DNA from: Turicibacter sanguinis
GTDB taxonomy: Bacteria; Bacillota_I; Bacilli_A; MOL361; Turicibacteraceae
Length of the DNA stretch: 64,000 nt
Reading direction: 5' to 3'
NCBI RefSeq assembly: GCF_013046825.1
Contig: NZ_CP053187.1
Coordinates: 1,787,501 to 1,851,500 of the forward strand
The notes under the pieces were generated by a model. It saw only the letters and a list, made by a program, of their open reading frames with translations. It ran no database searches and was not told the origin of the DNA. This document shows positions 1-64,000 of this stretch, piece after piece; position 1 is the stretch's first letter; the number at the start of each line of letters is the position of its first letter. The position numbers were made by a program, and so were the translations under genes.

Positions 1-2019
1 GAAACAAATAAAACAACATATGCTTTTGCAGTTGATAATATGGGATTATTACGTCACTTATATTGGGGACCAAAAGTAAATAATCTTGAAGATTTTGACG
101 TACCGGCTTTAGCGGAAATGTCGAGTAACGATCCAATCTTGGATTTAACGGATGAAGAATATCCAGTCTTTGGTGGGATGCGTTATAAGGAACATTGTTT
201 AAAAGTAAACTTTGCTGATGGAACGCGTGACATTGAGTATCGCTATGTTGGGTATACGCAGACTGAAGAGACGTTAGTGATTCACTTAAAAGATGCACAT
301 TACGAGTTTGAGTTTGATTTACATTATAAAGTATATGAAGTTCAAGATTTAATCGAACGTACAGTATCGGTTCGTAATACTGGGAACGATATCATTGAAA
401 TTGAAAAAGTTCATAGTGGACAAATCCATCTTCCATATCAAGATTTAACGTTAACAAGCTCTCATGGACGTTGGTTAGCGGAGTTCCAAGAATTTAAACA
501 ACCACTTGGTCAAGGGAAAATCGTGTTAGAAAACCGACGTGGGATTTCAACGCATCATCACAATCCATTCTTTGTTTTAGATCATCAGGCATCAGAAACA
601 AATGGAGAAGTATACTTTGGGGTTTTAAAATTAAGTGGAAACTTCCAAACGATTATTGAACCACGTCCTTATGGCGGAACGCTTGTTCAAATGGGAATCA
701 GTTCACACGACTGTGTGATTTCACTGCAACCAGGTGAGGAATTCATGGCTCCTTCCATGTTAGTGGGTTACACGAATTCAGGATTTGAGGCGATGACACA
801 TGCCATGAATGACTTTGCTAAACAACATGTCCTGCGTGATGGAGTTCGTCCTGTCCTTTACAACTCATGGGAAGCAACTGAGTTTGATGTTCACTGTGAT
901 GAACAAATTGCATTAGCTAAAAAAGCGAAAGAGATGGGAGTCGAGTTATTTGTTATCGATGATGGATGGTTTGGGCAACGTCATTCTGATGCAGATGGAC
1001 TTGGAGATTGGTATGTAAATACCGATAAGTTCCCTGAAGGATTAACCCCCTTAATCTCGGCTGTTAAAGAGATGGGAATGATGTTTGGAATTTGGATTGA
1101 ACCAGAAATGGTGAATCCACCAACACAGTTATTAAAAGATCATCCGGACTGGATTTATCATTTTGAAAATCGTATGAATGATACGTCACGTAACCAAATG
1201 GTATTAAATGTAACGTTACCCGAAGTGCAAGAATTTATATTTAATATGATTGATGATTTATTAGCAAATTACGAGATTGATTATATTAAATGGGATGCAA
1301 ATCGCCCAATCTCTCAAACAGGAATTTCACGTGATATGTGGTACCGTCATATTGAAGCGGTGTATGACATTGCACGCCGTGTGAAAGAGAAGTATCCAAA
1401 CTTATTACTTGAAGCTTGTGCAAGTGGTGGAGGACGAGTAGACTATGGAATGTTAGATTCATTTGATGATTTCTGGACAAGTGATAACACAGATGCCTAT
1501 GACCGTCTAACAATTCAACGTACTTACTCATATGTGTACCCAATTAAAGCGATGCGTGCCTGGGTAACAGATGCTAACAATCGTTCGACGATTCCATTAA
1601 CATTCAAGTTCCATAGCGCTATGATGGGGACACTTGGAATGGGATGCAATATTTTAAAATTTACAGAAGAAGAGATGGAATTATCTCGTCAGTTGATTGA
1701 AGAATATAAAGAAATTCGTCATATTATCCAAGATGGGGATTTCTATCGATTAAATCCAATCACGTCAAATAACTATCAGGTATATGAATATGCAAATGAA
1801 GATGAAGCTGTCTTATTTGTCTTCTTACCTCAAACACAAATTTCACGTCTTGGCGCTTGTATTAAAATACGAGGACTTGATGCAGATGCACGCTATGAAT
1901 TTAACTTAAGTGATGATCTCATCATCAAATCGGGATCGTATTTAATGAATCACGGAATTCAAGTGAAGTTATCAGGTGATTATGCAAGTACCATTATTAA
2001 ATTTAAAAAAATAGCTTAA
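1..2019 (+). CDS. Alpha-galactosidase, GH36 family (5' end outside window)
   Basis: Hydrolyses terminal alpha-1,6-galactose from melibiose, raffinose or galactomannan fragments, probably in the cytosol because no signal peptide is visible in the part present. The reading frame is open from base 1; the first in-frame ATG (position 40) falls inside the N-terminal beta-sandwich (AHLYWG-like segment LRHLYWG), so the true start lies upstream. Counting from that Met, the GH36 nucleophile is Asp419 in YIKWDANR and the acid/base is Asp482 in TSDNTD; the DDGWFG motif is also present. About 670 residues are visible against about 730 usual. It is followed by a strong terminator and then a sugar symporter gene, which fits uptake and hydrolysis of galactosides. 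Family assignment is secure; the exact natural substrate is not. Confidence 0.95.
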   Translation, partial: ETNKTTYAFAVDNMGLLRHLYWGPKVNNLEDFDVPALAEMSSNDPILDLTDEEYPVFGGMRYKEHCLKVNFADGTRDIEYRYVGYTQTEETLVIHLKDAHYEFEFDLHYKVYEVQDLIERTVSVRNTGNDIIEIEKVHSGQIHLPYQDLTLTSSHGRWLAEFQEFKQPLGQGKIVLENRRGISTHHHNPFFVLDHQASETNGEVYFGVLKLSGNFQTIIEPRPYGGTLVQMGISSHDCVISLQPGEEFMAPSMLVGYTNSGFEAMTHAMNDFAKQHVLRDGVRPVLYNSWEATEFDVHCDEQIALAKKAKEMGVELFVIDDGWFGQRHSDADGLGDWYVNTDKFPEGLTPLISAVKEMGMMFGIWIEPEMVNPPTQLLKDHPDWIYHFENRMNDTSRNQMVLNVTLPEVQEFIFNMIDDLLANYEIDYIKWDANRPISQTGISRDMWYRHIEAVYDIARRVKEKYPNLLLEACASGGGRVDYGMLDSFDDFWTSDNTDAYDRLTIQRTYSYVYPIKAMRAWVTDANNRSTIPLTFKFHSAMMGTLGMGCNILKFTEEEMELSRQLIEEYKEIRHIIQDGDFYRLNPITSNNYQVYEYANEDEAVLFVFLPQTQISRLGACIKIRGLDADARYEFNLSDDLIIKSGSYLMNHGIQVKLSGDYASTIIKFKKIA

Positions 2020-2021
2020 CC

Positions 2022-2057
2022 AAAAGACTGTATCAGCTTATTTGATACAGTCTTTTT
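2022..2057 (+). terminator. Rho-independent terminator after alpha-galactosidase
   Basis: A 14-bp perfect stem (AAAAGACTGTATCA with TGATACAGTCTTTT), 7-nt loop and T-run lie 3 nt after the stop codon. Confidence 0.93.
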
Positions 2058-2381
2058 GGCTAATGAGGGGGGGATTGTTTTTTGTAATTTAAGTAAAATA
2101 AACTGATTTTTAGTTTTATAAAACGGAAAACGATAACTTCAATGTTTTTATATAGGTGTAAACGGTTTTTCAAAGATAGTTTAATGGAAATAAAAAAGGA
2201 ATAATATGATCTATTTTCAATATATTTTCGTTTAAAAGTCGCTATTAAAGGTAAAAAAATAAATAAATTTTACTCAAATATGTTGTAAAACGATTTCACA
2301 CGTGGTAGTATATAACCATGATAGATGATGTAAGCAATTACAGAAAACGATTGCTTTCAAACCAAAAAGGAGGGGGAGTTA
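2058..2381 (+). other. Intergenic region upstream of the sugar symporter
   Basis: No gene seen. It is A+T-rich and carries a promoter at 2283-2311. Three stretches around 2123, 2158 and 2350 (AAAACGAT or TGTAAACGG cores) look like imperfect CcpA/LacI-family operators, each with two or more mismatches to the cre consensus. The last lies downstream of the predicted start of transcription, where a repressor could block elongation. Confidence 0.4.
2283..2311 (+). promoter_or_regulatory. Promoter of the GPH symporter gene
   Basis: TTGTAA (2283-2288), 17-bp spacer, TAGTAT (2306-2311): a sigma-A type promoter about 70 bp upstream of the gene. The same TTGTAA-17 layout is used before the RNA candidate at 25.9 kb. 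Confidence 0.6.
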
Positions 2382-3770
2382 GTGATGAAACTAACTGCTA
2401 AAGCGAAATATTCGTATGGTATAGGGGCATTAGGAAAAGATTTAGTTTATGGTATTGTGGGGACCTATTTAATGTTTTATTTTACAGATGTTGTGGGGTT
2501 AGCTCCAGCGTTTGTCGGAACATTATTCTTAGTTGCACGTATTTGGGATACAGTAAATGATCCAATGATGGGAATGATTGTAGATAATACCAAAACTCGA
2601 TTCGGTAAATTTAGACCTTGGATTTTAATCGGAACACTTATTAATGCTGTTGTGTTAATTTTCTTATTCAAAAAACCTGATTTAGAGGGATTACCTTTAT
2701 ATGCTTACTTCTCAGTGATGTATATTTTATGGGGGATGACGTATACCATTATGGATATTCCTTATTGGTCAATGATTCCTTCTTTAACAAAGGATAAACA
2801 AGAACGTGAACGTGTGGCTGTTATTCCTCGTATCTTTGCTAGTATCGGTGGTTTAACAATTGGAACATTTGGTTTAACATTTGTTGCCCTTCTTGGGGGT
2901 GGAAACGATGTTAAAGGATTTGAATTATTAGCAGTTGTCATTGCAGCCATCTTTATTTTAAGTTCTGTGATTACCTGTCTTAATGTTAAAGAGCCTTCAA
3001 CATTAACGGCTGAAGGAACAGATAAAAAAGCAGACCGCGTAACATTCAAACAAATGACTCAAATTATCCGTAAAAATGATCAGTTAATGGTCTTCATGGG
3101 TGTTGTATTATGTATGAATTTAATGATGCAACTTTTAGGTGGAATGGCGATTTACTACTTTAAGTATGCAACAGGTAATGATGGAATGTTCAAAATTTAC
3201 AATGGAACAGCAGGACTTGCTGAAATTGGTGGTTTATTATTATTCCCGATTTTAGCTCGTAAAATTGGACGTCAAAAATTATTTAAAGTGGGATGTTTCA
3301 TTCCAGTTATCGGATTGGTCGGGTTATTATTCTCAGGATTATTAGCACCAAATCAACCGATCTTCACCATGATTTCAGCCATTTTAGTACGTGGTGGAGG
3401 AGGGTTCGTCTTAGCTTCAACAACCGTTATGCTTGCAGATGTTGTTGACTATGGGGAATTTAAATTAGGAACACGTAATGAAAGTATTATCTTCTCTGTT
3501 CAAACGTTATTAGCAAAAGCAGCGTCAGCCTTTAGTGGATGGGCGATTGGTGTAGGGTTACAATTAATGGGATATGAAGCGAATCAATTACAATCTGCTG
3601 GAACAATTATGGGAATGCGTGGATTAATGATTTTCGGACCGATTGTGTTTATCATCTTATGCTTCGTCATTTACAAAAAGTTCTATAAGTTAAATGGAGA
3701 TTTCCATGAGGAAATCATCATGGAATTAGAAGCACGTCAAGCTTTAAAACCTGCAAAGATTCAAGGATAA
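2382..3770 (+). CDS. GPH-family sugar:cation symporter (MFS)
   Basis: Predicted glycoside-pentoside-hexuronide:cation symporter of the MelB/XylP type, importing a sugar with Na+ or H+ across the cell membrane. The 462 residues hold about 12 hydrophobic segments, and the N-terminal part contains the family motif region RIWDTVNDPMMG followed by RFGKFRPWIL, typical of GPH carriers. No C-terminal IIA domain is present, so it is MelB-like rather than LacS-like in length. The start may be GTG 2382 or ATG 2385; the Shine-Dalgarno GGAGGGGG (2369-2376) fits both. Its position next to an alpha-galactosidase suggests melibiose, raffinose or another galactoside as substrate (inference). Confidence 0.9.
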   Translation: MMKLTAKAKYSYGIGALGKDLVYGIVGTYLMFYFTDVVGLAPAFVGTLFLVARIWDTVNDPMMGMIVDNTKTRFGKFRPWILIGTLINAVVLIFLFKKPDLEGLPLYAYFSVMYILWGMTYTIMDIPYWSMIPSLTKDKQERERVAVIPRIFASIGGLTIGTFGLTFVALLGGGNDVKGFELLAVVIAAIFILSSVITCLNVKEPSTLTAEGTDKKADRVTFKQMTQIIRKNDQLMVFMGVVLCMNLMMQLLGGMAIYYFKYATGNDGMFKIYNGTAGLAEIGGLLLFPILARKIGRQKLFKVGCFIPVIGLVGLLFSGLLAPNQPIFTMISAILVRGGGGFVLASTTVMLADVVDYGEFKLGTRNESIIFSVQTLLAKAASAFSGWAIGVGLQLMGYEANQLQSAGTIMGMRGLMIFGPIVFIILCFVIYKKFYKLNGDFHEEIIMELEARQALKPAKIQG

Positions 3771-3775
3771 TAAAG

Positions 3776-3806
3776 AGCCTCAGCGATAGCTGAGGCTTTC
3801 TTTTTA
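3776..3806 (+). terminator. Rho-independent terminator after GPH symporter
   Basis: AGCCTCAGC / GCTGAGGCT 9-bp stem with a GATA loop, followed by TTCTTTTT, just after the stop codon. Confidence 0.9.
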
Positions 3807-4106
3807 GGTAAAAACGATGATGAAATGACAAAAAAGAAGATAATTTAATCAAATGAATAAGAATACGAGCAGATGTGTTAATACAGTCAAAAATATGTCT
3901 TTTTAAATAAAATTCAGGCAATCATTTTCCGACAATCAATCAAAGAATGGAGAAGAAGCCTGTCATATTAACGGAAAATCGACATTGTAAACGGTTAACT
4001 ATTCGTATTGTTGGATAGTTTTGTAAAATGATAGATTTTCAAAAATGGGTAAGGATGCTAAAATGTTGTTATATGTTTATTTAGGTTTAACTGGGGGGAA
4101 TTATAG
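3807..4106 (+). other. Intergenic region upstream of IF2-N/GT5 gene
   Basis: No gene or RNA recognised. A GTAAACGG core at about 3988 and a Shine-Dalgarno GGGGGGA (4093-4099) are the only marks seen; no convincing promoter could be picked. Confidence 0.35.
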
Positions 4107-5048
4107 ATGCGAGTATACGAATTTGCACGAAAATATAATATGACAAGTAAAGAAGTTGTAACGGTATGTCAAGAACTAGGGATTGAGGTCAAAGCTCAAT
4201 CTAAATTAAATGATGAATCTCTTGAAGTACTGAATGGACGTTTAAGTCAAGGAAAAGACACAGAGGTAAAAGAGATAAAAGAGGTCGTGAAGCCTACAGT
4301 CATTAAACGTCAAAAAGTTAAAAAACCAATGTTATATGTGGTAACGGAATGTGAACCATTTACAAACCTTGGAGAGCTTGGAAAAGTTTCGAAAGCATTT
4401 GTTGAAGCTCAAGAGGGAGATGTAATAGTGGCTTTACCAAAGTATTTAAATATATCTGAAACATTTGGAAATGAAATGGATTGGCTTATGGATTTACCGG
4501 TTAAATTCGGAACACATGAAGCTCGTGCTTCAATTTTTAAATTAGTAGAAGGAAATGTGACGTATTTATTTGTTGGAAATGATCACTACTTCCACCGTAA
4601 TGAGATTTATGGATTCGCAGATGATGTGGAACGTTTTGCTTTCTTTAATCGTGCCATCTTAGATGTGTTACCTCTTTTAGGAATGCAAGTGGGTGAAATT
4701 CAGGTGAATGAATGGCATACAAGTATGTTACCGTTAATGTTACATGTTGATTATCATCAACATCCTTATTTCTCGAAAGTCAAAACAACGTTAAACATTC
4801 ATAATTTAGAATATCAAGGTTGGTATGATGCAAGCATTTTAACAGAAGTATTAGGAATCAGTCGTGAGTATTATGACAATGGATTGACACGTATGGGGGA
4901 TTCTGTTAACTTACTAAAGAGTGGAATTGAAACAGCACATAAAGTCGTTTTAACAGATATTAGTGCTGGGCAAATGAAGTTAGATGGAATGGTGAACAGT
5001 GGAATTACGGCTGTTTTGGAAAATAAAGTCCTAAATCAAGCAGTATAA
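4107..5048 (+). CDS. IF2-N domain fused to a degenerate, half-length glycogen synthase (GT5) domain
   Basis: Residues 1-46 (MRVYEFARKYNMTSKEVV...) match the small N-terminal domain of translation initiation factor IF-2. After a charged linker (about 47-73), residues 74-300 resemble the N-terminal GT5 half of bacterial glycogen synthase: TECEPF near the start, IYGFADDVERFAFF in the middle and LNIHNLEYQG later, all alignable by eye to the GlgA part of the gene at 54.5 kb. The ADP-glucose/catalytic KTGGL motif is replaced by TNLGELG, the HDW motif by NEW, and the C-terminal GT1 half is absent. It is therefore unlikely to make glycogen; a binding or regulatory role is an inference. It stands alone between terminators. 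Start chosen by GGGGGGA 8 nt upstream. Confidence 0.8.
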   Translation: MRVYEFARKYNMTSKEVVTVCQELGIEVKAQSKLNDESLEVLNGRLSQGKDTEVKEIKEVVKPTVIKRQKVKKPMLYVVTECEPFTNLGELGKVSKAFVEAQEGDVIVALPKYLNISETFGNEMDWLMDLPVKFGTHEARASIFKLVEGNVTYLFVGNDHYFHRNEIYGFADDVERFAFFNRAILDVLPLLGMQVGEIQVNEWHTSMLPLMLHVDYHQHPYFSKVKTTLNIHNLEYQGWYDASILTEVLGISREYYDNGLTRMGDSVNLLKSGIETAHKVVLTDISAGQMKLDGMVNSGITAVLENKVLNQAV

Positions 5049-5056
5049 GAGATGAT

Positions 5057-5096
5057 GAGTTGTTTCAACAGAAGGTGAAACAACTCTTTTATTTTT
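5057..5096 (+). terminator. Rho-independent terminator
   Basis: 11-bp perfect stem GAGTTGTTTCA / TGAAACAACTC followed by TTTTATTTTT, shortly after the IF2-N/GT5 gene. Confidence 0.9.
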
Positions 5097-5244
5097 CATT
5101 TTAAGAGAAGAAAGGAGGACTAAATCTAAATCCGTTAGTTGATTTAGTTTGAAAAGAAGTGCATAATAAAGGTATCTAAAAAAATCAAAATAAGATTCAG
5201 AATAAATGGTTAATATTCTGTCTCGTGATAGAAGGTGAATCCAT

Positions 5245-6093
5245 ATGTCAATTCAGCGTAATGCGCCATGTTGGTGTGGTAGCGGGAAAAAATATAAGCA
5301 GTGTCATTTAGATTATGATCGAGTAGTTGAAACATACAAGCGTAAAGGGATTGTGAAAACACCTGAACAAATTGAAGGAATTCGCCGTGCAGGTATTGTG
5401 AATACGAAAATTTTAGATCGTGTGGCACAGTTTATCAAAGCAGGAATTTCAACGGAAGAAATCAATACGTTAGTCCATAACTATACGATTGAATTAGGTG
5501 GGACACCGGCACCGTTAAATTATCAGGGATTCCCTAAAAGTACATGTACGTCAATTAATGATGTTGTTTGTCATGGAATTCCGTGTGAGGAAGAAGTTTT
5601 AGAAGAGGGAGATATCATTAATGTTGATGTCACAACAATCGTTGACGGTTACTACGCAGATGCTTCGCGTATGTTCACGGTTGGAACTGTTTCAAAAGAA
5701 AATGAAGATTTAATCCGTGTGACGAAAGAATGTTTAGAGCTTGGATTAGCGGAGGCAAAACCAGGGAATCATATTGGCGATATCGGTGCTGTCATTGAAG
5801 AACATGCTAAAAAACACGGTTATACAGTAGTCGCTGAAATTGGTGGTCATGGAGTGGGAGTTGAGTTCCATGAAGAGCCGTTTGTACCACACGTTGGAAA
5901 GCGTGGAACAGGTCCATTAATTGTGCCAGGTATGACGTTTACAATTGAACCGATGATTAACATGGGAAGGGCAGATGTTTGCCAGGATGAAGAGGATGGA
6001 TGGACAATCTTCACAGAGGATGGAATGCCGAGTGCTCAGTGGGAATATACTATTTTAATCACAGAAGATGGAAGTGAGATTTTAACTCATTAG
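5245..6093 (+). CDS. map: Type I methionine aminopeptidase with N-terminal SEC-C zinc motif
   Basis: Removes the initiator Met from nascent proteins at the ribosome. Residues 5-25 form a SEC-C motif (C9, C11, C20, H21), a small zinc-binding module also found at the SecA C-terminus and in many Firmicutes MetAPs. The catalytic domain (about 38-282) keeps all expected residues: H110, metal ligands D134, D139, H202, E235 and E267, and H209 in the GVEFHEEP segment. Length 282 agrees with SEC-C type MetAPs. Shine-Dalgarno GAAGGTGA precedes the ATG. It is a monocistronic gene flanked by terminators. Confidence 0.95.
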   Translation: MSIQRNAPCWCGSGKKYKQCHLDYDRVVETYKRKGIVKTPEQIEGIRRAGIVNTKILDRVAQFIKAGISTEEINTLVHNYTIELGGTPAPLNYQGFPKSTCTSINDVVCHGIPCEEEVLEEGDIINVDVTTIVDGYYADASRMFTVGTVSKENEDLIRVTKECLELGLAEAKPGNHIGDIGAVIEEHAKKHGYTVVAEIGGHGVGVEFHEEPFVPHVGKRGTGPLIVPGMTFTIEPMINMGRADVCQDEEDGWTIFTEDGMPSAQWEYTILITEDGSEILTH

Positions 6094-6096
6094 TTG

Positions 6097-6121
6097 AAGA
6101 GGACGTTAAGTCCTCTTTTTT
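6097..6121 (+). terminator. Rho-independent terminator after map
   Basis: AAGAGGAC / GTCCTCTT stem, 5-nt loop, then a T-run starting 4 nt after the stop codon. Confidence 0.88.
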
Positions 6122-6286
6122 TACATCATTAAGGTAATGGATAATCAAGATTGTTGAGTTAACTAGGTGGTATCGTATTTAAATGAGTAGGAAAGTTACG
6201 GAGAAGGCTTGCATGTGATTGCTATCGGTAAAAAAATTTTATTTACCTTAATGGATGGGGTGCATCATGATCAAATCAACGTAAAG

Positions 6287-6322
6287 AAGAGGTAGAAAAT
6301 TAAAGTTTCTACCTCTTTTTTT
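6287..6322 (+). terminator. Terminator without a recognisable upstream gene
   Basis: Perfect 12-bp stem AAGAGGTAGAAA / TTTCTACCTCTT plus a T8 run. Only about 165 bp separate it from the map terminator, and that interval holds nothing recognisable beyond a short open frame (about 6196-6293) with no clear start or ribosome site. It may end a small RNA, be the remnant of a lost gene, or be a second terminator for map. Confidence 0.8.
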
Positions 6323-6349
6323 TATTTAATGGATAAATACTAGGCGCCA

Positions 6350-6358
6350 TGCTATAAT
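6350..6358 (+). promoter_or_regulatory. Extended -10 promoter of the prohibitin-like gene
   Basis: TGCTATAAT, an extended -10 element, 41 bp before the start codon; GGCGCC palindrome lies just upstream. No good -35 box. Confidence 0.55.
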
Positions 6359-6399
6359 TTGTAGAAAGATGTAGAAACATCGTGAGGGGGAAAAACTAA

Positions 6400-7287
6400 A
6401 TGAAAAAGTATAAGAGTGTTTTTGTGGGGATTGGAGTGGTTATTGTAACACTGATTGTGTTGAGTATGTGTACAACAAAGATTAAACCAGGGTATGTAGG
6501 TGTTGTTTATAGTTTAAATGGTGGAATTAAAGGTCAAGTATTAACGCAGGGGTTACATGTTGTTAATCCACTTTATAAAGTGACGAGCTATTCAGTGGCA
6601 ACAGAACAAGGATATTTATCTGCGGATTCGAAAGAAGGAGCAAGTGGAGATGATAGTTTCTTAATTCCTACTTCTGATGGAAAAACAGTTAACATTGATT
6701 TGGAGTATTCTTATCATTTTGACAGTGAGTTATTACCACAAACTTTTACCAAGTTTAAAGGTCAAGATGGAAAGGAAATTGAAGAAACATTTATGCGCGG
6801 AAAATTAAAGACGTGGGTTGGAGAAGTTTCATCAAAGTTTTCAGTAATTGATATTTATGGTGATAAACGTACAGAATTAAATGCTAATGTTTTAGAGTAT
6901 GTAAAAGATAAATTTTATGAATATGGAATAGTAATTGACTCAGTCAATGTTTCCCGTATTGGATTAGATGCTCAAACAGAAGAGGCGATTCAACTAAAAA
7001 TTAATAAGCAACAAGAGCTAGAAACAGCTCGTTTAGATAAAGAAAAAGCAGAAATACAGGCTGAACAAAAGTTAGTAGAAGCACAGGCTGAAGCAGATGC
7101 GAAAAAAATTGAAGCTCAAGCTGAAGCAGATGCTGAATTGATTAAAGCAGAAGCTCAATCGGAAGCTAATCGTATGATTTCAGAGTCATTAACTGAAGAG
7201 TTATTAAAATTAGAACAAATTCAAAAGTGGAGTGGAGAAGTTCCGCAAGTGCAGGGAGCCTCAACGCCAATTATTAGTTTGGATTAA
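6400..7287 (+). CDS. Prohibitin-like SPFH/Band 7 membrane protein
   Basis: An SPFH-domain scaffold protein anchored to the cell membrane. Residues 6-24 are a single N-terminal membrane segment; the SPFH domain follows (about 27-200, with IKPGYVGVVYS and QGLHVVNPLY), and residues 200-265 form an Ala/Glu/Lys-rich coiled coil with the repeated unit EAQAEADA. Related proteins organise membrane microdomains or protect membrane proteins from FtsH. The 295-residue length suits prohibitin homologues. It is a single-gene unit between its own promoter and terminator, so context gives no clue to its partner. Confidence 0.88.
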   Translation: MKKYKSVFVGIGVVIVTLIVLSMCTTKIKPGYVGVVYSLNGGIKGQVLTQGLHVVNPLYKVTSYSVATEQGYLSADSKEGASGDDSFLIPTSDGKTVNIDLEYSYHFDSELLPQTFTKFKGQDGKEIEETFMRGKLKTWVGEVSSKFSVIDIYGDKRTELNANVLEYVKDKFYEYGIVIDSVNVSRIGLDAQTEEAIQLKINKQQELETARLDKEKAEIQAEQKLVEAQAEADAKKIEAQAEADAELIKAEAQSEANRMISESLTEELLKLEQIQKWSGEVPQVQGASTPIISLD

Positions 7288-7290
7288 TAT

Positions 7291-7329
7291 GAAAAGGAGT
7301 TGTCTTTTTTACAGATAACTCCTTTTTTC
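7291..7329 (+). terminator. Rho-independent terminator after SPFH gene
   Basis: AAAAGGAGTTGTC paired with GATAACTCCTTTT (one G-U pair) and a following T-run. Confidence 0.85.
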
Positions 7330-7446
7330 TATAAAGGTTAATAAATTTCGTGAAAACGATTTACCTTAATAAAAATCTATGATAAAATATTACTATAATT
7401 ATTAATAAAATTTAGTAAAATATTTTCCGAAGGGGAGGAATCGGGT

Positions 7447-10400
7447 ATGAAAACAACAGAAGAAATTCAATCAGTGTTAATGAATCCAGAAATTTTTGAA
7501 ATCAACCGTTTAAAGGCACATAGTGATCATCGTTATTATCAAACATTAGCAGAAGCAGTGTCTAAAGGTGAGATGACGTGGCGCCACTCATTAAATGGAC
7601 AATGGTTATTTAAATATAGTGAAAATGTGATGGAGCGTCCAGTTGGGTTTGAAGCGTTAAACTTTAATCTTGATGGATTTGAGCGTATTAATGTTCCAGG
7701 GCATATCCAATTACAAGGTTATGATAAACCACACTATGTGAATACTCAGTATCCTTGGGATGGGCATGAAGAATTAAAACCTCCATACATTCCAGTTAAC
7801 TATAATCCAACGTCATCTTATGTGACTTACTTTGATGTGCCAAAAGAGTGGGGTGGGCAACCAGTTTGTATTTCATTTCAAGGGGTCGAGACTGCTTTTA
7901 ACGTTTGGTGTAATGGAGAGTTTGTTGGATATAGTGAGGATAGCTTTACGCCAAGTGAGTTTGACTTAACAAATTTTATCAACCGTGAAGGTGAAAATAA
8001 ATTAGCAGTTCAGGTTTATAAATGGTCAACAGGAAGTTGGCTTGAAGATCAAGATTTTTGGCGTTTATCAGGAATCTTCCGTGATGTTTATTTATTCACG
8101 AAACCAACGACTCATGTCGAAGACTTATTTGTGAAAACAACACTAAAAAATGACTATCAGGATGCAATGGTCAGCGTAGACTTCAGGGTAATCGGTGAAG
8201 AGGCAACGATTGTCGCACAATTAGTGGATGGAGAAGGTCAAGCTGTAGCAAGTGGAACTTGCGAAGTGGTAAATGAAACAGCACACCTTGAATTAGAAGT
8301 AGAAGGTGCTCACTTATGGAGTGCAGAACATCCGTATCTTTATCAATTGCAATTAGAAGTGAAAGTGAAAGGTGAAGTTGTTGAAGCGATTTGTCAACGT
8401 GTTGGAGTCCGCCAATTTGAAATGATTAATAAAGTGATGCACTTAAATGGAAAACGTATCGTCTTCCGTGGAGTTAATCGCCATGAATTTAGTGCGACTT
8501 ATGGACGTAGTGTCACAAATGAAGAAATGGAATGGGATGTTAAATTCTTAAAAGAATATAACTTCAATTCAGTTCGTACGTCACATTATCCAAATGCGTC
8601 TTACTTCTATGAATTATGTGATGAGTACGGTCTATATTTAATTGATGAAACGAATCTTGAAACACATGGAACTTGGCAACGTATGGGGGCAGTTGAAGAA
8701 AATGACGTGACACTTCCAAACGGACGTCCTGAATTTTTAGAAATTATTTTAGATCGTGCAAAGTCAATGCTTGAACGAGATAAAAACCACCCAAGTATTT
8801 TAATTTGGTCTTGTGGAAATGAAAGTTTCGGGGGAGAAAACTTATATAAAATGTCGGAGTACTTCAGACATCGTGATGAAACGCGCTTAGTCCATTACGA
8901 AGGGGTATTCTGGGATCGTCGTTTCAATGGGACATCGGATATGGAAAGTCGTATGTATGCAAAGGTTCCAGAAATCCGTGAATACTTAGATAATAATCCT
9001 GAAAAACCATTTATTTTATGTGAATATACCCATGCAATGGGCAACTCAAATGGTGGAATGGATCGCTACATTGAATTAGAAAATGAGTATGACATGTACC
9101 AAGGTGGATTCATTTGGGATTATATAGATCAAGCATTATGGACTGAAGATCGATATGGTAAGCCATATTTAGCGTTTGGTGGAGATTTTGGTGATCAGCC
9201 AACGGATTATAACTTCTGTGTCAATGGAATTATTTATGCTAATCGTGAAGCATCGCCAAAAATGCAAGCGATTAAAGGAGCATATCAACCATTTACAATT
9301 GAAGTTAAAGACGGTGGGGCGCAAATTCAAAACAAGAACATGTTCACAAATTTAAATGAATATACTCTAAAGTGGGAAATTGTGCGTGGTGAAGAAGTCG
9401 TATCATCTGGTGAGAGATACTATGATTTAGAACCATTATCAACTGGTTTCATTGATTTAGGGATCAATGTGACTCCACATCAGGAAGAACAAGTGATAAC
9501 CATCTCAATTTGTTTAAAAGAAGACACAATGTTTGCTCCATGTGGTCATGAGGTAGCATTTGGTCAGTTAATTGTGGATGCAGTTAAAGAAGAAGAGATT
9601 CGTCCTGTTAAAGCGTTCCAAATTGCAAATGGTGACGTGAATGTTGGAATTAGCGGTGAAGGATTTGAGGTCATATTTGCTAAAAACTTAGGACGTATGG
9701 TTTCAATGAAATATGATGGGATTGAGTATATTCACCAACCAAACTTATCGTTAATGCCAAATTTCTGGCGTGCATCAACGGATAATGATCGAGGAAATCA
9801 AGCGCCGATTAGAATGGCACAGTGGAAGTTGGCTTCGATGTATGCCTTCAATGAATTTATGGAAATTAATCGTCTTGAAGAAGGATTAGAAGTTATTTTT
9901 ACTTATAATTTAAATACAATGCCAGTTTCGCATGCAATTGTTAAATACTTCATTAATAGTTATGGTCAAATTCACGTGACAATGAGTTATGAAGGTGTTG
10001 AGGGATTACCAAACATGTTTAAGTTTGGAATGGATTTAGCGATTCCTTGTGAGTTCAATACGTTAACTTGGCGAGGATTTGGACCTGATGAAACGTATGC
10101 AGACCGTGAGTTTGGAGCACGCTATGGAACATTTACGAACAAAGTAGCTGACAATCTAGCGGCTTATGTGATTCCTCAAGCATGTGGAAATCATACGGGA
10201 GTACGTTATGCAACGTTAACAAACGAATCAGGAGCAGGGTTAAAAATTACAGGAGATGCTCCATTAAGTTTCTCAGCGCTTCCGTACACATCTCATGAGT
10301 TAGAAGCGGCGTTCCATCATTATGAATTGCCACCTGTTCACAAAACAGTTCTTTCAATTAATCATCAGGAAATGGGAGTTGGAGGCGATGATTCTTGGGG

Positions 10401-10479
10401 AGCGCGCCCAGACGCAAGATTTGAATTGCCAGCCAACATGAAGTATGAATATAGCTTTGTAATTGAGTCAGTAAAATAG
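7447..10479 (+). CDS. lacZ: Beta-galactosidase LacZ, GH2 family, copy 1
   Basis: Hydrolyses lactose and related beta-galactosides in the cytosol. The 1010 residues follow the E. coli LacZ plan: jelly-roll sugar-binding domain (about 50-220), immunoglobulin-like domain, TIM barrel (about 330-625) and C-terminal small-chain domain (about 740-1005). The acid/base is Glu459 in SCGNESFGG and the nucleophile Glu526 in LCEYTHAMGNSNGG. No signal peptide. Shine-Dalgarno GGGGAGG lies 11 nt upstream. A second full-length copy starts 234 bp downstream, of the same length and without gaps between the two catalytic residues. A transporter for lactose is not in the immediate neighbourhood; the GPH symporter at 2.4 kb or the binding protein at 14.7 kb may serve (inference). 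Confidence 0.96.
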   Translation: MKTTEEIQSVLMNPEIFEINRLKAHSDHRYYQTLAEAVSKGEMTWRHSLNGQWLFKYSENVMERPVGFEALNFNLDGFERINVPGHIQLQGYDKPHYVNTQYPWDGHEELKPPYIPVNYNPTSSYVTYFDVPKEWGGQPVCISFQGVETAFNVWCNGEFVGYSEDSFTPSEFDLTNFINREGENKLAVQVYKWSTGSWLEDQDFWRLSGIFRDVYLFTKPTTHVEDLFVKTTLKNDYQDAMVSVDFRVIGEEATIVAQLVDGEGQAVASGTCEVVNETAHLELEVEGAHLWSAEHPYLYQLQLEVKVKGEVVEAICQRVGVRQFEMINKVMHLNGKRIVFRGVNRHEFSATYGRSVTNEEMEWDVKFLKEYNFNSVRTSHYPNASYFYELCDEYGLYLIDETNLETHGTWQRMGAVEENDVTLPNGRPEFLEIILDRAKSMLERDKNHPSILIWSCGNESFGGENLYKMSEYFRHRDETRLVHYEGVFWDRRFNGTSDMESRMYAKVPEIREYLDNNPEKPFILCEYTHAMGNSNGGMDRYIELENEYDMYQGGFIWDYIDQALWTEDRYGKPYLAFGGDFGDQPTDYNFCVNGIIYANREASPKMQAIKGAYQPFTIEVKDGGAQIQNKNMFTNLNEYTLKWEIVRGEEVVSSGERYYDLEPLSTGFIDLGINVTPHQEEQVITISICLKEDTMFAPCGHEVAFGQLIVDAVKEEEIRPVKAFQIANGDVNVGISGEGFEVIFAKNLGRMVSMKYDGIEYIHQPNLSLMPNFWRASTDNDRGNQAPIRMAQWKLASMYAFNEFMEINRLEEGLEVIFTYNLNTMPVSHAIVKYFINSYGQIHVTMSYEGVEGLPNMFKFGMDLAIPCEFNTLTWRGFGPDETYADREFGARYGTFTNKVADNLAAYVIPQACGNHTGVRYATLTNESGAGLKITGDAPLSFSALPYTSHELEAAFHHYELPPVHKTVLSINHQEMGVGGDDSWGARPDARFELPANMKYEYSFVIESVK

Positions 10480-10492
10480 TTAAAATTCTTAG

Positions 10493-10527
10493 CACCTGAA
10501 CTTTTTATAGTTTAGGTGTTTTTTTTA
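10493..10527 (+). terminator. Rho-independent terminator between the lacZ copies
   Basis: CACCTGAAC / GTTTAGGTG stem (one G-U pair), then TTTTTTTT. It separates the two copies into different transcription units unless read through. Confidence 0.85.
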
Positions 10528-10713
10528 TAGAAAGTTAATTTTTATTATTTCAACTTTATAAAGAAAGCGTTAATATTAAATCTAAGTATTCATATGAAAG
10601 GATATGATGGATGCTTAATGAGTGTTTGATTTTATGAGGAGAAAAGATTTCATCGTGATGTTTTCTGATGAGGGTTCATGCAAAAAATTAATTTATGAGT
10701 GGGGGATTAAAGT

Positions 10714-13700
10714 ATGAAAACGACGCAAGAGATTCAGTCAGTGTTAATGAATCTAGAAATTTTTGAAATTAATCGTTTAAAAGCACATAGTGATCATCGT
10801 TATTATCAAACATTAACAGAAGCCATTTCTAAAGTACAGATGACATGGCGTCGCTCATTAAATGGAGAATGGTTATTTAATTATAGTGAAAACGTGATGG
10901 AACGTCCGGTTGGATTTGAAGCGTTAAATTTTAATTGTCAGAATTTTAATCGTATTCATGTTCCAGGCCACATTCAATTACAAGGTTATGATAAACCTCA
11001 TTACGTAAATGCACAGTATCCTTGGGATGGGCACGAGGAGTTAGTCCCACCCTATATTCCGACGACATTTAATCCAACGGCTTCTTATGTCACTTACTTT
11101 GAAGTACCAAAAGAGTGGGAAGGACAAACGGTTTGTATTTCATTTCAAGGGGTTGAGACCGCCTTTAATGTCTGGTGTAATGGAGAGTTTGTTGGATATA
11201 GTGAGGATAGCTTTACACCGAGTGAATTTGATTTAACAAACTTCATCAACCGTGAAGGTGAAAATAAATTAGCAGTTCAGGTTTATAAATGGTCAACAGG
11301 AAGTTGGCTTGAAGATCAAGATTTTTGGCGTTTATCAGGAATTTTTCGTGATGTTTATTTATTCACGAAACCAACAACGCATGTGGAAGATTTATTTGTG
11401 AAAACAACACTAAAAAATGACTATCAGGATGCAACGGTAAGCGTAGACTTCAAGGTAATCGGTCAACAGGCAACAATTGTTTCACAATTAGTAGATGCAA
11501 ATGGACAGGTTGTGGCTAGTGGAGCTTGTGATGTTTTTGATGGATGTGCAAAATTAGAGTTAGATATCACTAATGCTCACTTATGGAGTGCAGAACATCC
11601 GTATCTTTATCAATTGCAATTAGAGGTAAAGGTAAAAGGTGAAGTTGTTGAAGGGATTTGTCAACGTGTCGGAATTCGTCAATTTGAAATGATTAATAAA
11701 GTGATGCATTTAAATGGGAAACGCATCGTGTTCCGAGGTGTAAATCGTCATGAATTTAGTGCAACTTACGGACGTAGTGTAACAAAAGAAGAGATGGAAT
11801 GGGATGTGAAATTTTTAAAAGAGCATAATTTTAATGCAGTTCGTACCTCACATTATCCAAACGCTTCGTATTTCTATGAGTTATGTGATGAATATGGATT
11901 ATATTTAATTGATGAAACGAATCTTGAAACTCATGGGACTTGGAAGTATGGTGTTTCGGTTGAAGAAAATGAGCCGGCTATTCCAAACGGACGTCCTGAA
12001 TTTTTAGAAATTATTTTAGATCGTGCAAAGTCAATGCTTGAACGAGATAAAAACCATCCAAGTATTTTAATTTGGTCTTGTGGAAATGAAAGTTTTGGGG
12101 GAGAAAACTTATACAAAATGTCACAGTACTTCCGTGAAGCTGATGAAACCCGCCTTGTTCACTATGAAGGAGTTTTTCATGACCGCCGTTATCATAAAAC
12201 ATCAGATATGGAAAGTCGCATGTATACGAGAGTTCCTGAAATTCGTGAATACTTGGATAACCATCCTGAAAAGCCATTTATTTTATGTGAATATACCCAT
12301 GCAATGGGCAACTCAAATGGTGGAATGGACCGCTACATTGAGCTTGAAGATGAGTACGAGATGTACCAAGGTGGATTCATATGGGACTATATTGATCAAG
12401 CGTTATGGACAAAGGATCGCTACGGTAAGCCATATTTAGCGTTCGGTGGAGATTTTTCTGATCAGCCAACGGATTATAATTTCTGTGTCAACGGAATTAT
12501 TTATGCGAATCGTGAAGCATCACCAAAAATGCAAGCGATTAAAGGGGCATATCAACCCTTTACGGTGATTGTAAAAGAGGGTGGAGCACAGATTCAGAAC
12601 AAGCATTTATTTACGAATTTAAATGAATATACACTGAAGTGGGAGGTTGAATCGGGTGAAAAATTAGTAGCATCTGGTGAGGGATACTATAACTTAGAAC
12701 CATTATCAACAGGATTTATTGATTTAGGAATCGATATGACGCCACGTCAGGAGGAATTAGTGGTAACTGTTTCAATCTGTTTAAAAGAAGATAAATTATT
12801 CGCTTCATGTGGACATGAGATAGCATTTGGTCAATGCATCATAGAGGCAGTTAAAGAAGAAGCAGCTCAACCTGTAAAAGAATTTACGATTGTAGAAGGT
12901 AGTACAAATGTTGGAATTCATGGTGAAGGATTTGAAGTGCTGTTTGGTAAAATACTCGGGCGCATCGTATCGATAAAATATGATGGTGTGGAGTATATTC
13001 ATCAACCAAACTTATCATTGATGCCAAGCTTCTGGCGAGCGGCGACTGATAATGATCGTGGAAGTCGAGCTCATCTTCAATCTGCACAATGGAGAACAGC
13101 AACCCTTTCTTCATTCCATGAAAAATTAGAATTTAATCGACGTGTAGACGGCTTAGAAGTAATCATTACGTATAATTTAAATACCATTCCAAGTTCTCAT
13201 GCTATCGTGACCTACTTTATTAATAGTTATGGACAAATTCATGTTCACATGAGTTATAAAGGTATTGAAGGCTTACCAAATATGTTCAAATTTGGAATGG
13301 ATTTAGCGATTCCATGTGAGTTTAATACATTAACATGGCGAGGATTCGGGCCAGATGAAACATATGCTGACCGTGAATTTGGGGCTAAATATGGAACTTA
13401 TACAAATAAAGTTGCTGATAATGTAGCAGGATATGTGATTCCTCAAGCATGTGGAAATCACACGAGAGTACGTTATGCAACCATAACGAATGCAACTGGA
13501 GCAGGATTAAAAATTACAGGAGATGCTCCATTAAGTTTCTCAGCTTTACCTTATACATCTCATGAATTAGAAGTAGCGTTCCACCATTATGAATTACCAC
13601 CTGTCCATAAAACAGTTCTTTCGATTAACGCTCAAGAAATGGGAGTTGGAGGTGATGATTCTTGGGGAGCACGCCCAGAAGCGAGATTTGAATTGCCTGG

Positions 13701-13746
13701 TAACGAAAATTATGAATACAGTTTTGTGATTGAGCCGACAAAATAA
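10714..13746 (+). CDS. lacZ: Beta-galactosidase LacZ, GH2 family, copy 2
   Basis: Second full-length beta-galactosidase with the same 1010-residue length and domain plan as the preceding gene; acid/base Glu459 and nucleophile Glu526 fall at identical positions. Most of the chain is close to copy 1, but differences cluster around residues 400-412 (TWKYGVSVEENEP against TWQRMGAVEENDV), 485-500 and 780-810, next to or near the catalytic barrel and in the C-terminal domain, so substrate preference may differ. Several stretches match copy 1 base for base, which points to gene conversion after duplication. Shine-Dalgarno GTGGGGG lies upstream of the ATG. The 234-bp gap and terminator suggest separate control. 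Confidence 0.96.
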   Translation: MKTTQEIQSVLMNLEIFEINRLKAHSDHRYYQTLTEAISKVQMTWRRSLNGEWLFNYSENVMERPVGFEALNFNCQNFNRIHVPGHIQLQGYDKPHYVNAQYPWDGHEELVPPYIPTTFNPTASYVTYFEVPKEWEGQTVCISFQGVETAFNVWCNGEFVGYSEDSFTPSEFDLTNFINREGENKLAVQVYKWSTGSWLEDQDFWRLSGIFRDVYLFTKPTTHVEDLFVKTTLKNDYQDATVSVDFKVIGQQATIVSQLVDANGQVVASGACDVFDGCAKLELDITNAHLWSAEHPYLYQLQLEVKVKGEVVEGICQRVGIRQFEMINKVMHLNGKRIVFRGVNRHEFSATYGRSVTKEEMEWDVKFLKEHNFNAVRTSHYPNASYFYELCDEYGLYLIDETNLETHGTWKYGVSVEENEPAIPNGRPEFLEIILDRAKSMLERDKNHPSILIWSCGNESFGGENLYKMSQYFREADETRLVHYEGVFHDRRYHKTSDMESRMYTRVPEIREYLDNHPEKPFILCEYTHAMGNSNGGMDRYIELEDEYEMYQGGFIWDYIDQALWTKDRYGKPYLAFGGDFSDQPTDYNFCVNGIIYANREASPKMQAIKGAYQPFTVIVKEGGAQIQNKHLFTNLNEYTLKWEVESGEKLVASGEGYYNLEPLSTGFIDLGIDMTPRQEELVVTVSICLKEDKLFASCGHEIAFGQCIIEAVKEEAAQPVKEFTIVEGSTNVGIHGEGFEVLFGKILGRIVSIKYDGVEYIHQPNLSLMPSFWRAATDNDRGSRAHLQSAQWRTATLSSFHEKLEFNRRVDGLEVIITYNLNTIPSSHAIVTYFINSYGQIHVHMSYKGIEGLPNMFKFGMDLAIPCEFNTLTWRGFGPDETYADREFGAKYGTYTNKVADNVAGYVIPQACGNHTRVRYATITNATGAGLKITGDAPLSFSALPYTSHELEVAFHHYELPPVHKTVLSINAQEMGVGGDDSWGARPEARFELPGNENYEYSFVIEPTK

Positions 13747-13754
13747 ACTAACAG

Positions 13755-13788
13755 GGGACCTTGCTAAGTGAAGGTCCTCTTTTGTTTT
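13755..13788 (+). terminator. Rho-independent terminator after lacZ copy 2
   Basis: GGACCTT / AAGGTCC stem extended by G-U pairing, with TCTTTTG after it. A second palindrome CCTTTAAATTTTAAAGG follows at about 13799. Confidence 0.85.
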
Positions 13789-13876
13789 GAAAAAAGAGCC
13801 TTTAAATTTTAAAGGATCTTTGAAACTCCTGTTAAATGATTATTGAAAATATTTCACTTATTGATGCATTTGTTGT

Positions 13877-13886
13877 CAAGCGCTTG
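13877..13886 (+). promoter_or_regulatory. LacI-family type operator
   Basis: Perfect 10-bp palindrome CAAGCGCTTG with the central CG typical of LacI/GalR/CcpA operators. It does not match the full cre consensus (3 mismatches), so another LacI-family regulator is possible. It lies about 135 bp upstream of the HPr-like gene. Confidence 0.4.
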
Positions 13887-14021
13887 TTTCGAATGTAGTA
13901 GATTTTTTTGTCTAAAAGATTATGTACGTTTTCTTTGAACTAAGGAGGAATCTCGCGAATATAGTTTATTAGATGAAACAAGCAACCAGAAACACTTCAA
14001 ACATTAAAGGAGTTGTTACCT

Positions 14022-14249
14022 ATGAGAGTGTATCAAATTAAATTTAATTCAGTTGAAGAGGTTAAAAAATTCGTTAATATTGTTGGAAAATATGGATATG
14101 AAATCGAATTAGAGCGTGATGGTCATAAGGTTGATGCGAAATCAATCATGGGGGTTTTAAGTCTCGGATTCGAAAGACCCTTAAATTTAATTGCTTCTAC
14201 AGAAAATGCAATTAGTTTACAAAAAGAAATTCAAGGTTATTTATTATAA
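14022..14249 (+). CDS. HPr-like protein lacking the active-site histidine (Crh-like)
   Basis: A 75-residue single-domain protein of the PTS HPr family. The regulatory-serine region is well kept (AKSIMGVLSLG, Ser41 equal to HPr Ser46), but the N-terminal GxHARPA segment that carries the phosphorylated His15 is replaced by NSVEEVKKFV. It cannot carry phosphate in PTS transfer by the normal route. In Bacillus, Crh has the same pattern (no His15, Ser46 kept) and serves as a CcpA co-repressor; that role here is an inference. Start: ATG 14022 has AAAGGAG 9 nt upstream, while the in-frame TTG at 14013 directly abuts that site. It stands alone between lacZ and a sugar-binding protein. Confidence 0.8.
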   Translation: MRVYQIKFNSVEEVKKFVNIVGKYGYEIELERDGHKVDAKSIMGVLSLGFERPLNLIASTENAISLQKEIQGYLL

Positions 14250-14255
14250 GATTTT

Positions 14256-14299
14256 AAACCAATGACAAAAAAGGGGAGGTGTCATTGGTTTTTATTTTG
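14256..14299 (+). terminator. Rho-independent terminator after HPr-like gene
   Basis: 12-bp perfect stem AAACCAATGACA / TGTCATTGGTTT followed by a T-rich run. Confidence 0.92.
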
Positions 14300-14587
14300 T
14301 AAAAGATTTTGGGATAAAAAAATAGAGAGAGGTCGTAGGTGGATATCAGAGAATAGCCTATAAAATTCCGTTTAAATATTAATAATTTTTAGTTAAAAAA
14401 TAAAGTTTCTAACTCATTATTCGACATTTTGAAAAGTAAATATGTAAAAATTGTAGAAAATACATTATCAATTCATTGGTTTTTTGAATAGAAACGATTC
14501 AAATTCGTTAATCTTAATAATCTTCCTAACAACAAATAAAAAAACGATTAAATTTTAGAAAATAATATAACATTTCTATTCAATCTG
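14300..14587 (+). other. A+T-rich intergenic region
   Basis: No ORF, RNA or repeat recognised in this very A+T-rich stretch; the promoter and cre site of the next gene follow at 14588-14609. Confidence 0.4.
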
Positions 14588-14609
14588 TGTTACAATGAAA
14601 CCGTTAACA
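14588..14609 (+). promoter_or_regulatory. Extended -10 promoter overlapped by a perfect cre site
   Basis: TGTTACAAT (14588-14596) is an extended -10 element. Overlapping its end, ATGAAACCGTTAACA (14595-14609) fits the cre consensus WTGNAANCGNWNNCW at every position. CcpA bound here would cover the start of transcription and repress the sugar-binding protein gene. Confidence 0.7.
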
Positions 14610-14734
14610 TAGTAACTGATTTAAACTTTAAATTACTAAAAAAACTAAAAAAACTAGGGAATAGTTTCAAGATAGTAGGGGCAAGCATTAAAAGTTTATG
14701 TTAGTTATTGATTAAGTTAGAGGGGGATTCAAAA

Positions 14735-16039
14735 ATGAAAAAAGTAACATCGTTATTGTTTGCAGCGACATTAGCAGCTGCAGGTTTAGCTGGATGTAGT
14801 AGTGGAAATGAAACAAAATCTGAAACGCCAACGGATTCATCAAGCAATACTGAAGTAAAACCTGAAACGACAACAGACTCAACATCTGGAGATAAAGTAG
14901 AAATTAAGTTATGGTTAGATTATGATAATTATGCAGAAGCATTAGAAGAAGCAATCGAAGCAAAATACTCTAATATTGATATTGTTTGGGAACACGTAGA
15001 ATCAACTCAATCTAGAACTAAGTTAGAGTTAGATGGACCGGCAGGGGTTGGACCAGATATTTTCTTACAGCCACATGATACAATGGCACAATCGATTCAA
15101 GGAAATATTTTATTACCACTTGGATCATCTTTAAGTGAGAATGTAAAATCACGTTTTATTGAGAGCGCTGTTGAAACGGCAAAATCAGGAGATCAATATT
15201 ATGGTGTTCCAATTTCAACTGAATCAATTGCTTTATTCTACAATAAAACATTATTAGAAGAAAATGGATTTGATGTTGCGACAACGTTTGAAGAAGTAAA
15301 AGCACAAGGAGATGTGTTTAATAATGCGGCTGAAAATAAATTCATCATGCGTTTTGAAGCGGGGAACGCCTATACGATGCAATTTTTCTTAACAGCAAAC
15401 GGTTACCAATTATTTGGAGCGGATCATACTGACCCAAATGCAATTAATTTCGATTCTGAAGAGGCAATTGCTGGATTAGAATATTTCAAATCTATGCAAG
15501 AATATTTACCAGTCCCTTATGCTGACTTAACAACTGATACCGTTGAAGTTGAGTTCGGTAAAGGAACTGTGCCATACGTTATCGTTGGTCCATGGGCTAT
15601 TTCTGAAATTAAAAACACAGCAGACTTTGAATGGGGAATTACAACCATTCCAACGATTAATGGGGTTCAACCATTAACATTCTCTGGGAATATCATTGCA
15701 TCTATTAGTGCTTACACACAACATCCTGATGAAGCACGTCAAGTATTAGAATACATGATTTCTGATGAAGGATTAGAAATTCTTTATAAAGTTCGTGGAG
15801 CAATTCCAGCCTTACAAGATCCAACTGTTATTGATGGACTTTCTGATGATGCTTATGTAATGGGAGTTCTTGAACAAGCTCAATTCTCTGAACCGATGCC
15901 AAGTATTCCTGAAATGGCAAGTTTCTGGGCACCTGCTGAAACAATGTATCGTTCAGTTTGGGAAGGGTTAGCGACTCCACAAGAAGCGGCTACAAAAGCC
16001 ATGTCAGATTACGAACAAGCATTATTGTTAGTACAATAA
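14735..16039 (+). CDS. Sugar ABC transporter substrate-binding lipoprotein (family 1)
   Basis: A MalE-like extracellular solute-binding protein of 434 residues. Residues 1-21 form a lipoprotein signal (KK, hydrophobic stretch, lipobox LAGC with Cys21 the lipidated residue), followed by a Ser/Thr/Glu-rich linker to about residue 55 and the two-lobe binding domain. It would capture an oligosaccharide at the outer face of the membrane, most like maltodextrin-binding proteins. ATG 14735 has AGAGGGGG 8 nt upstream, so the nine codons before it are not used. No permease or ATPase gene is nearby, so it must borrow transport subunits encoded elsewhere. A perfect cre site sits at its promoter, indicating catabolite repression. 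Confidence 0.92.
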   Translation: MKKVTSLLFAATLAAAGLAGCSSGNETKSETPTDSSSNTEVKPETTTDSTSGDKVEIKLWLDYDNYAEALEEAIEAKYSNIDIVWEHVESTQSRTKLELDGPAGVGPDIFLQPHDTMAQSIQGNILLPLGSSLSENVKSRFIESAVETAKSGDQYYGVPISTESIALFYNKTLLEENGFDVATTFEEVKAQGDVFNNAAENKFIMRFEAGNAYTMQFFLTANGYQLFGADHTDPNAINFDSEEAIAGLEYFKSMQEYLPVPYADLTTDTVEVEFGKGTVPYVIVGPWAISEIKNTADFEWGITTIPTINGVQPLTFSGNIIASISAYTQHPDEARQVLEYMISDEGLEILYKVRGAIPALQDPTVIDGLSDDAYVMGVLEQAQFSEPMPSIPEMASFWAPAETMYRSVWEGLATPQEAATKAMSDYEQALLLVQ

Positions 16040-16050
16040 TTTAATTTTGA

Positions 16051-16087
16051 AAGAAGTTATCTAGTTTGGGATAGCTTCTTTTTTTTA
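16051..16087 (+). terminator. Rho-independent terminator after binding protein
   Basis: AAGAAGTTATC / GATAGCTTCTT 11-bp stem (one G-U) and a T8 run. Confidence 0.9.
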
Positions 16088-16194
16088 GATAAATAATAAG
16101 CTAAAATACTGTATTGATGTAAACTAAATATTTAGGATGTCTTGATTATTAAAGGAAAACAATAGATGCGATGATGAAAATAAGGAGTTTAGTT

Positions 16195-16638
16195 ATGAAA
16201 GTTGGCGTTATTTCAGATACTCATAATGTTTTAAGAGAAGAGGTGTTAGATTATTTAAAAGACTGTGATTATATTATTCATGCAGGTGATGTCTGTCAGG
16301 TAGAGATTATGGAACGTTTAAATCAGATTGCTAAAACGTTCGTGGTAGCAGGAAATAATGATAAAGCACTCGATCTTCCAAAAGATTTAGAAATTGAGTT
16401 GGGTGAAATCTTAATTTATGTTGTACACGATAAATTAGATATTCCTAAAAATATGAATCATGTTAATCTTATTATTTATGGTCACTCACATAAGTATGAG
16501 TATGAGGAACGTGAGGGGATTAAGTATTTAAATCCCGGTGGTTGTGGACGTCGGCGATTTTCATTACCATTAACCATGGCAATCCTTCATCTAAATGATG
16601 ATCATATGGAAATTGAAAAAATTGACTTACAATATTAA
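16195..16638 (+). CDS. YfcE/MJ0936-type metallophosphoesterase
   Basis: A 147-residue calcineurin-like phosphoesterase of the small YfcE/MJ0936 group, which hydrolyses phosphodiesters with two bound metals. All metal-ligand motifs are seen: D8 and H10 in SDTH, D32 in GDV, N54 in GNND, H78, and H97 and H99 in GHSH. The physiological substrate cannot be told from sequence. Start at ATG 16195, which has AAGGAG 7 nt upstream; the frame extends further upstream but without a ribosome site. Confidence 0.9.
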   Translation: MKVGVISDTHNVLREEVLDYLKDCDYIIHAGDVCQVEIMERLNQIAKTFVVAGNNDKALDLPKDLEIELGEILIYVVHDKLDIPKNMNHVNLIIYGHSHKYEYEEREGIKYLNPGGCGRRRFSLPLTMAILHLNDDHMEIEKIDLQY

Positions 16639-16671
16639 AAGGAGCATGTCATTAAAGAATGCTCCTTTTTT
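16637..16671. terminator. Bidirectional terminator between phosphoesterase and ilvE
   Basis: AAAAGGAGCAT / ATGCTCCTTTT stem lies between two convergent genes and has T-rich flanks on both strands. Confidence 0.88.
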
Positions 16672-16675
16672 GTGT

Positions 16676-17740
16676 TTATGGAATCAGATGAATCCAACCA
16701 TAAGAATCAGGTATTAATCCCCACTGAATTTTTGTAAGAGTTTCATAAAGTTTATGAGTGAGAGGACCGGTTTCAAAACCATTAATGATAATTTCATCTC
16801 CCTTATAATAAAGTTCTCCAATGGGTGAAATAACGGCAGCAGTTCCTGTACCGAACGCTTCAGTTAAGGTTCCATTATGGCCTGCGTCCATTAATTCTTC
16901 AATACTTAAAAGTCGCTCTTCTACCGTGATGCCCCAGTCTTTTAGAAGATGGATAATCGAATTACGAGTGACCCCAGGCAAAATAGAACCGTGAAGAGGG
17001 GCTGTAATTACCTTGTTATCAATCACGAACATGGCATTCATTGTTCCCACTTCTTCAATATATCGACGATGAATCCCATCTAACCATAATACCTGTGTAT
17101 AACCGTGCTCTTTCGCTTTTCTCTCGGCGACGATGCTTGAGGCGTAATTTCCACCGCATTTTGTGAATCCCGTTCCCCCGATGACAGCTCGAACATATTC
17201 ATCTTCAACCCAAATTTTAACAGGGTTCACGCCTTCAGGATAATAGGAGCTGACTGGTGATAAAATGATGATGAATTTGTATTGTTTTGATGGATGAACG
17301 CCAACTCCCGCTTCGGTTGCAAACATAAAGGGGCGGATGTATAGAGAGTGTTCAAACTCATCTGGAATCCAATCCTGTTCGTATTTGACGAGTGTTTCAA
17401 TCGCTTTAATGAATAAATCCTCAGGAACTTCAGGCATACAAAGTCGCGCATTGGATTGATTTAAGCGATGAGCATTTAGTTCAGGTCTAAATAAAGCAAT
17501 TTGACCATCTTGTAATTTATAGGCTTTTAACCCTTCAAATGTTTCTTGAGCATAGTGAAACACCATGCAAGCCGGGTCGAGTTCAATCGGTCCGTAAGGA
17601 ATAATTTTAGCATCGTGCCAACCGATTCCTTCTGTATAATCCATTGTAAACATATGATCGGTAAAATATTGTCCAAACCCAAGAGGTTCACCACTCGGTT
17701 TTTTCTTGAGATGATTTGAACGTTCAATTTTAATATCCAT
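16676..17740 (-). CDS. ilvE: Branched-chain amino acid aminotransferase (class IV PLP enzyme)
   Basis: Transfers the amino group between glutamate and Leu, Ile or Val in the cytosol. The 354-residue length and the segments FEGLKAY, RPFMFATE and YIEEVGTMNAMF place it with the longer, eukaryote/Gram-positive BCAT type rather than the 309-residue E. coli IlvE. The PLP-binding Lys is K194 in GFTKCGGNYASS, and GTGTAAV near the C-terminus is the phosphate loop. Ribosome site AAGGAGG lies upstream of the ATG. It follows a GNAT gene on the same strand, separated by a terminator. Confidence 0.94.
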   Translation of the reverse strand: MDIKIERSNHLKKKPSGEPLGFGQYFTDHMFTMDYTEGIGWHDAKIIPYGPIELDPACMVFHYAQETFEGLKAYKLQDGQIALFRPELNAHRLNQSNARLCMPEVPEDLFIKAIETLVKYEQDWIPDEFEHSLYIRPFMFATEAGVGVHPSKQYKFIIILSPVSSYYPEGVNPVKIWVEDEYVRAVIGGTGFTKCGGNYASSIVAERKAKEHGYTQVLWLDGIHRRYIEEVGTMNAMFVIDNKVITAPLHGSILPGVTRNSIIHLLKDWGITVEERLLSIEELMDAGHNGTLTEAFGTGTAAVISPIGELYYKGDEIIINGFETGPLTHKLYETLTKIQWGLIPDSYGWIHLIP

Positions 17741-17760
17741 TATGATTCCTCCTTATGCAC

Positions 17761-17783
17761 AAAAAGAGACTATGCAAGTCTCT
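17761..17783 (-). terminator. Terminator overlapping the end of the GNAT gene
   Basis: On the minus strand AGAGACT / AGTCTCT with a TGCAT loop, then TTTTTG. The stem covers the last codons and the stop of the upstream gene. Confidence 0.8.
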
Positions 17784-18234
17784 CATCTGATTTGACCTTT
17801 GATTCAATCCCTTTGTACATGAACACTAGGTCGTTGTAGTGAAATTTATTTTTGTGGTAAAACTGTGCGGCATCTACGTTATTAGTCATCAAGGTAATAC
17901 CAGCTAGATTTCTTTCTTTCACATACTTCTCCATAAATCGAATCAAGTGTGTTCCATATCCACGATGTTGAAGATCCGGTGAGATATAAAACTCATTTAT
18001 ATTCAATTCATCGTGACGCCACCATGTGCGTTCATGACAAAGTGAAACTCCAACAATTTCTCCATCGTCTTCAAGTAAAAAACCAACAAAGCGTGGCATT
18101 TGAGTGAGTTCTTCAATATAGGTTTTAGCTTTTTCAGTAGACCAGCGACAATCCCAAGTCGTTGTATTATAAACTTCAATTAAAAGGTGGGCACAAGCTG
18201 CTAGATGTTCGGGCTCGTAGTAGATAATCCTCAT
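17770..18234 (-). CDS. GNAT family N-acetyltransferase
   Basis: A 154-residue Gcn5-related acetyltransferase, transferring acetyl from acetyl-CoA to an unknown amine. The acetyl-CoA loop is visible as LQHRGYGTHLIRFME, preceded by the beta-strand INEFYISPD. Ribosome site GAGGAG precedes the ATG. Its stop codon lies inside a terminator hairpin. The substrate cannot be inferred. Confidence 0.85.
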   Translation of the reverse strand: MRIIYYEPEHLAACAHLLIEVYNTTTWDCRWSTEKAKTYIEELTQMPRFVGFLLEDDGEIVGVSLCHERTWWRHDELNINEFYISPDLQHRGYGTHLIRFMEKYVKERNLAGITLMTNNVDAAQFYHKNKFHYNDLVFMYKGIESKVKSDERLA

Positions 18235-18434
18235 TCATTTCACTCCTCTTTCAAGTCTTATACTTCTAACATATGAAGGAGTAGGGGAGTTTATTAAAAA
18301 CTTCGAAAAAAAGTGATTCATGAGTTTTATCGTAATTGAGGAGAAGATAGCCTATTAGCAGTAAGGAGTTATAAGTTAACTTTTTAAGTAATAGGATGAA
18401 ATCATTTATTTGGTTAGTTCTTGTACAAAATAAT

Positions 18435-18467
18435 AAAAGAGGTGACTTCTAATGAGCCACCTCTTTT
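18435..18467. terminator. Terminator after galM
   Basis: Perfect 10-bp stem AAAAGAGGTG / CACCTCTTTT; minus-strand T-rich tail directly after the galM stop. Confidence 0.87.
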
Positions 18468-18468
18468 G

Positions 18469-19473
18469 TTATTTTGTAAATGTGAAGGTTGTTTCTTGAG
18501 TATAAATTTCGCCTGGTTTTAAAACTTGTGATTCGAAATCAAATGGAACTAAATGTGTTTCAAAACAAGCCCCTAAATGATTTTCTCCCATACGACCATT
18601 TTCAAATGTTAAATCTGGTGTTAGGAAATTTCCGGCATAAAATTGCATAGAAGGTGAGGTTGTTGAAACTTTTAAGGTGCGATTTGAATCTAAATGTTTA
18701 AAGACAACGGCATGGTCAATATCGCTTAGAAGATATAAGTGATCATATCCTGATGTGTTTTCAAATAAGGGTAACACTTCTTTAGACTTATGATTAACAA
18801 TCGTTGGTTGATTGAAATCAAATAATGTTCCTTTAACCGGTACTAATTGTGTTGTAAATGATAAGTTTTCATCCACCTCAGCAACATAATCAGCTTTAAT
18901 TTGTAACTCATGATTATAAATGTTTTCTTTTAAGTTACCTGATAAGTTGAAGTATGCATGTTGTGTTAAGTTTACAATGGTATCTTGATCGGTTGTGGCT
19001 TCATAAGTGACTTTAAAGTTGTTTTTGTCAAGAAGGTAGCATACTTTAACTGATAAGTTTCCAGGGAATCCATTTTCTTGATGTGGTAGTGTCGTTGTTA
19101 AGGCATAACCTGATGGAATTTCTATCACGTCAAAGTTAGCATAAGTTAAACACTGTGCACCACCATGTAAATTATTAGGTCCATTGTTAAGATCAACGTT
19201 AATCGTCTGGCCATTTAATTCGAAGATTCCGTTTTTAATACGATTTGAGGTACGTCCGATAATCGTATTTAAGTAACATCCGTTATCAAAGTAAGATTCA
19301 ATATTCTCGTAAGCAAGTACTAAGTTTTCACTGTAGTCATCACTTGCAAGAGCAATTTTAGTGATTGCCCCTCCAAGATTTAAAAAACGAACTTCTAACT
19401 CTTCATTTTTCATGCTATATTCAACCACATTGATGCCATTGAATATACCTTTTTCAACTGTTTTGTATTCCAT
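18469..19473 (-). CDS. galM: Aldose 1-epimerase (galactose mutarotase)
   Basis: Interconverts alpha- and beta-galactose so that LacZ-released beta-galactose can enter the Leloir pathway. The 334 residues carry the family's active-site set at the expected positions: H103 (NLHGGAQ), catalytic acid H172 (QHAYFNLSG), D244 (GYDHLYLL) and catalytic base E305 (CFETHLVP), matching Lactococcus GalM H96/H170/D243/E304. Ribosome site GGGGG lies before the ATG. It begins 22 bp after the LacI-type regulator on the same strand, so the two probably form an operon facing away from galKTE. Confidence 0.95.
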   Translation of the reverse strand: MEYKTVEKGIFNGINVVEYSMKNEELEVRFLNLGGAITKIALASDDYSENLVLAYENIESYFDNGCYLNTIIGRTSNRIKNGIFELNGQTINVDLNNGPNNLHGGAQCLTYANFDVIEIPSGYALTTTLPHQENGFPGNLSVKVCYLLDKNNFKVTYEATTDQDTIVNLTQHAYFNLSGNLKENIYNHELQIKADYVAEVDENLSFTTQLVPVKGTLFDFNQPTIVNHKSKEVLPLFENTSGYDHLYLLSDIDHAVVFKHLDSNRTLKVSTTSPSMQFYAGNFLTPDLTFENGRMGENHLGACFETHLVPFDFESQVLKPGEIYTQETTFTFTK

Positions 19474-19495
19474 TTTTATCCCCCTTAATCATTCA

Positions 19496-20500
19496 TTATA
19501 AACTACTTGAACGTCGAATAAGACGAGTCGGAATCGTTACTTTTTTTGCAATTTCACGATCATTGGCAATGCGTTCAATAATTAAGTCAATCGCTGTATC
19601 CCCCATGTGTTTTGTATTCATATCAATGGTTGTTAATGATGGAATCGTATACTGTGCTAGTGAGATATTATCATAACTAATAATTGAGACAACATCTGGT
19701 ACTTTAATGTTATTTTCATTTAATGCTTTTAAGCATCCAATGGCCATCGCATCTGATGCCACGATATAAGCATCAAGAAGATGATCTTTTTTGATAATCT
19801 CAGACATGATTTCATACCCTGAATCAGCTGTAAAAGCTCCAAGATAAACATGGCTTTGATTAAATCGTTTCATTTTTGTCATTTCATCAATATAAGTAGT
19901 TAAACGCATATCAAGAAGTTCTTGTCCATCTAATGTTTTTTCAATTCCACAGATAAATCCGATTGAATTTAATTTTAAATCTACTAAATATTTAATAATA
20001 TCTTTTGTTGCTTCTGTTAAATCTGCCATCACGACATCGATATTATAGTGTTTTGAATAGCAGTCAACTAAAACAAGATGGGGATTGATTTCATACAGTT
20101 TATCAATCTCATCATGACTGTATTTTCCGAGGGCAATTAATCCATCTAAATTCATGGCAGCAATATCTTCAAATGATTTCATTGGAAGATAGATTTTTTC
20201 TAATTTTATATTTTGAACCTGACATTGGTTTTCGATAGCTAATCGAATTGACATATAATACGGATCTGTAATTTCTTCTGCTACTGAATACCAGTAAACT
20301 AATCCAATTGTTAATCCGGATGTCTTTTTTGTTGTTTTGTTACGACGACTAAGTGGAACATAATTCAATTTTTCAGCAGTTGCCATAATTTTTAAACGAG
20401 TATCATCTGATACATTAAAGTTTTTATCTTGATTTAAAACTCGAGAAATGGTTGTAATAGAAAAACCAGTTAAGTCAGCAATATCTTTAATTTTTGCCAT
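19496..20500 (-). CDS. LacI/GalR family transcriptional regulator
   Basis: DNA-binding regulator of 334 residues. Residues 1-49 form the LacI helix-turn-helix (IKDIADLTGFSITTISRVLN), followed by a hinge and a periplasmic-binding-protein-like sensor domain (about 65-330). Ribosome site AAGGAGG lies before the ATG. It is divergent from galK-galT-galE and co-transcribed with galM, so it most likely represses this locus in the absence of galactose, as GalR does in streptococci and lactobacilli (inference from position). No clear palindromic operator could be picked by eye in the 238-bp divergent region. Confidence 0.92.
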   Translation of the reverse strand: MAKIKDIADLTGFSITTISRVLNQDKNFNVSDDTRLKIMATAEKLNYVPLSRRNKTTKKTSGLTIGLVYWYSVAEEITDPYYMSIRLAIENQCQVQNIKLEKIYLPMKSFEDIAAMNLDGLIALGKYSHDEIDKLYEINPHLVLVDCYSKHYNIDVVMADLTEATKDIIKYLVDLKLNSIGFICGIEKTLDGQELLDMRLTTYIDEMTKMKRFNQSHVYLGAFTADSGYEIMSEIIKKDHLLDAYIVASDAMAIGCLKALNENNIKVPDVVSIISYDNISLAQYTIPSLTTIDMNTKHMGDTAIDLIIERIANDREIAKKVTIPTRLIRRSSSL

Positions 20501-20633
20501 AAGGCGCCTCCTTTCTATGAATAATGAATATTTTTATCACTATTTTCACTATTATTTTATCATCATCTTTCATAAAATAAAACAGAATAGCCGAAACATT
20601 TCAAAAAAATGTAAGGGTTTTAACAAAATACTA

Positions 20634-20662
20634 TTGATTTTTTTAGTAAAAAAGTATAAAAT
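20634..20662 (+). promoter_or_regulatory. galK-galT-galE promoter
   Basis: TTGATT (20634-20639), 17-bp spacer, TAAAAT (20657-20662), 77 bp before galK. Nearby TTTAGTA repeats at about 20641 and 20663 could be regulator half-sites. Confidence 0.6.
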
Positions 20663-20738
20663 TTTAGTACAGAAAGAAATCGTCAAGTAAAAGAACGAAT
20701 AAAGGAATAGAAAAATTAAAAAAAGAGAGGGAAATGAA

Positions 20739-21908
20739 ATGATGGTTGAAAATATGAAAGAAGCATTTGAAAAAGTATTCGGTGAGGGGAAAGAAACCAA
20801 AATGTTTTTCTCTCCAGGACGTGTTAATTTAATTGGGGAGCATATTGATTACAATGGGGGATGTGTATTTCCATGTGCAATTACTTATGGGACTTATGCA
20901 GTTGTATCAGAGCGTGAAGATAAAAAAGTTCGTTTATATTCAGGAAACTTTGAAGAACGCGGCATGATTGAATTTGAATTAACAAATTTAGCTCATACAG
21001 AAGATGAAAACTGGAGTGCTTATGTTAAAGGGGTTATGGTCCAATTTTTAGAAGCAGGATATGAAATTGCGAATGGATTCGATGCCTACGTCTTTGGAAC
21101 AATTCCAAATGGATCAGGATTATCGTCTTCAGCATCACTGGAATTATTAGTGTCACAAATTTTAAAAGAATTAAATGGTTATGATATCACAATGGTTGAT
21201 ATGGTGAAGTTATCACAAAAGGCTGAAAACGAATATGTAGGTGTTAATTGTGGAATTATGGATCAATTTGCGATTGGGATGGGGAAAAAGGACTCAGCTA
21301 TTAAATTAAATACAAATGATTTATCATATGAGTATGCAGAAGCTAATTTAGGGAATCATTCTATTTTAATTATGAATACAAATAAAAAACGTGAATTAGC
21401 GGATTCAAAATATAATGAGCGTCGAGGAGAGTGTGAGGCGGCATTAGAATTATTAAAAACAAAAGTAGATATTAATTTCTTATGTGATTTAAGTGTTGCT
21501 GAGTTTGATAATGTCTCAAGGGTATTAAATAAAGATATTTTATATCGCCGTGCAAAGCATGCTGTAACGGAAAATGAACGTGTTAAATTAGCCATTGATG
21601 CATTAGGAAGTGGGGACTTAAGACGTTTTGGAAAATTATTAAATGCTTCACATAAATCATTACGTGATGATTATGAAGTAACAGGGACGGAATTAGATAC
21701 AATTGTTGAACTAGCTTGGGCACAAGAAGGTGTGCTAGGAGCTCGTATGACGGGAGCAGGATTTGGTGGATGTGCGATTGCGTTAGTTAAAAATGAAACA
21801 TTAGAGACAGTTAAACAAGCAATCGCAAAAGGATATAAAGAAGCCATTGGCTATGATGCAGATTTATATGTTGCCACAATTGGAGATGGAACAAAAACTT
21901 TAGTTTAA
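20739..21908 (+). CDS. galK: Galactokinase
   Basis: Phosphorylates alpha-galactose to galactose-1-phosphate with ATP. The 389-residue GHMP kinase shows the galactokinase signature GRVNLIGEHIDYNGG (27-41, catalytic Arg27), the ATP-binding motif NGSGLSSSAS (124-133), catalytic Asp175 in GIMDQFAIG and motif 3 GARMTGAGFGG near the C-terminus. ATG 20739 is followed directly by a second ATG; both are served by GAGAGGGA. First gene of galK-galT-galE; galT starts 13 bp later. Confidence 0.96.
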   Translation: MMVENMKEAFEKVFGEGKETKMFFSPGRVNLIGEHIDYNGGCVFPCAITYGTYAVVSEREDKKVRLYSGNFEERGMIEFELTNLAHTEDENWSAYVKGVMVQFLEAGYEIANGFDAYVFGTIPNGSGLSSSASLELLVSQILKELNGYDITMVDMVKLSQKAENEYVGVNCGIMDQFAIGMGKKDSAIKLNTNDLSYEYAEANLGNHSILIMNTNKKRELADSKYNERRGECEAALELLKTKVDINFLCDLSVAEFDNVSRVLNKDILYRRAKHAVTENERVKLAIDALGSGDLRRFGKLLNASHKSLRDDYEVTGTELDTIVELAWAQEGVLGARMTGAGFGGCAIALVKNETLETVKQAIAKGYKEAIGYDADLYVATIGDGTKTLV

Positions 21909-21921
21909 GGGGAGAAAAGGC

Positions 21922-23436
21922 ATGAATATCAATTATGAAATTAATCGTCTCATCAGTTTTGCATTAACTCATCACATGATCGAAGAAGCTGATGTCGTAT
22001 ATACTGCAAATAAAATCATCGATATTTTAAGATTGCCTGCATTTGAATATGAAGAAGTTCAATTAGAATCGATGGAAAATCCAAGTGAAATTTTAGAAGC
22101 TATTTTAGATTATGCTGCTTCAACTGGTGTACTAGAATGTGACAGCATCGATCATCGTGATTTATTAGATACTAAAATCATGGACTGTTTAATGCCACGT
22201 CCATCTGAAGTGATTAAAACATTTAATGGACTTCATGCTAATAATCCTAAAGTTGCGACAAGTTATTATTATAATTTAAGTAAGGCTTCGAATTATATTC
22301 GAGTAAGCCGTGTTGAAAAAAATTTAAGTTGGAAATCATCAACTAAATATGGTGATTTAGATATTACGATTAATTTATCAAAGCCTGAGAAAGATCCAAA
22401 GGCGATTGCGATGGCGAAAAGTCTACCAAGCTCAAATTACCCAAAATGTTTACTATGTAAAGAAAATGTTGGGTATGCTGGGACATTAAATCATCCAGCA
22501 CGTCAAAACCATCGTATTATTCCTTTAACGTTAACAAATGAAGAATGGTTCTTGCAATATTCTCCGTATGTTTACTATAATGAGCACTGTATCATTTTAA
22601 AAGGTGCGCATGAGCCCATGAAAATTTCAGCCAAAACATTTGAACGCTTATTACAATTTGTAGAACAATTTAAACATTACTTCATTGGATCAAATGCAGA
22701 CTTACCGATTGTCGGGGGATCTATTTTAACACATGATCATTTCCAAGGTGGAGCTTATGAATTTGCAATGGAGAAAGCACCGATTTTAAAAACGTTAAAT
22801 GTTTTAAATTTTGCAGATGTTGAAGTTGGTTTTGTGAATTGGCCACTTAGTGTGTTACGTTTAAAATCAACGGATCGTCATCGTTTAGTAGAACTTGGGG
22901 ATATTATGTTAAAGCATTGGCGTGGGTATAGCGATGAATCATTAGGAATTTTAGCTTATACAGATGAAACACCTCATAATACGATTACACCAATCGCTCG
23001 TTTTAAAGAAGGAAAATATGAGTTAGATTTAGTGTTACGTAATAATCGTACATCTGAAGATCATCCTGATGGAATCTATCATCCTCATGCTCACTTACAT
23101 CATTTGAAAAAAGAAAACATTGGGTTAATTGAGGTTATGGGATTAGCTGTTTTACCAGGACGTTTAAAAGATGAATTAGAGGTAGTAAAAGAAGCCCTTA
23201 TTTTACGAGATGCAGATGTCTTAATAAATGCTAAGTTAGAAAAACATGTGCCATGGCTTGAGGAAATGCTAAGACGTTATGAAGCGGTGGAAGTTTGCAA
23301 AGCCATGTCAATTATTGAAGCAGAAGTAGGTTCTAAATTTGTAGAGATTTTAGAATGTTGTGGCGTTTATAAACTAGATGAAGAAGGATTAGCGGGGATA
23401 CAACGCTTTATTAACTCAATTAATCGTTCATTTTAA
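21922..23436 (+). CDS. galT: Galactose-1-phosphate uridylyltransferase, Gram-positive (class 2) type
   Basis: Exchanges UMP between UDP-glucose and galactose-1-phosphate. The 504-residue length and the overall sequence fit the long Firmicutes GalT family rather than the 348-residue E. coli type. Active-site histidines lie in THDHFQGG (270-277). Cysteines in CLLCKENVGY (176-185) resemble a metal-binding pair. It is the second gene of the operon, 13 bp after galK, with GGGGAG as ribosome site, and galE follows 12 bp later. Confidence 0.95.
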   Translation: MNINYEINRLISFALTHHMIEEADVVYTANKIIDILRLPAFEYEEVQLESMENPSEILEAILDYAASTGVLECDSIDHRDLLDTKIMDCLMPRPSEVIKTFNGLHANNPKVATSYYYNLSKASNYIRVSRVEKNLSWKSSTKYGDLDITINLSKPEKDPKAIAMAKSLPSSNYPKCLLCKENVGYAGTLNHPARQNHRIIPLTLTNEEWFLQYSPYVYYNEHCIILKGAHEPMKISAKTFERLLQFVEQFKHYFIGSNADLPIVGGSILTHDHFQGGAYEFAMEKAPILKTLNVLNFADVEVGFVNWPLSVLRLKSTDRHRLVELGDIMLKHWRGYSDESLGILAYTDETPHNTITPIARFKEGKYELDLVLRNNRTSEDHPDGIYHPHAHLHHLKKENIGLIEVMGLAVLPGRLKDELEVVKEALILRDADVLINAKLEKHVPWLEEMLRRYEAVEVCKAMSIIEAEVGSKFVEILECCGVYKLDEEGLAGIQRFINSINRSF

Positions 23437-23448
23437 GGAGGAAGTTAA

Positions 23449-24429
23449 ATGAAAGTTTTAGTAACAGGTGGAGCTGGCTATATTGGTTCTCATGCCGTTT
23501 ATGCATTAATTGAACAAGGGCATGACGTCGTAGTCGTTGATAATTTAGTGACTGGGCATCGTGGGGATGTTCATCCGGAGGCGACTTTCTATCATGGAAG
23601 TATTGCAGATTATCGTTTTATGACAGAGGTCTTACGCAAAGAATTGGTAGATGGAGTCATCCACTTTGCGGCTTACTCTTTAGTCGGGGAAAGTATGACA
23701 AATCCATTTAAATATTATGATAATAACATGAGTGGAACAAATGTTTTATTAAAAGCAATGGAAGACTGTGGGGTAAAAAATATTGTCTTCTCATCTACTG
23801 CTGCCACATACGGAGAAGCACAAAATATTCCAATCCTAGAAACAGATCCAACAAACCCGACAAATGTTTATGGAGAAACAAAATTAGCAATGGAACGTAT
23901 GATTAACTGGTACCATAAAGCTCATGATACAAATTATGTTTCATTACGTTATTTCAATGTAGCGGGAGCACATGAATCAGGATTAATTGGGGAGAAACAT
24001 GATCCTGAAACGCATTTAATTCCAATTATTTTACAAGTTGCATCAGGACGTCGCGAAGCGATTAATGTTTTTGGTGATGATTATGAAACAGCAGATGGGA
24101 CTTGTATCCGTGACTACATTCACGTTTGCGATTTAGCAGAGGCTCATATTTTAGCGATGCAATATCTTGTAAACGGTGGAGAAAGTACAATTTGTAACTT
24201 AGGAAATGGGGAAGGATTCAGCGTGCTTGAAATGATTGAAGCAGCACGTGAAGTGACGAACCACCCAATTCCAGCGATTATTTCACCACGTCGTGCAGGT
24301 GATCCGGCAAAGTTAATTGCTTCTAGTCAAAAAGCAAAAGAAATTCTAGGTTGGATGCCAAAGCATCCGGCAGTTAAAGATATGATCGCAAGTGCGTGGG
24401 CGGTTGAACAAAAACGAATAGTAAAATAA
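23449..24429 (+). CDS. galE: UDP-glucose 4-epimerase
   Basis: Regenerates UDP-glucose from UDP-galactose, closing the Leloir cycle. A 326-residue extended short-chain dehydrogenase with the NAD-binding GGAGYIGSH (7-15), Ser116/Thr117 region (FSSTAATYG) and catalytic Tyr141-x3-Lys145 (YGETK). Ribosome site GGAGG precedes the ATG. Last gene of galKTE, closed by a terminator. Confidence 0.96.
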   Translation: MKVLVTGGAGYIGSHAVYALIEQGHDVVVVDNLVTGHRGDVHPEATFYHGSIADYRFMTEVLRKELVDGVIHFAAYSLVGESMTNPFKYYDNNMSGTNVLLKAMEDCGVKNIVFSSTAATYGEAQNIPILETDPTNPTNVYGETKLAMERMINWYHKAHDTNYVSLRYFNVAGAHESGLIGEKHDPETHLIPIILQVASGRREAINVFGDDYETADGTCIRDYIHVCDLAEAHILAMQYLVNGGESTICNLGNGEGFSVLEMIEAAREVTNHPIPAIISPRRAGDPAKLIASSQKAKEILGWMPKHPAVKDMIASAWAVEQKRIVK

Positions 24430-24434
24430 CAGCG

Positions 24435-24464
24435 AAAAACGATAGCAGGTGCTATCGTTTTTTT
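24435..24464 (+). terminator. Rho-independent terminator after galE
   Basis: AAAAACGATAGC / GCTATCGTTTTT 12-bp perfect stem with 4-nt loop and T-run. Confidence 0.93.
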
Positions 24465-24558
24465 ACTTAAATTGAGATAAAGGGGAAGAAAAATTGACAA
24501 AAAATGATAAAATAAAACCTATAAAAAGACTATATAGACAATAAGTGTCCATGTTCTA

Positions 24559-24567
24559 TGGTATAAT
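24559..24567 (+). promoter_or_regulatory. Extended -10 promoter of the WYL regulator
   Basis: TGGTATAAT, 20 bp before the start codon, so the leader is very short. A TTGACA at 24494 is too far upstream to pair with it. Confidence 0.55.
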
Positions 24568-24587
24568 AGGAAAGAAATGGTGAAGTT

Positions 24588-25595
24588 ATGTTACAAGGGA
24601 AAGATTTAAAGTTTAATCGGATTTTATCCATTTATCAACGCATAATAGAAGGGCGAGTTTTAAATAAACAACAATTAGCTCTAGAATTTGGTGTTAGTGA
24701 AAAATCCATTCAACGCGATATTGAACATTTAAACATTTATCTAGGGGAACAAACGGAGCGAGCTGACTTAATGATTAAGTATAGTCGGAAGCAAGGTGGA
24801 TATATTTTAGAAAATGCTGAACAATATCATTTACGCCGAGAGGATATTTTTGCAATCATCAAAGTTATGTTGGGGACGCGGGCGTTTAATCAAAAAGAAA
24901 TGAATGATTTGATTAACATGTTGTTAAAACAGATGGATCAATCTAATCAAAAGATGATTAAGGAATTGATTGGGAACGAACTTTTAAATTATGTTCCATT
25001 GCAGCATAATGAAGAACTATTAACAAAGGTCTGGGAATTTAGCGAGATTATTCAAAGAAGACAGGTTATTGAGATGTCTTATACACGCGAAGATTTTATT
25101 ACAATTAAGCGTTATCTACAGCCAGTTGGCATTATTTTTTCTGAGTATTATTTTTATTTAATTGCTTATATGGAAGAATTGAAGCCGAATGCTTTAGATT
25201 ACAATCACGTTAAAGATGATCATTTACGTATTTTTAGAATTGATCGCTTTAATGATTATAAAGTAATCAATCGAAATTTCTACGTCCCTTATTCAAATCG
25301 CTTTGAAGAGGGAGAGTTTAGAAAAAGAATTCAGTTTATGTATTTGGGAGAACTTTTACGTGTAAAATTTGAATTTTATGGCCCTCGAATTGAACCAGTC
25401 CTTGACCGTCTTCCAACAGCCACTATTATCGAACAAGATTTTAATAAATTTGTTGTTGAAGCAGAGGTCTATGGTAGAGGGATTGACATGTGGTTAAGGA
25501 GTCAGGGGAGTGCAGTTAAAGTACTATCACCTAGTAGTTTAGTTGATGAGATGAAAAAAGAAGCACAACGAGTTTTAGAGTTGTATTTAGAGTAA
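24588..25595 (+). CDS. WYL-domain transcriptional regulator
   Basis: A 335-residue regulator with an N-terminal winged helix (about 10-60, LALEFGVSEKSIQRDIEHLN), a central WYL domain (about 160-250, with the RRQVIEMSY and FYLIAYMEEL segments) and a C-terminal WCX-like extension (about 265-335). WYL domains sense ligands, in some cases nucleic acids or nucleotides, in defence and stress regulators; the target here is unknown. It stands alone behind galE and before a long intergenic stretch. Ribosome site is weak (GGTG). Confidence 0.88.
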   Translation: MLQGKDLKFNRILSIYQRIIEGRVLNKQQLALEFGVSEKSIQRDIEHLNIYLGEQTERADLMIKYSRKQGGYILENAEQYHLRREDIFAIIKVMLGTRAFNQKEMNDLINMLLKQMDQSNQKMIKELIGNELLNYVPLQHNEELLTKVWEFSEIIQRRQVIEMSYTREDFITIKRYLQPVGIIFSEYYFYLIAYMEELKPNALDYNHVKDDHLRIFRIDRFNDYKVINRNFYVPYSNRFEEGEFRKRIQFMYLGELLRVKFEFYGPRIEPVLDRLPTATIIEQDFNKFVVEAEVYGRGIDMWLRSQGSAVKVLSPSSLVDEMKKEAQRVLELYLE

Positions 25596-25750
25596 AAAAT
25601 TTTTGAATTGAGAAGATTAGAGAGAATTTTGGGTAATGTCTTGATTCGAATCGTGAATTTTTTGATTTGGTTCAAGTGTTTGACTTGGTTTTCGCCAAGT
25701 GGAGAGCCAGGATAAGTGGGGACTTATATTTGAGTAATGAATTAACATAA
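25596..25750 (+). other. 3' region after WYL gene with small hairpins
   Basis: No ORF. Contains the hairpin ACTTGG-TTTTCG-CCAAGT (about 25682-25701) and palindrome GATTCGAATC before the terminator at 25751. Probably an untranslated tail. Confidence 0.4.
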
Positions 25751-25787
25751 AAAGATAACTTCTATGGGGGAAGTTATCTTTTTTTAT
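25751..25787 (+). terminator. Rho-independent terminator, end of WYL unit
   Basis: AAAGATAACTTC / GAAGTTATCTTT 12-bp perfect stem and T-run, 155 bp after the WYL stop codon. Confidence 0.9.
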
Positions 25788-25879
25788 TTAAGAATAATAA
25801 AGTGAAGAATATGACTTTTTTTTATGGAGTCATTTTTACCTAAATAAGCACAGTTCATCAAAAGAACACACAAACTTTG

Positions 25880-25908
25880 TTGTAAACGTATTCATGGTGT
25901 GGTAAATT
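25880..25908 (+). promoter_or_regulatory. Promoter of the 25.9-kb RNA candidate
   Basis: TTGTAA (25880-25885), 17-bp spacer, TAAATT (25903-25908). It predicts a transcript starting near 25915, at the 5' arm of the inverted repeats described for the RNA. Confidence 0.5.
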
Positions 25909-25910
25909 TA

Positions 25911-26207
25911 ATAGTGTAAATAACACTACTCTTTTTCAGGGTGAAAAATGTTAGTTTAATGTCTTTATCGGGGGGATAATGAGATTTAATATTTTAATTA
26001 AATTCTTGGCAAGGAATTATATAATTCTGAAAAATGAGGTTTAGTTAAAGAGTAGAGGACTTTAACATGGAGTGTTATTATACGAAAGGAATGTATTAAG
26101 AAACCTTTGTTGATATTTTTTCTTCTACTCGTTAGCAGAGAAAGTATTTAAGCCGTTTGTTTTGTTACACTATGTTTTAAAAAGCGAGCCCATTTGGCTC
26201 GCTTTTT
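25911..26207 (+). ncRNA. Candidate structured RNA of about 295 nt, class unknown
   Basis: No gene longer than 22 codons is present, yet the segment has its own promoter and a strong terminator. Complementary arms: ATAGTGTAA (25911-25919) with TTACACTAT (26166-26174); ATAACACT (5' side, 25920-25927) with AGTGTTAT (26071-26078); ACTCTT with AAGAGT (about 26048); TTTTTCAG (25933-25940) with CTGAAAAA (26028-26035); TTATC-GGGGG-GATAA near the apex. The AGTGT and ACACT arms can also pair locally, so two folds are possible. It does not look like tmRNA, RNase P, SRP RNA or a T-box; a 6S-like or type I toxin mRNA nature is possible. A 21-residue ORF (25979-26044, MRFNILIKFLARNYIILKNE...) lies in the apical part. 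Confidence 0.45.
26179..26207. terminator. Strong bidirectional terminator
   Basis: 12-bp perfect stem AAAAAGCGAGCC / GGCTCGCTTTTT, loop CATTT. It ends the plus-strand RNA candidate and the minus-strand gene that stops at 26213. Confidence 0.92.
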
Positions 26208-26212
26208 AAATT

Positions 26213-26671
26213 TTAATTAACGTAAGATGGAACTTTTTCCTCAGGAAATTCATCTAAGTCTGAAAAGTCGTAACCGCGAAGTAAGTTTAGATGTGAGAAT
26301 AATTGAAATAGATACAAATCGGTAATAAGTTGATCGTTGGAATGCTTTTGCCCTTTATCTTTTAATTCAATGGTTGTATAAATTTCATCACGATTAATGA
26401 CCTCAATAAAGGCATTTAATTGAATAGAGGGTGACGGGAAAGAACTAAAAATATGCAGTATTCTTTTTATTTCAGCGATTGTTTGGTCAGCATTTAAATG
26501 TTTTAAAGTGATTAAAGTGTTGTCGGATAACGGTTTTTGATATTCTATCTCATAGATTAAACGGCCTAACTCATGTACAACATAAAAAAGATAATAAATA
26601 TCAGTTTCTTCACCTGAGAAATCAATGGAACCTTGTTTGCGTTCATAAATAACTTGATATGTTTTAGCCAA
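26213..26671 (-). CDS. Uncharacterised 152-residue protein
   Basis: Function not recognised. A soluble, mixed alpha/beta protein with no membrane segment or signal; it starts MAKTYQVIYERKQGSIDFSG and is rich in acidic and aromatic residues at the C-terminus (DFSDLDEFPEE). TTG 26671 is preferred as start because GAGGGGG lies 7 nt upstream; the frame is open for 31 more codons upstream but without a ribosome site. Divergent from glpK; the stop abuts the terminator it shares with the RNA candidate. Confidence 0.65.
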   Translation of the reverse strand: MAKTYQVIYERKQGSIDFSGEETDIYYLFYVVHELGRLIYEIEYQKPLSDNTLITLKHLNADQTIAEIKRILHIFSSFPSPSIQLNAFIEVINRDEIYTTIELKDKGQKHSNDQLITDLYLFQLFSHLNLLRGYDFSDLDEFPEEKVPSYVN

Positions 26672-26837
26672 ACGTATTCCCCCTCTCTTGCGAGACTTTA
26701 TACTATTATCATATTCAAAGATAACGGGGGATTTGACAAAATTCGAAAAAAGAAAATCTAACATAAGATAGTAATTTAATGATTAAATTACGTACAGAAT
26801 AATATCTGAAGATTTTCAAGATTTAGACGTGTAATCA

Positions 26838-26863
26838 TGGTATAATAGTAGGAAACGTTTTCT
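26838..26863 (+). promoter_or_regulatory. glpK promoter with cre site
   Basis: Extended -10 TGGTATAAT (26838-26846) followed by TAGGAAACGTTTTCT (26849-26863), one mismatch from the cre consensus. CcpA bound here would repress at the transcription start. Confidence 0.65.
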
Positions 26864-26881
26864 TTAAAGGAGTGCTTAAGG

Positions 26882-28366
26882 ATGAGTTTAATTTTATCAA
26901 TTGATCAAGGGACAACGAGTACCCGAGCAATTGTTTTTAATAAAAAAGGCGAAGTAATTGAAAAGGCACAGCGTGAAATTACGTGCTTATATCCCTCATC
27001 AGGATGGGTTGAACAAGATGCAAATGAAATTTGGGTTTCAACGATGTCAGTAATTAGTTCCGTGTTATTATCGGGGAAAGTAGATGTGAGTCAAATCAAA
27101 GGAATTGGAATTACAAATCAACGTGAAACGACCATCATGTGGGATAAAGTCACAGGAAAACCACTTTATCATGCGATTGTTTGGCAGTCACGTCAAACGG
27201 ATGCTATTTGCGAAAAGTGGAAAGAAAAAGGTTATGAACAAATGGTAAAAGAAAAAACAGGATTGCTCATTAATTCTTATTTCTCAGCCTCAAAAATTAG
27301 ATGGATGCTTGATCATATCGAAGGAATTGAAGAAAAAATTGCACGTCATGAAGTGTTATTTGGAACCGTTGATAGCTATTTAGTTTGGAAGTTATCAGGA
27401 GGAAATGCCCATATTACAGATGTCACAAACGCTTCGCGTACGTTATTATTCAATATTTATACTGGAACATGGGATGATGACTTACTTGAGGCATTTGGTA
27501 TCCCAAAATCCATTTTGCCAGAAGTTAGACAAACGTCTGAAATCTATACTTACACCCTTCCTCATATAACAGGACGTCCTTTGCCAATTGCAGCTGTTTG
27601 TGGGGATCAACAAGCTGCTTTATTTGGACAAATGTGTTTTCAAAAAGGTCAGGTTAAAAATACGTATGGAACAGGGTGTTTTGTTTTAATGAATACGGGT
27701 CATCAACCGATTGAGTCAAGTCATGGATTATTAACGACAATCGCTTGGAAACTTAATAATCAAACATATTATGCATTAGAAGGAAGTGTGTTTGTGGGAG
27801 GAAGTGCGATTCAGTGGTTGCGAGATGGTCTACGTATGTTTAAGGATGCAAAAGATTCGGAAACTTATGCTCAACGTGTCGGTGATTGTGGTGGTGTTTA
27901 TGTGGTGCCAGCTTTTGTTGGTCTTGGAACACCGTATTGGGATAGTGAAGTTCGTGGCGGTGTGTTTGGATTAACACGCGGTACATCAAAAGAGCATTTT
28001 ATTCGTGCCACACTTGAAGCGATTGCTTATCAAAGTAAGGATGTAATCATGGCCATGAAAGAAGATTTGAATGATGAAATTTTAGATTTAAAAGCGGATG
28101 GTGGTGCAACGTTAAATCAATTTTTAATGCAATTTCAAAGTGATATTTTAGGAGTTGAAGTTAGTGTTCCAAAAGTAACGGAAACAACTGCGTTAGGGGC
28201 TGCTTATTTAGCGGGACTTGCAACAGGTGTTTACGAGAATCTTGAAGAAATTGCAAGTTATGCCTCTGCACCAAAGCGCTATGATCCAAAATTATCTAAA
28301 GAAGATCGAGATGAACTTTATAGTGGTTGGCAAAAAGCGATTGAAGCAGTTAAACTCTTTAAATAA
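26882..28366 (+). CDS. glpK: Glycerol kinase
   Basis: Phosphorylates glycerol to glycerol-3-phosphate with ATP. A 494-residue FGGY-family kinase starting [18 protein letters not shown], with GITNQRETT, the adenosine motif region [12 protein letters not shown] and the catalytic segment [15 protein letters not shown]. Ribosome site AAAGGAG. First gene of the glycerol module; a terminator separates it from the next gene, so read-through or a separate promoter is needed downstream. A cre site at its promoter indicates catabolite repression. Confidence 0.96.
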
Positions 28367-28373
28367 GTTTAAG

Positions 28374-28429
28374 AAGACGAATAATTGAGAAGACTTAGGA
28401 ATGAGTCTGACGTTATTCGTCTTTTTTTG
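28374..28429 (+). terminator. Two-step hairpin terminator after glpK
   Basis: Outer stem AAGACGAATAA / TTATTCGTCTT encloses an inner AGACT / AGTCT hairpin; T-run follows. Confidence 0.85.
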
Positions 28430-28470
28430 TTCATGAGGGATGGTATTAATTAAGAATGGAAGGTGATAAA

Positions 28471-29886
28471 ATGGTCGATATTTTAATTATTGGATGTGGG
28501 ATTGTTGGATCTTTAATGGCATATGAGTTATCAAAATATGATGTTAAAGTGGTGGTTGTTGATAAAGAAAATGATATTGCAAATGAAAGTACGATGGCTA
28601 ATAGTGCGATTATTCATGCTGGATTTGATCCTATTCCTAACACATTAAAGGCTAAGTTGAATTTACTTGGAAAAGATTTATATGAACCGTTATGTAAAAG
28701 TTTAAAGGTTGGATATAAAAAGGTAGGTTCTTTAACAGTAGCAACGAGCGAAGAAGAAGTTAAAAAGCTTGAAATACTTGAATCGCGTGCCAAGGAAAAT
28801 AAGGTGAAGGTCCGTTTAATCTCAGGTGACGAGGTTCGAGTTCTAGAGCCCCAATTATCTACCAATATTGTGAAGGGGTTAGTGTGTGAGGAGACGGCGA
28901 TTGTTTATCCATGGGAAGTGGCAATTGCTGCGATGGAAGTTGCCTTAAATAATGGAGTAGAACTTCAGTTAAATACGGAAGTTTTGGCAATCCATAAGGG
29001 TGATAACTATGAGGTTCAAACGAGTAATGGCATGATTCAAGCGAAGATGGTGATTAATGCAGCGGGATTGTTTGGCTGTGAGGTTGGACGAATGATTAAC
29101 CCTGAGTTCGAGTTTGAAATCCAACCACGACGTGGAACTTATTTTGTTTTAGATAAAGATTTTAATGCTATCTCGCGTGTTATTTATCCAACGCCAACTG
29201 AGCGTGGAAAAGGTGTCTTAATCGTACCAACGACTCATGGAAATACGTTGCTTGGTCCTGATTCAGAGATAGTGGATGATAAAGAGAATGTGGCAACAAC
29301 GGTGGAGGCATACGATTATATTAAGGATCAGTTATCACGTATCTTACCACAGTTTCCCGCGACTCATGTGATGAGATCTTTTACAGGGTTACGCGCAAGT
29401 GGTAGTAGTGGTGATTTTTATATTCAACCCGATTCACGTTATGAAACGTTTGTGCATGTAATTGGAATTGAATCTCCTGGTTTATCAGCAGCTCCTGCGA
29501 TTTCTAAATATGTTCTAGATTTTATTCGCCCCCATATTGAACTCAATGAAAAAGAATGGGATTCATCAAGACGTCCCTATGTGAATTTAAAGGCGTTAAC
29601 TCGAGAGGAGAAGAATGCACTAATTCAAAAGAATCCTGCTTATGGACGAATGGTTTGTCGATGTGAGCAAATTACGGAAGGTGAAATCATAGATTCGATT
29701 CGACGTCATGCAGGGGCCACGACTGTTAAAGGTGTCAAAAAACGTTGCCGTCCTGGAATGGGAAAATGTCAGGGAAGTTTTTGCGAACCGTATGTCTTAC
29801 AAATTTTAGCACGGGAGTTGAATCAGTGTGTGGATGAAGTGAATTACGATGAAGTCGGTACGAATATATTAGTTGAAGAAAAGTAA
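28471..29886 (+). CDS. GlpA-like FAD-dependent glycerol-3-phosphate dehydrogenase with BFD [2Fe-2S] domain
   Basis: A 471-residue DAO-family flavoprotein. Residues 8-13 give the FAD-binding GCGIVG; the substrate domain runs to about 360, and the C-terminus carries a BFD-type [2Fe-2S] domain with C396, C398, C433 and C438. Together with the next two genes it matches the Thermotoga and Clostridia arrangement glpA-like/NAD-FAD oxidoreductase/DUF1667, believed to oxidise glycerol-3-phosphate and pass electrons to NAD or another carrier. L-2-hydroxyglutarate oxidase (LhgO) is an alternative family label. Start: ATG 28471 with AAGGTGAT 3 nt upstream; an in-frame ATG at 28456 has no ribosome site. 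Confidence 0.88.
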   Translation: MVDILIIGCGIVGSLMAYELSKYDVKVVVVDKENDIANESTMANSAIIHAGFDPIPNTLKAKLNLLGKDLYEPLCKSLKVGYKKVGSLTVATSEEEVKKLEILESRAKENKVKVRLISGDEVRVLEPQLSTNIVKGLVCEETAIVYPWEVAIAAMEVALNNGVELQLNTEVLAIHKGDNYEVQTSNGMIQAKMVINAAGLFGCEVGRMINPEFEFEIQPRRGTYFVLDKDFNAISRVIYPTPTERGKGVLIVPTTHGNTLLGPDSEIVDDKENVATTVEAYDYIKDQLSRILPQFPATHVMRSFTGLRASGSSGDFYIQPDSRYETFVHVIGIESPGLSAAPAISKYVLDFIRPHIELNEKEWDSSRRPYVNLKALTREEKNALIQKNPAYGRMVCRCEQITEGEIIDSIRRHAGATTVKGVKKRCRPGMGKCQGSFCEPYVLQILARELNQCVDEVNYDEVGTNILVEEK

Positions 29887-29900
29887 GTGAGGTGAAATAG

Positions 29901-31163
29901 ATGTTACAATATGAGGTCGTTATTATTGGTGGCGGATCGGCTGGAATGGGTGCCGCGATTGGTGCTTGTGAAGGTGGTGCTAAAAAGGTCTTAATAATTG
30001 AACGAGATAGAGAACTTGGCGGTATTTTGCAACAGTGTATTCATAATGGATTTGGTTTGCATAAGTTTAAAGAAGAGTTAACGGGGCCACAGTATGCGAA
30101 TCGTTATATCGAAAAGTTGAAGCAGTATCCGGTTGAAATTATGTTAAATACGATGGTAACGAATTTAACGAATGAGAAAATCATCACAATTTTGAACGAG
30201 CAAGGGGAGCAAGATATCAAGGCATCAGCCGTTGTTTTGGCGATGGGATGTCGTGAAAATAATCGCCAAGCTCTAAGTATTCCAGGAACTCGTCCCGTGG
30301 GTATTTTGACCGCTGGAACAGCCCAACGTTATTTAAATTTGGATGGTTATTTGGTTGGAAAGAAAGTTTTTATTGTTGGATCGGGAGATATTGGTTTGAT
30401 TATGGCACGTCGAATGGCACTTGAAGGGGCAGAAGTTTTAGGGGTAGCTGAAATCATGCCATATTCAAATGGATTGACACGAAATATTGTGCAGTGCTTA
30501 GAGGATTTTAATATCCCACTCTTTTTATCTCATACCGTGACAGATATTAAAGGAAATCGACGTGTCGAGGGGGTGACGATTTCTGAGGTCGATGCTGATC
30601 GTCAACCGATTCTAGGTACTGAAAAACAGTTTGAGGTTGATGCAATTTTATTCTCAGTTGGTTTGATTCCGGACAATGGGTTAAGTAAAAAAGCAGGGGT
30701 CATCTTTGATCCCGCTACAAAGGGAGCTTGTGTTTTTGAAAATTTAGAGACGACGGTCAGCGGAATTTTTGCTTGTGGGAATGTGTTGCATGTTCATGAT
30801 TTAGTTGATTTTGTATCGGATGAGGCAGAGCGTGCAGGATATTATGCTGCTTTATATGCGCTTGGTCATTTAGGTCATGATGATGGGGTGTTAGAAGTCA
30901 AGGCAGGAGAAGGAATCAAATATGCGCTACCTCAAAAAATTAGACCAAAAGAACTTGAGGCTTCACTTGAGTTAATGTACCGTGTGACAAAAAAGTATCA
31001 GCAAGCAATTGTTAATGTTGTTCAGGATGGAAAAATCGTTCATCAGTTGAAACGTCATGTATTGTTACCGGCAGAAATGGAAAAAATTAAAATTCCAACT
31101 GAAGTGTTAAATTCATCAGGTAAGGATTTAACGATTGAAGTCAAATGTCTATATAACTCCTGA
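29901..31163 (+). CDS. NAD(P)/FAD-dependent oxidoreductase (GlpB-like partner)
   Basis: A 420-residue two-dinucleotide-fold oxidoreductase: FAD motif GGGSAGMGAAIG at 9-20, NAD motif GSGDIGLIMARRMA near 155, and the FAD motif ending GIFACGNVLHVHDLVD near 290. No redox CxxC pair like thioredoxin reductase is seen. It begins 14 bp after the GlpA-like gene and probably works with it, as in the three-gene modules of Thermotoga and Clostridia. The stop codon overlaps the start of repeat copy R1. Confidence 0.87.
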   Translation: MLQYEVVIIGGGSAGMGAAIGACEGGAKKVLIIERDRELGGILQQCIHNGFGLHKFKEELTGPQYANRYIEKLKQYPVEIMLNTMVTNLTNEKIITILNEQGEQDIKASAVVLAMGCRENNRQALSIPGTRPVGILTAGTAQRYLNLDGYLVGKKVFIVGSGDIGLIMARRMALEGAEVLGVAEIMPYSNGLTRNIVQCLEDFNIPLFLSHTVTDIKGNRRVEGVTISEVDADRQPILGTEKQFEVDAILFSVGLIPDNGLSKKAGVIFDPATKGACVFENLETTVSGIFACGNVLHVHDLVDFVSDEAERAGYYAALYALGHLGHDDGVLEVKAGEGIKYALPQKIRPKELEASLELMYRVTKKYQQAIVNVVQDGKIVHQLKRHVLLPAEMEKIKIPTEVLNSSGKDLTIEVKCLYNS

Positions 31164-31279
31164 TAAGTTTTGTGTCGTTGAAAACTTTTAACGGGACTAT
31201 CGTTATACCTCAGTATCAAAAGGGCTTAGATACTAAGCTAGATTATAAAAATATAAATTATATTTCAGTTTCTATTTAG
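31162..31279 (+). repeat. Intergenic hairpin repeat, copy R1
   Basis: Begins at the stop codon of the oxidoreductase gene with GATAAGTTTTGTGTCGTTG followed by AAAACTTTTAAC (family hairpin), then GGGACTA, a TACCTCAGTATCAAAAGG segment, TTAGATACTAAG and a TTTCTATTTAG end. Matches copies R2-R6 elsewhere in the window; the 3' half is closest to R2. Confidence 0.65.
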
Positions 31280-31291
31280 GAGGAGCGTTAC

Positions 31292-31654
31292 ATGAGTCAA
31301 GCGTTAACGTGTATTGTTTGCCCGGTTGGATGTTCACTAAACATTGATGAAGAAGGGCATGTGAGTGGAAACCATTGCAAAAGAGGGCTAGCGTTTGCAA
31401 AGTCTGAAACAACGAATCCAACGCGCGTTGTGACAACGACGATTGCTATTGAAGGAGCGATTTATCGTCGCTTACCGGTTGTAAGTAGTCAGCCAGTCCC
31501 AAAATCTAAAATGATGGAGTTTGTTAAAGCAGTTCAATTAATAAAGGTAGAGGCGCCAGTAAGTTGTGGCGATGTGATTTTATCCGATGTGCTAGGGCTT
31601 GGAATTGATGTGATTGCTTCACGAACGCTCAAGAGGTGTCAGGATGTTAAATAA
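31292..31654 (+). CDS. DUF1667 protein, small Cys-motif partner of the glycerol oxidoreductases
   Basis: A 120-residue DUF1667 protein. The N-terminus has C7, C10 and C14 (CIVCPVGC) and a later Cys in GNHCKRG, a four-Cys arrangement that looks suited to an Fe-S cluster or metal. Families of this kind nearly always follow the GlpA-like/NAD-FAD pair and may take the GlpC role in electron transfer (inference). Ribosome site AGGAGG. It overlaps the next gene by 11 nt, so the two are probably coupled in translation. Confidence 0.85.
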   Translation: MSQALTCIVCPVGCSLNIDEEGHVSGNHCKRGLAFAKSETTNPTRVVTTTIAIEGAIYRRLPVVSSQPVPKSKMMEFVKAVQLIKVEAPVSCGDVILSDVLGLGIDVIASRTLKRCQDVK

Positions 31655-32003
31655 AAAAGTGAGTGTGGTGATAGATCGCCCACTTGGCTCAAGGCATCCG
31701 AAGCACGGGTTTTATTATCCGATTAATTATGGGTATATTCCTAATACGATTGGGGGAGATGGTGAGGAGATTGATGCCCATGTTATTGGAGAGTTTGAAC
31801 CGCTCGAGACGTTTTGCGGGTATGTGGTTGCGATTATTCATCGTGAAGATGATGTGTAGGAGAAGTTAGTGGTATGCCGCGAGGTATCAAAATACAGCCA
31901 GTCTCAAATTGAGGCATTAGTTGAGTTTTGTGAACGATTTTTTAAGTCGAAGGTATTAATGGGGGATTTAGATGACAGGGGTGAAGATTCAAAGGTTAAG
32001 TGA
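31644..32003 (+). pseudogene. Inorganic pyrophosphatase-like gene broken by an in-frame TAG
   Basis: Residues from ATG 31644 read VVIDRPLGSRHPKHGF, then PINYGYIP and GGDGEEIDAHVIGE, the conserved start of the short (about 115-residue) Firmicutes family I pyrophosphatase-like proteins; DGEEIDAHV corresponds to the DGDPLDV active-site segment. Codon 72 (31857-31859) is TAG. The same frame continues with matching family sequence (EKLVVCREV, then SQIEALVEFCERFF) to a TGA at 32001-32003, giving 119 codons, the usual family length. So one base change has split an otherwise intact gene, unless TAG is read through. TAG ends several other genes here, so general recoding is unlikely. The frame overlaps the following GNAT gene. 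Confidence 0.8.
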
Positions 32004-32553
32004 TTTAGGAAGTAATCGCATTAAAGAGGCAGCTCACTTTACTGTGCATCAGTTTCGTGAGATGTTTCTTTCAATTAGTGAGGATGAGGAGGCATTTATT
32101 TTATTGTTTATGAAGGCGATGGTCGTTGAACAATGTTTTGTTGCCATCGCAGAGGATAAGGTAGTTGGAATAGTTGGGGTTTCGACGCCTGTTAGAGGGG
32201 CTTTTGAGGTTAGTTTAAAGGAGGTACAAGGCTGTTTAGGTTTTTTTAAAGGATTAAAATTTTATTTTAATCTTGTAAATTCTGGACTGACATTAAAGCC
32301 TTATCAAATTTATATTAATACGTTAGCAGTTGATGAAGCGTATCGCCGTCTTGGAATTGGAACATTATTGCTTGAAGAATGTATGTTAAAATCATGTGGA
32401 CATGAATATTTGTTAGATGTGATTGATGTGAATACAGGAGCGCTTAAGTTATATGAATCGTTAGGTTTTAAGGTTCTGAAACGTAAAAAACAGATGTTTG
32501 CGAAGCAGGCAGGCTTTAATGAGTGTATTTATATGAGTAAGCGATTAAGATAA
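31972..32553 (+). CDS. GNAT family N-acetyltransferase
   Basis: A 193-residue acetyltransferase; the acetyl-CoA loop is AYRRLGIGTLLLEE and the C-terminal strand region is ALKLYESLGFKVL. Start ATG 31972 has GGGGG about 7 nt upstream and overlaps the end of the interrupted pyrophosphatase frame, suggesting coupled translation originally. Short pyrophosphatase-like and GNAT genes are often neighbours in Firmicutes, but the substrate is unknown. Confidence 0.85.
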   Translation: MTGVKIQRLSDLGSNRIKEAAHFTVHQFREMFLSISEDEEAFILLFMKAMVVEQCFVAIAEDKVVGIVGVSTPVRGAFEVSLKEVQGCLGFFKGLKFYFNLVNSGLTLKPYQIYINTLAVDEAYRRLGIGTLLLEECMLKSCGHEYLLDVIDVNTGALKLYESLGFKVLKRKKQMFAKQAGFNECIYMSKRLR

Positions 32554-32559
32554 AAAAGT

Positions 32560-32632
32560 AAAAGAATAGGTGAAAAGGAGTGGGGGAAAATTTGTTAATC
32601 CCCTCCTTTTTCTCTATTCTTTTTTTAGTTGA
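32560..32632 (+). terminator. Long-stem terminator after the glycerol/GNAT operon
   Basis: Outer AAAAGAATAG / CTATTCTTTT and inner AAAGGAGTGGGG / CCCCTCCTTT stems stack into one long hairpin, followed by a T7 run. Confidence 0.9.
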
Positions 32633-32670
32633 TTGTGTATAATTTATTCATTATGTAAGGGAGGGAAAAC

Positions 32671-33351
32671 ATGGTAGGAACATTGGTGAATACAGGAGCG
32701 ATTATCATTGGTGGAAGTTTAGGACTACTTTTTAGAAAAGGAATTCCAAGTAAACTAACAGATACAATTATGAATGGGTTGGCCTTATGTGTGTTGTATA
32801 TCGGTTTTACGGGAGCTTTGAAGGGGGAAAATAGCCTTGTTATTATTTTTTCGATGGTCATTGGAGCCGTTATCGGTGAATGTTTGGATTTAGATGAGCG
32901 TGTTAATCAGTTAGGACTGTGGCTTGAGAGGAAGTTTAAAAAGGTTGATTCTAAGACCTCGATTTCAGAGGGGTTTGTGACGGCGAGTTTGTTGTTTTGT
33001 GTTGGAGCCATGGCGATTATCGGAGCTTTACAAGATGGATTAGTTGGAAATTATGATATGTTATTAACGAAGTCGATGCTTGATGGGGTTTCCGCCGTTA
33101 TTTTTGTGTCAACGCTTGGAATCGGGGTTATTTTATCGGGTGCTTTTGTTCTGACTTATCAAGGCAGTATTTCGTTATTAGCCGGGGTATTAGCACCATT
33201 TTTAACGGATAGTGTGATTAATGAGATGACGTGTGTAGGATCTTTATTAATCATTGCACTGGGGTTCAATGTTTTGAAGATAACTCATATAAAAATTATG
33301 AATTTAGTTCCTGCCATTTTTATTCCTATCTTATTAGGGCTATTTCTTTAG
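32671..33351 (+). CDS. DUF554 family integral membrane protein
   Basis: A 226-residue, strongly hydrophobic protein with about six or seven membrane segments, starting MVGTLVNTGAIIIGGSLG, which is typical for DUF554 (YdfK-like) proteins. The family is thought to be a transporter but has no proven substrate. Ribosome site GGGAGGG. Single gene; no clear terminator follows. Confidence 0.87.
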   Translation: MVGTLVNTGAIIIGGSLGLLFRKGIPSKLTDTIMNGLALCVLYIGFTGALKGENSLVIIFSMVIGAVIGECLDLDERVNQLGLWLERKFKKVDSKTSISEGFVTASLLFCVGAMAIIGALQDGLVGNYDMLLTKSMLDGVSAVIFVSTLGIGVILSGAFVLTYQGSISLLAGVLAPFLTDSVINEMTCVGSLLIIALGFNVLKITHIKIMNLVPAIFIPILLGLFL

Positions 33352-33387
33352 ATAAAAAAATGGCACTCTTATTGATGAAGGCAAAAA

Positions 33388-33429
33388 ACGACAAAAAACT
33401 TGACTTATTGTCGTTATAATCAGTACAAT
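33388..33429 (+). promoter_or_regulatory. Promoter with inverted repeat over the -35 box
   Basis: TTGACT (33400-33405), 18-bp spacer, TACAAT (33424-33429). The arms ACGACAA (33388-33394) and TTGTCGT (33408-33414) flank the -35 box and could bind a dimeric regulator. It would transcribe repeats R2 and R3 as a leader of the NUDIX gene. Confidence 0.55.
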
Positions 33430-33463
33430 ATAAAAACTTTAGAGTTTGAAAGAGATAAGGTGA

Positions 33464-33682
33464 GATAAGTTTTTCATATTGTAAAAACTTTACTTTACGA
33501 CTAGCAGGTGAGGGTTAGATTGCCTGTGGCAATTGATAGGAGGGCTTCATTATGTTAAGTGAACTTTAGGTCCTAGTTTTCTTTTAAAAAAGGGTGTTCC
33601 CGTGACTAAAGTTGGCCTTATTATCAAAAGACTTAGCGATTAAGTCAGACTCTAAAAATAAAGAAACATTTCTGTTTCTATA
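33464..33682 (+). repeat. Intergenic hairpin repeat, copy R2 (long form)
   Basis: GATAAGTTTTTCATATTG then TAAAAACTTTAC opens the copy; the 3' half (CCTTATTATCAAAAG, then CTTAGCGATTAAGTC, ending TTTCTATAG) matches R1. About 100 bp longer than other copies; the extra part includes GGAGG (33539-33543) and a five-codon ORF (ATG 33552 to TAG). Directly followed by R3. Confidence 0.65.
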
Positions 33683-33692
33683 GATAAGGTGG

Positions 33693-33819
33693 GATAAGTT
33701 TTTCATACTAGAAAAACTATACTTTTCTTATCAACTGAGGAGACCACTGGACTAGGGGATACCTTAGTCTCAAAGAGGTTTAAATCCTGAGATGGATTTA
33801 TAATTGTGAAATATAGATT
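33693..33819 (+). repeat. Intergenic hairpin repeat, copy R3
   Basis: GATAAGTTTTTC-ATACTA-GAAAAACT opens the copy, with GATAAGGTG(G/A)GATAAG leading into both R2 and R3. The 3' half holds TGAGATGGATTTATAATTG, shared with R5 (TGAGACTGATTTCTAATTG). Lies 14 bp before the NUDIX start codon. Confidence 0.68.
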
Positions 33820-33832
33820 GGAAGTGTAAGGA

Positions 33833-34270
33833 ATGGTAGAAGCTGTTTTTGGAGAAAAGTTAGCCGATCAAACTTATATTGATCGAAAAGGTGTTTATGC
33901 AATTATTATGAATGAGAAGAATGAAGTTGCAACAGTCAAATTGCCACATGGATATTTCTTGCCAGGTGGTGGACTAGAAGGAGAAGAGAGTAAAGAGGCT
34001 TGTTTACGACGCGAGTGCTTAGAAGAACTCGGATGGGAAATTGAAATTAATGAGTATGTTTGCCAGGCGGCTAATTATCATTTTTCAATTTATCGTGACA
34101 AATATCTGTACTCAACAGGTTATTTTTATTTAGCAAGCAAAGTGGATGAAGTGACAGAACCGATTGAACAAGATCATGAATTAGTCTGGTTACCTCTAGA
34201 AGACTGCATTAGTGAATTGTTTCTTGACCATCAGGCTTATGCTATTGAAAAAGTATCACAAATGTTATAG
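33833..34270 (+). CDS. NUDIX hydrolase
   Basis: A 145-residue NUDIX protein, hydrolysing a nucleoside diphosphate linked to another group. The Nudix box runs from GGGLEGEESKEAC to RRECLEELGWEI (about residues 46-70) with all catalytic Glu residues in place. No feature narrows the substrate. It follows the tandem repeats R2 and R3, which would be its leader if the promoter at 33.4 kb is used. Confidence 0.9.
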   Translation: MVEAVFGEKLADQTYIDRKGVYAIIMNEKNEVATVKLPHGYFLPGGGLEGEESKEACLRRECLEELGWEIEINEYVCQAANYHFSIYRDKYLYSTGYFYLASKVDEVTEPIEQDHELVWLPLEDCISELFLDHQAYAIEKVSQML

Positions 34271-34280
34271 CACAGGAAAA

Positions 34281-34310
34281 GAACATTCTATTGAATTAGA
34301 ATGTTTTTTT
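34281..34310 (+). terminator. Rho-independent terminator after NUDIX gene
   Basis: AACATTCTA / TAGAATGTT perfect 9-bp stem, 6-nt loop, T7 run. Confidence 0.9.
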
Positions 34311-34323
34311 ATATATAAGAGCA

Positions 34324-34460
34324 GATAAGTTTTTCATCCTTAGAAACTTTTATTTTCCCTACCCGAGGGGGACTAATGGAGGAAAGCGATAGGTGAGTCA
34401 TGTAGCCTAGGGAATCGGTTGTGCTCACTACGTTTGTTTAAAGAGAGAGAAATTTTTAGG
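34324..34460 (+). repeat. Intergenic hairpin repeat, copy R4
   Basis: GATAAGTTTTTCATCCTTAG then AAACTTTTATTTTC; the middle carries GGGGGACTA. TTCCCTA (about 34362) pairs with TAGGGAA (34410s), and GTGAG with CTCAC, so the copy can fold further. Its 3' half diverges from the other copies. It lies directly after the NUDIX terminator. Confidence 0.6.
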
Positions 34461-34511
34461 ATGAAATGAGTTTTTTTACATGTAAATTACATTATTGAAT
34501 ACCTCTTTTTA

Positions 34512-34520
34512 TGCTATAAT
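34512..34520 (+). promoter_or_regulatory. Extended -10 promoter of the M24 peptidase gene
   Basis: TGCTATAAT, 29 bp before the chosen start codon. Confidence 0.55.
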
Positions 34521-34549
34521 AGTAACAATTCTTGTGAAAAGGAGTGTTA

Positions 34550-35788
34550 ATGATGATCGAAATATTAAAGTCTCGTCGTCGTAAGCTAGGAGCTAATATT
34601 AAAGACGATTCTATTATTGTATTATTCTCGGGAGAGGCTCCGGTTAGTTCAGGAGATCAACGTTATACTTATACACCACAACGTAATTTTTATTATTTAA
34701 CGAATATTGACCGCCCTAAAATGGCTTATGTTTTAAAGAAAATGAATGGTGTGATTGAACATCATTTATTCATTGAGACTGTTTCAGAAGTCGAAGAAAA
34801 ATGGACTGGAAAACGTTTAAGCAAAGAAGAGGCGCATGAGATTTCAGGAATTAAAAGTATCTTACCAATTTGTGAATTAGAAAATGTTTTAGGACGCTGG
34901 CTATTAAATGACCGCATTGAATCCATTTATTTAGATTTAGAGCGCGGTTCATATCATCATCCTGATACAGTGCAAATTGAATTTGCTAAACAATTAAAAG
35001 AGAAATATCCATTTGTACGTCTTGAAAATGTTTATCATGATATTACGAAATTACGTTTAATTAAGTCAGAAGATGAAATTGAAAATATGCGTACAGCGAT
35101 TGAAAAAACACGAATCGGGATTGAAAGCTTAATGAAAGCTTCAAAGCCTGGGATGCTTGAGTATCAATTAGAAGCACATTATGATTTTGCAATTAAAACG
35201 GAAGGGGTTAAGAAAACCTCATTCCATACGATTGCAGCTTCAGGAGTTAATGCAACAGTGCTTCATTATGATAAAAATGATTCTGTGTGCCAAGACGGAG
35301 ATTTAATTTTATTTGACCTTGGATGTGAGTGGAATTATTACTGTTCAGACATTTCACGTACCTTCCCGATTAACGGAAAGTTCACGGATCGTCAACGCGC
35401 CGTTTATCAAGCAGTTTTAGACGCACAATTAGCAACCATCGAAATTATTAAACCGGGTCTTCCAATGGCAGAAGTTAATGAGTTTGCCCGTCGTAAATTA
35501 GCTGAAGGATGTAAAAAACTTGGCTTAATTGAAAAAGATGAGGAAGTTTCACGTTACTACTACCATGGAATCGGACACTATTTAGGACTTGATACACATG
35601 ATGTTGGAGGTCGTGGGGGTGTCTTACAACCAGGTATGGTTATTACGATTGAACCAGGATTATACATTGAAGAAGAAGGAATCGGAATTCGTATTGAAGA
35701 TGATATCTTAGTTACAGAAGATGGATATGAAAACTTATCAAAAGATATCATTAAATCAATCGAAGACATTGAAGCCTTTATGAACTAA
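34550..35788 (+). CDS. Xaa-Pro aminopeptidase (M24B, aminopeptidase P)
   Basis: Cleaves the N-terminal residue from peptides with proline in second place. The 412 residues comprise the aminopeptidase P N-terminal domain (about 1-135, with RNFYYLTN) and the pita-bread catalytic domain. The dinuclear metal ligands are visible: two Asp in LFDLGCEW and SDISRTF, His in GIGHYLGLDTHDVGG, Glu in TIEPGLYI and Glu in GIRIEDDIL. AGGAG ends at 34544, so ATG 34550 or 34553 is preferred over the GTG at 34544. Confidence 0.93.
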   Translation: MMIEILKSRRRKLGANIKDDSIIVLFSGEAPVSSGDQRYTYTPQRNFYYLTNIDRPKMAYVLKKMNGVIEHHLFIETVSEVEEKWTGKRLSKEEAHEISGIKSILPICELENVLGRWLLNDRIESIYLDLERGSYHHPDTVQIEFAKQLKEKYPFVRLENVYHDITKLRLIKSEDEIENMRTAIEKTRIGIESLMKASKPGMLEYQLEAHYDFAIKTEGVKKTSFHTIAASGVNATVLHYDKNDSVCQDGDLILFDLGCEWNYYCSDISRTFPINGKFTDRQRAVYQAVLDAQLATIEIIKPGLPMAEVNEFARRKLAEGCKKLGLIEKDEEVSRYYYHGIGHYLGLDTHDVGGRGGVLQPGMVITIEPGLYIEEEGIGIRIEDDILVTEDGYENLSKDIIKSIEDIEAFMN

Positions 35789-35791
35789 ATA

Positions 35792-35822
35792 AAAAAACAT
35801 CTCGCACAGAGATGTTTTTTTG
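35792..35822 (+). terminator. Rho-independent terminator after M24 peptidase
   Basis: AAAAAACATCTC / GAGATGTTTTTT, loop GCACA, and T-run. Confidence 0.92.
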
Positions 35823-35833
35823 TGCATATTATT

Positions 35834-35890
35834 TGATAATAATTATCATTGTTGGTAAACTTTAATTACAGTAGTTGATAATAATTATCA
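35834..35890 (+). promoter_or_regulatory. Two Fur boxes in the heme oxygenase promoter
   Basis: TGATAATAATTATCA occurs twice as the same perfect inverted repeat with a one-base centre (35834-35848 and 35876-35890), 42 bp apart centre to centre, close to four helical turns. This is the Bacillus-type Fur box core (TGATAAT-n-ATTATCA). A -35-like TTGGTA sits between them and the second box covers the expected -10 region. Iron repression is strongly indicated. Confidence 0.85.
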
Positions 35891-35915
35891 ATTATAACTA
35901 AATGAGGTGATTGAA

Positions 35916-36542
35916 ATGAAATTTATGATGGACATTAGAGAAAAAACGTCTTTACTACATAGTGCAGCAGAACATACAGGATATATTAAGAAGTTAGTAG
36001 ATGGAGAGGCATCGGTTGAGGGATATGCAGAGTACCTTTATAATCTAGAAAAAATGTATCAAGCCATTGAAAAGGCACTTGATGAAAATGAACAAAATGA
36101 AGTCGTCAAACCATTTGTGACAAAAGAACTATATCGTTCTGAATTAATGCGTCAAGATTTAGCCTTTTTATTAGGAGATAAATTATCATCAATGCAACCA
36201 TTAGCATCAACGGAAGCATGTGTGGCCAAAATTGAAGCTTTATCAACCTCACAACCTGAATTAGTGGTTGCTTATGCTTATACAAGATTTTTAGCTGATT
36301 TATTTGGAGGACGTATGTTCTTATCCCTCTTAAGTACAAGCTATAAAATTGACCAACGAGCTTTAAATTATTATCAATTCCCAGAAATTAATGATTTACG
36401 AGGATACGTGATGAAATATCACAACATGTTAGCGGATATTCAACTATCTGATGAGATGAAGATTGATTTTATTAATGAAGTTAACAATGCTTATATCTAT
36501 AACTTAGCTATTTCAAATGAATTAGATGCAAAGTTAAAATAA
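35916..36542 (+). CDS. Heme oxygenase (biliverdin-producing, HO-1 family)
   Basis: Opens heme with oxygen and electrons to release iron, CO and biliverdin. The 208-residue all-alpha protein keeps the proximal heme ligand His15 in LLHSAAEHTGY and the distal-helix motif YTRFLADLFGG (122-132) with Asp128 and the two glycines that allow oxygen binding, as in HO-1 and Corynebacterium HmuO. ATG 35916 is preferred: AGGTG lies 6 nt upstream, and the in-frame GTG at 35907 is part of that ribosome site. Two Fur boxes lie upstream, so it should be made under iron starvation. No heme importer gene is adjacent. Enzyme class rests on motifs; a degrading enzyme with other products cannot be excluded. Confidence 0.9.
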   Translation: MKFMMDIREKTSLLHSAAEHTGYIKKLVDGEASVEGYAEYLYNLEKMYQAIEKALDENEQNEVVKPFVTKELYRSELMRQDLAFLLGDKLSSMQPLASTEACVAKIEALSTSQPELVVAYAYTRFLADLFGGRMFLSLLSTSYKIDQRALNYYQFPEINDLRGYVMKYHNMLADIQLSDEMKIDFINEVNNAYIYNLAISNELDAKLK

Positions 36543-36640
36543 GATGAATGGATTAATCTTAATTGAGCTAAGCAATGTTTTGAGAAAATATTAAATGGAA
36601 TACCTATAATAGAAATAGAATACCAAGCGTTTGTAAAATA

Positions 36641-36675
36641 AAAAGGGAGTTCGTCTTAGAGACGGACTCCCTTTT
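36641..36675. terminator. Bidirectional terminator between heme oxygenase and Na/Pi gene
   Basis: 15-bp stem AAAAGGGAGTTCGTC / GACGGACTCCCTTTT (one G-U) with T/A-rich flanks on both sides; it covers the last codons of the minus-strand gene. Confidence 0.9.
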
Positions 36676-37609
36676 TTCGATCTTTAAAAATAGTGGTGGC
36701 AAATTTAACGAAGTATTTAGAGAAAGGTAAAAATAGTAGGACGGTGACGAGATTAAAGACAAGTTGAGCATTGGCGATTTGACGTTCAGGAGACGGACTA
36801 AAGGTGGCGGTAAAGTCGATGAGTAGGCTAATGAATGGCAGAAAGAGTAGTGTTCCTACCAAGTTAAAAGTAAAGTGAATCAGTGCCGCTTGTTTTCCAG
36901 CTGTATTTCCTCCTAAACTTGATAATATGGCTGTCATACAAGTTCCAATTTCATGTCCAAATAAAATAGGAATTGCGGTATATAAAGAAATCGCACCGGT
37001 GGAAACAAGTGAAATAAGGATAGCGGTGGATGCAGATGAACTCTGGATGAGGAAAGTAATCGACATTCCAAGAAGTAGACAAAGGATAAGATTGCCTTGG
37101 ACGTTGAAAATCAATTGTTGAAAGAGGGTAGACTCAACAATCGGGCTCATGGCTGTTTTAACCATTTGAAGCCCAAGAAATAATAGTCCAAAGCTAAATA
37201 AAAAATATCCAATTTGGTGAAAGGGTCTTTTTTTAAAGCAGACAATGATACAGGTTCCTACGCAGATAAAGTAAGGAATAAAATCCGTTAAATTTAAGGT
37301 GATTAATTGTGTCGTCACAGTGGTTCCAAGATTGGCTCCCATAATAACACCTGTGGCTTGTAATAAGCTCATCAGACCTGAATCAACGAGTCCGACAACT
37401 AATACAGTAATAGCTGAGCTACTTTGAACGAGCGCTGTGAAAATCGCACCAAGGAGCGCCCCTTTATAAGGGGAGGTAATGGTTGTTTTGAAGATGGTCT
37501 TTAGTTTATCTCCAGCTAGTGATTTAAGAGCGTGACTCATTTGTCTCATTCCATACAAGAATATGAGTAACCCACATAATAAGTTTAAAATAATCGGGAT
37601 GGTGTGCAT
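36656..37609 (-). CDS. Na/Pi cotransporter family protein, short form without PhoU
   Basis: A 317-residue membrane protein with two inverted Na_Pi_cotrans repeats, each marked by the QSSSA motif (QSSSAITVLVVG near 62 and QSSSASTAILIS near 190). Likely imports phosphate with sodium. It lacks the C-terminal PhoU-like domain of the paralogue at 38.1 kb, which otherwise shares its plan. Ribosome site GGAGG precedes the ATG. Confidence 0.88.
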   Translation of the reverse strand: MHTIPIILNLLCGLLIFLYGMRQMSHALKSLAGDKLKTIFKTTITSPYKGALLGAIFTALVQSSSAITVLVVGLVDSGLMSLLQATGVIMGANLGTTVTTQLITLNLTDFIPYFICVGTCIIVCFKKRPFHQIGYFLFSFGLLFLGLQMVKTAMSPIVESTLFQQLIFNVQGNLILCLLLGMSITFLIQSSSASTAILISLVSTGAISLYTAIPILFGHEIGTCMTAILSSLGGNTAGKQAALIHFTFNLVGTLLFLPFISLLIDFTATFSPSPERQIANAQLVFNLVTVLLFLPFSKYFVKFATTIFKDRKKGVRL

Positions 37610-37763
37610 AATGTACCTCCAAAAATTGAGTTCTTTTTAGAGTGTACGATCTTGATTTTTAAAATAGTCTATCTTTCGCTCGACTAATTATTATCGAACT
37701 TTTGATTAAAAATGAAAATTCTTGTCCATAATGAGGTAGTCGAAGAGAAAGGGATGACGTTTA

Positions 37764-37964
37764 ATGAATAATATTTTATTTAAAATGATAGAAATTGAAG
37801 ATATGTTAATGAAACGAATGGAAAATGGAAGTTATACCGATCAATTAGTTTGCCAAATTCAACTGAACACATTAGAGTTGTTCAAACATTATCCGATTCG
37901 CAGTTATGAAGAATCGCAAGATGTGTTAAGACAAATGGATTTAGTTTTTGGTATTTCATATTGA
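37764..37964 (+). CDS. Small uncharacterised protein, 66 residues
   Basis: Not recognised. A soluble, mostly helical small protein (MIEIEDMLMKRMENGSY in the first part, QDVLRQMDLVFGISY at the end). An AAAGGGATG-like ribosome site precedes the ATG. It is divergent from the short Na/Pi gene, and repeat R5 starts 8 bp after its stop codon. Confidence 0.55.
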   Translation: MNNILFKMIEIEDMLMKRMENGSYTDQLVCQIQLNTLELFKHYPIRSYEESQDVLRQMDLVFGISY

Positions 37965-37972
37965 TAAGTCTA

Positions 37973-38089
37973 GATAAGTCTTTCACACTTAGAAACCTTT
38001 TATCTAAACGATAAGGGAACTTAGGACTAAAAAGATTAAGTATTGAGACTGATTTCTAATTGTGGAATAAAACTCGTTTTTATATAGAT
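37973..38089 (+). repeat. Intergenic hairpin repeat, copy R5
   Basis: GATAAGTCTTTCACACTTAG then AAACCTTTTATC: the two ends GATAA(A)G and CTTTTATC pair. It continues GGGAACTTAGGACTA, ATTAAGTATTGAGACTG, TTCTAATTGTGGAATA and ends TTTTTATATAGAT. The 3' half is closest to R3. Confidence 0.68.
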
Positions 38090-38090
38090 A

Positions 38091-38127
38091 AAAAAAACAA
38101 GCTAACGTAAATTTAGCTTGTTTTTTT
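38091..38127. terminator. Bidirectional terminator at end of long Na/Pi gene
   Basis: 15-bp perfect stem AAAAAAACAAGCTAA / TTAGCTTGTTTTTTT between repeat R5 and the minus-strand gene end. Confidence 0.92.
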
Positions 38128-38132
38128 ATGGT

Positions 38133-39755
38133 TTATTTGATTGAATTATCACTTAAGTTTAAGATATATTCAGCGATATTGATTGAGTGGTCTCCGATAC
38201 GTTCAAAGTTTGAAATAGCATCTAAGAATACGGCACCACTATGAGCATTACATTTATTTTCACTTAAACGCTTAATGTGTTTATCACGTAATAATTCTTC
38301 TAAGCGATCGATATTCTCTTCAAAAATCACCGTATCATTTGCTTTTTGACGGTTGTTGTTTTTGTAACTTGCATAAGATGAATTAATAGATTCTAATGTG
38401 TAGTTATACATTAATTTTAATTCTTCAATTGCGTCAGATGTGAATGATAATTTACTTGTTGCCACTTCTTCAGCAAGCTCTGCAATGTTTTTACTATGAT
38501 CTCCGATACGTTCAATATCACTTACAATCTTAATCATCGAAGCAATACGATTTGTATCTACCTCTGTGATATCGTGTGATGAAATCGAAACTAAGAAAGA
38601 AGAAAGATCACGTTCCATACGATTGATTTCTGATTCATTTTCATATATTTTTCTGTAGTCTGTAGTTTTTCCATCCATTAATGCATTAGTTGCTAGCGTT
38701 AAGTTTTCTTTCGCTAGATCATACATGGTTAAGCTTTCTTGGAAAGCTTGCTCAAATGCAATGGCAGGAGTTTCTAAGAAACGACGGTCAAGGCGATTAA
38801 TAGACGCTTGTTCACCTTCTTTGTCTTTAAGTGCTAAGTTAGCTAACTTAACAAATACACCAGCAAAAGGTAGTAAGATAATCGCATTTACAACGTTGAA
38901 GATTGTATGAGCATTTGCGATTTGCTTATCAATGTCACCACCCATATGAGTCACGATATTTGATAAGATACCGATTAGTGGTAAGAAAATCAGGGTTCCA
39001 ATTAAGTTAAATGACAAGTGAATGAAAGCCGCTTTTTTGGCAACTTTATTTGCATTTAAACTTGATAGTAAAGCAGTAACACATGTTCCGATATTATTAC
39101 CAAATAGGATAGGAATTGCAACTTGCAAACTAATTGCTCCTGTTGCGGCTAATGATAATAAAATCGCTGTTGAAGCCGAAGAACTTTGAACGACAGCAGT
39201 CATAACGGCCCCGACTAAAATTCCTAAGAACATATTTCCTTCAAGGGCTATAATTAAGTCTTGGAAGAATGTTGTTTGAGCAATTGGACTCATTGCATCC
39301 TTCATTGCTGTTAATCCCATGAATAGTAAACCGAATCCGAAGATAATTTTTCCGATTTCTTTTCGGTTTTGTTGCTTCATGAATAGGATTAGTGCAGCCC
39401 CGATGATAATAAATAGTGGAATATAGTCATCGATTTTGAATGTAATTAATTGACCTGTAATTGTTGTTCCAATATTAGCCCCCATAATGACCCCTACTGC
39501 TTGGTATAGGCTCATTAATCCAGCGTTTACGAAACCAACGACCATAACGGTTGTAGCACTACTACTTTGAATAATTGCTGTGACGATTGTTCCTACTAAT
39601 GCCCCTTTTAATGGATTCGTGATGGCTTTATCGAAGAATGATTTCAGCTTTGAACCAGCTGCATTTTCAAGACCATCTCCCATAAACTCCATTCCAAATA
39701 GGAATAGGGCTAGTCCACTAAATAGACCTAAAAAGATGTTGATGTAATCCGACAT
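38133..39755 (-). CDS. Na/Pi cotransporter with C-terminal PhoU domain
   Basis: A 540-residue protein of the NptA/YjbB type. Residues 1-320 are the membrane part with the paired QSSSA motifs (QSSSATTVMVVG and QSSSASTAILLS); residues 340-535 form a helical PhoU-like domain with two ERIGDHS(K/I)NIAE repeats that probably bind metal. It would import phosphate or, as proposed for YjbB, export it, under control of the PhoU part. ATG 39755 has GGAGG 7 nt upstream, so the ten codons before it are not used. Confidence 0.92.
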   Translation of the reverse strand: MSDYINIFLGLFSGLALFLFGMEFMGDGLENAAGSKLKSFFDKAITNPLKGALVGTIVTAIIQSSSATTVMVVGFVNAGLMSLYQAVGVIMGANIGTTITGQLITFKIDDYIPLFIIIGAALILFMKQQNRKEIGKIIFGFGLLFMGLTAMKDAMSPIAQTTFFQDLIIALEGNMFLGILVGAVMTAVVQSSSASTAILLSLAATGAISLQVAIPILFGNNIGTCVTALLSSLNANKVAKKAAFIHLSFNLIGTLIFLPLIGILSNIVTHMGGDIDKQIANAHTIFNVVNAIILLPFAGVFVKLANLALKDKEGEQASINRLDRRFLETPAIAFEQAFQESLTMYDLAKENLTLATNALMDGKTTDYRKIYENESEINRMERDLSSFLVSISSHDITEVDTNRIASMIKIVSDIERIGDHSKNIAELAEEVATSKLSFTSDAIEELKLMYNYTLESINSSYASYKNNNRQKANDTVIFEENIDRLEELLRDKHIKRLSENKCNAHSGAVFLDAISNFERIGDHSINIAEYILNLSDNSIK

Positions 39756-39785
39756 ACAGTAACCTCCATATTTTATCCTGTTCAA

Positions 39786-40085
39786 TCATACTACAAAATC
39801 CTACAATTGAAAATAATATGTTAGTAATAAAGACTCATATTTGGAGTCATTTTAAATTGAATTTATAATTTTTTAAATATTTTAATTTTTTGTGTTAAAA
39901 AAACACAAAAAAAAGGTATAATTATCAATTTGTGTAACTGAGAAAAATGCGTTATTAATAGGATAAAATTTTACATGTTAAATTAATTTTGATAAAAAAA
40001 CGCGTATGTATACAACTTTTATATCGAAAACTAATAGAGATTAATTACAAATTGACTGGATTCAAGAAGAAGATTATTATATCAT
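39786..40085 (+). other. A+T-rich intergenic region before suf
   Basis: No gene seen. It contains small inverted repeats GACTC-atatttg-GAGTC (about 39831) and TTTTTTGTGTT / AACACAAAAAA (about 39887-39912) followed by a TATAAT at 39917. These may belong to a second promoter but nothing firm can be said. Confidence 0.35.
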
Positions 40086-40114
40086 TTGGTTTTGGAATGT
40101 GAATTTAGTATAAT
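40086..40114 (+). promoter_or_regulatory. suf operon promoter
   Basis: TTGGTT (40086-40091), 17-bp spacer, TATAAT (40109-40114), 46 bp before sufC. Confidence 0.6.
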
Positions 40115-40160
40115 AAAGTTACTTTGAAAAGTTAATTGATTTGAGTGGAGGAAATAAAAC

Positions 40161-41003
40161 ATGCAAAAACCTGTTTTAAACATATCAGAATTACGTGCAA
40201 ATGTTGAAGATAAAGAAATTTTAAAAGGCGTAAATTTAGAAATTAAGGGTGGAGAAGTTCATGCGATTATGGGTCCTAATGGGACAGGTAAATCAACACT
40301 ATCTTCAACCATTATGGGGCATCCTAAATATAAAGTAACAAGTGGAAATGTTACATTAAATGGTGAAGATGTATTAGCGATGTCAGTTGATGAGCGTGCT
40401 CGTGCCGGATTATTCTTAGCGATGCAATATCCTGCAGAAGTTCCAGGTGTGACAAACTCAGACTTCTTACGTACAGCCATGCAAACACGTATGGAAGAAG
40501 GAAAAGACGTTCCTTTATTTAAATTTATCCGTGAATTAGATAAGAGCGTTACAAAACTTGAAATGCGTGAAGATTTACCTCACCGTTATTTAAATGAAGG
40601 ATTCTCTGGTGGAGAGAAAAAACGTAATGAAATCTTACAAATGATGATGTTAAAACCAAACATTGCAATTTTAGATGAGATTGATTCAGGGCTTGACGTT
40701 GATGCATTACGTATTGTTGGAGAAGCTGTTAACTCAATGCGTTCTGAAAACTTTGGATGCTTATTAATCACTCACTATCAACGTTTATTAGACCACATTA
40801 AACCAGATTTCGTTCACATTATGATGAAAGGTCGTATCGTTCGTTCTGGTGGACCTGAGTTAATTGAACGTATCGATCGTGAAGGATACGATTGGATTAA
40901 AAAAGAATTAGGAATTGAAGATGAACGTGTGATCATTCCTGAAGAAGGTCGCAAAGTGGTTTCAATCGGAACTTGTGCAACTAAGGAAATGTTAGATCTA
41001 TAA
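40161..41003 (+). CDS. sufC: Fe-S cluster assembly ATPase SufC
   Basis: Cytosolic ABC-type ATPase that drives the SufBCD scaffold. Walker A GPNGTGKST (38-46), signature FSGGEKKRNE (148-157) and Walker B IAILDE (168-173) are intact. At 280 residues it is some 20-30 longer than most SufC proteins because of a C-terminal tail (after about 250: ERVIIPEEGRKVV). First gene of sufC-D-S-U-B, the order used in Bacillus. Confidence 0.96.
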   Translation: MQKPVLNISELRANVEDKEILKGVNLEIKGGEVHAIMGPNGTGKSTLSSTIMGHPKYKVTSGNVTLNGEDVLAMSVDERARAGLFLAMQYPAEVPGVTNSDFLRTAMQTRMEEGKDVPLFKFIRELDKSVTKLEMREDLPHRYLNEGFSGGEKKRNEILQMMMLKPNIAILDEIDSGLDVDALRIVGEAVNSMRSENFGCLLITHYQRLLDHIKPDFVHIMMKGRIVRSGGPELIERIDREGYDWIKKELGIEDERVIIPEEGRKVVSIGTCATKEMLDL

Positions 41004-41066
41004 CAATTAGTGCTTGATTGAAAAAAACAATAAATTAATGTTATAGATGAAAGGGGCAAAGAACTG

Positions 41067-42281
41067 ATGATACAGTTACCAACATGGGTACAACAGATGC
41101 AAACAGAGGCGCAGTCTGTTATGCCGTCTTTAAAATTACCAAAAGCAGACCGTACAATAATAAAAAACTGGGCGTTTGAAGCTATTGAAGTTCAAACACC
41201 ATCTACATATAACAATGAAATTCCGAGTGCTGTGGCACATTTAGTATCAACTGAAGATCAAAATGTTGTGATTTTATGCGATGGAAAGATCGTGTATCAA
41301 AATTTAGGAATAGCTTTTGATGGAGTTATTATTGCTAATTTAGAAGAGGCACTAACGAAACATGAAGCGATTTTTAAACCTTACTTTATGAACGTAGCGT
41401 CGGTTGACACAAATCGTTTAACAGCATTACATATGGCACATTTAAATAGTGGATTATTTATTCACGTCCCTAAAAATAAAGTGGTCAAAGAAGCCTTAAA
41501 CGTTATCTATTTACAAGAAAATGGTTCTTTATTTAATCACACTCTGATTGTGGCGGAGCCAAATTCTGAATTCAAATACATTGAAAACTACTGCAACACA
41601 GTTTCAGGAAACATTAATGTCATCTCAGAAACTGTTGTAAAAGAAAATGCTCAAGTTGACTATGCGGCAATGGATCGCTTAACGAGTGAGACATTAGCTT
41701 ACAATTTACGCAAAGCAAGGGTAGAGGCTAATGGTCGTCTTCTTGTTTCTCTTGGAGCTTTAAATGATGGAAATACAGTTTCAGAAAACTTAGTTTCATT
41801 AGTTGGACAAGGGGCACACGCAGAAGTGAAAACAGTAGCGATTGCAGAAGGTTCACAAAAACAAAATATTACGGTTAATATTGAACATTTAGCACCGTTT
41901 ACTGAGGGACATATTGTAAATCATGGTATTTCTAAAGATGATGCTCAATTAACATTTAATGGAATTGGGAAAATTCATAAAGGAATGAATGGTTCTAATG
42001 CACAACAAGAAAGTCGTGCAATGATTTTATCAGAAACGGCTCGTGCTGATGCTAATCCAATTCTTTTAATTGACGAGTATGATGTGAAAGCAGGACATGC
42101 GGCTGGTGTTGGAAAAATTGATGAAGAACAATTATATTATTTAATGAGTCGTGGATTAACTCGTCGTGCAGCGGAAGTCTTAATTATTTATGGGTTCTTA
42201 ATGCCATTTATTGATGAAATCCGTAACGAGTCAATTAAAGCTGAATTTGAAAAAGTAATTGCGCGTAAAATCAACGCGTAA
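41067..42281 (+). CDS. sufD: Fe-S cluster assembly protein SufD
   Basis: Scaffold subunit that pairs with SufB and SufC. The 404 residues form the SufBD beta-helix core, with the conserved C-terminal segment GKIDEEQLYYLMSRGL and the DVKAGHAAGVG motif. Ribosome site AAAGGGG. Lies 63 bp after sufC and 13 bp before sufS. Confidence 0.94.
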   Translation: MIQLPTWVQQMQTEAQSVMPSLKLPKADRTIIKNWAFEAIEVQTPSTYNNEIPSAVAHLVSTEDQNVVILCDGKIVYQNLGIAFDGVIIANLEEALTKHEAIFKPYFMNVASVDTNRLTALHMAHLNSGLFIHVPKNKVVKEALNVIYLQENGSLFNHTLIVAEPNSEFKYIENYCNTVSGNINVISETVVKENAQVDYAAMDRLTSETLAYNLRKARVEANGRLLVSLGALNDGNTVSENLVSLVGQGAHAEVKTVAIAEGSQKQNITVNIEHLAPFTEGHIVNHGISKDDAQLTFNGIGKIHKGMNGSNAQQESRAMILSETARADANPILLIDEYDVKAGHAAGVGKIDEEQLYYLMSRGLTRRAAEVLIIYGFLMPFIDEIRNESIKAEFEKVIARKINA

Positions 42282-42294
42282 CGAGGTGAATCAA

Positions 42295-43524
42295 ATGACA
42301 TTAGACATTAATCGCATTCGAGAAGATTTTCCTATTTTAAAAGAAACAATGAATGGTCGTCCGCTTGTTTATTTAGATAGCGGAGCTACAACGCTTAAAC
42401 CACAAGTCGTGACAGATGCAGTTAATTATTACAATACGAAAAAAACGTCTAACGTGCACCGTGGTGTTTATCAATTAAGTAACGATGCGACTGAACTATA
42501 TGAGGGAGCTCGTGAAAAAGTAAAGAATTTATTAAATGCTAAAAAAGTAGAAGAGATTGTCTTTACAAAAGGAGCGACTCAGGCTTTAAACTTAGTCGCT
42601 CAAAGTTATGGGTTATATAATTTAAAACCAGGAGACGAAGTGATTGTTTCAGAGCTTGAACATCACAGTAGTTTTTTACCTTGGCAACATGTAGCTCGTG
42701 TAACAGGGGCAGTCCTTAAGTTTATCCCACTAGATGAAACAGGACATATTACAGTTGAAAACTTTAAAAAAGTATTAAGTGACAAAACAAGAGTTGTTGC
42801 GATTAATTATGTTTCAAATGTAATGGGATACATCTCACCAATTAAAGAGATTACAGCATTAGCACATGAAGTAGGGGCTATTGTTTCAGTTGATGCGGCA
42901 CAAGCTGTTCCACATATGAAAATTGATGTTCAAGATTTAGATTGTGATTTCCTATCATTCAGCGGTCATAAAATGTGTGGACCAACAGGTGTTGGAGCAT
43001 TATACGGAAAATATGAATTATTAAATGCAATGGAACCGATTGAATTTGGTGGAGAAATGATTGATATTGTTGGAGAAGTAACTTCAACATGGAAAGATGC
43101 ACCATACCGCTTTGAAGCGGGAACACCCGTGATTGCAGGAGCGATTGGACTTGGAGCGGCCATTGATTATTTACAATCCATTGGATTTGATGAAATTGCA
43201 CAACATGAATATGAATTACGTCGTTATGCTTTAGAAAAGTTAGAAGAGCTGGGAGGCATCACCATTTTCAATAAAGATGCAAAAACGGGTATTATTTCAT
43301 TCAATATTGATGGAGTACATCCTCATGATGCTGCTACGATTTATGATGCCGAAGGAGTATGTGTTCGTGCAGGACATCATTGTGCTCAACCTTTAATGGG
43401 ATGGTTGTGTCAACCTGCAACACTTCGTGCAAGTTTCTATTTATACAATACAAAAGAAGAAGTGGATGCATTTATTGAAGCCACTCGAAAAGGAAAGGAG
43501 TTTTTCGACGGTGTCTTTTTCTAA
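42295..43524 (+). CDS. sufS: Cysteine desulfurase SufS
   Basis: Takes sulfur from cysteine and passes it to SufU. A 409-residue class V PLP enzyme: His in LEHHSSFLPW (121-130), D200 and Q203 (SVDAAQAVPH), PLP Lys226 (FSGHKMCGP) and catalytic Cys363 (RAGHHCAQPLM). ATG 42295 has AGGTGA just upstream; the extra upstream frame overlaps sufD and is not used. It overlaps sufU by 14 nt. Confidence 0.96.
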   Translation: MTLDINRIREDFPILKETMNGRPLVYLDSGATTLKPQVVTDAVNYYNTKKTSNVHRGVYQLSNDATELYEGAREKVKNLLNAKKVEEIVFTKGATQALNLVAQSYGLYNLKPGDEVIVSELEHHSSFLPWQHVARVTGAVLKFIPLDETGHITVENFKKVLSDKTRVVAINYVSNVMGYISPIKEITALAHEVGAIVSVDAAQAVPHMKIDVQDLDCDFLSFSGHKMCGPTGVGALYGKYELLNAMEPIEFGGEMIDIVGEVTSTWKDAPYRFEAGTPVIAGAIGLGAAIDYLQSIGFDEIAQHEYELRRYALEKLEELGGITIFNKDAKTGIISFNIDGVHPHDAATIYDAEGVCVRAGHHCAQPLMGWLCQPATLRASFYLYNTKEEVDAFIEATRKGKEFFDGVFF

Positions 43525-43951
43525 TTTAGAACAATTATATCGCCAAGTGATTATGGACCATTATAAAAATCCACGTAATAAAGGATTATTACAACAAGAT
43601 GGATATCATGAGGTACATTTAAAAAATCCAACCTGTGGAGATGACATCACAGTTCAAGTTAAAGTTGAAGATGGAAAAATCATCGATCTACGTCATGAAG
43701 GAACTGGATGTTCTATTTGTTGTTCATCAGCTTCTGTTATGTCTCAAACATTGAAAGAGAAAACATTAGAAGAAGCTCAAGAGATTACAAATAACTTCTA
43801 TGAACTTGTCAAAGGTAATGAGTTTGATGAAGATTTAGATATGGGAGATGCACCTGTTTATCAAGGTGTTTCTAAATTCCCGGCACGTGTAAAATGTGCA
43901 ACCATTTCATGGAAAGCTGCTGAGCAAGCATTAAATGAAATGAAAAAATAA
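43511..43951 (+). CDS. sufU: Zinc-dependent sulfurtransferase SufU
   Basis: Accepts sulfur from SufS and delivers it to SufBCD. The 146 residues match the Bacillus SufU ligand set almost number for number: C42, D44, C67 and C129 (B. subtilis C41, D43, C66, C128). The start is GTG 43511, 10 nt after AAAGGAG and inside the end of sufS, so translation is likely coupled to it. Confidence 0.94.
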   Translation: MSFSNLEQLYRQVIMDHYKNPRNKGLLQQDGYHEVHLKNPTCGDDITVQVKVEDGKIIDLRHEGTGCSICCSSASVMSQTLKEKTLEEAQEITNNFYELVKGNEFDEDLDMGDAPVYQGVSKFPARVKCATISWKAAEQALNEMKK

Positions 43952-44007
43952 CACCACTTAATTTCTATTGAGTGGTGAGACGCCAAAATGAAATGGAGGG
44001 TTACCGG

Positions 44008-45429
44008 GTGAGTGCTGAAGTACAAGAGAAAAAACACGAAATTGAAGGCATCGTAACCGATTATAAGTACGGATTTAAAACGGACTATAAAAATATCAAA
44101 GATACAGGTAAGGGAATTTCAGAAGCAGTTGTCCGTGAAATTTCTGAAATTAAAGGTGAACCTGAGTGGATGTTAGAGTATCGCTTAAAAGCATATAATC
44201 ATTTTGCGAAAACTCCAATGCCTGAATGGGGACCGGATTTATCTGAAATTAATTTTGATGATTATACATATTATATTAAACCATCTGAAAAAACTGAAAA
44301 TAGTTGGGATGAAGTTCCAGATGAAATCAAAGACACGTTTGACAAATTAGGAATTCCTGAAGCAGAAGCAAAATTCTTATCAGGAGTTTCAACTCAATAT
44401 GAATCAGAGGTTGTTTATCATAATAATCAAAAAGAATTAGAAGAAGCTGGTGTTATCTTCATGGATACAGATTCAGCTTTAAAGCAATATCCTGATTTAT
44501 TCAAAGAATATTTTGGAAAAGTTATCTCGTATGCAGACAATAAGTTCTCAGCGTTAAACAGTGCCGTATGGTCAGGTGGATCATTTATTTATGTTCCTAA
44601 AGGTGTTAAGATTGAAAAACCATTACAATCATATTTCCGTATTAATACAGAAAGTATGGGGCAATTTGAGCGTACATTAATTATTGTTGATGAGGGAGCA
44701 GACATTCACTATGTAGAGGGATGTACAGCACCAACCTATTCAGCAGATTCATTACACTCGGCTGTCGTTGAAATTTATATTCGTAAAGGTGGACGTTGCC
44801 GTTATTCGACGATTCAAAACTGGTCAAATAATATCCTAAATTTAGTAACAAAACGTGCCGTATGTGAAGATTATGCACATATGGAATGGATTGATGGAAA
44901 TATCGGTTCAAAAATTACAATGAAATATCCTGCATGTGTCTTAAAAGGAGAAGGAGCAAAAGGAACAACTATTTCGATTGCTTTCGCTGGAGAGGGACAA
45001 ATTCAAGATGCAGGAGCTAAAATGATTCACTTAGCCCCTAATACATCTTCAACAATTATCTCTAAATCATTATCACGTAATGGTGGAAATGTAACATACC
45101 GTGGAATTGTTGAACATGGGAAAAATGCAAAAGGTGCTAAATCACACGTTGAATGTGACACACTCATCTTAGATAATGTTTCTAAATCAGATACAATTCC
45201 TTATAACATCGTTAAAAATGATGATGTAACTATTCAACATGAAGCAACTGTTTCAAAAGTCTCTGAAGAACAATTATTCTACCTAATGAGCCGTGGTTTA
45301 ACGGAAGAGCAAGCAACAGAAATGATTGTTATGGGATTCATTGAACCATTCGCAAAAGAATTACCAATGGAATACGCAGTCGAACTTAACCAATTATTAA
45401 AACTAGAAATGAACGGATCGATTGGCTAA
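44008..45429 (+). CDS. sufB: Fe-S cluster assembly protein SufB
   Basis: Main scaffold on which the Fe-S cluster is built. The 473 residues carry the SufB core ([38 protein letters not shown]) and the C-terminal [20 protein letters not shown] 44008 has GGAGGG 7 nt upstream; the frame is open earlier but the extra 12 codons include that ribosome site. Last gene of the suf operon. Confidence 0.95.
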
Positions 45430-45558
45430 TCCTGAGTAAAGGTGATTTAAACTACACAAACGCTCAGTTAGTGTTATTTAAAAGGTCGAGAAGAATAATC
45501 AATCTACCTTCTGATTTCTTTTATACTTAATGTTTTAGTGATCGTTTTAAAAATATAC

Positions 45559-45595
45559 AAAAGCTAGTAGGCAATTCTGTCTACTAGCTTTTTTT
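45559..45595 (+). terminator. Rho-independent terminator after sufB
   Basis: AAAAGCTAGTAG / CTACTAGCTTTT perfect 12-bp stem with T-run, 130 bp after the stop codon. Confidence 0.9.
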
Positions 45596-45669
45596 CTTGA
45601 AACTGTTAATTTTGTTTTTGTATGAACTTGTCGAAAAAACTAAAACTATAAAAGAAAGGAGTGATTATT

Positions 45670-46026
45670 ATGTGTCAAAAAAATGTTGGACGCCTAGATT
45701 CATATGTTCGTATTAGTGCCGGTTTAATGATGATTAGTTTAGGGATTATGAAACATAAAGGATGGTTAGCGGCTATGGGTAGTATGAAAGTAGCCGAAGG
45801 GATTACTCGTTATTGTCCAATCCTTGATTTATGTCATTTTACAACACTAAGCGACGATGAATTGTTAGAAGAGGTTTTACTTGAAGAAGCGTTAGAATGT
45901 GCTATCGATGATGCTTGCGGTTGTGGATGTGACGATGACTTTGATGATTATGATGAATTAGAAGATGAACATGATTGTCATTGTTGCCATCACGATATCG
46001 AAGATTACGCAGAAGAAGGAATGTAG
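45670..46026 (+). CDS. DUF2892-type membrane protein with acidic Cys/His-rich tail
   Basis: A 118-residue protein. The first 60 residues hold the DUF2892 (YgaP-like) pattern NVGRLDSYVRISAGLMMISLG and a second weak hydrophobic stretch ending GITRYCPILDLC. The last 50 residues are extremely acidic with clustered Cys and His (ACGCGCDDDFDD, DEHDCHCCHHDIED), which looks made to bind metal. ATG 45670 has AAAGGAG 8 nt upstream. It lies directly after suf, so a role in metal or sulfur handling is conceivable but only inferred. Confidence 0.72.
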   Translation: MCQKNVGRLDSYVRISAGLMMISLGIMKHKGWLAAMGSMKVAEGITRYCPILDLCHFTTLSDDELLEEVLLEEALECAIDDACGCGCDDDFDDYDELEDEHDCHCCHHDIEDYAEEGM

Positions 46027-46038
46027 TTAAAAAAAGAG

Positions 46039-46073
46039 CACCACTTGTCATTTTAAACAAGTGGTGTTTTTTT
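46039..46073 (+). terminator. Rho-independent terminator after DUF2892 gene
   Basis: CACCACTTGT / ACAAGTGGTG perfect 10-bp stem and T7 run. Confidence 0.9.
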
Positions 46074-46082
46074 AGGATGTAA

Positions 46083-46110
46083 AAAGAAGCTGAGAAAGTC
46101 TCAATTTCTT
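46083..46110 (-). terminator. Probable terminator of the CBS gene
   Basis: On the minus strand GAAATTGAGA-CTT-TCTCAGCTTC (two mismatched pairs) followed by TTTTT. Confidence 0.6.
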
Positions 46111-46116
46111 TTTATT

Positions 46117-46578
46117 TTATAGTGGAAAATCATCTACCTCTAAATCTCGGTTTGGATTCGTATTAGGTTCAGAAATTTCTTTTAAAGCTATTTCTGCTCT
46201 TCCATCGGTTAGTTGATGAACGGCAAGATCTCCAAGAGAAATCATTCCTACTAATTTTTGATCATGATCGACGACTGGGAGACGTCTAACCTGTTTATCT
46301 GCCATTAAAGAGATTGCTAATCCAACTTCTGAATGTTGTTCAATTGTATAAACTGGATGAGTCATGATATCTTCAATTTTGGTACTCATCGGAAGAATAT
46401 CAGCAAATACACGAATGACAATATCGCGGTCTGTTACTAGTCCAATGACTTTTGAGTTTTCATCGATGACAGGAATCGAACCGACATTATGTTTTTTCAT
46501 AAGACGAGAGGCGTTAAGAACCGTTTCAGTTGGTGTTAAGGCTTCAATGCCATCGGTCATAAATTGTTTTACTTCCAT
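46117..46578 (-). CDS. CBS domain-pair protein
   Basis: A 153-residue protein made of two CBS domains (about 7-62 and 70-126), starting MEVKQFMTDGIEALTP, with VTDRDIVIRVFAD in the first and KLVGMISLGDLAVH in the second. Such stand-alone pairs bind adenine nucleotides and signal energy state; the partner is unknown. ATG 46578 has AAGGAG 8 nt upstream. Convergent with DUF2892. Confidence 0.88.
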   Translation of the reverse strand: MEVKQFMTDGIEALTPTETVLNASRLMKKHNVGSIPVIDENSKVIGLVTDRDIVIRVFADILPMSTKIEDIMTHPVYTIEQHSEVGLAISLMADKQVRRLPVVDHDQKLVGMISLGDLAVHQLTDGRAEIALKEISEPNTNPNRDLEVDDFPL

Positions 46579-46712
46579 AAACAAAACTCCTTGTATTTAA
46601 ATTTCGTTTTTAGTTTACTCAATCAAAGATGAGTTATGCTTTTATTTCTAGAAAACATAAAATAGTGTCACTAAACTAGGCTTTTTGTATAGATTATAGA
46701 GAGGTGATTGAA

Positions 46713-47039
46713 GTGTTACATGTAAATAAAATTAACATTGAAGGTTATGAATTTTTAACTTATGAGGTAGAGTTACCTAAAACAACTCTCTTTATCGTGT
46801 CACATGAAAAAGTAGGATATATCATGTGTGCTGCACTCGATATTGATTTCTTTAACAATTCTCCTAAATTAATTGCACGTAAAATTATTGCAGGACGCGC
46901 AGAAGGGGTTCGTAGTATTGAACAACTTTTAGATGCTCCACTTGCCAAGGTAACGGTTGCAGCTGATGAAATGGGAATTAAGGTTGGAACGATTGGTAGA
47001 GATGCCCTAGTTCTAATGGCTAAAAGTTTAGAAGAATAA
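46713..47039 (+). CDS. DUF1805 (YunC-like) protein
   Basis: A 108-residue protein of the YunC/DUF1805 family, recognised from VGYIMCAALDIDFFN and the KIIAGRAEGVRSIEQLL segment. The function is not known. GTG 46713 is the likely start (ribosome site AGAGGTGAT just upstream); the GTG at 46704 lies inside that site. Confidence 0.8.
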   Translation: MLHVNKINIEGYEFLTYEVELPKTTLFIVSHEKVGYIMCAALDIDFFNNSPKLIARKIIAGRAEGVRSIEQLLDAPLAKVTVAADEMGIKVGTIGRDALVLMAKSLEE

Positions 47040-47046
47040 TAAATTT

Positions 47047-47085
47047 TAAAAGACTGTTTTCAATGGAAAAAACAGTCTTTTTTGC
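47047..47085 (+). terminator. Rho-independent terminator after DUF1805 gene
   Basis: AAAGACTGTTTT / AAAACAGTCTTT stem with T-run. Confidence 0.88.
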
Positions 47086-47204
47086 ATACTTTTTAGGTAA
47101 TTGTTCACTCTAAAGAATGAATAGTATTTTGGTAAATTTTTGACGCTATTAATCTAAAGGTCAAAAGGATACTCATTGATTTCGTTATAATAGAGGTGAA
47201 TTGA

Positions 47205-48050
47205 ATGAAGAAATGGATTGGTTGGTTACTAGTATTAGTTGTCATTTTAGTGTTAGGAGGATTTCTTTTAAGTCGTCCAAAAGACGTGTTATACGATCAT
47301 GTGCAGGCAACAACGCAAGATTTGACGACCTATTATAGTTTTAGCGGGAATGTCGAAGCAAAAGATGCACAGTCCTTAATTTCAACAACAATGTTTCAAG
47401 TAAATGAAATTCTAGTTGAAGAGGGACAGTGGGTTGAAAAAGGAGAAGTATTATTAACAACGTCTCAAGGTATGAAATTAGAAGCAAGCGTATCAGGTGA
47501 AGTGTCAACGATTTATGTACGTGAGGGAGATTTAGTGACAAGTGGTACCCCTCTAGTAGATGTGACGGATTATGAACACTTACAGATTAAAGTTAAGGTG
47601 GATGAATATAATATTATCCCGGTATCGGTTGGAAAAGAAGTGAGTGTTCATGTGAATGCGTTAAATCAAGATTATTCTGGTAGTATCTCTCATGTGACGA
47701 AAGAAGCACAAATCAGTAGTGGGATTGCCTACTTTATAGCGACAGTTGATATCGAAGAAAATGCGAATTTATATATTGGAATGTCATCAGAAGTGAAGCT
47801 TGTCAATGAAAGTGTGACAGATGCCATTGTTTTACCGATGGATGCTATTCAATTTAAATCGGATGAAACACCTTATGTTTATTACCAAAATGAAAATGAT
47901 GAAGTGATAAGCAAAGATATTACGGTTGGGATCAGTGATGGTGTCTATGTGCAAGTGTTGAGTGGCGTTAATCAAGGTGAGGACATACTAGTTCCTAAAG
48001 CTATCGAAATTAAGACCCCTTTTGAAATGATGAAGCACTCGAATAAATAG
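47205..48050 (+). CDS. MacA/HlyD-like efflux adaptor protein
   Basis: Membrane-fusion style adaptor of 281 residues for the following ABC exporter. An N-terminal membrane anchor (5-24) precedes a short lipoyl-like/beta-barrel fold (VEEGQWVEKGEVLL, then GEVSTIYVREGDLV). It lacks the long coiled-coil hairpin of Gram-negative MacA, as expected for a Gram-positive homologue. Ribosome site GAGGTGA. Forms an operon with the next two genes, starting 11 bp before the ATPase. Confidence 0.87.
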   Translation: MKKWIGWLLVLVVILVLGGFLLSRPKDVLYDHVQATTQDLTTYYSFSGNVEAKDAQSLISTTMFQVNEILVEEGQWVEKGEVLLTTSQGMKLEASVSGEVSTIYVREGDLVTSGTPLVDVTDYEHLQIKVKVDEYNIIPVSVGKEVSVHVNALNQDYSGSISHVTKEAQISSGIAYFIATVDIEENANLYIGMSSEVKLVNESVTDAIVLPMDAIQFKSDETPYVYYQNENDEVISKDITVGISDGVYVQVLSGVNQGEDILVPKAIEIKTPFEMMKHSNK

Positions 48051-48061
48051 AGGTGAATCAG

Positions 48062-48754
48062 ATGTCAGAAGAAATTCTATCAATGAAAAGTATAGTCAAG
48101 TCCTATGTGCTAGGGGATGAGGAGCAAGTTGTTTTAAAAGGCATTAACTTCCGTGTTAATGAAGGAGAATTTGTCTCTATTTTAGGGCCATCTGGTTCTG
48201 GAAAATCGACGATGATGAATATTATTGGCTGCTTAGACTGTTCGACCAGTGGTTCATATATTTTATCAGGACAAGATATTAAAGATTTAAATGAAAATGA
48301 ATTGGCGGATATTCGTAGTCATGAAATTGGATTTGTTTTCCAATCGTTTCAATTGCTACCAAGATTGACGGCTTTACAAAACGTTGAGCTTCCAATGATA
48401 TATGCAGGAATTCCATCACATGAACGAAAAGTAAGAGCAAAGGAAATGCTTGAACGAGTTGGACTTGCTAATCGTATCCATCACTATCCTAATCAATTAT
48501 CTGGTGGGCAACAACAACGTGTTGCGATTGCAAGAGCTATTTCTACAAATCCAACGATTTTATTAGCAGATGAACCGACTGGAGCATTGGATCAAAAAAC
48601 AAGCCATCAGGTGATGTCATTATTTAAAGAATTAAATCAAGAAGGTCGGACAATTATTATGATTACACATGATGAAACGATTGCCAAAGAAGCATCAAGA
48701 ATCGTGCGGATTTTAGATGGAAACCTCTTAGAGGAGGTGATAAATCGTGTTTAA
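48062..48754 (+). CDS. ABC transporter ATP-binding protein (MacB/LolD type)
   Basis: A 230-residue ATPase: Walker A GPSGSGKST, Q-loop FQSFQLLPRLTA, signature LSGGQQQRVAIARA, Walker B ILLADEPTGALD and H-loop ITHDE. It belongs to the MacB/LolD/FtsE group that pairs with FtsX-fold permeases. ATG 48062 has AGAGGTGA upstream. It overlaps the permease gene by 8 nt. Confidence 0.93.
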   Translation: MSEEILSMKSIVKSYVLGDEEQVVLKGINFRVNEGEFVSILGPSGSGKSTMMNIIGCLDCSTSGSYILSGQDIKDLNENELADIRSHEIGFVFQSFQLLPRLTALQNVELPMIYAGIPSHERKVRAKEMLERVGLANRIHHYPNQLSGGQQQRVAIARAISTNPTILLADEPTGALDQKTSHQVMSLFKELNQEGRTIIMITHDETIAKEASRIVRILDGNLLEEVINRV

Positions 48755-49937
48755 AGAAAGTATCATTATGTCTTGGCAAAATATCATTTATAATAAAATG
48801 CGTTCCTTTTTAACGATTTTAGGGATTGTAATTGGAGTTAGCTCAATTATTGCCCTTATCTCGATTGTAGAAGGCGTAACAATGGAAGTGACAAGTCAAT
48901 TTTCTGAACTAGGTGCAAATAAATTAACGATTCAAGCAAAAGGCACGCCATTAAAAAAAGGATTAACCGATTATGAAGTACAATTATTAGCCGATATTGA
49001 TGGGGTTAATGGTATATCTCCGACAATAAGCACGACAACCTCTGTTGTAGGAAACGGACAAGTCCATGATAAAGTGACAATCGAAGGAAAAAATGCTTCA
49101 TACTTTAAGTATAATCAGTTGGCATTAAAAAGTGGGCGATTACTTAATTCGATTGATTTATCTCAACAATCAAATGTCGCTTTAGTCAGCGAGTCGCTTG
49201 CAGATACCTTGTATTTTGGTGAACAACCGATTGGGCAGTATCTGTTAATTAACGGAATTTCTTATCGGATTGTTGGGGTTTTAGAAAAAACAGATCAAAT
49301 GGATATGATGTCTTCAATGTCAGGTAAGCAGTCAGAAAATAGAGTGATTGTGCCGTATCAAAATTTAATGGGATTAGTGGGCCTCAATTGTATTAATAAT
49401 GTTGAAGTTTATATGCAAAATAATGCAAATGTAGATGAAATTATTGGGAAAGTTGAGCTAATTTTAAATCAAGCATTTAATTACAAAGAGAATAGCTATA
49501 GCATCATTAACATGGAGGGGTTACTTGATACAATTCAAAGTATGAATTCGATGATGACCATGATGCTCGTTGGGATTGCCTCGATTGCGTTATTAGTCGG
49601 AGGGATTGGGATTATGAATATGATGCTTGTTTCTGTCACAGAGCGTACGATGGAAATCGGACTTAAAAAAGCCTTAGGAGCAAAGCCTCGAAGTATTCAA
49701 CTTCAGTTTTTAATTGAGTCGATTTTTCTTTCGTTATTTGGTGGAGTTGTAGGATTAGTACTCGGAGTTATGATTGCTTTTGTAGTGGCCTTTATTATTG
49801 GATTTACACCGAGCATTTCTACTAATTCGATTGCATTGGCTTTACTATTTTCAGGTGGGGTAGGGGTGATATTTGGTTTAGCTCCTGCTAGAAAAGCAAG
49901 TCAATTAAATCCCATTGATGCTTTACGAAGAAGTTAA
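48747..49937 (+). CDS. MacB-type ABC permease (FtsX fold)
   Basis: A 396-residue permease with one N-terminal membrane helix (about 20-45), a large extracytoplasmic MacB_PCD domain and three C-terminal helices (about 270-390). ERTMEIGLKKALGAKP is the typical coupling segment. With its ATPase and adaptor it forms a MacAB-like unit; Gram-positive homologues export peptides or confer resistance to antimicrobial peptides, but the cargo here is unknown. No terminator was seen downstream. Confidence 0.92.
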   Translation: MFKESIIMSWQNIIYNKMRSFLTILGIVIGVSSIIALISIVEGVTMEVTSQFSELGANKLTIQAKGTPLKKGLTDYEVQLLADIDGVNGISPTISTTTSVVGNGQVHDKVTIEGKNASYFKYNQLALKSGRLLNSIDLSQQSNVALVSESLADTLYFGEQPIGQYLLINGISYRIVGVLEKTDQMDMMSSMSGKQSENRVIVPYQNLMGLVGLNCINNVEVYMQNNANVDEIIGKVELILNQAFNYKENSYSIINMEGLLDTIQSMNSMMTMMLVGIASIALLVGGIGIMNMMLVSVTERTMEIGLKKALGAKPRSIQLQFLIESIFLSLFGGVVGLVLGVMIAFVVAFIIGFTPSISTNSIALALLFSGGVGVIFGLAPARKASQLNPIDALRRS

Positions 49938-50035
49938 AAGTCTATCAATCACCTATACCTTTTTTTAGAGGAGGACATATATTAAAAATAGGAGCAAACT
50001 ATCTTATTTTTAAACTTGTAACTAGTCCCCCTAAT

Positions 50036-50085
50036 ACAGGATATCTTTGCTTTAAACGTTTGGATAGATTCCAACAATATCCTGT
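50036..50085 (+). promoter_or_regulatory. Nested hairpin leader before the YheC/YheD gene
   Basis: ACAGGATAT and ATATCCTGT (9 bp) enclose an inner TTGGA-TAGAT-TCCAA hairpin. No T-run follows, so it is not a plain terminator; it lies just before the ribosome site of the next gene. Confidence 0.4.
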
Positions 50086-50109
50086 TTGCAAATAGAAAGA
50101 GTGATAGAT

Positions 50110-51135
50110 ATGGTCTTAATTGGATTTTTGCATCATAATAAAAATCCACAAAACGTAGAGAAAGCTGTATATGTAGCCAAAGCAGCCAAAGCACAGCAGG
50201 TAGAAATGATTTATTTCGGTACTGAAGATGTTGATTTAAAAGAACAGACAATTAATGGGTATATCTTACAAAAAGATGAATGGGTAAGAGTGACATCTCC
50301 ATTTCCACAGGTGATTATTAATGCAGGAAGCCCTCATAAATTTGATAATAACATTATCAGTGCTTTAAAACAAAAAATTCCTTTTACAAGTGTTCCAATC
50401 GGTAATAAAATGGAAGTTTACACGCGAATTAAACAATCGAAAAAGTTTACATCGTATTTAATTCCAACAGAAAGTGTGTATAAAGTAGAAGATGTTCAAC
50501 GATTTTTATCAAAGCATCATCAAGCCATTTTAAAACCAATTAATGGTCATCAGGGAGAAAATGTATTATACATAGAGAAAAAAGGGCACGAATATATCAT
50601 CAATGATAAAGGATATATTAATCAATACAATGAAAGATGGTTCGCTTCTTATATAAAAAAACGATTGGCTAAACGTAAATATTTAATTCAGGTTTATATT
50701 CATTCAACAACAAAAGATGGTTTTGCTTATGATATAAGGTTACATATGATTAAAAATAAGGATGGAGAGTGGCAAACTCCTATCATATTTCCACGGGTTT
50801 CAACGACAAAGAGTGTTGTAACAAATTGTGCGAGTGGTGGAAAGTATGTAGAACCTTATGAATTTTTATCACAAAATTTTTCGATAAAAAGATATCAAAT
50901 AAAGCGAACACTTGAAGTGTTTGGAATTGAGTTATCAAAACATTTAGATCAGTTACAGATCCAACAAAAAAAACAAGTCTTTGATGAACTTGGAATTGAT
51001 ATTGGGATTGATAGTCGAAATTATATTTGGATTTATGAAGTCAATTGGCGTCCAGGATTTATTTATCCTACAGAAAATGAAGATAGCGTGATTGCTAAAA
51101 ATTTAGTAGAGTATGCTATCACCTTAATTAAATAG
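50110..51135 (+). CDS. YheC/YheD family ATP-grasp protein (spore coat-associated)
   Basis: A 341-residue ATP-grasp protein of the YheC/YheD family. ATP-grasp marks include AILKPINGHQGENVLYIEK (about 138-156), YIKKRLAKRKYLIQVYI, and the metal-binding C-terminal segment YEVNWRPGFIYP. In Bacillus, YheC and YheD associate with the spore coat and a ligase activity is presumed. ATG 50110 is the likely start; GTG 50101 is an alternative. Its presence suggests that the organism is a spore former or descends from one. Confidence 0.85.
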   Translation: MVLIGFLHHNKNPQNVEKAVYVAKAAKAQQVEMIYFGTEDVDLKEQTINGYILQKDEWVRVTSPFPQVIINAGSPHKFDNNIISALKQKIPFTSVPIGNKMEVYTRIKQSKKFTSYLIPTESVYKVEDVQRFLSKHHQAILKPINGHQGENVLYIEKKGHEYIINDKGYINQYNERWFASYIKKRLAKRKYLIQVYIHSTTKDGFAYDIRLHMIKNKDGEWQTPIIFPRVSTTKSVVTNCASGGKYVEPYEFLSQNFSIKRYQIKRTLEVFGIELSKHLDQLQIQQKKQVFDELGIDIGIDSRNYIWIYEVNWRPGFIYPTENEDSVIAKNLVEYAITLIK

Positions 51136-51139
51136 GCTT

Positions 51140-51190
51140 AACAAAGAAAGTCTTTTAAGACGAGTTTCGTTTTAGAAGATTTTTTTTGTT
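51140..51190 (+). terminator. Long-stem terminator after YheC/YheD gene
   Basis: AACAAAGAAAGTCTTTTA pairs with TAGAAGATTTTTTTTGTT over 18 positions, using several G-U pairs; the T-run is part of the descending arm. Confidence 0.65.
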
Positions 51191-51314
51191 AAATCTAATT
51201 AAAATTGTCTGAAAAAACCGTATAAAAACAAATTAAATACAAATTTAGACAAATCAAGCGCCTGGCTTTAGATATAATAAAAAAGATGTTTAAAAGGGTA
51301 TCTTAAATAAAAAC

Positions 51315-51329
51315 ATGTAAATGTTTACA
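51315..51329 (+). promoter_or_regulatory. cre-like site upstream of glgB
   Basis: ATGTAAATGTTTACA: TGTAAA and TTTACA arms two bases apart, one mismatch (T for the central C) from the cre consensus. A TATAAT at 51374-51379 lies downstream, so CcpA bound here would sit upstream of a promoter and could activate as well as repress. Confidence 0.55.
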
Positions 51330-51417
51330 ATTTAAAAGGATACCTTTACAGGGATGATATTAGTTATAATAAAGATATATTCTGTAAGCAGAATGATGAA
51401 CAAGGGGGATATCAATT

Positions 51418-53328
51418 ATGATTGAATTTACATCAGGTGATCGTTATTTATTTAATGAAGGAACACATAAACAACTATATAAGAAGTTTGGATCTTTTGT
51501 TGTTCGTGATAATGAAGAAGTGTTGGGAACGTATTTTTGTGTTTATGCACCACATGCTTCAAAAGTTTGTGTAGTAGGGGATTTTAATCATTGGAATGGA
51601 ACGCATCATGAGATGCGAAGAGATGATGGGATTTGGTCATTGTTTATTCCAGGAATTGGTGAAGGTTCTATCTATAAGTATGAGATTGTAACGGCTTTTG
51701 GTCAAACCATTTTAAAGGCTGATCCATATGCCTTTTATGCGGAACAACGTCCAAATACGGCTTCTATTGTTTATGATATTGAGGGGTTTGAATGGACAGA
51801 TGCAGAGTGGGCGAAAAAACGTCAATTTTCGAATATTTTTGAGGAGCCATTAAATATTTATGAACTTCATTTAGGATCTTGGAGACGTAATAAAGAATTA
51901 GTAGAGTCTGAAACGTTTCATAGCTATACTGAAATTATGGATGAGTTAATTGAATATGTTTTAGAGCATAGTTATACGCATATTGAATTGATGCCTTTAT
52001 ATGAGCATCCATTTGATGGGTCATGGGGATATCAAGCAACAGGATACTATGCGGCAAGTAGTCGTTATGGTGAACCAAAAGATTTAATGATGTTAATTAA
52101 TCGTTGTCATGAAGCGGGAATAGGGGTCATTATGGACTGGGTACCAGGACATTTTTGTCGTGATGCTCACGGTTTATTTAAATTCGATGGAGAAGCAGTC
52201 TATGAGTATCCATATGAGGATGTAGCCGTTTCAGAATGGGGAACAGGAAACTTTGATTTAGGTAAAGGAACAGTTCGCAGTTTCTTAATTTCAAATGCTC
52301 TTTTTTGGATGAAGTATTATCACGTAGATGGTTTCCGTGTCGATGCGGTTGCGAATATGATTTATTGGGATGGAAATAAGTCTCGCGGTGTGAATCATGG
52401 CGCTGTAGAGTTTATTCAAAAGTTAAATGAGGCAGTTTTCTTAGAAGATGATAAGATTTTAATGATTGCTGAAGATTCAACCAGTTATCCGTTAGTAACA
52501 GCACCAGTATCGGTAGGTGGACTTGGTTTTAGTTATAAATGGAATATGGGATGGATGAATGATACGTTAGATTACATTGAATTAGATAATATTTATCGCC
52601 CATATCACCACAATTACATTACTTTTGCAATGGCTTATGCTTACAGTGAAAACTTCGTTCTTCCATTCTCTCACGATGAAGTAGTTCATGGAAAGAAATC
52701 ATTAGTGGATAAGGCACCAGGTGATTACTGGCAAAAGCTTGCACAATTTAGATTGCTATGTACCTATCAAATGACGTTGCCAGGGAAAAAATTGAACTTT
52801 ATGGCGAATGAAATTGCACAGTTTCATGAGTGGAAAGATAAAGAACAGGTGGATTGGCATTTATTAAAATATCCGGCACATGATGCTTCGAATCGTTATA
52901 TTAAAGATTTAAATAAATTGTATTTAAATGAGCCAGCACTTTGGGAACTTGATCACTCATTTGAAGGATTTGAATGGATTGATGTGAATAATAATGAGCA
53001 GAGTATTTTCTCTTATATCCGTAAATGTAAGAATGCGGATGAATTTGTTGTAGTGGTACTAAACTTTAAACCAGTTCCATATCATCAATATAGAGTGGGG
53101 GTTCCATGCTTTGGAGAGTATACAGAGGCCCTAAATAGTGATCGTGATTATTATCATGGTTCAAATCAATATAATGGATTGCCATTAGTGGCGAAAAAAG
53201 GGATGACACATGGGAAACCATATTATATTGAAGTAACGATTCCACCTTATGGAGCAACGATTTTTAAATATCGTCCACTCGAAGAAGAAACAGAGGTAGA
53301 AGAAGGGTTAGAAGTTGAACTAGCTTAA
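51418..53328 (+). CDS. glgB: 1,4-alpha-glucan branching enzyme
   Basis: Introduces alpha-1,6 branches into glycogen. The 636 residues comprise a CBM48 domain (about 25-115), a GH13 barrel (about 150-520) and a C-terminal beta domain. The nucleophile is Asp309 in GFRVDAVANM, the acid/base Glu352 in IAEDSTSYP, and the third Asp lies in PFSHDEVVHGK. First gene of glgB-glgC-glgDA; glgC starts 17 bp later. Confidence 0.96.
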   Translation: MIEFTSGDRYLFNEGTHKQLYKKFGSFVVRDNEEVLGTYFCVYAPHASKVCVVGDFNHWNGTHHEMRRDDGIWSLFIPGIGEGSIYKYEIVTAFGQTILKADPYAFYAEQRPNTASIVYDIEGFEWTDAEWAKKRQFSNIFEEPLNIYELHLGSWRRNKELVESETFHSYTEIMDELIEYVLEHSYTHIELMPLYEHPFDGSWGYQATGYYAASSRYGEPKDLMMLINRCHEAGIGVIMDWVPGHFCRDAHGLFKFDGEAVYEYPYEDVAVSEWGTGNFDLGKGTVRSFLISNALFWMKYYHVDGFRVDAVANMIYWDGNKSRGVNHGAVEFIQKLNEAVFLEDDKILMIAEDSTSYPLVTAPVSVGGLGFSYKWNMGWMNDTLDYIELDNIYRPYHHNYITFAMAYAYSENFVLPFSHDEVVHGKKSLVDKAPGDYWQKLAQFRLLCTYQMTLPGKKLNFMANEIAQFHEWKDKEQVDWHLLKYPAHDASNRYIKDLNKLYLNEPALWELDHSFEGFEWIDVNNNEQSIFSYIRKCKNADEFVVVVLNFKPVPYHQYRVGVPCFGEYTEALNSDRDYYHGSNQYNGLPLVAKKGMTHGKPYYIEVTIPPYGATIFKYRPLEEETEVEEGLEVELA

Positions 53329-53345
53329 CACACAAGAAATGGGGG

Positions 53346-54512
53346 ATGGGGTTGGCTGTCAATGTTGTGGCGATTATATTAGCCGGGGGAAAAGGGACGC
53401 GCTTAAAAGAATTAACGATTCATCGTCCAAAACCAGCTATTTCGTTTGCTGGAAAGTATCGATTGATTGATTTTGTTTTAAGCAATTGTACGAATTCAGG
53501 GATTGAACAAGTAGGGGTTCTAACACAGTATGAACCCCTAGAATTAATTAGTTATATTGGAGAAGGTAGTTCGTGGGATTTAGATGTTCATGGAGCATCT
53601 GTTACGGTTATGGGACCATATACTTCACGTGATTATGGATTTTTATGGCAAGGTGGAACGGCCGAAGCTGTCATTATGAATATGCCGTTTATTGAGCAGT
53701 ATGATCCTGATTATTTACTTGTCTTATCTGCAGATCACATTTATAAAATGGACTATCGTAAACTTATTGACTATCATATTGAAAAGCAGGCTGAGTTAAC
53801 GATTTCAACGATTCGTGTTCCAAAAGAGGATACCAGTCGTTTTGGAATGTTAAAGGTTAACGATCAAAATCGAATTATTGAGTTTGAGGAAAAGCCAAAG
53901 GAGACGGATAGTCAGTTAGCTTCAATGGGAATTTATGTTTTTAATTGGAAGAAGTTTAAAGAGGAGATTGTCCATAAATATTACAAGCATTTGTATGAAG
54001 GTGTTGATTTTGCTCAAGATGTGATTCCACATTTTATTGAAGCAGATAGCGCTGTTTATGCATATGAGTATGAAGGGTATTGGCGTGATGTTGGAACAGT
54101 AGAAAGTTATTGGAAGGCTCATATGGATTTACTTGGCACTCAAGATGAGCTACAATTACACGATTATAGCTGGCCAATTTTTTCTAAAACACCAAATTTA
54201 CCCCCACATCATATTCTTCAGGGTGCTAAAGTGAAGAATGCTTGGGTGAATGAAGGATGCATGATTTTTGGCGAAGTGTATAATTCGATTGTTGCTCATC
54301 GATGTGTGATTGAAAAAGGTGCTGTTGTTGAAGATAGTGTGATTTTAACGAGCGCATTTATCGAACATGATTGTTATATTAAGTATGCAATTATTGGAGA
54401 TGAAGTCGTTATTCCGGCGCATACTGAATTGATTGGTCGTGAGGATGAAATTTTACTTGTGACTCATGATAATCTTGAGGAAATACTTGAAACTCAAAGT
54501 AGGGGGGATTGA
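53346..54512 (+). CDS. glgC: Glucose-1-phosphate adenylyltransferase, catalytic subunit
   Basis: Makes ADP-glucose from ATP and glucose-1-phosphate. A 388-residue protein with the nucleotidyltransferase motif ILAGGKGTRLKEL, YRLIDFVLSNC, and a left-handed beta-helix domain from about 290. ATG 53346 has no spaced ribosome site, whereas TTG 53352 lies 6 nt after GGGGG and would give a protein two residues shorter; the choice is open. Pairs with the GlgD half of the next gene. Confidence 0.93.
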   Translation: MGLAVNVVAIILAGGKGTRLKELTIHRPKPAISFAGKYRLIDFVLSNCTNSGIEQVGVLTQYEPLELISYIGEGSSWDLDVHGASVTVMGPYTSRDYGFLWQGGTAEAVIMNMPFIEQYDPDYLLVLSADHIYKMDYRKLIDYHIEKQAELTISTIRVPKEDTSRFGMLKVNDQNRIIEFEEKPKETDSQLASMGIYVFNWKKFKEEIVHKYYKHLYEGVDFAQDVIPHFIEADSAVYAYEYEGYWRDVGTVESYWKAHMDLLGTQDELQLHDYSWPIFSKTPNLPPHHILQGAKVKNAWVNEGCMIFGEVYNSIVAHRCVIEKGAVVEDSVILTSAFIEHDCYIKYAIIGDEVVIPAHTELIGREDEILLVTHDNLEEILETQSRGD

Positions 54513-54514
54513 GA

Positions 54515-56962
54515 GTGAAGAATAAGGCCTTGTGTGTAATTGATGGAACCAATACGTCTCAATCGTTGCAGAATTTATTAAATCAACGTTGTGTAGCCGC
54601 CTTACCATTTGCAGGACGCTACCGATTAATTGATTTTGCTTTATCTAATGCAGTGCATTCAGGCATTACGAACGTATCAATCTTTCCAGACGGTGACTAT
54701 CATTCCTTAAGTGATCATATTCGTTCCGGCAAGTTTTGGGGCCTTGATCGTAAGGTGGATGGCCTATTTTTATTGCCTCCCAAAAAAGAAGTGAGTGCCG
54801 TGGCCAATACATTGACATTTGCGAGAATGAGGGAATATATTGAGTATTTTATGCGATCACGGCAACAATATGTTGTGATGTACCATGCGAATATTATTAC
54901 ATCTATTCCTTTTGAAAAATTACTACAATCTCATATTGAATCGAAAGCAGATGTGACACAAGTTTATTATCGAAATCGCTCAGTTGGTATTTTTGTACTA
55001 TCTCGCGAGTACTTAATTGATTTAATTTTACGGTATGAGATTTCTCCGTATCAGACAGTGACAGATTTAGTCGAAATGTGTGATGGTTTAAAAGTTAATC
55101 ATTATCACCATTCTACTTATACGAGAACGATTGAATCCATTGTGTCGTATTATCGTGCTAATTTAGATATGTTACATTATGAGTATGGATTTCAAATCTT
55201 CTTGTTAGAGCGACCTGTATTAACGAAAACAAAGGACGAATCACCAACGTTTTATAAAAAACAAGCCGATGTTTCAAATTCCTTAATTGCAAATGGGTGT
55301 AATATTGAAGGAAAAGTTGAAAATTGTATTATTTTTCGTGATGTAACGATTAAACGAGGTGCGGTTGTTAAAAATTCGGTTATTTTACCAAGGACCATTA
55401 TTGGTGAAAATAGTATTATTAATAATGTGATTACAGATAAGCATGCTTATATTAATGATGGAGCTCGATTAAGTGGTCAAGATTATGCACCTGTTATTAT
55501 CGGTAAGGGGCAACGTGTGATGGGGAATAAAGGCATTAGTGTAGCCCAAATTTCAACTGAATGTGTTCCCTTTTATAAAACAGGTGGTTTAGCGGATGTG
55601 ACTGCTGATTTAACGAAAGAATTGATTAATCAAGGATTAAATGTGGATGTTATTTTACCCTATTTAAGCTCTTTAGCTGAACGTTATAATGAAAATTTAA
55701 CTCATCAATTTCAATCCTTAATAGCAATTAATGAGTTAGAGATTCCTTATGATGTTTATCGTTATTCAAAAGAAGGGGTAAACTATTTCTTTATTTCATA
55801 TGGCGAATTATCACGTGAAAATTTATATGGCTATTCAGATGATTGTCGTCGATATGAATTATACTGCTATGTGGCACTCGATTTTATTGAGAAGAGTGGG
55901 CTGAAGTATGATGTCATTCATTGTCATGACTGGTTAACAGGACTTGTTCCGTTTTTTATGAAAAATATATTTATGAAGCAGTCTGATCATTTTGCTTATA
56001 CTAAAACAGTTTTCACGATTCATAATATTCATTATCAAGGGATTTGTGATGTGTCTGATTTAGGGGTTATTTCAACGCTAGCTACGATTCCAAATGAAAT
56101 TATGCTATTTGAAAAAGTGAATTTTATGAAGACCGCTATTGTAATGAGTGATGAAATTACAACAGTGTCCGAAACGTATTGTAATGAAATTTGTTATCCT
56201 TATTTTGCTGAAGGATTAGACCGTTTTATTGTCGCAAGAAAAGATCATCTTCACGGAATTTTAAATGGAATTAACTATGATTATAATAATCCAGCTACTG
56301 ATTTAAGTATCTTTAAGCGCTACTCTTTTAAAACAATAGAAGTTAAAAAGGAAAATAAAATGCAGATGCAACGTGAGCTAGGATTAGTCGTGAATGCAAA
56401 TGTACCGATTATCGGGATGGTAACGAGAATGGTAGAACAAAAAGGATTCGATTTGATTTTAAAAGTATTTGAAGAATTAATTCGTGAAGATATTCAGTTT
56501 GTTTTACTTGGAGATGGAGAGGCGAAGTATACGAGCTTCTTTAGGAGAATGGCCGAAAAATATCCAACTAAGGTATCTGTTAACATAGGGTTCCATTCCT
56601 ATAATTCTCAGATGATTTATGCGGGAAGTGATATTTTCCTCATGCCATCACGCTTTGAACCATGTGGCATTAGCCAGATGATTGCACTCAAGTATGGGAC
56701 CATTCCCGTTGTGCGCGAAACGGGTGGTTTGAAAGATACGATTATTCCGTATAATGAGTTTATTCAATATGGAAATGGATTTGGTTTTGCGCATTATAAT
56801 GCGCATGATATGTTGTTTACGCTTAAGCGAGCATTAGGATTTTATCGGATGCCAGAACACTGGGGGAAATTAGTTAAAAGTGCAATGGAACAAGATTTGA
56901 GTTGGAAAAAATCAACGGAAAAATATATTAATTTATATCGTCATTTAGTAAATGAAGAATAG
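54515..56962 (+). CDS. GlgD-GlgA fusion: GlgC-like regulatory subunit joined to glycogen synthase
   Basis: A single 815-residue reading frame. Residues 1-338 are GlgD, the non-catalytic ADP-glucose pyrophosphorylase partner (AALPFAGRYRLIDFALSNAV, but no GGxGTRL loop at the N-terminus; here IDGTNTSQSL). Residues 341-815 are a complete glycogen synthase: KTGGL (356-360), HCHDWLTGLVP, FTIHNIHYQG, the GT1 half with GMVTRMVEQKG and the ExxxxxxxE segment EPCGISQMIALKYGT. Each half is usually encoded separately (glgD about 370, glgA about 475 residues). No linker separates them. GTG 54515 has AGGGGGG upstream and lies 2 bp after glgC. The fusion ties ADP-glucose production to its use. Confidence 0.93.
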   Translation: MKNKALCVIDGTNTSQSLQNLLNQRCVAALPFAGRYRLIDFALSNAVHSGITNVSIFPDGDYHSLSDHIRSGKFWGLDRKVDGLFLLPPKKEVSAVANTLTFARMREYIEYFMRSRQQYVVMYHANIITSIPFEKLLQSHIESKADVTQVYYRNRSVGIFVLSREYLIDLILRYEISPYQTVTDLVEMCDGLKVNHYHHSTYTRTIESIVSYYRANLDMLHYEYGFQIFLLERPVLTKTKDESPTFYKKQADVSNSLIANGCNIEGKVENCIIFRDVTIKRGAVVKNSVILPRTIIGENSIINNVITDKHAYINDGARLSGQDYAPVIIGKGQRVMGNKGISVAQISTECVPFYKTGGLADVTADLTKELINQGLNVDVILPYLSSLAERYNENLTHQFQSLIAINELEIPYDVYRYSKEGVNYFFISYGELSRENLYGYSDDCRRYELYCYVALDFIEKSGLKYDVIHCHDWLTGLVPFFMKNIFMKQSDHFAYTKTVFTIHNIHYQGICDVSDLGVISTLATIPNEIMLFEKVNFMKTAIVMSDEITTVSETYCNEICYPYFAEGLDRFIVARKDHLHGILNGINYDYNNPATDLSIFKRYSFKTIEVKKENKMQMQRELGLVVNANVPIIGMVTRMVEQKGFDLILKVFEELIREDIQFVLLGDGEAKYTSFFRRMAEKYPTKVSVNIGFHSYNSQMIYAGSDIFLMPSRFEPCGISQMIALKYGTIPVVRETGGLKDTIIPYNEFIQYGNGFGFAHYNAHDMLFTLKRALGFYRMPEHWGKLVKSAMEQDLSWKKSTEKYINLYRHLVNEE

Positions 56963-56972
56963 TTTAGAGGAA

Positions 56973-57020
56973 CTTGTGATTTAATACGGTAAGAGATCGT
57001 GTTAAATCATGAGTTTTTTA
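56973..57020 (+). terminator. Rho-independent terminator after glgDA
   Basis: CTTGTGATTTAATACG / CGTGTTAAATCATGAG 16-bp stem (two G-U pairs) and T6 run. Confidence 0.88.
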
Positions 57021-57124
57021 TTTTCAGAATTGTTTCTTAATGAGTAATCTTTAAAATGTTAGGGTTATCATAGAAACAAGTGTTTTATCAAATAATATCG
57101 AATCTTCACTATAACAAGAAACGC

Positions 57125-57220
57125 GTTACATGGGTTAAAACCCTTTATTATCAATGTTTATGTGCTATAATGAGTTTATGAAATGGAAAAAAGTGTGTAA
57201 CTGTTACATATGTGTTACAT
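57125..57220 (+). promoter_or_regulatory. glgP promoter with GTTACAT repeats
   Basis: Extended -10 TGCTATAAT at 57163-57171. GTTACAT occurs three times (57125, 57203, 57214), and TGTAAC-T-GTTACA (57196-57208) is a perfect inverted repeat in the leader, between start of transcription and ribosome site. A dedicated regulator may bind these; none is recognised. Confidence 0.45.
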
Positions 57221-57245
57221 AATAATGGAAGGGAGTCATCTCGCT

Positions 57246-59681
57246 ATGGCTAATGTATTTGCTAATAAAAAGACATTTAAGGAAACATTCCAAACACGTG
57301 TTGAACAAATTTATGGGATTAAGTTTGAAGAAAGTACACCACACCAACGTTACTTTACGTTAGGAACGCTAGTTCGTGAATATATCTCATCTAACTGGAT
57401 TGAAACGAATGAAGCAATTGTTGAGGGGAAACACAAGCAAGTTTATTATTTCTCTATGGAATTCCTAATGGGGCGTTTATTAACAAATAATATTATGAAC
57501 TTAGGAATTCGCCCGGTGATTGAAGCTGGATTAAAAGAGCTAGATATAGAATTAAATGAATTAGAAAAAATTGAAGCGGATGCAGGACTTGGAAATGGAG
57601 GTCTTGGTCGTTTAGCAGCATGTTTTATGGATTCAATTGCTTCTTTAGGATTACCAGGACACGGGAATGGTCTTCGTTACCGTTATGGATTCTTTGAACA
57701 AAAAATTATCGATGGATACCAAGTTGAAGTTCCAGATAAATGGTTACAACGTGGGTATGTATGGGAAGTTCGTAAATCAAATGAATCAGTTGAAGTTCCA
57801 TTTTATGGATATGTTAAAGTTGAAAAAATAGATGGGCGTGAAGTTTATACTCATATCCCAGAAGAATATGTTCGTGCTGTTCCTTATGATGTACCAGTTG
57901 TTGGAGATATTTCAAATGGAAATAAAACAGTTGATACCTTACGTTTATGGTCATCTGAACCAACTGAAAATGAATATCCAAAAAATATGTCAGCTGTTGA
58001 ATATGAAAAAGGAGTTCGTAACATCTCTGAATTCTTATATCCAGATGATTCAACAGAAGAAGGAAAAATCTTACGTTTAAAACAACAATATTTCTTCGTT
58101 GCAGCGGGAGTTCGTTGGGCAGTTCGCCAACATAAAGAAACATTTGGAACATTAGATAACTTCATGGACAAAAATGTATTACACATCAACGATACTCATC
58201 CAGCTTTAATTGTTCCTGAATTAATGCGTATTTTAATCGATGAAGAGGGTTATGATTGGGATAGCGCATGGGCTATTACAAGTAAAACGTGTGCGTATAC
58301 AAACCATACTATCTTAGCTGAAGCCTTAGAAAAATGGCCTGTACGCTTATTCCAACCATTATTACCACGTATCTATATGATTACAGAGGAAATCAACCGT
58401 CGTTATTGTTTAGAATTATTAAATCGTTATGCGGATCAACCACAAAAAGTTGCTGAACTTGCCATTATCGGACATAATCAAGTGCGTATGGCACACTTAG
58501 CAATTGTTGGATCATTTAGTATCAATGGGGTAGCGCAATTACATACAGATATCTTAACTCAAATTGAGATGAAAGATTTCAATGAAATGTATCCAGAACG
58601 TTTCAATAATAAAACAAACGGTATTACTCACCGTCGTTGGTTATTACACTGTAACCCTGAGTTAACCGCTCTTTTAGATAAAGAAATCGGAACAGGGTAT
58701 CATACGAATACATTTGAACTTGCGAAGTTTGAAGAAAAAATTAATGATCCAAAAGTTCAAGAGGCCATTGCTTCAATGAAGCATGCAAGAAAACAAGCCT
58801 TAGCAGAACGTATTTATCGTGAGCAAGGGGTTCAATTAGATCCAAACTCAATTTTTGATATTCAAGTTAAACGTCTACATGCTTACAAACGTCAGCTATT
58901 AAATGCAATGCATATCATGTATTTATATAACCGATTAAAAGAAGATCAAGAGTTCAAAGCTAACTTCCACCCACAATCATTCATCTTCGGTGCTAAAGCA
59001 GCTTCAGGATATTACTTTGCGAAGAAAGTTATTAAATTAATTAATTCAATTGCTGAAAAAGTAAATAATGATCCAGATACAAATCAGTTATTAAAAGTTG
59101 TATTCGTTGAAAACTATAACGTAACTTATGCTGAATTAATTATGCCGGCTGCAGATTTATCAGAACAAATTTCAACAGCATCTAAAGAAGCGTCAGGAAC
59201 AGGAAACATGAAATTCATGATGAATGGTGCGATGACAATTGGAACGATGGATGGAGCAAATGTTGAAATTCATGAGTTAGTTGGAGATGAAAATAGCTTT
59301 ATCTTTGGATTAACTGCTGATGAAGTAAATAATTATTATCAAAATGGAGGATATAATCCATGGGATCTTTATAACTCAGATGCACGTATCCGCCGCGTTC
59401 TTGATCAATTGGTTAATGGATTCTTAACACCAGATACAGAAGAATTCCGTGATATCTTCAATGCAGTAACACATAATGGGGATGAATACTTCGTATTAAA
59501 AGACTTCGATTCATATGTTCGTGCTCAAGAAAAAGCAAACCAAGCTTATAAAAACCGTCAACATTGGATTGAAATGTCTATCCGCAATATCTCACGTTCA
59601 GGTAAATTCTCATCAGACCGAACTATCCAAGAATATGCTGATCAAATTTGGCACGTGGAACCATTAAAATTTAAAAAATAA
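57246..59681 (+). CDS. glgP: Glycogen phosphorylase
   Basis: Releases glucose-1-phosphate from glycogen with phosphate. The 811-residue GT35 enzyme shows ADAGLGNGGLGRLAACFMDS in the N-terminal part and PLP-binding Lys656 in SGTGNMKFMMNGA. ATG 57246 has GGAAGGGAG upstream; the 12 codons before it lack a ribosome site. It follows the glycogen operon but has its own promoter, separated by a terminator. Confidence 0.96.
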   Translation: MANVFANKKTFKETFQTRVEQIYGIKFEESTPHQRYFTLGTLVREYISSNWIETNEAIVEGKHKQVYYFSMEFLMGRLLTNNIMNLGIRPVIEAGLKELDIELNELEKIEADAGLGNGGLGRLAACFMDSIASLGLPGHGNGLRYRYGFFEQKIIDGYQVEVPDKWLQRGYVWEVRKSNESVEVPFYGYVKVEKIDGREVYTHIPEEYVRAVPYDVPVVGDISNGNKTVDTLRLWSSEPTENEYPKNMSAVEYEKGVRNISEFLYPDDSTEEGKILRLKQQYFFVAAGVRWAVRQHKETFGTLDNFMDKNVLHINDTHPALIVPELMRILIDEEGYDWDSAWAITSKTCAYTNHTILAEALEKWPVRLFQPLLPRIYMITEEINRRYCLELLNRYADQPQKVAELAIIGHNQVRMAHLAIVGSFSINGVAQLHTDILTQIEMKDFNEMYPERFNNKTNGITHRRWLLHCNPELTALLDKEIGTGYHTNTFELAKFEEKINDPKVQEAIASMKHARKQALAERIYREQGVQLDPNSIFDIQVKRLHAYKRQLLNAMHIMYLYNRLKEDQEFKANFHPQSFIFGAKAASGYYFAKKVIKLINSIAEKVNNDPDTNQLLKVVFVENYNVTYAELIMPAADLSEQISTASKEASGTGNMKFMMNGAMTIGTMDGANVEIHELVGDENSFIFGLTADEVNNYYQNGGYNPWDLYNSDARIRRVLDQLVNGFLTPDTEEFRDIFNAVTHNGDEYFVLKDFDSYVRAQEKANQAYKNRQHWIEMSIRNISRSGKFSSDRTIQEYADQIWHVEPLKFKK

Positions 59682-59765
59682 TCCGTAACTTCCTTTTTTA
59701 AAAATAAATTTTTTCTAATAAATAAACGTTACATTGTGATAGCTTCCTTTAACTATATAAGTTTA

Positions 59766-59850
59766 GATAAAAGTTTTTCATAGGCGAAAACTTTTATCTC
59801 TCTCCTAGTGAGTAGAGATGATCTATAATTATCACTAGGTGAACAGATAG
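59766..59850 (+). repeat. Intergenic hairpin repeat, copy R6
   Basis: The best-formed hairpin of the family: AGATAAAAGTTTT pairs perfectly (13 bp) with AAAACTTTTATCT around TCATAGGCG. A second stem CCTAGTGA / TCACTAGG follows. The copy is shorter than R1-R5 and lies 85 bp after glgP. Confidence 0.6.
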
Positions 59851-59890
59851 AAAAAGCCCCTGTAGAACTGATCCACTACAGGGGCTTTTT
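59851..59890. terminator. Strong terminator after glgP and R6
   Basis: 15-bp perfect stem AAAAAGCCCCTGTAG / CTACAGGGGCTTTTT, symmetric and able to act both ways. Confidence 0.93.
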
Positions 59891-59900
59891 AAAATACGAT

Positions 59901-59931
59901 AAAACCCCTTCAGATTAAATGAAGGGGTTTT
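59901..59931. terminator. Second terminator, for the minus-strand gene
   Basis: 12-bp perfect stem AAAACCCCTTCA / TGAAGGGGTTTT immediately after the stop of the minus-strand gene. Confidence 0.9.
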
Positions 59932-59933
59932 AA

Positions 59934-60107
59934 TTACCAATCAACGGTTACATCGTTATAATATAGAGCAAGATGATACATTGTACTTGGTTCGTTTAAA
60001 ATAACATAACTCATATTTAAGACTTCAATCGTGCCGTGTTCCTCAATCCAATGATTCACTTTTGTTTCTAATGATTGAGGACTTGAATCGGCAAAAAACT
60101 TAATCAT
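59934..60107 (-). CDS. Small protein resembling sporulation protein Cse60
   Basis: A 57-residue protein. The layout MIKFFADSSPQSLETKVNHW, a central strand IEVLNMSYVIL and an aromatic ending ALYYNDVTVDW resembles the Cse60 family of small proteins made under SigE in Bacillus sporulation; the match is by eye and only moderate. ATG 60107 has AAAGGAGAT upstream; the frame extends upstream without a ribosome site. Confidence 0.6.
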   Translation of the reverse strand: MIKFFADSSPQSLETKVNHWIEEHGTIEVLNMSYVILNEPSTMYHLALYYNDVTVDW

Positions 60108-60206
60108 ATGACCATCTCCTTTGCTATTAGTATGGAAAAGTTTGAGCATTAATATGATAAAACTTAATACTAGTATATGATTAAATGAAAGAAGTCGTGA
60201 GAGTGA

Positions 60207-60791
60207 TTATTTCAAGCTTTGATAAAAATCTGTTTTAGCAGTTAGATATGTTTGGTATTGATCGATGTAACGGTGTTGAAGGACTTGAATATTATTAAAA
60301 TTTTCTTGTATATTTAGCACATAATCTCTCGCTTGAACAGGTTTAGCGGTATGAACGATTTCCTCAAGATTACTAAGATCTTTAATCAGTGTTTCAATTG
60401 CTTGAGTTAATGCCTCTAAGCTTGTTAACCTTTCTTTTTCAAGATGACCAAGATCATTATTAGGAAGTTTGTTTAGTGATGCCTTTAATACCTCGGCTAA
60501 ATTTTGATTCATACGTGATAGAATAGCAAATTCACTTTCGTACGATTCAAATGAAATTTGATCTTGATTTTCAGAAGTGGTTGCTTGTTCAATAATCGTG
60601 TTAACTGTTTGATAAAACGTATCAAGTCGTTTTGTAAGAGTAGTGTCTTCGTGAACTAAGGCAGTCTGAATACTTTCATCAATTTTATTTAATTGATTAT
60701 ATTGTTTCATGCCAGGGGTTTGAAAATTAAATCCTATGAAAATTCCGATTGCTGTTAAAATAATAATGGTAATGAGTGGTTTATTTCTCAT
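60207..60791 (-). CDS. Uncharacterised membrane-anchored helical protein
   Basis: Not recognised. Of 194 residues, 5-23 form an N-terminal membrane segment (ITIIILTAIGIFIGF) and the rest is predicted to be helical and outside the cell, rich in Leu, Glu, Thr and Asn. It starts 12 bp after the polysaccharide deacetylase on the same strand with an AGGAGG ribosome site, so it probably belongs to the same operon and may act with it in the cell wall. Confidence 0.7.
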   Translation of the reverse strand: MRNKPLITIIILTAIGIFIGFNFQTPGMKQYNQLNKIDESIQTALVHEDTTLTKRLDTFYQTVNTIIEQATTSENQDQISFESYESEFAILSRMNQNLAEVLKASLNKLPNNDLGHLEKERLTSLEALTQAIETLIKDLSNLEEIVHTAKPVQARDYVLNIQENFNNIQVLQHRYIDQYQTYLTAKTDFYQSLK

Positions 60792-60803
60792 AAATAATTC
60801 CTC

Positions 60804-61646
60804 CTAAATGTCATCGTTGTGGAAAAAGTTTTTACTAAAGTGATGATTTGGATTATAAGCTAAAAATTCATAACCTAAATCACGATAGTATTCGATAACG
60901 CGAGGTAAAACCTCAATGGTACTATTTTTTTCATGGAATAACACGACGAGGTTTTCTTTCTTAGCATTCATTTCCGTATAGTATTTAACATTATCCATGA
61001 CTTGGTCAGGATTGCTATATTTCCAGTCCAAGGAATCAACATCCCAATCCCAACATTTCAATCCATTATCTTTTAAAGCTTGTACATGTCCATCTTTAAA
61101 TGTTCCCCCACCTGTTCCATAAGGCGCGCGACATAATTGACTTTCAAACCCATTGGTTAACGACGCGATTAATTGTTGTTCTTCTTTTAATTCATTCACA
61201 AAATTTTGTGGTGCTGTAGCCCCTTTGTAAAGATAATCATATTGGTGTGTCATCGTATGCATTCCGATATAATGTCCCTCGTCTAACATGCGATTTAAAA
61301 TAGCCTGTGAATCTGTATTGTTATTAATTGACGTTCCAAGAACAAAGAACGTAGCAGGAACATGATTCTCTTTTAAAATATCTAATACTTTTTCAGCATT
61401 ATGAGAAGGTCCATCATCAAACGTTAAGTAAACGAACTTTATATCTTGATTATGCCATTTTTTTATTTCTTTCATTGGCTCAAATGAAACGTAGTCAATA
61501 TCTTCTTGAGAAAGTGAGAGGTGACTACTTTGAAGTTGTAAATGAATGAGAAAACTTCCAGCTACTAAAAGGATAGCAATCAAACCTGATAACACATAAA
61601 ATCGTGGTTTATAGCTTTTTTTACTTCTTCGATACTGATTTTTCAT
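60804..61646 (-). CDS. Membrane-anchored polysaccharide (peptidoglycan) deacetylase, PdaV-like
   Basis: A 280-residue NodB-domain protein, anchored by a membrane segment at 16-35 and acting outside the cell. The metal and catalytic residues are in place: D77 and D78 in TFDDGPS, H130 and H134 in GMHTMTHQY, RAPYG, DVDSLDW and His in LFHEK. It follows a SigV-type sigma and RsiV-type anti-sigma. In Clostridioides difficile the csfV-pdaV-rsiV cluster deacetylates N-acetylglucosamine of peptidoglycan and gives lysozyme resistance; the same role is inferred. An ECF-like promoter lies just upstream. Confidence 0.88.
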   Translation of the reverse strand: MKNQYRRSKKSYKPRFYVLSGLIAILLVAGSFLIHLQLQSSHLSLSQEDIDYVSFEPMKEIKKWHNQDIKFVYLTFDDGPSHNAEKVLDILKENHVPATFFVLGTSINNNTDSQAILNRMLDEGHYIGMHTMTHQYDYLYKGATAPQNFVNELKEEQQLIASLTNGFESQLCRAPYGTGGGTFKDGHVQALKDNGLKCWDWDVDSLDWKYSNPDQVMDNVKYYTEMNAKKENLVVLFHEKNSTIEVLPRVIEYYRDLGYEFLAYNPNHHFSKNFFHNDDI

Positions 61647-61677
61647 AATTTTATCCTCATTTCTTTATGATTGCAAA

Positions 61678-61706
61678 ATTCGACAATTTGTTTTAAAAAG
61701 TTTACC
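61678..61706 (-). promoter_or_regulatory. Putative ECF-sigma promoter of the deacetylase gene
   Basis: Minus strand: GGTAAAC (61706-61700), 17-nt spacer, CGAATT (from 61682). It aligns position by position with the promoter before the sigma gene (TAAAC, T-run, AAAC, then CG), although the -10 is CGAA rather than CGTC. Confidence 0.45.
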
Positions 61707-61723
61707 TACCAGTGGTAGGTAAA
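61701..61723 (-). terminator. Terminator-like hairpin at the end of the anti-sigma gene
   Basis: Perfect 10-bp stem TTTACCTACC / GGTAGGTAAA with a 3-nt loop, followed on the minus strand by CTTTTT. It covers the last codons and stop of the anti-sigma gene and touches the -35 box of the next promoter. The short T-run suggests partial termination. Confidence 0.6.
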
Positions 61724-62571
61724 GAAGATGAATGGATTGTAAATTCAGGGAATCCCATATAACCAGGAGCAATGGAGTATTTATCAAAGACAACCACTAC
61801 ATCTCCTGATGAATTAATATAAAAGGTTTGGTTATCAGCAATGCTTTTAAATTCATTTTCATTTTCATGGAAGAATAGTTGATAACCATCTTTTTCTCGA
61901 TCAACAATTTGTTGTTTAATTTGAGGGTCAATAATCTCTTTATATTGATCACCCAAAATATCTTTAAGCGTCACTTCTTTCCCAGTGTTCAAATCAATAT
62001 TATAGAAATATTTTTCAGTTCCAACACTCACGTAGTTTTCACTTTTCGTAATAACAAATGATACAAAGTGATCATCACTATACTTAATTTCATAATCAAC
62101 ATTGACCAAAACAGGTAGAAACTCTTGTCCTTCTGTATTCGTGGCCATGAAAGCATCGTAATATTCTTGAGCTCGTTTTTCCGACTCTGCGACACTTAAA
62201 TTAATTTTTTCTAAAATCTCCTGGTTGATTTGATTTTCAAGTTTTGTATTGCCAGTATCTTTTAATCCCGGAATTTTAACATCAACTAATTTCACTGTAT
62301 CCTCATGATAGTAACTACTAATGGTAAAGATTTTTGCTAGTTGGCTAATAATAGGAATATCTGAAAGGCTTGCAGCAAAGGTTGGAGAAGTGTTTAGTAA
62401 TAAAATAAAAACCGTTGAAATAGATAAAAAAATGGCTATGAAAGGAGACCTAGAGTTAATAGGACGGGAGCCCTGAGCCGACGCATAAATAGCCTCATTG
62501 ACAACATCGGTTAATTCTTTTGGAATAGGAGTTTCATCATAAATTTTTTTGGTGCCTCTTAGTCTATTCAT
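61702..62571 (-). CDS. RsiV-like anti-sigma factor (DUF3298/DUF4163)
   Basis: A 289-residue single-pass membrane protein: cytosolic N-terminus (about 1-45) that should hold the sigma factor, one membrane helix (about 46-66, IFLSISTVFILLL), and an extracellular part with the DUF4163/DUF3298 fold (VFDKYSIAPGYMGFPEF near the end). In Bacillus RsiV this part binds lysozyme and triggers proteolysis that frees SigV. ATG 62571 has AAGGAG upstream and overlaps the sigma gene by 8 nt, so expression is coupled. Confidence 0.87.
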   Translation of the reverse strand: MNRLRGTKKIYDETPIPKELTDVVNEAIYASAQGSRPINSRSPFIAIFLSISTVFILLLNTSPTFAASLSDIPIISQLAKIFTISSYYHEDTVKLVDVKIPGLKDTGNTKLENQINQEILEKINLSVAESEKRAQEYYDAFMATNTEGQEFLPVLVNVDYEIKYSDDHFVSFVITKSENYVSVGTEKYFYNIDLNTGKEVTLKDILGDQYKEIIDPQIKQQIVDREKDGYQLFFHENENEFKSIADNQTFYINSSGDVVVVFDKYSIAPGYMGFPEFTIHSSSLPTTGR

Positions 62572-63070
62572 AAAAATCACTCTCCTTGAGTTCAAGTTTT
62601 AATAGTTTTAAGGCTTTGTATAACCTCGATTTTACTGTACTGAGATTCAGTTTAGTAATCGTTGCGATTTCTTCTAAAGACATTTCCTCATAAAAACGAA
62701 GAATGATAATGACCCTTAATTTATCTGGTAATGCATTGACGTTTTGATACAGATTTAATTCATCTATGTCATATTGATGTTGATATCCCATGACAAAATC
62801 AATTTCCTCAATGGCGAGCATTCTTTTATTTTTACGAAGATAGGTCATGCTTTCATTTATGAGAATACGATAAAACCATGTTTTCAAATGGTTCATCTCG
62901 CGTAAATTTTGATATTTAGTTAAAGCTTTATATACGGCGTTTGATACAACATCGAGCGCCGCTTGTTCATTTGGAATATAACGATAAGCAAACCGATAAA
63001 ATTGAGCTTGATTGGTCGTTATAAATTCAACTAGTTGTTTGTATACTTCCTCATCTTGATGTGGTGCCAC
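62564..63070 (-). CDS. ECF sigma factor, SigV-like
   Basis: A 168-residue extracytoplasmic-function sigma factor with sigma-2 (about 12-80, with FRFAYRYIPNEQAALDVVSN-like helix) and sigma-4 (about 112-160, EEMSLEEIATITKLNLSTVK). It would direct RNA polymerase to cell-wall stress genes when released by the RsiV-like protein encoded next. The start is GTG 63070, with GGGAG 9 nt upstream. A matching ECF promoter lies about 45 bp upstream, implying autoregulation. Confidence 0.9.
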   Translation of the reverse strand: MAPHQDEEVYKQLVEFITTNQAQFYRFAYRYIPNEQAALDVVSNAVYKALTKYQNLREMNHLKTWFYRILINESMTYLRKNKRMLAIEEIDFVMGYQHQYDIDELNLYQNVNALPDKLRVIIILRFYEEMSLEEIATITKLNLSTVKSRLYKALKLLKLELKESDFYE

Positions 63071-63113
63071 GGCCGTCGGCTCCCTTCTAACCCTAATTTG
63101 TTCCCATTCATTA

Positions 63114-63140
63114 GACGCATATAAGTTTAAAAAAGTTTAA
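63114..63140 (-). promoter_or_regulatory. ECF-type autoregulatory promoter of the sigma gene
   Basis: Minus strand: TTAAAC (63140-63135), 17-nt spacer, CGTC (63117-63114), continuing TAAT. It resembles the TGAAAC-N16/17-CGTC pattern of Bacillus SigV/SigW-group promoters. Confidence 0.6.
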
Positions 63141-63286
63141 AAAATTTTTAAAAAGTGTATATTTTTAATTATTTAGAATGGAAAGGAGTCATAGTAATGA
63201 CCTGTGCTCTTGGCGAATAGGACTAGCTGTTAATGGAGTAGTATGATTTATCCCATGAATTTGCGTGAATCATATTGTGTCAAAAT

Positions 63287-63320
63287 AAAAGACCACTTCT
63301 AATGAGTTGAAGTGGTCTCT
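63287..63320 (-). terminator. Terminator overlapping the end of the last gene
   Basis: Minus strand GAGACCACTTC / GAAGTGGTCTTTT hairpin; the stop codon of the DUF3298 gene lies in its loop. The T-run TTTTATTTTG follows. Confidence 0.87.
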
Positions 63321-64000
63321 TGATCAACTATAAATTCAGGAAAACCCATATAGCCAGGCGCAATGTCATATTTATCAAAAACAATGACAATTTGATTTTG
63401 CTCATTTAGATAAAATTTTTGATGATCTGAAATGGATTGGAATTCATTTTCATCATGAAAGAATAATTGATTTTCATGTTTTTCTCGTTGTGCAATTTGT
63501 TGTTTGATTTGAGGATTGATAATTTCTTTATAAGTAGGGCCAAAAAAATCTTCGAGTGTGAGCATTTTTCCAGTGGTTAAATCGATATTGTAAAAGTATT
63601 CTTCTGTTTGAGCACTCAAAAAACTTTTAAATAAGGTTAATTCAAATGATAACACATCAGCATTTTCTTTTTTTATGTCATAAGTCACCAAAACTTCAAG
63701 TGGGATGAACTGATCTTCTTTTGAATGAGAGGCCATAAATGCTTCATAATATTGCTCAGACTCATGTGTCACTTCCTCTATTTTAGAATTGACTTTATGT
63801 AAGATATCGTTGTTAATATCTTTTTCGAGTTCAGGAAAAGATGTGTTTGAAAGACCTGGAACCGTTAAGTCGATTTTAAGTAGAGGGGACTCGGTGTGTT
63901 CTTCTTTGACGGTATTGACGTAGTTGAGAGAGTCCTTGGCATAAATTTTAATCTCACAAAGTAAACACATGGCGATGAAACTTAGAAATAACCATCGTTT
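63299..64000 (-). CDS. Secreted DUF3298 protein, RsiV-like outer domain only (start outside window)
   Basis: Paralogue of the extracellular half of the RsiV-like anti-sigma factor: the endings VFDKYDIAPGYMGFPEF and INPQIKQQIAQREK match it almost residue for residue. The frame is open to the window edge; upstream of the first in-frame ATG (63970) it reads KRWLFLSFIA then MCLLCEIKIYAK, which is a signal peptide, so the true start is a few codons beyond base 64000. It has no sigma-binding part. It may be a secreted lysozyme-binding decoy or a family member of unknown use (inference). Confidence 0.82.
   Translation of the reverse strand, partial: KRWLFLSFIAMCLLCEIKIYAKDSLNYVNTVKEEHTESPLLKIDLTVPGLSNTSFPELEKDINNDILHKVNSKIEEVTHESEQYYEAFMASHSKEDQFIPLEVLVTYDIKKENADVLSFELTLFKSFLSAQTEEYFYNIDLTTGKMLTLEDFFGPTYKEIINPQIKQQIAQREKHENQLFFHDENEFQSISDHQKFYLNEQNQIVIVFDKYDIAPGYMGFPEFIVDQETTSTH

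Follow-up and report, generated by a model that had tools for sequence, protein, structure and literature searches.

The gene and its surroundings

The window, a stretch of 64,000 nucleotides of Turicibacter sanguinis (contig NZ_CP053187.1, positions 1,787,501 to 1,851,500), contains near its beginning a gene for a protein of 313 residues, in which an IF2_N domain is followed by a linker and by the GT5 half of a glycogen synthase (Table 1). Its neighbors in the window's genus are a sugar transporter gene on one side and, on the other, a gene for a methionine aminopeptidase-like protein that has a SEC-C motif; galactosidase and galactose genes are close to it. Five terminator-like sites were found in the region compared with 0.4 expected. 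Because one such hairpin belongs to the upstream transporter gene and another directly follows the gene, the latter is probably a transcription unit of its own, transcribed alone. A tandem pair of similar beta-galactosidase-like genes is also present in the window.

Table 1 Features of the window and of the loci used for comparison (positions without a prefix refer to the window; L numbers designate loci in other contigs or genomes).
Feature	Position	Strand	Basis
CDS, 313 aa, IF2_N + GT5-half pseudo-glycogen-synthase	4107..5048	+	ORF bounds exact, open
IF2_N domain, residues 1-46, N1 type of IF-2	4107..4244	+	Pfam, predicted structure, identity
Linker, residues 47-72, disordered core 51-63	4245..4322	+	pLDDT <50 at 51-63; lowest identity among orthologues
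GT5 half (N-terminal Rossmann domain of glycogen/starch synthase), residues 73-313	4323..5045	+	Pfam, VIA
Degenerate KTGGL loop, TNLGELG, residues 86-92	4362..4382	+	Alignment
Promoter-like site, TG ahead of second hexamer	4036..4064	+	Consensus match only; count not above shuffled sequence
Strong ribosome-binding-site-like GGGGGGA, 7 nt 5' of ATG	4093..4099	+	Sequence
Terminator-like hairpin directly 3' of the gene	5057..5086	+	Terminator scan
Terminator-like hairpin of upstream transporter gene	3774..3799	+	Terminator scan
Beta-galactosidase-like genes, 1010 aa, tandem pair	7447-10479 and 10714-13746
Glycogen set, glgB-glgC-GlgD/GlgA fusion-glgP	51418-59681
GlgD-GlgA fusion	54509-56962
Second glgC-glgA pair, same genome	L041:1889-4549		GlgA stand-alone
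Full-length IF2_N-GlgA of G064	L166:6186-7793	-
Epimerase-like gene	L031:5359-6105	+
Epimerase-like gene	L032:7332-8072	-
Epimerase-like gene	L034:6263-7000	-
Epimerase-like gene	L169:3587-4324	+

Predicted folds and substrate-site residues

Pfam assigned IF2_N to residues 1-42 (1.7e-8) and Glyco_transf_5 to residues 76-282 (8.9e-43) and gave no match to a GT1 domain, in agreement with the first-pass annotation, which had described an IF2_N domain joined to only the GT5 half. The GTPase and tRNA-binding domains of IF-2 were likewise not matched by Pfam or NCBIfam, and the true infB is located elsewhere in the genome, separate from this gene. The score against the GlgA model TIGR02095 (132 bits) is far below its curated cut-off of 328, and even the best-scoring GlgA model, whose cut-off is 603, gave 188.8 bits. 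An AlphaFold2 model of the whole protein, calculated from 42 aligned sequences of the window and the loci, has a mean pLDDT of 92.5, with values below 50 confined to the linker core. The GT5 half superimposes on Arabidopsis SS4 (6gne_B) with a VIA Z-score of 28.5 (2.4 Å over 238 residues) and on E. coli glycogen synthase (2qzs) with a Z-score of 25.9, covering model residues 71-312. Modelled alone, the first 50 residues gave a pLDDT of 90.6 and matched solved IF2 (4b44) over all 50 residues (Z 8.3, 1.3 Å), and IF-2 chains are the top matches of the sequence profile of this piece. Structure prediction thus supports both folds that had been proposed.

In the genomes compared, PF04760 exceeds its curated cut-off only in IF-2 (usually in two copies, N1 and N2), in the present family and in one IF2_N-GlgA protein. 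The IF2_N domain of the window protein shares on average 36% identity with N1 and 21% with N2 of IF-2 from its own and related genomes, and 39% with N1 of the same genome.

To describe the substrate site, residues are numbered as in E. coli GlgA, and 32 intact GlgA sequences are compared with 13 family members. The KTGGL lysine (Lys15) occurs at the aligned column in 30/32 intact GlgA vs 1/13 members, there beside an alignment gap; the window protein has N. The GT1 half with R300, K305, and E377 is absent from the window protein and all 12 orthologues, so that N246, R300, K305, Y355, and E377 are gone along with it. With neither the KTGGL lysine nor any of the donor-binding GT1 half, the protein has almost certainly lost catalysis. 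The segments singled out in the first-pass annotation are present (TNLGELG at residues 86-92, NEW at 201-203, and IHNLEYQG at 231-238), and its view of a retained fold with lost catalysis agrees with the high Z-scores and with the absence of Lys15 and the GT1 half. Of the two motif losses on which that view had rested, the one in KTGGL held up and the change of HDW to NEW did not. At this site (136-138 in E. coli), N and H are equally frequent in intact GlgA (16/32 each), and only the D to E change is unusual. As N is normal there in Bacillota GlgA, NEW was discarded as proof of lost catalysis.

Thirty-seven positions are conserved in 30 or more of the 32 intact GlgA. Those poorly retained in the family are K15 (1/13), G18 (4/13), T159 (5/13), H161 (4/13), T210 (0/13), and V211-S212 (2/13). 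These losses cluster in the KTGGL loop, at the T159-N162 strand end and in the TVS hinge, which face the donor and the domain that is missing. E9, P12, P42, R90, G102, D105, W138, and G167 are fully retained (13/13), Y165 is Tyr in all 13, and D137 is kept in 12/13, the change to E being private to the window protein. The donor-binding His161, which is the H of the IHN motif, is retained in the window protein and in 4/5 members of the window's family (f1), while all 8 members of a second family (f8) have Tyr at this position, so that the pair H161-N162 is gone in f8, as is a part of the KTGGL loop. In a published table of contacts, E9, L19, Y95, D137, and Y165 touch the acceptor glucose, and K15, G18, and H161 touch ADP-glucose (PMC6210743). 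It is mainly this asymmetry, with acceptor-side residues kept and the donor side lost, that favors glucan binding; the retained acceptor-side residues may be kept for folding rather than for sugar binding.

Distribution, neighborhood, and origin of the family

The same combination of IF2_N and GT5 half occurs in 13 species of two bacterial families, so neither chance nor an assembly error explains it. It is carried by 5/8 genomes of the Turicibacteraceae-like family f1 (G000, G001, G003, G004, and G006) and by 8/8 genomes of f8, which belongs to the same class; the f1 non-carriers are two genomes of the genus g2 and G002, a draft of 85% completeness. Searches were run with the window protein and with the family alignment. 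Outside f1 and f8, no match with E <= 1e-56 was obtained in 392 genomes of the phylum, and in a class sample of 395 genomes the remaining listed matches do not start at the N-terminal domain. A scan of genome contigs yielded nothing with the single protein as the query; with the alignment, 80 loci were kept, of which one, in a Turicibacter MAG, has the complete architecture; the others were mostly ordinary GlgA as judged by matched range and identity. The best 5 of 22 matched plasmid records begin past the IF2_N domain, and PHROGs contained no match to the family. The orthologue of G003 (L038:5898-7067, +) has a linker enlarged by imperfect repeats of ~13 residues (EACLVEMDTNDEV-like).

Pairwise dN/dS among the orthologues is 0.07-0.23, values that are rough owing to high dS. 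They indicate that the gene is kept by selection, even in species without GlgA and GlgC. The frameshift or local truncation that the first-pass annotation had named as its counter-explanation is ruled out by 13 intact orthologues, which share the half architecture and none of which has a GT1 half. The protein represents a conserved pseudoenzyme family; for its mechanism, discussed below, our confidence is moderate to low.

In f8, the gene is preceded in order by genes for a phosphoglucomutase, an aminopeptidase P and an epimerase-like protein. The tightest layouts have gaps of 10-15 nt or an overlap of 14 nt, and additional genes interrupt the run in G014 and G064. The epimerase-like protein (about 245 aa) is found in 8/8 f8 genomes and is absent from f1. 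It aligns partially to the ordinary aldose 1-epimerase of the same genome, and the usual catalytic His and Glu positions are missing in this alignment. Two degenerate sugar enzymes, the epimerase-like protein and the half synthase, are therefore encoded in the same run where f8 neighborhoods were read. In G006 of f1, a phosphoglucomutase gene (pgcA) and an epimerase gene have the same orientation as the family gene and are separated from it by a few others; pgcA does not adjoin it in the window's genus.

In a tree of the GT5 part, the 13 half proteins fall on one side of a weakly supported branch (72/19), and the f1 set and the f8 set are both well supported. Besides its half protein, G064 encodes an IF2_N domain joined to a full-length GlgA, which has the donor-site changes K15R, R300P, and K305R and is probably inactive too. 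Its gene is located between prmC-like and enolase genes, and the same flanks are found at the GlgA region of G056. The stand-alone GlgA of G056 (L177, about 2560-2675, +) has an in-frame TAA just 5' of KTGGL and may be a pseudogene or reflect a sequencing error. The full-length form of G064 groups with ordinary f8 GlgA (96/87) and not clearly with the halves; a single clade of the halves and this form was not rejected (AU test, p 0.30). The IF2_N domains of f1 and f8 share 31% identity, which is no higher than their identity to IF-2 itself, so this measure does not settle the number of fusions. Two histories would fit: repeated joining of IF2_N to GlgA-type proteins, or an exchange of pieces among paralogues.

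Possible roles and known counterparts

The window genome has a full synthase within the GlgD-GlgA fusion of its glycogen set, as the first-pass annotation stated, and a second glgC-glgA pair elsewhere. Carriers in f1 also hold GlgA or GlgDA, GlgC-type, and GlgP genes. Five f8 carriers (G014, G025, G036, G072, and G080), however, have neither GlgA nor GlgC over the cut-off; completeness is only 85% for G072 and 91-100% for the other four. The family is accordingly independent of glycogen synthase and ADP-glucose. Binding to the synthase, suggested earlier, fails as a general role, and co-occurrence with GlgD-GlgA fusions is not strict, since fusion-size ORFs (806-847 aa) occur in class mates without the family gene and the fusion is absent in 5 carriers. 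On the same grounds, we rejected the idea that the protein always acts together with a glycogen synthase or a GlgD-GlgA fusion. The suggested binding of ADP-glucose is unlikely, at least in the usual way, because in the crystal structure of a GT5 enzyme the adenine of ADP is held solely by the C-terminal domain (PMC6086201), because practically no member retains Lys15, and because five carriers lack a GlgC over the cut-off. An alpha-glucan phosphorylase is encoded in all 16 genomes, which makes maltodextrin a possible ligand.

From the architecture, the predicted folds, the lost donor site, the retention of the gene and its independence of GlgA and GlgC, we tentatively infer a non-catalytic adaptor that would bind alpha-glucan and carry a docking domain of the IF2-N1 type. 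The acceptor-holding half of a GlgA gene would have been joined to a copy of IF-2 N1, with loss of the donor half. The GT5 half would then hold a glucan end, of maltodextrin or of a glycogen chain, in the old acceptor site, and N1 would dock the protein on a component of the gene-expression machinery by the same surface as in IF-2. In E. coli, N1 of IF2 crosslinks in vivo to NusA and binds its C-terminal part (PMC12297416). The NusA of the window genome, read by eye, has a frame of 353 codons that ends after KH2 and has no acidic repeats; as it lacks the AR1 domain used in the E. coli model, NusA cannot be assumed to be the partner here. Of the earlier suggestions, binding of glucan is plausible, as is a connection with the expression machinery. 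Further points speak against the adaptor: the loss of the H161-N162 pair and of part of the KTGGL loop in f8 could weaken acceptor binding, and in the window's genus the gene is near galactosidase genes and away from pgcA.

Rather unlikely, in our judgment, is an accessory of glycogen synthase or of the glycogen granule, in which the half protein would pair with GlgA, GlgD-GlgA or nascent glycogen and start or shape glycogen like plant SS5. The analogy comes from SSV of pea and maize, reported to have GT5 without GT1 (PMC8396644), and from SS5, which another paper calls a nonenzymatic starch synthase promoting granule initiation (PMC10801857); the glycogen genes of the f1 carriers are also in its favor. 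It is opposed by the five f8 carriers without GlgA and GlgC and by genus g2 and G002, which have glycogen synthesis genes and no family gene.

A sugar-responsive regulator that binds nucleic acid is kept under consideration, as the IF2_N fold is near that of DNA-binding domains; we regard it as doubtful. IF2_N would be its helix-turn-helix, resembling that of MerR, and its GT5 half the sensor of a sugar or nucleotide sugar. The model of IF2_N can be superimposed on the DNA-binding domains of pSK1 Par (Z 7.7), RacA (6.2), and the MerR-type CueR/CadR (4.6-4.7), although Z-scores of 6-8 over 50 helical residues can reflect a common arrangement, and IF2 remains the top match in structure (8.3) as in sequence. 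The f8 copies of IF2_N are basic (net charge +1 to +7) and the gene is among sugar genes, whereas the window's clade is neutral (-1 to 0).

It also seems unlikely that the protein is a glucan-sensing pseudo-glycosyltransferase that connects through its IF2-N1 domain with NusA or with the machinery of 30S initiation and directly couples alpha-glucan status to transcription-translation, with IF2_N joined to GlgA more than once (in the halves and in the full-length form of G064). Quite improbable is a structural or metabolic moonlighting partner of neighboring sugar enzymes, such as the phosphoglucomutase and the degenerate epimerase of f8, with IF2_N only as a protein-protein or dimerization module: the tight, operon-like f8 run with its second apparently degenerate protein and the nearby, co-oriented pgcA of G006 would fit, but the degenerate epimerase is absent from f1 and pgcA does not adjoin the gene in the window's genus. 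That an IF2_N-GlgA fusion was truncated locally or is decaying, and that the gene is its functionless remainder, for which the full-length form of G064 could be cited, is extremely improbable, as the gene is open and conserved in 13 species with low dN/dS and an intact predicted fold, and that form groups with f8 GlgA rather than clearly with the halves.

The adaptor that we tentatively prefer can be set beside several known proteins. Pseudoenzymes in the synthesis of storage polysaccharides are known to be important in plants, SS5 being the example. Like GlgA (TIGR02095, PF08323 + PF00534), the window protein has the N-terminal GT5 fold and many of its conserved positions, while it differs in lacking GT1, Lys15, and R300/K305/E377 and in having an extra IF2_N domain. 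Plant SS5/SSV shares the presence of GT5 without GT1 and, in SS5 as described, the nonenzymatic character. SS5 is a plant plastid protein and, to our knowledge, has no IF2_N domain, and species of the present family can do without any synthase, five carriers being without one. By analogy, the family would work at most like SS5.

A bacterial GT5 piece kept without the rest is likewise mentioned in a review, as a conserved GlgA-GT5 fragment in Bacteroidetes (PMC11046441); the fragment belongs to the phylum Bacteroidota, and its description there mentions no IF2_N. No paper came up in a full-text literature search that combined IF2_N and glycogen synthase, and in that search the combination of a bacterial pseudo-synthase with a translation-factor domain was found described nowhere. 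As a small and conserved family that can be separated from glycogen synthesis, it is well suited for a clean test of the idea that a fold of glycosyltransferases has turned into a scaffold or a sensor of sugars. With IF-2 N1, the protein shares the fold and the identity given above, without the linker, G, and tRNA-binding domains of IF-2; as a natural second protein with N1, it would provide an independent probe of what N1, recently reported to bind NusA, docks to.

Follow-up and report, generated by a model that had tools for sequence, protein, structure and literature searches.

The window analyzed here is a stretch of 64,000 nucleotides from the genome of Turicibacter sanguinis, which is a single contig of 2,999,687 bases. 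A glycogen operon with the gene order glgB-glgC-glgDA-glgP is located in it. The third gene encodes GlgD and GlgA in one polypeptide. The genes and features are as follows.

51418–53328, + strand: glgB, branching enzyme, first gene of the operon (NCBIfam NF003811, 841 bits)
53346–54512, + strand: glgC, catalytic ADP-glucose pyrophosphorylase subunit GlgC1 (NF003670, 497 bits, cut-off 470)
54515–56962, + strand: glgDA, fused GlgD-GlgA of 815 amino acids, open from GTG to stop in one frame
54515–55525, + strand: GlgD moiety, residues 1 to about 337 (TIGR02092 above cut-off; PF24894 at residues 249–319)
54956–54985, + strand: place of the deletion in GlgD, about residues 148–157, with approximately 33–36 residues missing compared to GlgC1
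55505–55561, + strand: junction, K331 to E349
55535–56959, + strand: GlgA moiety, residues 341–815, complete GT5 synthase (TIGR02095 above cut-off; ten active-site positions)
56970–57016, + strand: terminator-like hairpin in the gap from glgDA to glgP, with a stem of 20 pairs and a T run
57210–59681, + strand: glgP, glycogen phosphorylase (PF00343, 1033 bits)

The stop codon of glgC and the start codon of glgDA are separated by 2 bases. The GTG at 54515 is preceded by a purine-rich AGGGGGG stretch and aligns with the ATG starts of relatives; a TTG six bases 5' of it is a possible alternative start. The true start of glgP is probably the ATG at 57246, judging from a comparison with a relative. 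The gap between glgDA and glgP comprises 250–800 bases in Turicibacter, compared to mostly less than 100 bases between the frames in other families. Given this wider gap and the strong hairpin, glgP might have its own transcript in Turicibacter. Numerically the hairpin is weakly supported, with four terminator-like sites observed in the region and a mean of 2.8 in shuffled sequences. In one other locus (L065, 4469–6933) glgP is apparently broken into two frames. Elsewhere in the window, a tandem pair of LacZ-type β-galactosidases of 1010 residues each is present (7447–10479 and 10714–13746). In 61702–64000 (− strand) a gene for a sigma-70-family factor overlaps the gene of a DUF3298/PdaC protein, and a second, similar protein is found at the edge of the window.

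The first-pass annotation had described the frame as GlgD and a full glycogen synthase without a linker, joined at about codon 340. Both statements are borne out. The 815-residue protein scores 313.4 bits with the GlgD family TIGR02092 (curated NCBIfam cut-off 236.6) and 492.7 bits with the GlgA family TIGR02095 (cut-off 328.45), and the junction is located at codons 338–342. The starch synthase catalytic domain of Pfam begins at residue 343. The same annotation had named a stop codon hidden by a sequencing error, or relatives with separate genes, as grounds for doubt. A hidden stop is excluded, since no stop codon interrupts the junction in five of five genomes of the genus, including that of the window, nor in G005, which belongs to another genus of the same family and carries the fusion at 73% identity. 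Relatives with separate genes were found in G006 and G007, where TAA is followed by ATG; these form a separate lineage and do not point to an error in the window.

The fused frame is present and open at 73–86% identity in five further genomes of the Turicibacter family. A survey of 395 genomes, in which the class was sampled evenly, yielded 54 full-length fusions in a single frame and three more that are cut by contig ends. The fusions are distributed over five family-level groups, designated here by codes, with 6 in f1, 3 in f8, 22 in f12, 4 in f20 and 19 in f22; these figures are counts and not rates. In a second survey of 392 genomes, the matches listed were all from the one class, and among them full-length fusions occurred only in these five groups. 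In one match marked as containing a TAA (G104), the frame is open throughout in the fetched locus. The GlgD-GlgA fusion is genuine, and it is both old and conserved.

The surroundings of the fused gene are conserved as well. In all 53 fetched fusion loci glgP is found downstream. glgC lies upstream of glgDA in 50 of them, the remaining three being cut by contig ends, and glgB precedes glgC in 48, with all absences at contig ends. Within the stretches fetched, fused and separate operons have the same gene order. For several separate-gene loci, no adjoining glgB or glgP is present in these stretches.

The GlgD moiety is composed of a degenerate nucleotidyltransferase part followed by a left-handed β-helix, to which the Pfam match at residues 249–319 corresponds. 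In the alignment, GlgC1 retains the motifs GGKGTRL, SADH and FEEKP. Both the nucleotide loop (GGxGxRL) and the sugar-binding FEEKP are absent from the GlgD half, which thus lacks what characterizes a catalytic ADP-glucose pyrophosphorylase. It is also shorter than a full-length GlgD, which has about 370 residues and includes the segment in which GlgC has its FEEKP motif. This segment is reduced to 4–5 residues in all 53 fused GlgD moieties and in four of four unfused relatives (f1g3 and f8x), compared to 37–40 residues in all 22 other separate GlgD sequences. On this basis the GlgD half is classed as a shortened GlgD variant. Here, f1g3 denotes G006 and G007, and f8x an extra glgC-glgD pair in two f8 genomes (L183, 13217–15405, and L184, 3572–5784) that is present besides the fusion operon. 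The f8x pair consists of a second glgC and an unfused GlgD frame of 349 residues, which has the same deletion and no glgA attached.

The GlgA moiety should be active as a synthase, judging from its residues. Ten positions taken, from the E. coli GlgA, to belong to the active site are identical in every one of the 53 fused GlgA moieties, and stand-alone GlgA sequences vary slightly at some of them. The position aligned with E715 is Glu in PDB entry 2qzs and Ala in 3cop. Compared to the E. coli GT5 enzyme (PDB entries 2qzs and 3d1j), the synthase part of GlgDA likewise has a complete catalytic domain with the active-site positions retained, but it has no free N-terminus and its first strand follows directly on the β-helix of GlgD. 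Purifying selection acts on both halves in Turicibacter, as indicated by dN/dS values of about 0.02–0.06 for GlgD and about 0.02–0.08 for GlgA in the six of ten pairs that were computable for both halves; these dS values approach saturation, which both halves have reached in the four pairs that involve G005.

Phylogenetic trees were calculated from subsamples of 106 GlgA, 79 GlgD and approximately 101 GlgC sequences. L102 contributes to neither the GlgD nor the GlgA set, and L113 (f17), which has a long branch, is included in the quick trees and omitted from the careful ones. The fused GlgA moieties form one group in the quick tree (99) and in the careful tree (100/97), and the GlgC partners of the fused genes also form one group (SH-aLRT 99). 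The fused GlgD moieties likewise stay together in the quick tree (86). With f8x added, the careful tree places the unfused f8x GlgD among them (91/85), a position that would require either a second fusion or a fission. A single clade of fused GlgD is not rejected (AU p = 0.341). Neither is a grouping of f1g3 GlgD with the f1 fusions (p = 0.229), nor one of f1g3 GlgA with the fused GlgA (p = 0.203).

In f1g3, glgD, TAA, ATG and glgA follow each other in one frame with zero bases between the genes. Thus, the loss of one stop codon suffices for a fusion. At most other separate loci a single stop codon parts the frames of glgD and glgA. Since two unfused lineages share the deletion in GlgD, it is probably older than the fusion. 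The simplest history suggested by the sequences is a deletion in GlgD and a single fusion after it; a second fusion event or a fission is possible as well. An independent fusion in Subdoligranulum was considered and rejected: one tblastn piece that extends across 99% of the query resembles a fusion, yet the genes are separate. Of 20 plasmid records with a query coverage of 80% or more, three served as the sample of Clostridia (Monoglobus, Acetoanaerobium and Subdoligranulum), and glgD and glgA are separate in each of these three. A scan of viral contigs revealed no relative.

The junction was inspected in 54 aligned copies (the window and 53 others, one of them partial). The invariant Lys331 and the invariant Glu349 are 18 residues apart in every copy, and from 235 to 430 the alignment has no indel common to more than two rows. 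As a control, stretches of 19 residues were inspected along GlgDA, and 561 of 796 are likewise free of shared indels. Because such stretches are not rare in GlgDA, the constant spacing is weak evidence for rigidity on its own. It fits a folded part and argues against a flexible linker.

The genome to which the window belongs encodes a further synthase. The separate genes glgC2 and glgA2 are located about 100 kb from glgDA (L009, 7889–10549), flanked by a pyruvate oxidoreductase-like gene on one side and by aromatic-amino-acid genes on the other, these neighbors being named by eye from their translations. In a comparison of 28 hand-picked genomes, all 22 with the fusion contain a stand-alone second GlgA and hence two GlgA each, and all six without it contain one. 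As the fused genomes are probably one lineage, this correspondence is an association rather than independent evidence. In the two f8 loci inspected, the second GlgA has no adjoining glgC2. Additional GT5-like sequence is present in the window itself (4107–5048, + strand), where a protein of 313 residues consists of an IF2_N segment and the N-terminal half of a GT5 synthase (PF08323). The C-terminal half is absent, and similar matches are found in the genus relatives L018, L019 and L020.

In bacteria, glycogen synthesis is considered to be controlled at ADP-glucose pyrophosphorylase. With reasonable rather than strong confidence, we propose that GlgD docks an active glycogen synthase onto GlgC, and that the fusion arose by the loss of a stop codon after the deletion, most simply once. 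The GlgD half, without nucleotide loop and sugar-binding segment, would be a catalytically dead ADP-glucose pyrophosphorylase subunit, and would serve solely as a docking and regulatory scaffold for the GlgC encoded just upstream. The GlgA half would be a working glycogen synthase that depends on ADP-glucose. Through the binding of GlgD to GlgC, this synthase would be anchored to the maker of its substrate without a flexible linker and in a fixed ratio. The fusion would have resulted from the loss of the stop codon between in-frame adjacent genes when the sugar-binding segment of GlgD was already gone, most simply once, in an ancestor shared by at least five of the family-level groups in the class.

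According to PMC9093745, Firmicutes have GlgC or GlgC/GlgD tetramers, with heterotetramers in Geobacillus stearothermophilus, Streptococcus mutans and Ruminococcus albus, and GlgD is without activity and has a modulatory function. Turicibacter resembles these Bacillota in that glgC is found beside a GlgD of the same family (TIGR02092) that has no catalytic motifs. In contrast to them, its GlgD is about 36 residues shorter and forms the N-terminal half of a glycogen synthase. It is plausible that the fusion brings GlgC and GlgA into one complex, since that paper describes GlgC/GlgD tetramers and glgC adjoins glgDA in nearly all loci. A single-chain structure prediction from three sequences (the window, L026 and L027) gave a pLDDT of 38.8 and is worthless as a model.

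Other explanations of the fused gene have to be weighed against docking. A sequencing or assembly artefact is excluded, as the same open frame recurs in the five other genomes of the family (73–86% identity) and in four other families. It is possible, albeit doubtful, that the fusion merely sets stoichiometry and translation, the stop codon having been lost as a neutral or slightly useful change, with each half functioning just like its separate counterpart and without kinetic coupling. Little change would have been needed, given the in-frame arrangement of f1g3 and the single stop codon at most other separate loci, and the gene order shared by fused and separate operons agrees with such a history. 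On the other hand, the fusion is retained in five family-level groups with a constant spacing, and none of the 54 aligned copies has been split again even though one stop-creating change would be enough; f8x might be an exception.

The GlgD half might instead be an effector-sensing domain that acts in cis on GlgA and has lost the binding to GlgC. It has lost more of the pyrophosphorylase core than ordinary GlgD and is nevertheless under purifying selection, which speaks for this explanation. This explanation is unlikely, since the unfused GlgD of f1g3 and f8x, which is encoded beside glgC, has the same deletion, which is thus compatible with a GlgC partner. Furthermore, glgC still adjoins the fused gene in 50 of 53 loci and the partner GlgC sequences form one group. 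It appears highly improbable that two products are made, with a stand-alone GlgA arising besides the fusion through internal initiation of translation near codon 336 or through cleavage of the chain at the junction. Codon 336 is an ATG with AAGGGG or AAAGGG upstream in the window and in L105, but close relatives have another codon there. A conserved internal start was not found at the junction: an ATG of any kind is present in 15 of 54 fusions, and one with a Shine-Dalgarno-like stretch (at least 4) in two.

Docking of the synthase on GlgC may have further consequences. The GlgC/GlgDA assembly could be a metabolon in which glycogen synthase modules sit in fixed geometry on an ADP-glucose pyrophosphorylase tetramer, with local transfer of ADP-glucose and with effectors of GlgC/GlgD that set the rate of the synthase, and the free GlgA2 of the same cell would then use free ADP-glucose. 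Such channelling and joint allosteric control, and with them a benefit from coupling, are rather speculative extensions of the docking reading. The fused synthase is not necessarily the chief glycogen maker, given the stand-alone second GlgA in all 22 fused genomes.

No description of a GlgD-GlgA fusion was recognized in the open-access PMC literature searched; the string "GlgD-GlgA" occurs in one paper, PMC5463993. Other fusions in the glycogen pathway are TreS-Pep2/Mak and the GlgA-GlgB of Criblamydiaceae and Waddliaceae (PMC11046441). Like GlgDA, these combine two glycogen-pathway enzymes in one chain, but with other partners. The branching domain of GlgA-GlgB is described in that paper as inactive, whereas the synthase residues of GlgDA are intact.

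A natural and conserved fusion makes the contact between ADP-glucose pyrophosphorylase and glycogen synthase directly testable, and it suggests that the non-catalytic GlgD serves as a scaffold. Furthermore, these genomes show a tethered and a free glycogen synthase occurring naturally together in the same cell. Even without coupling, the fusion would be a useful evolutionary marker, recording first a deletion and then the loss of a stop codon.
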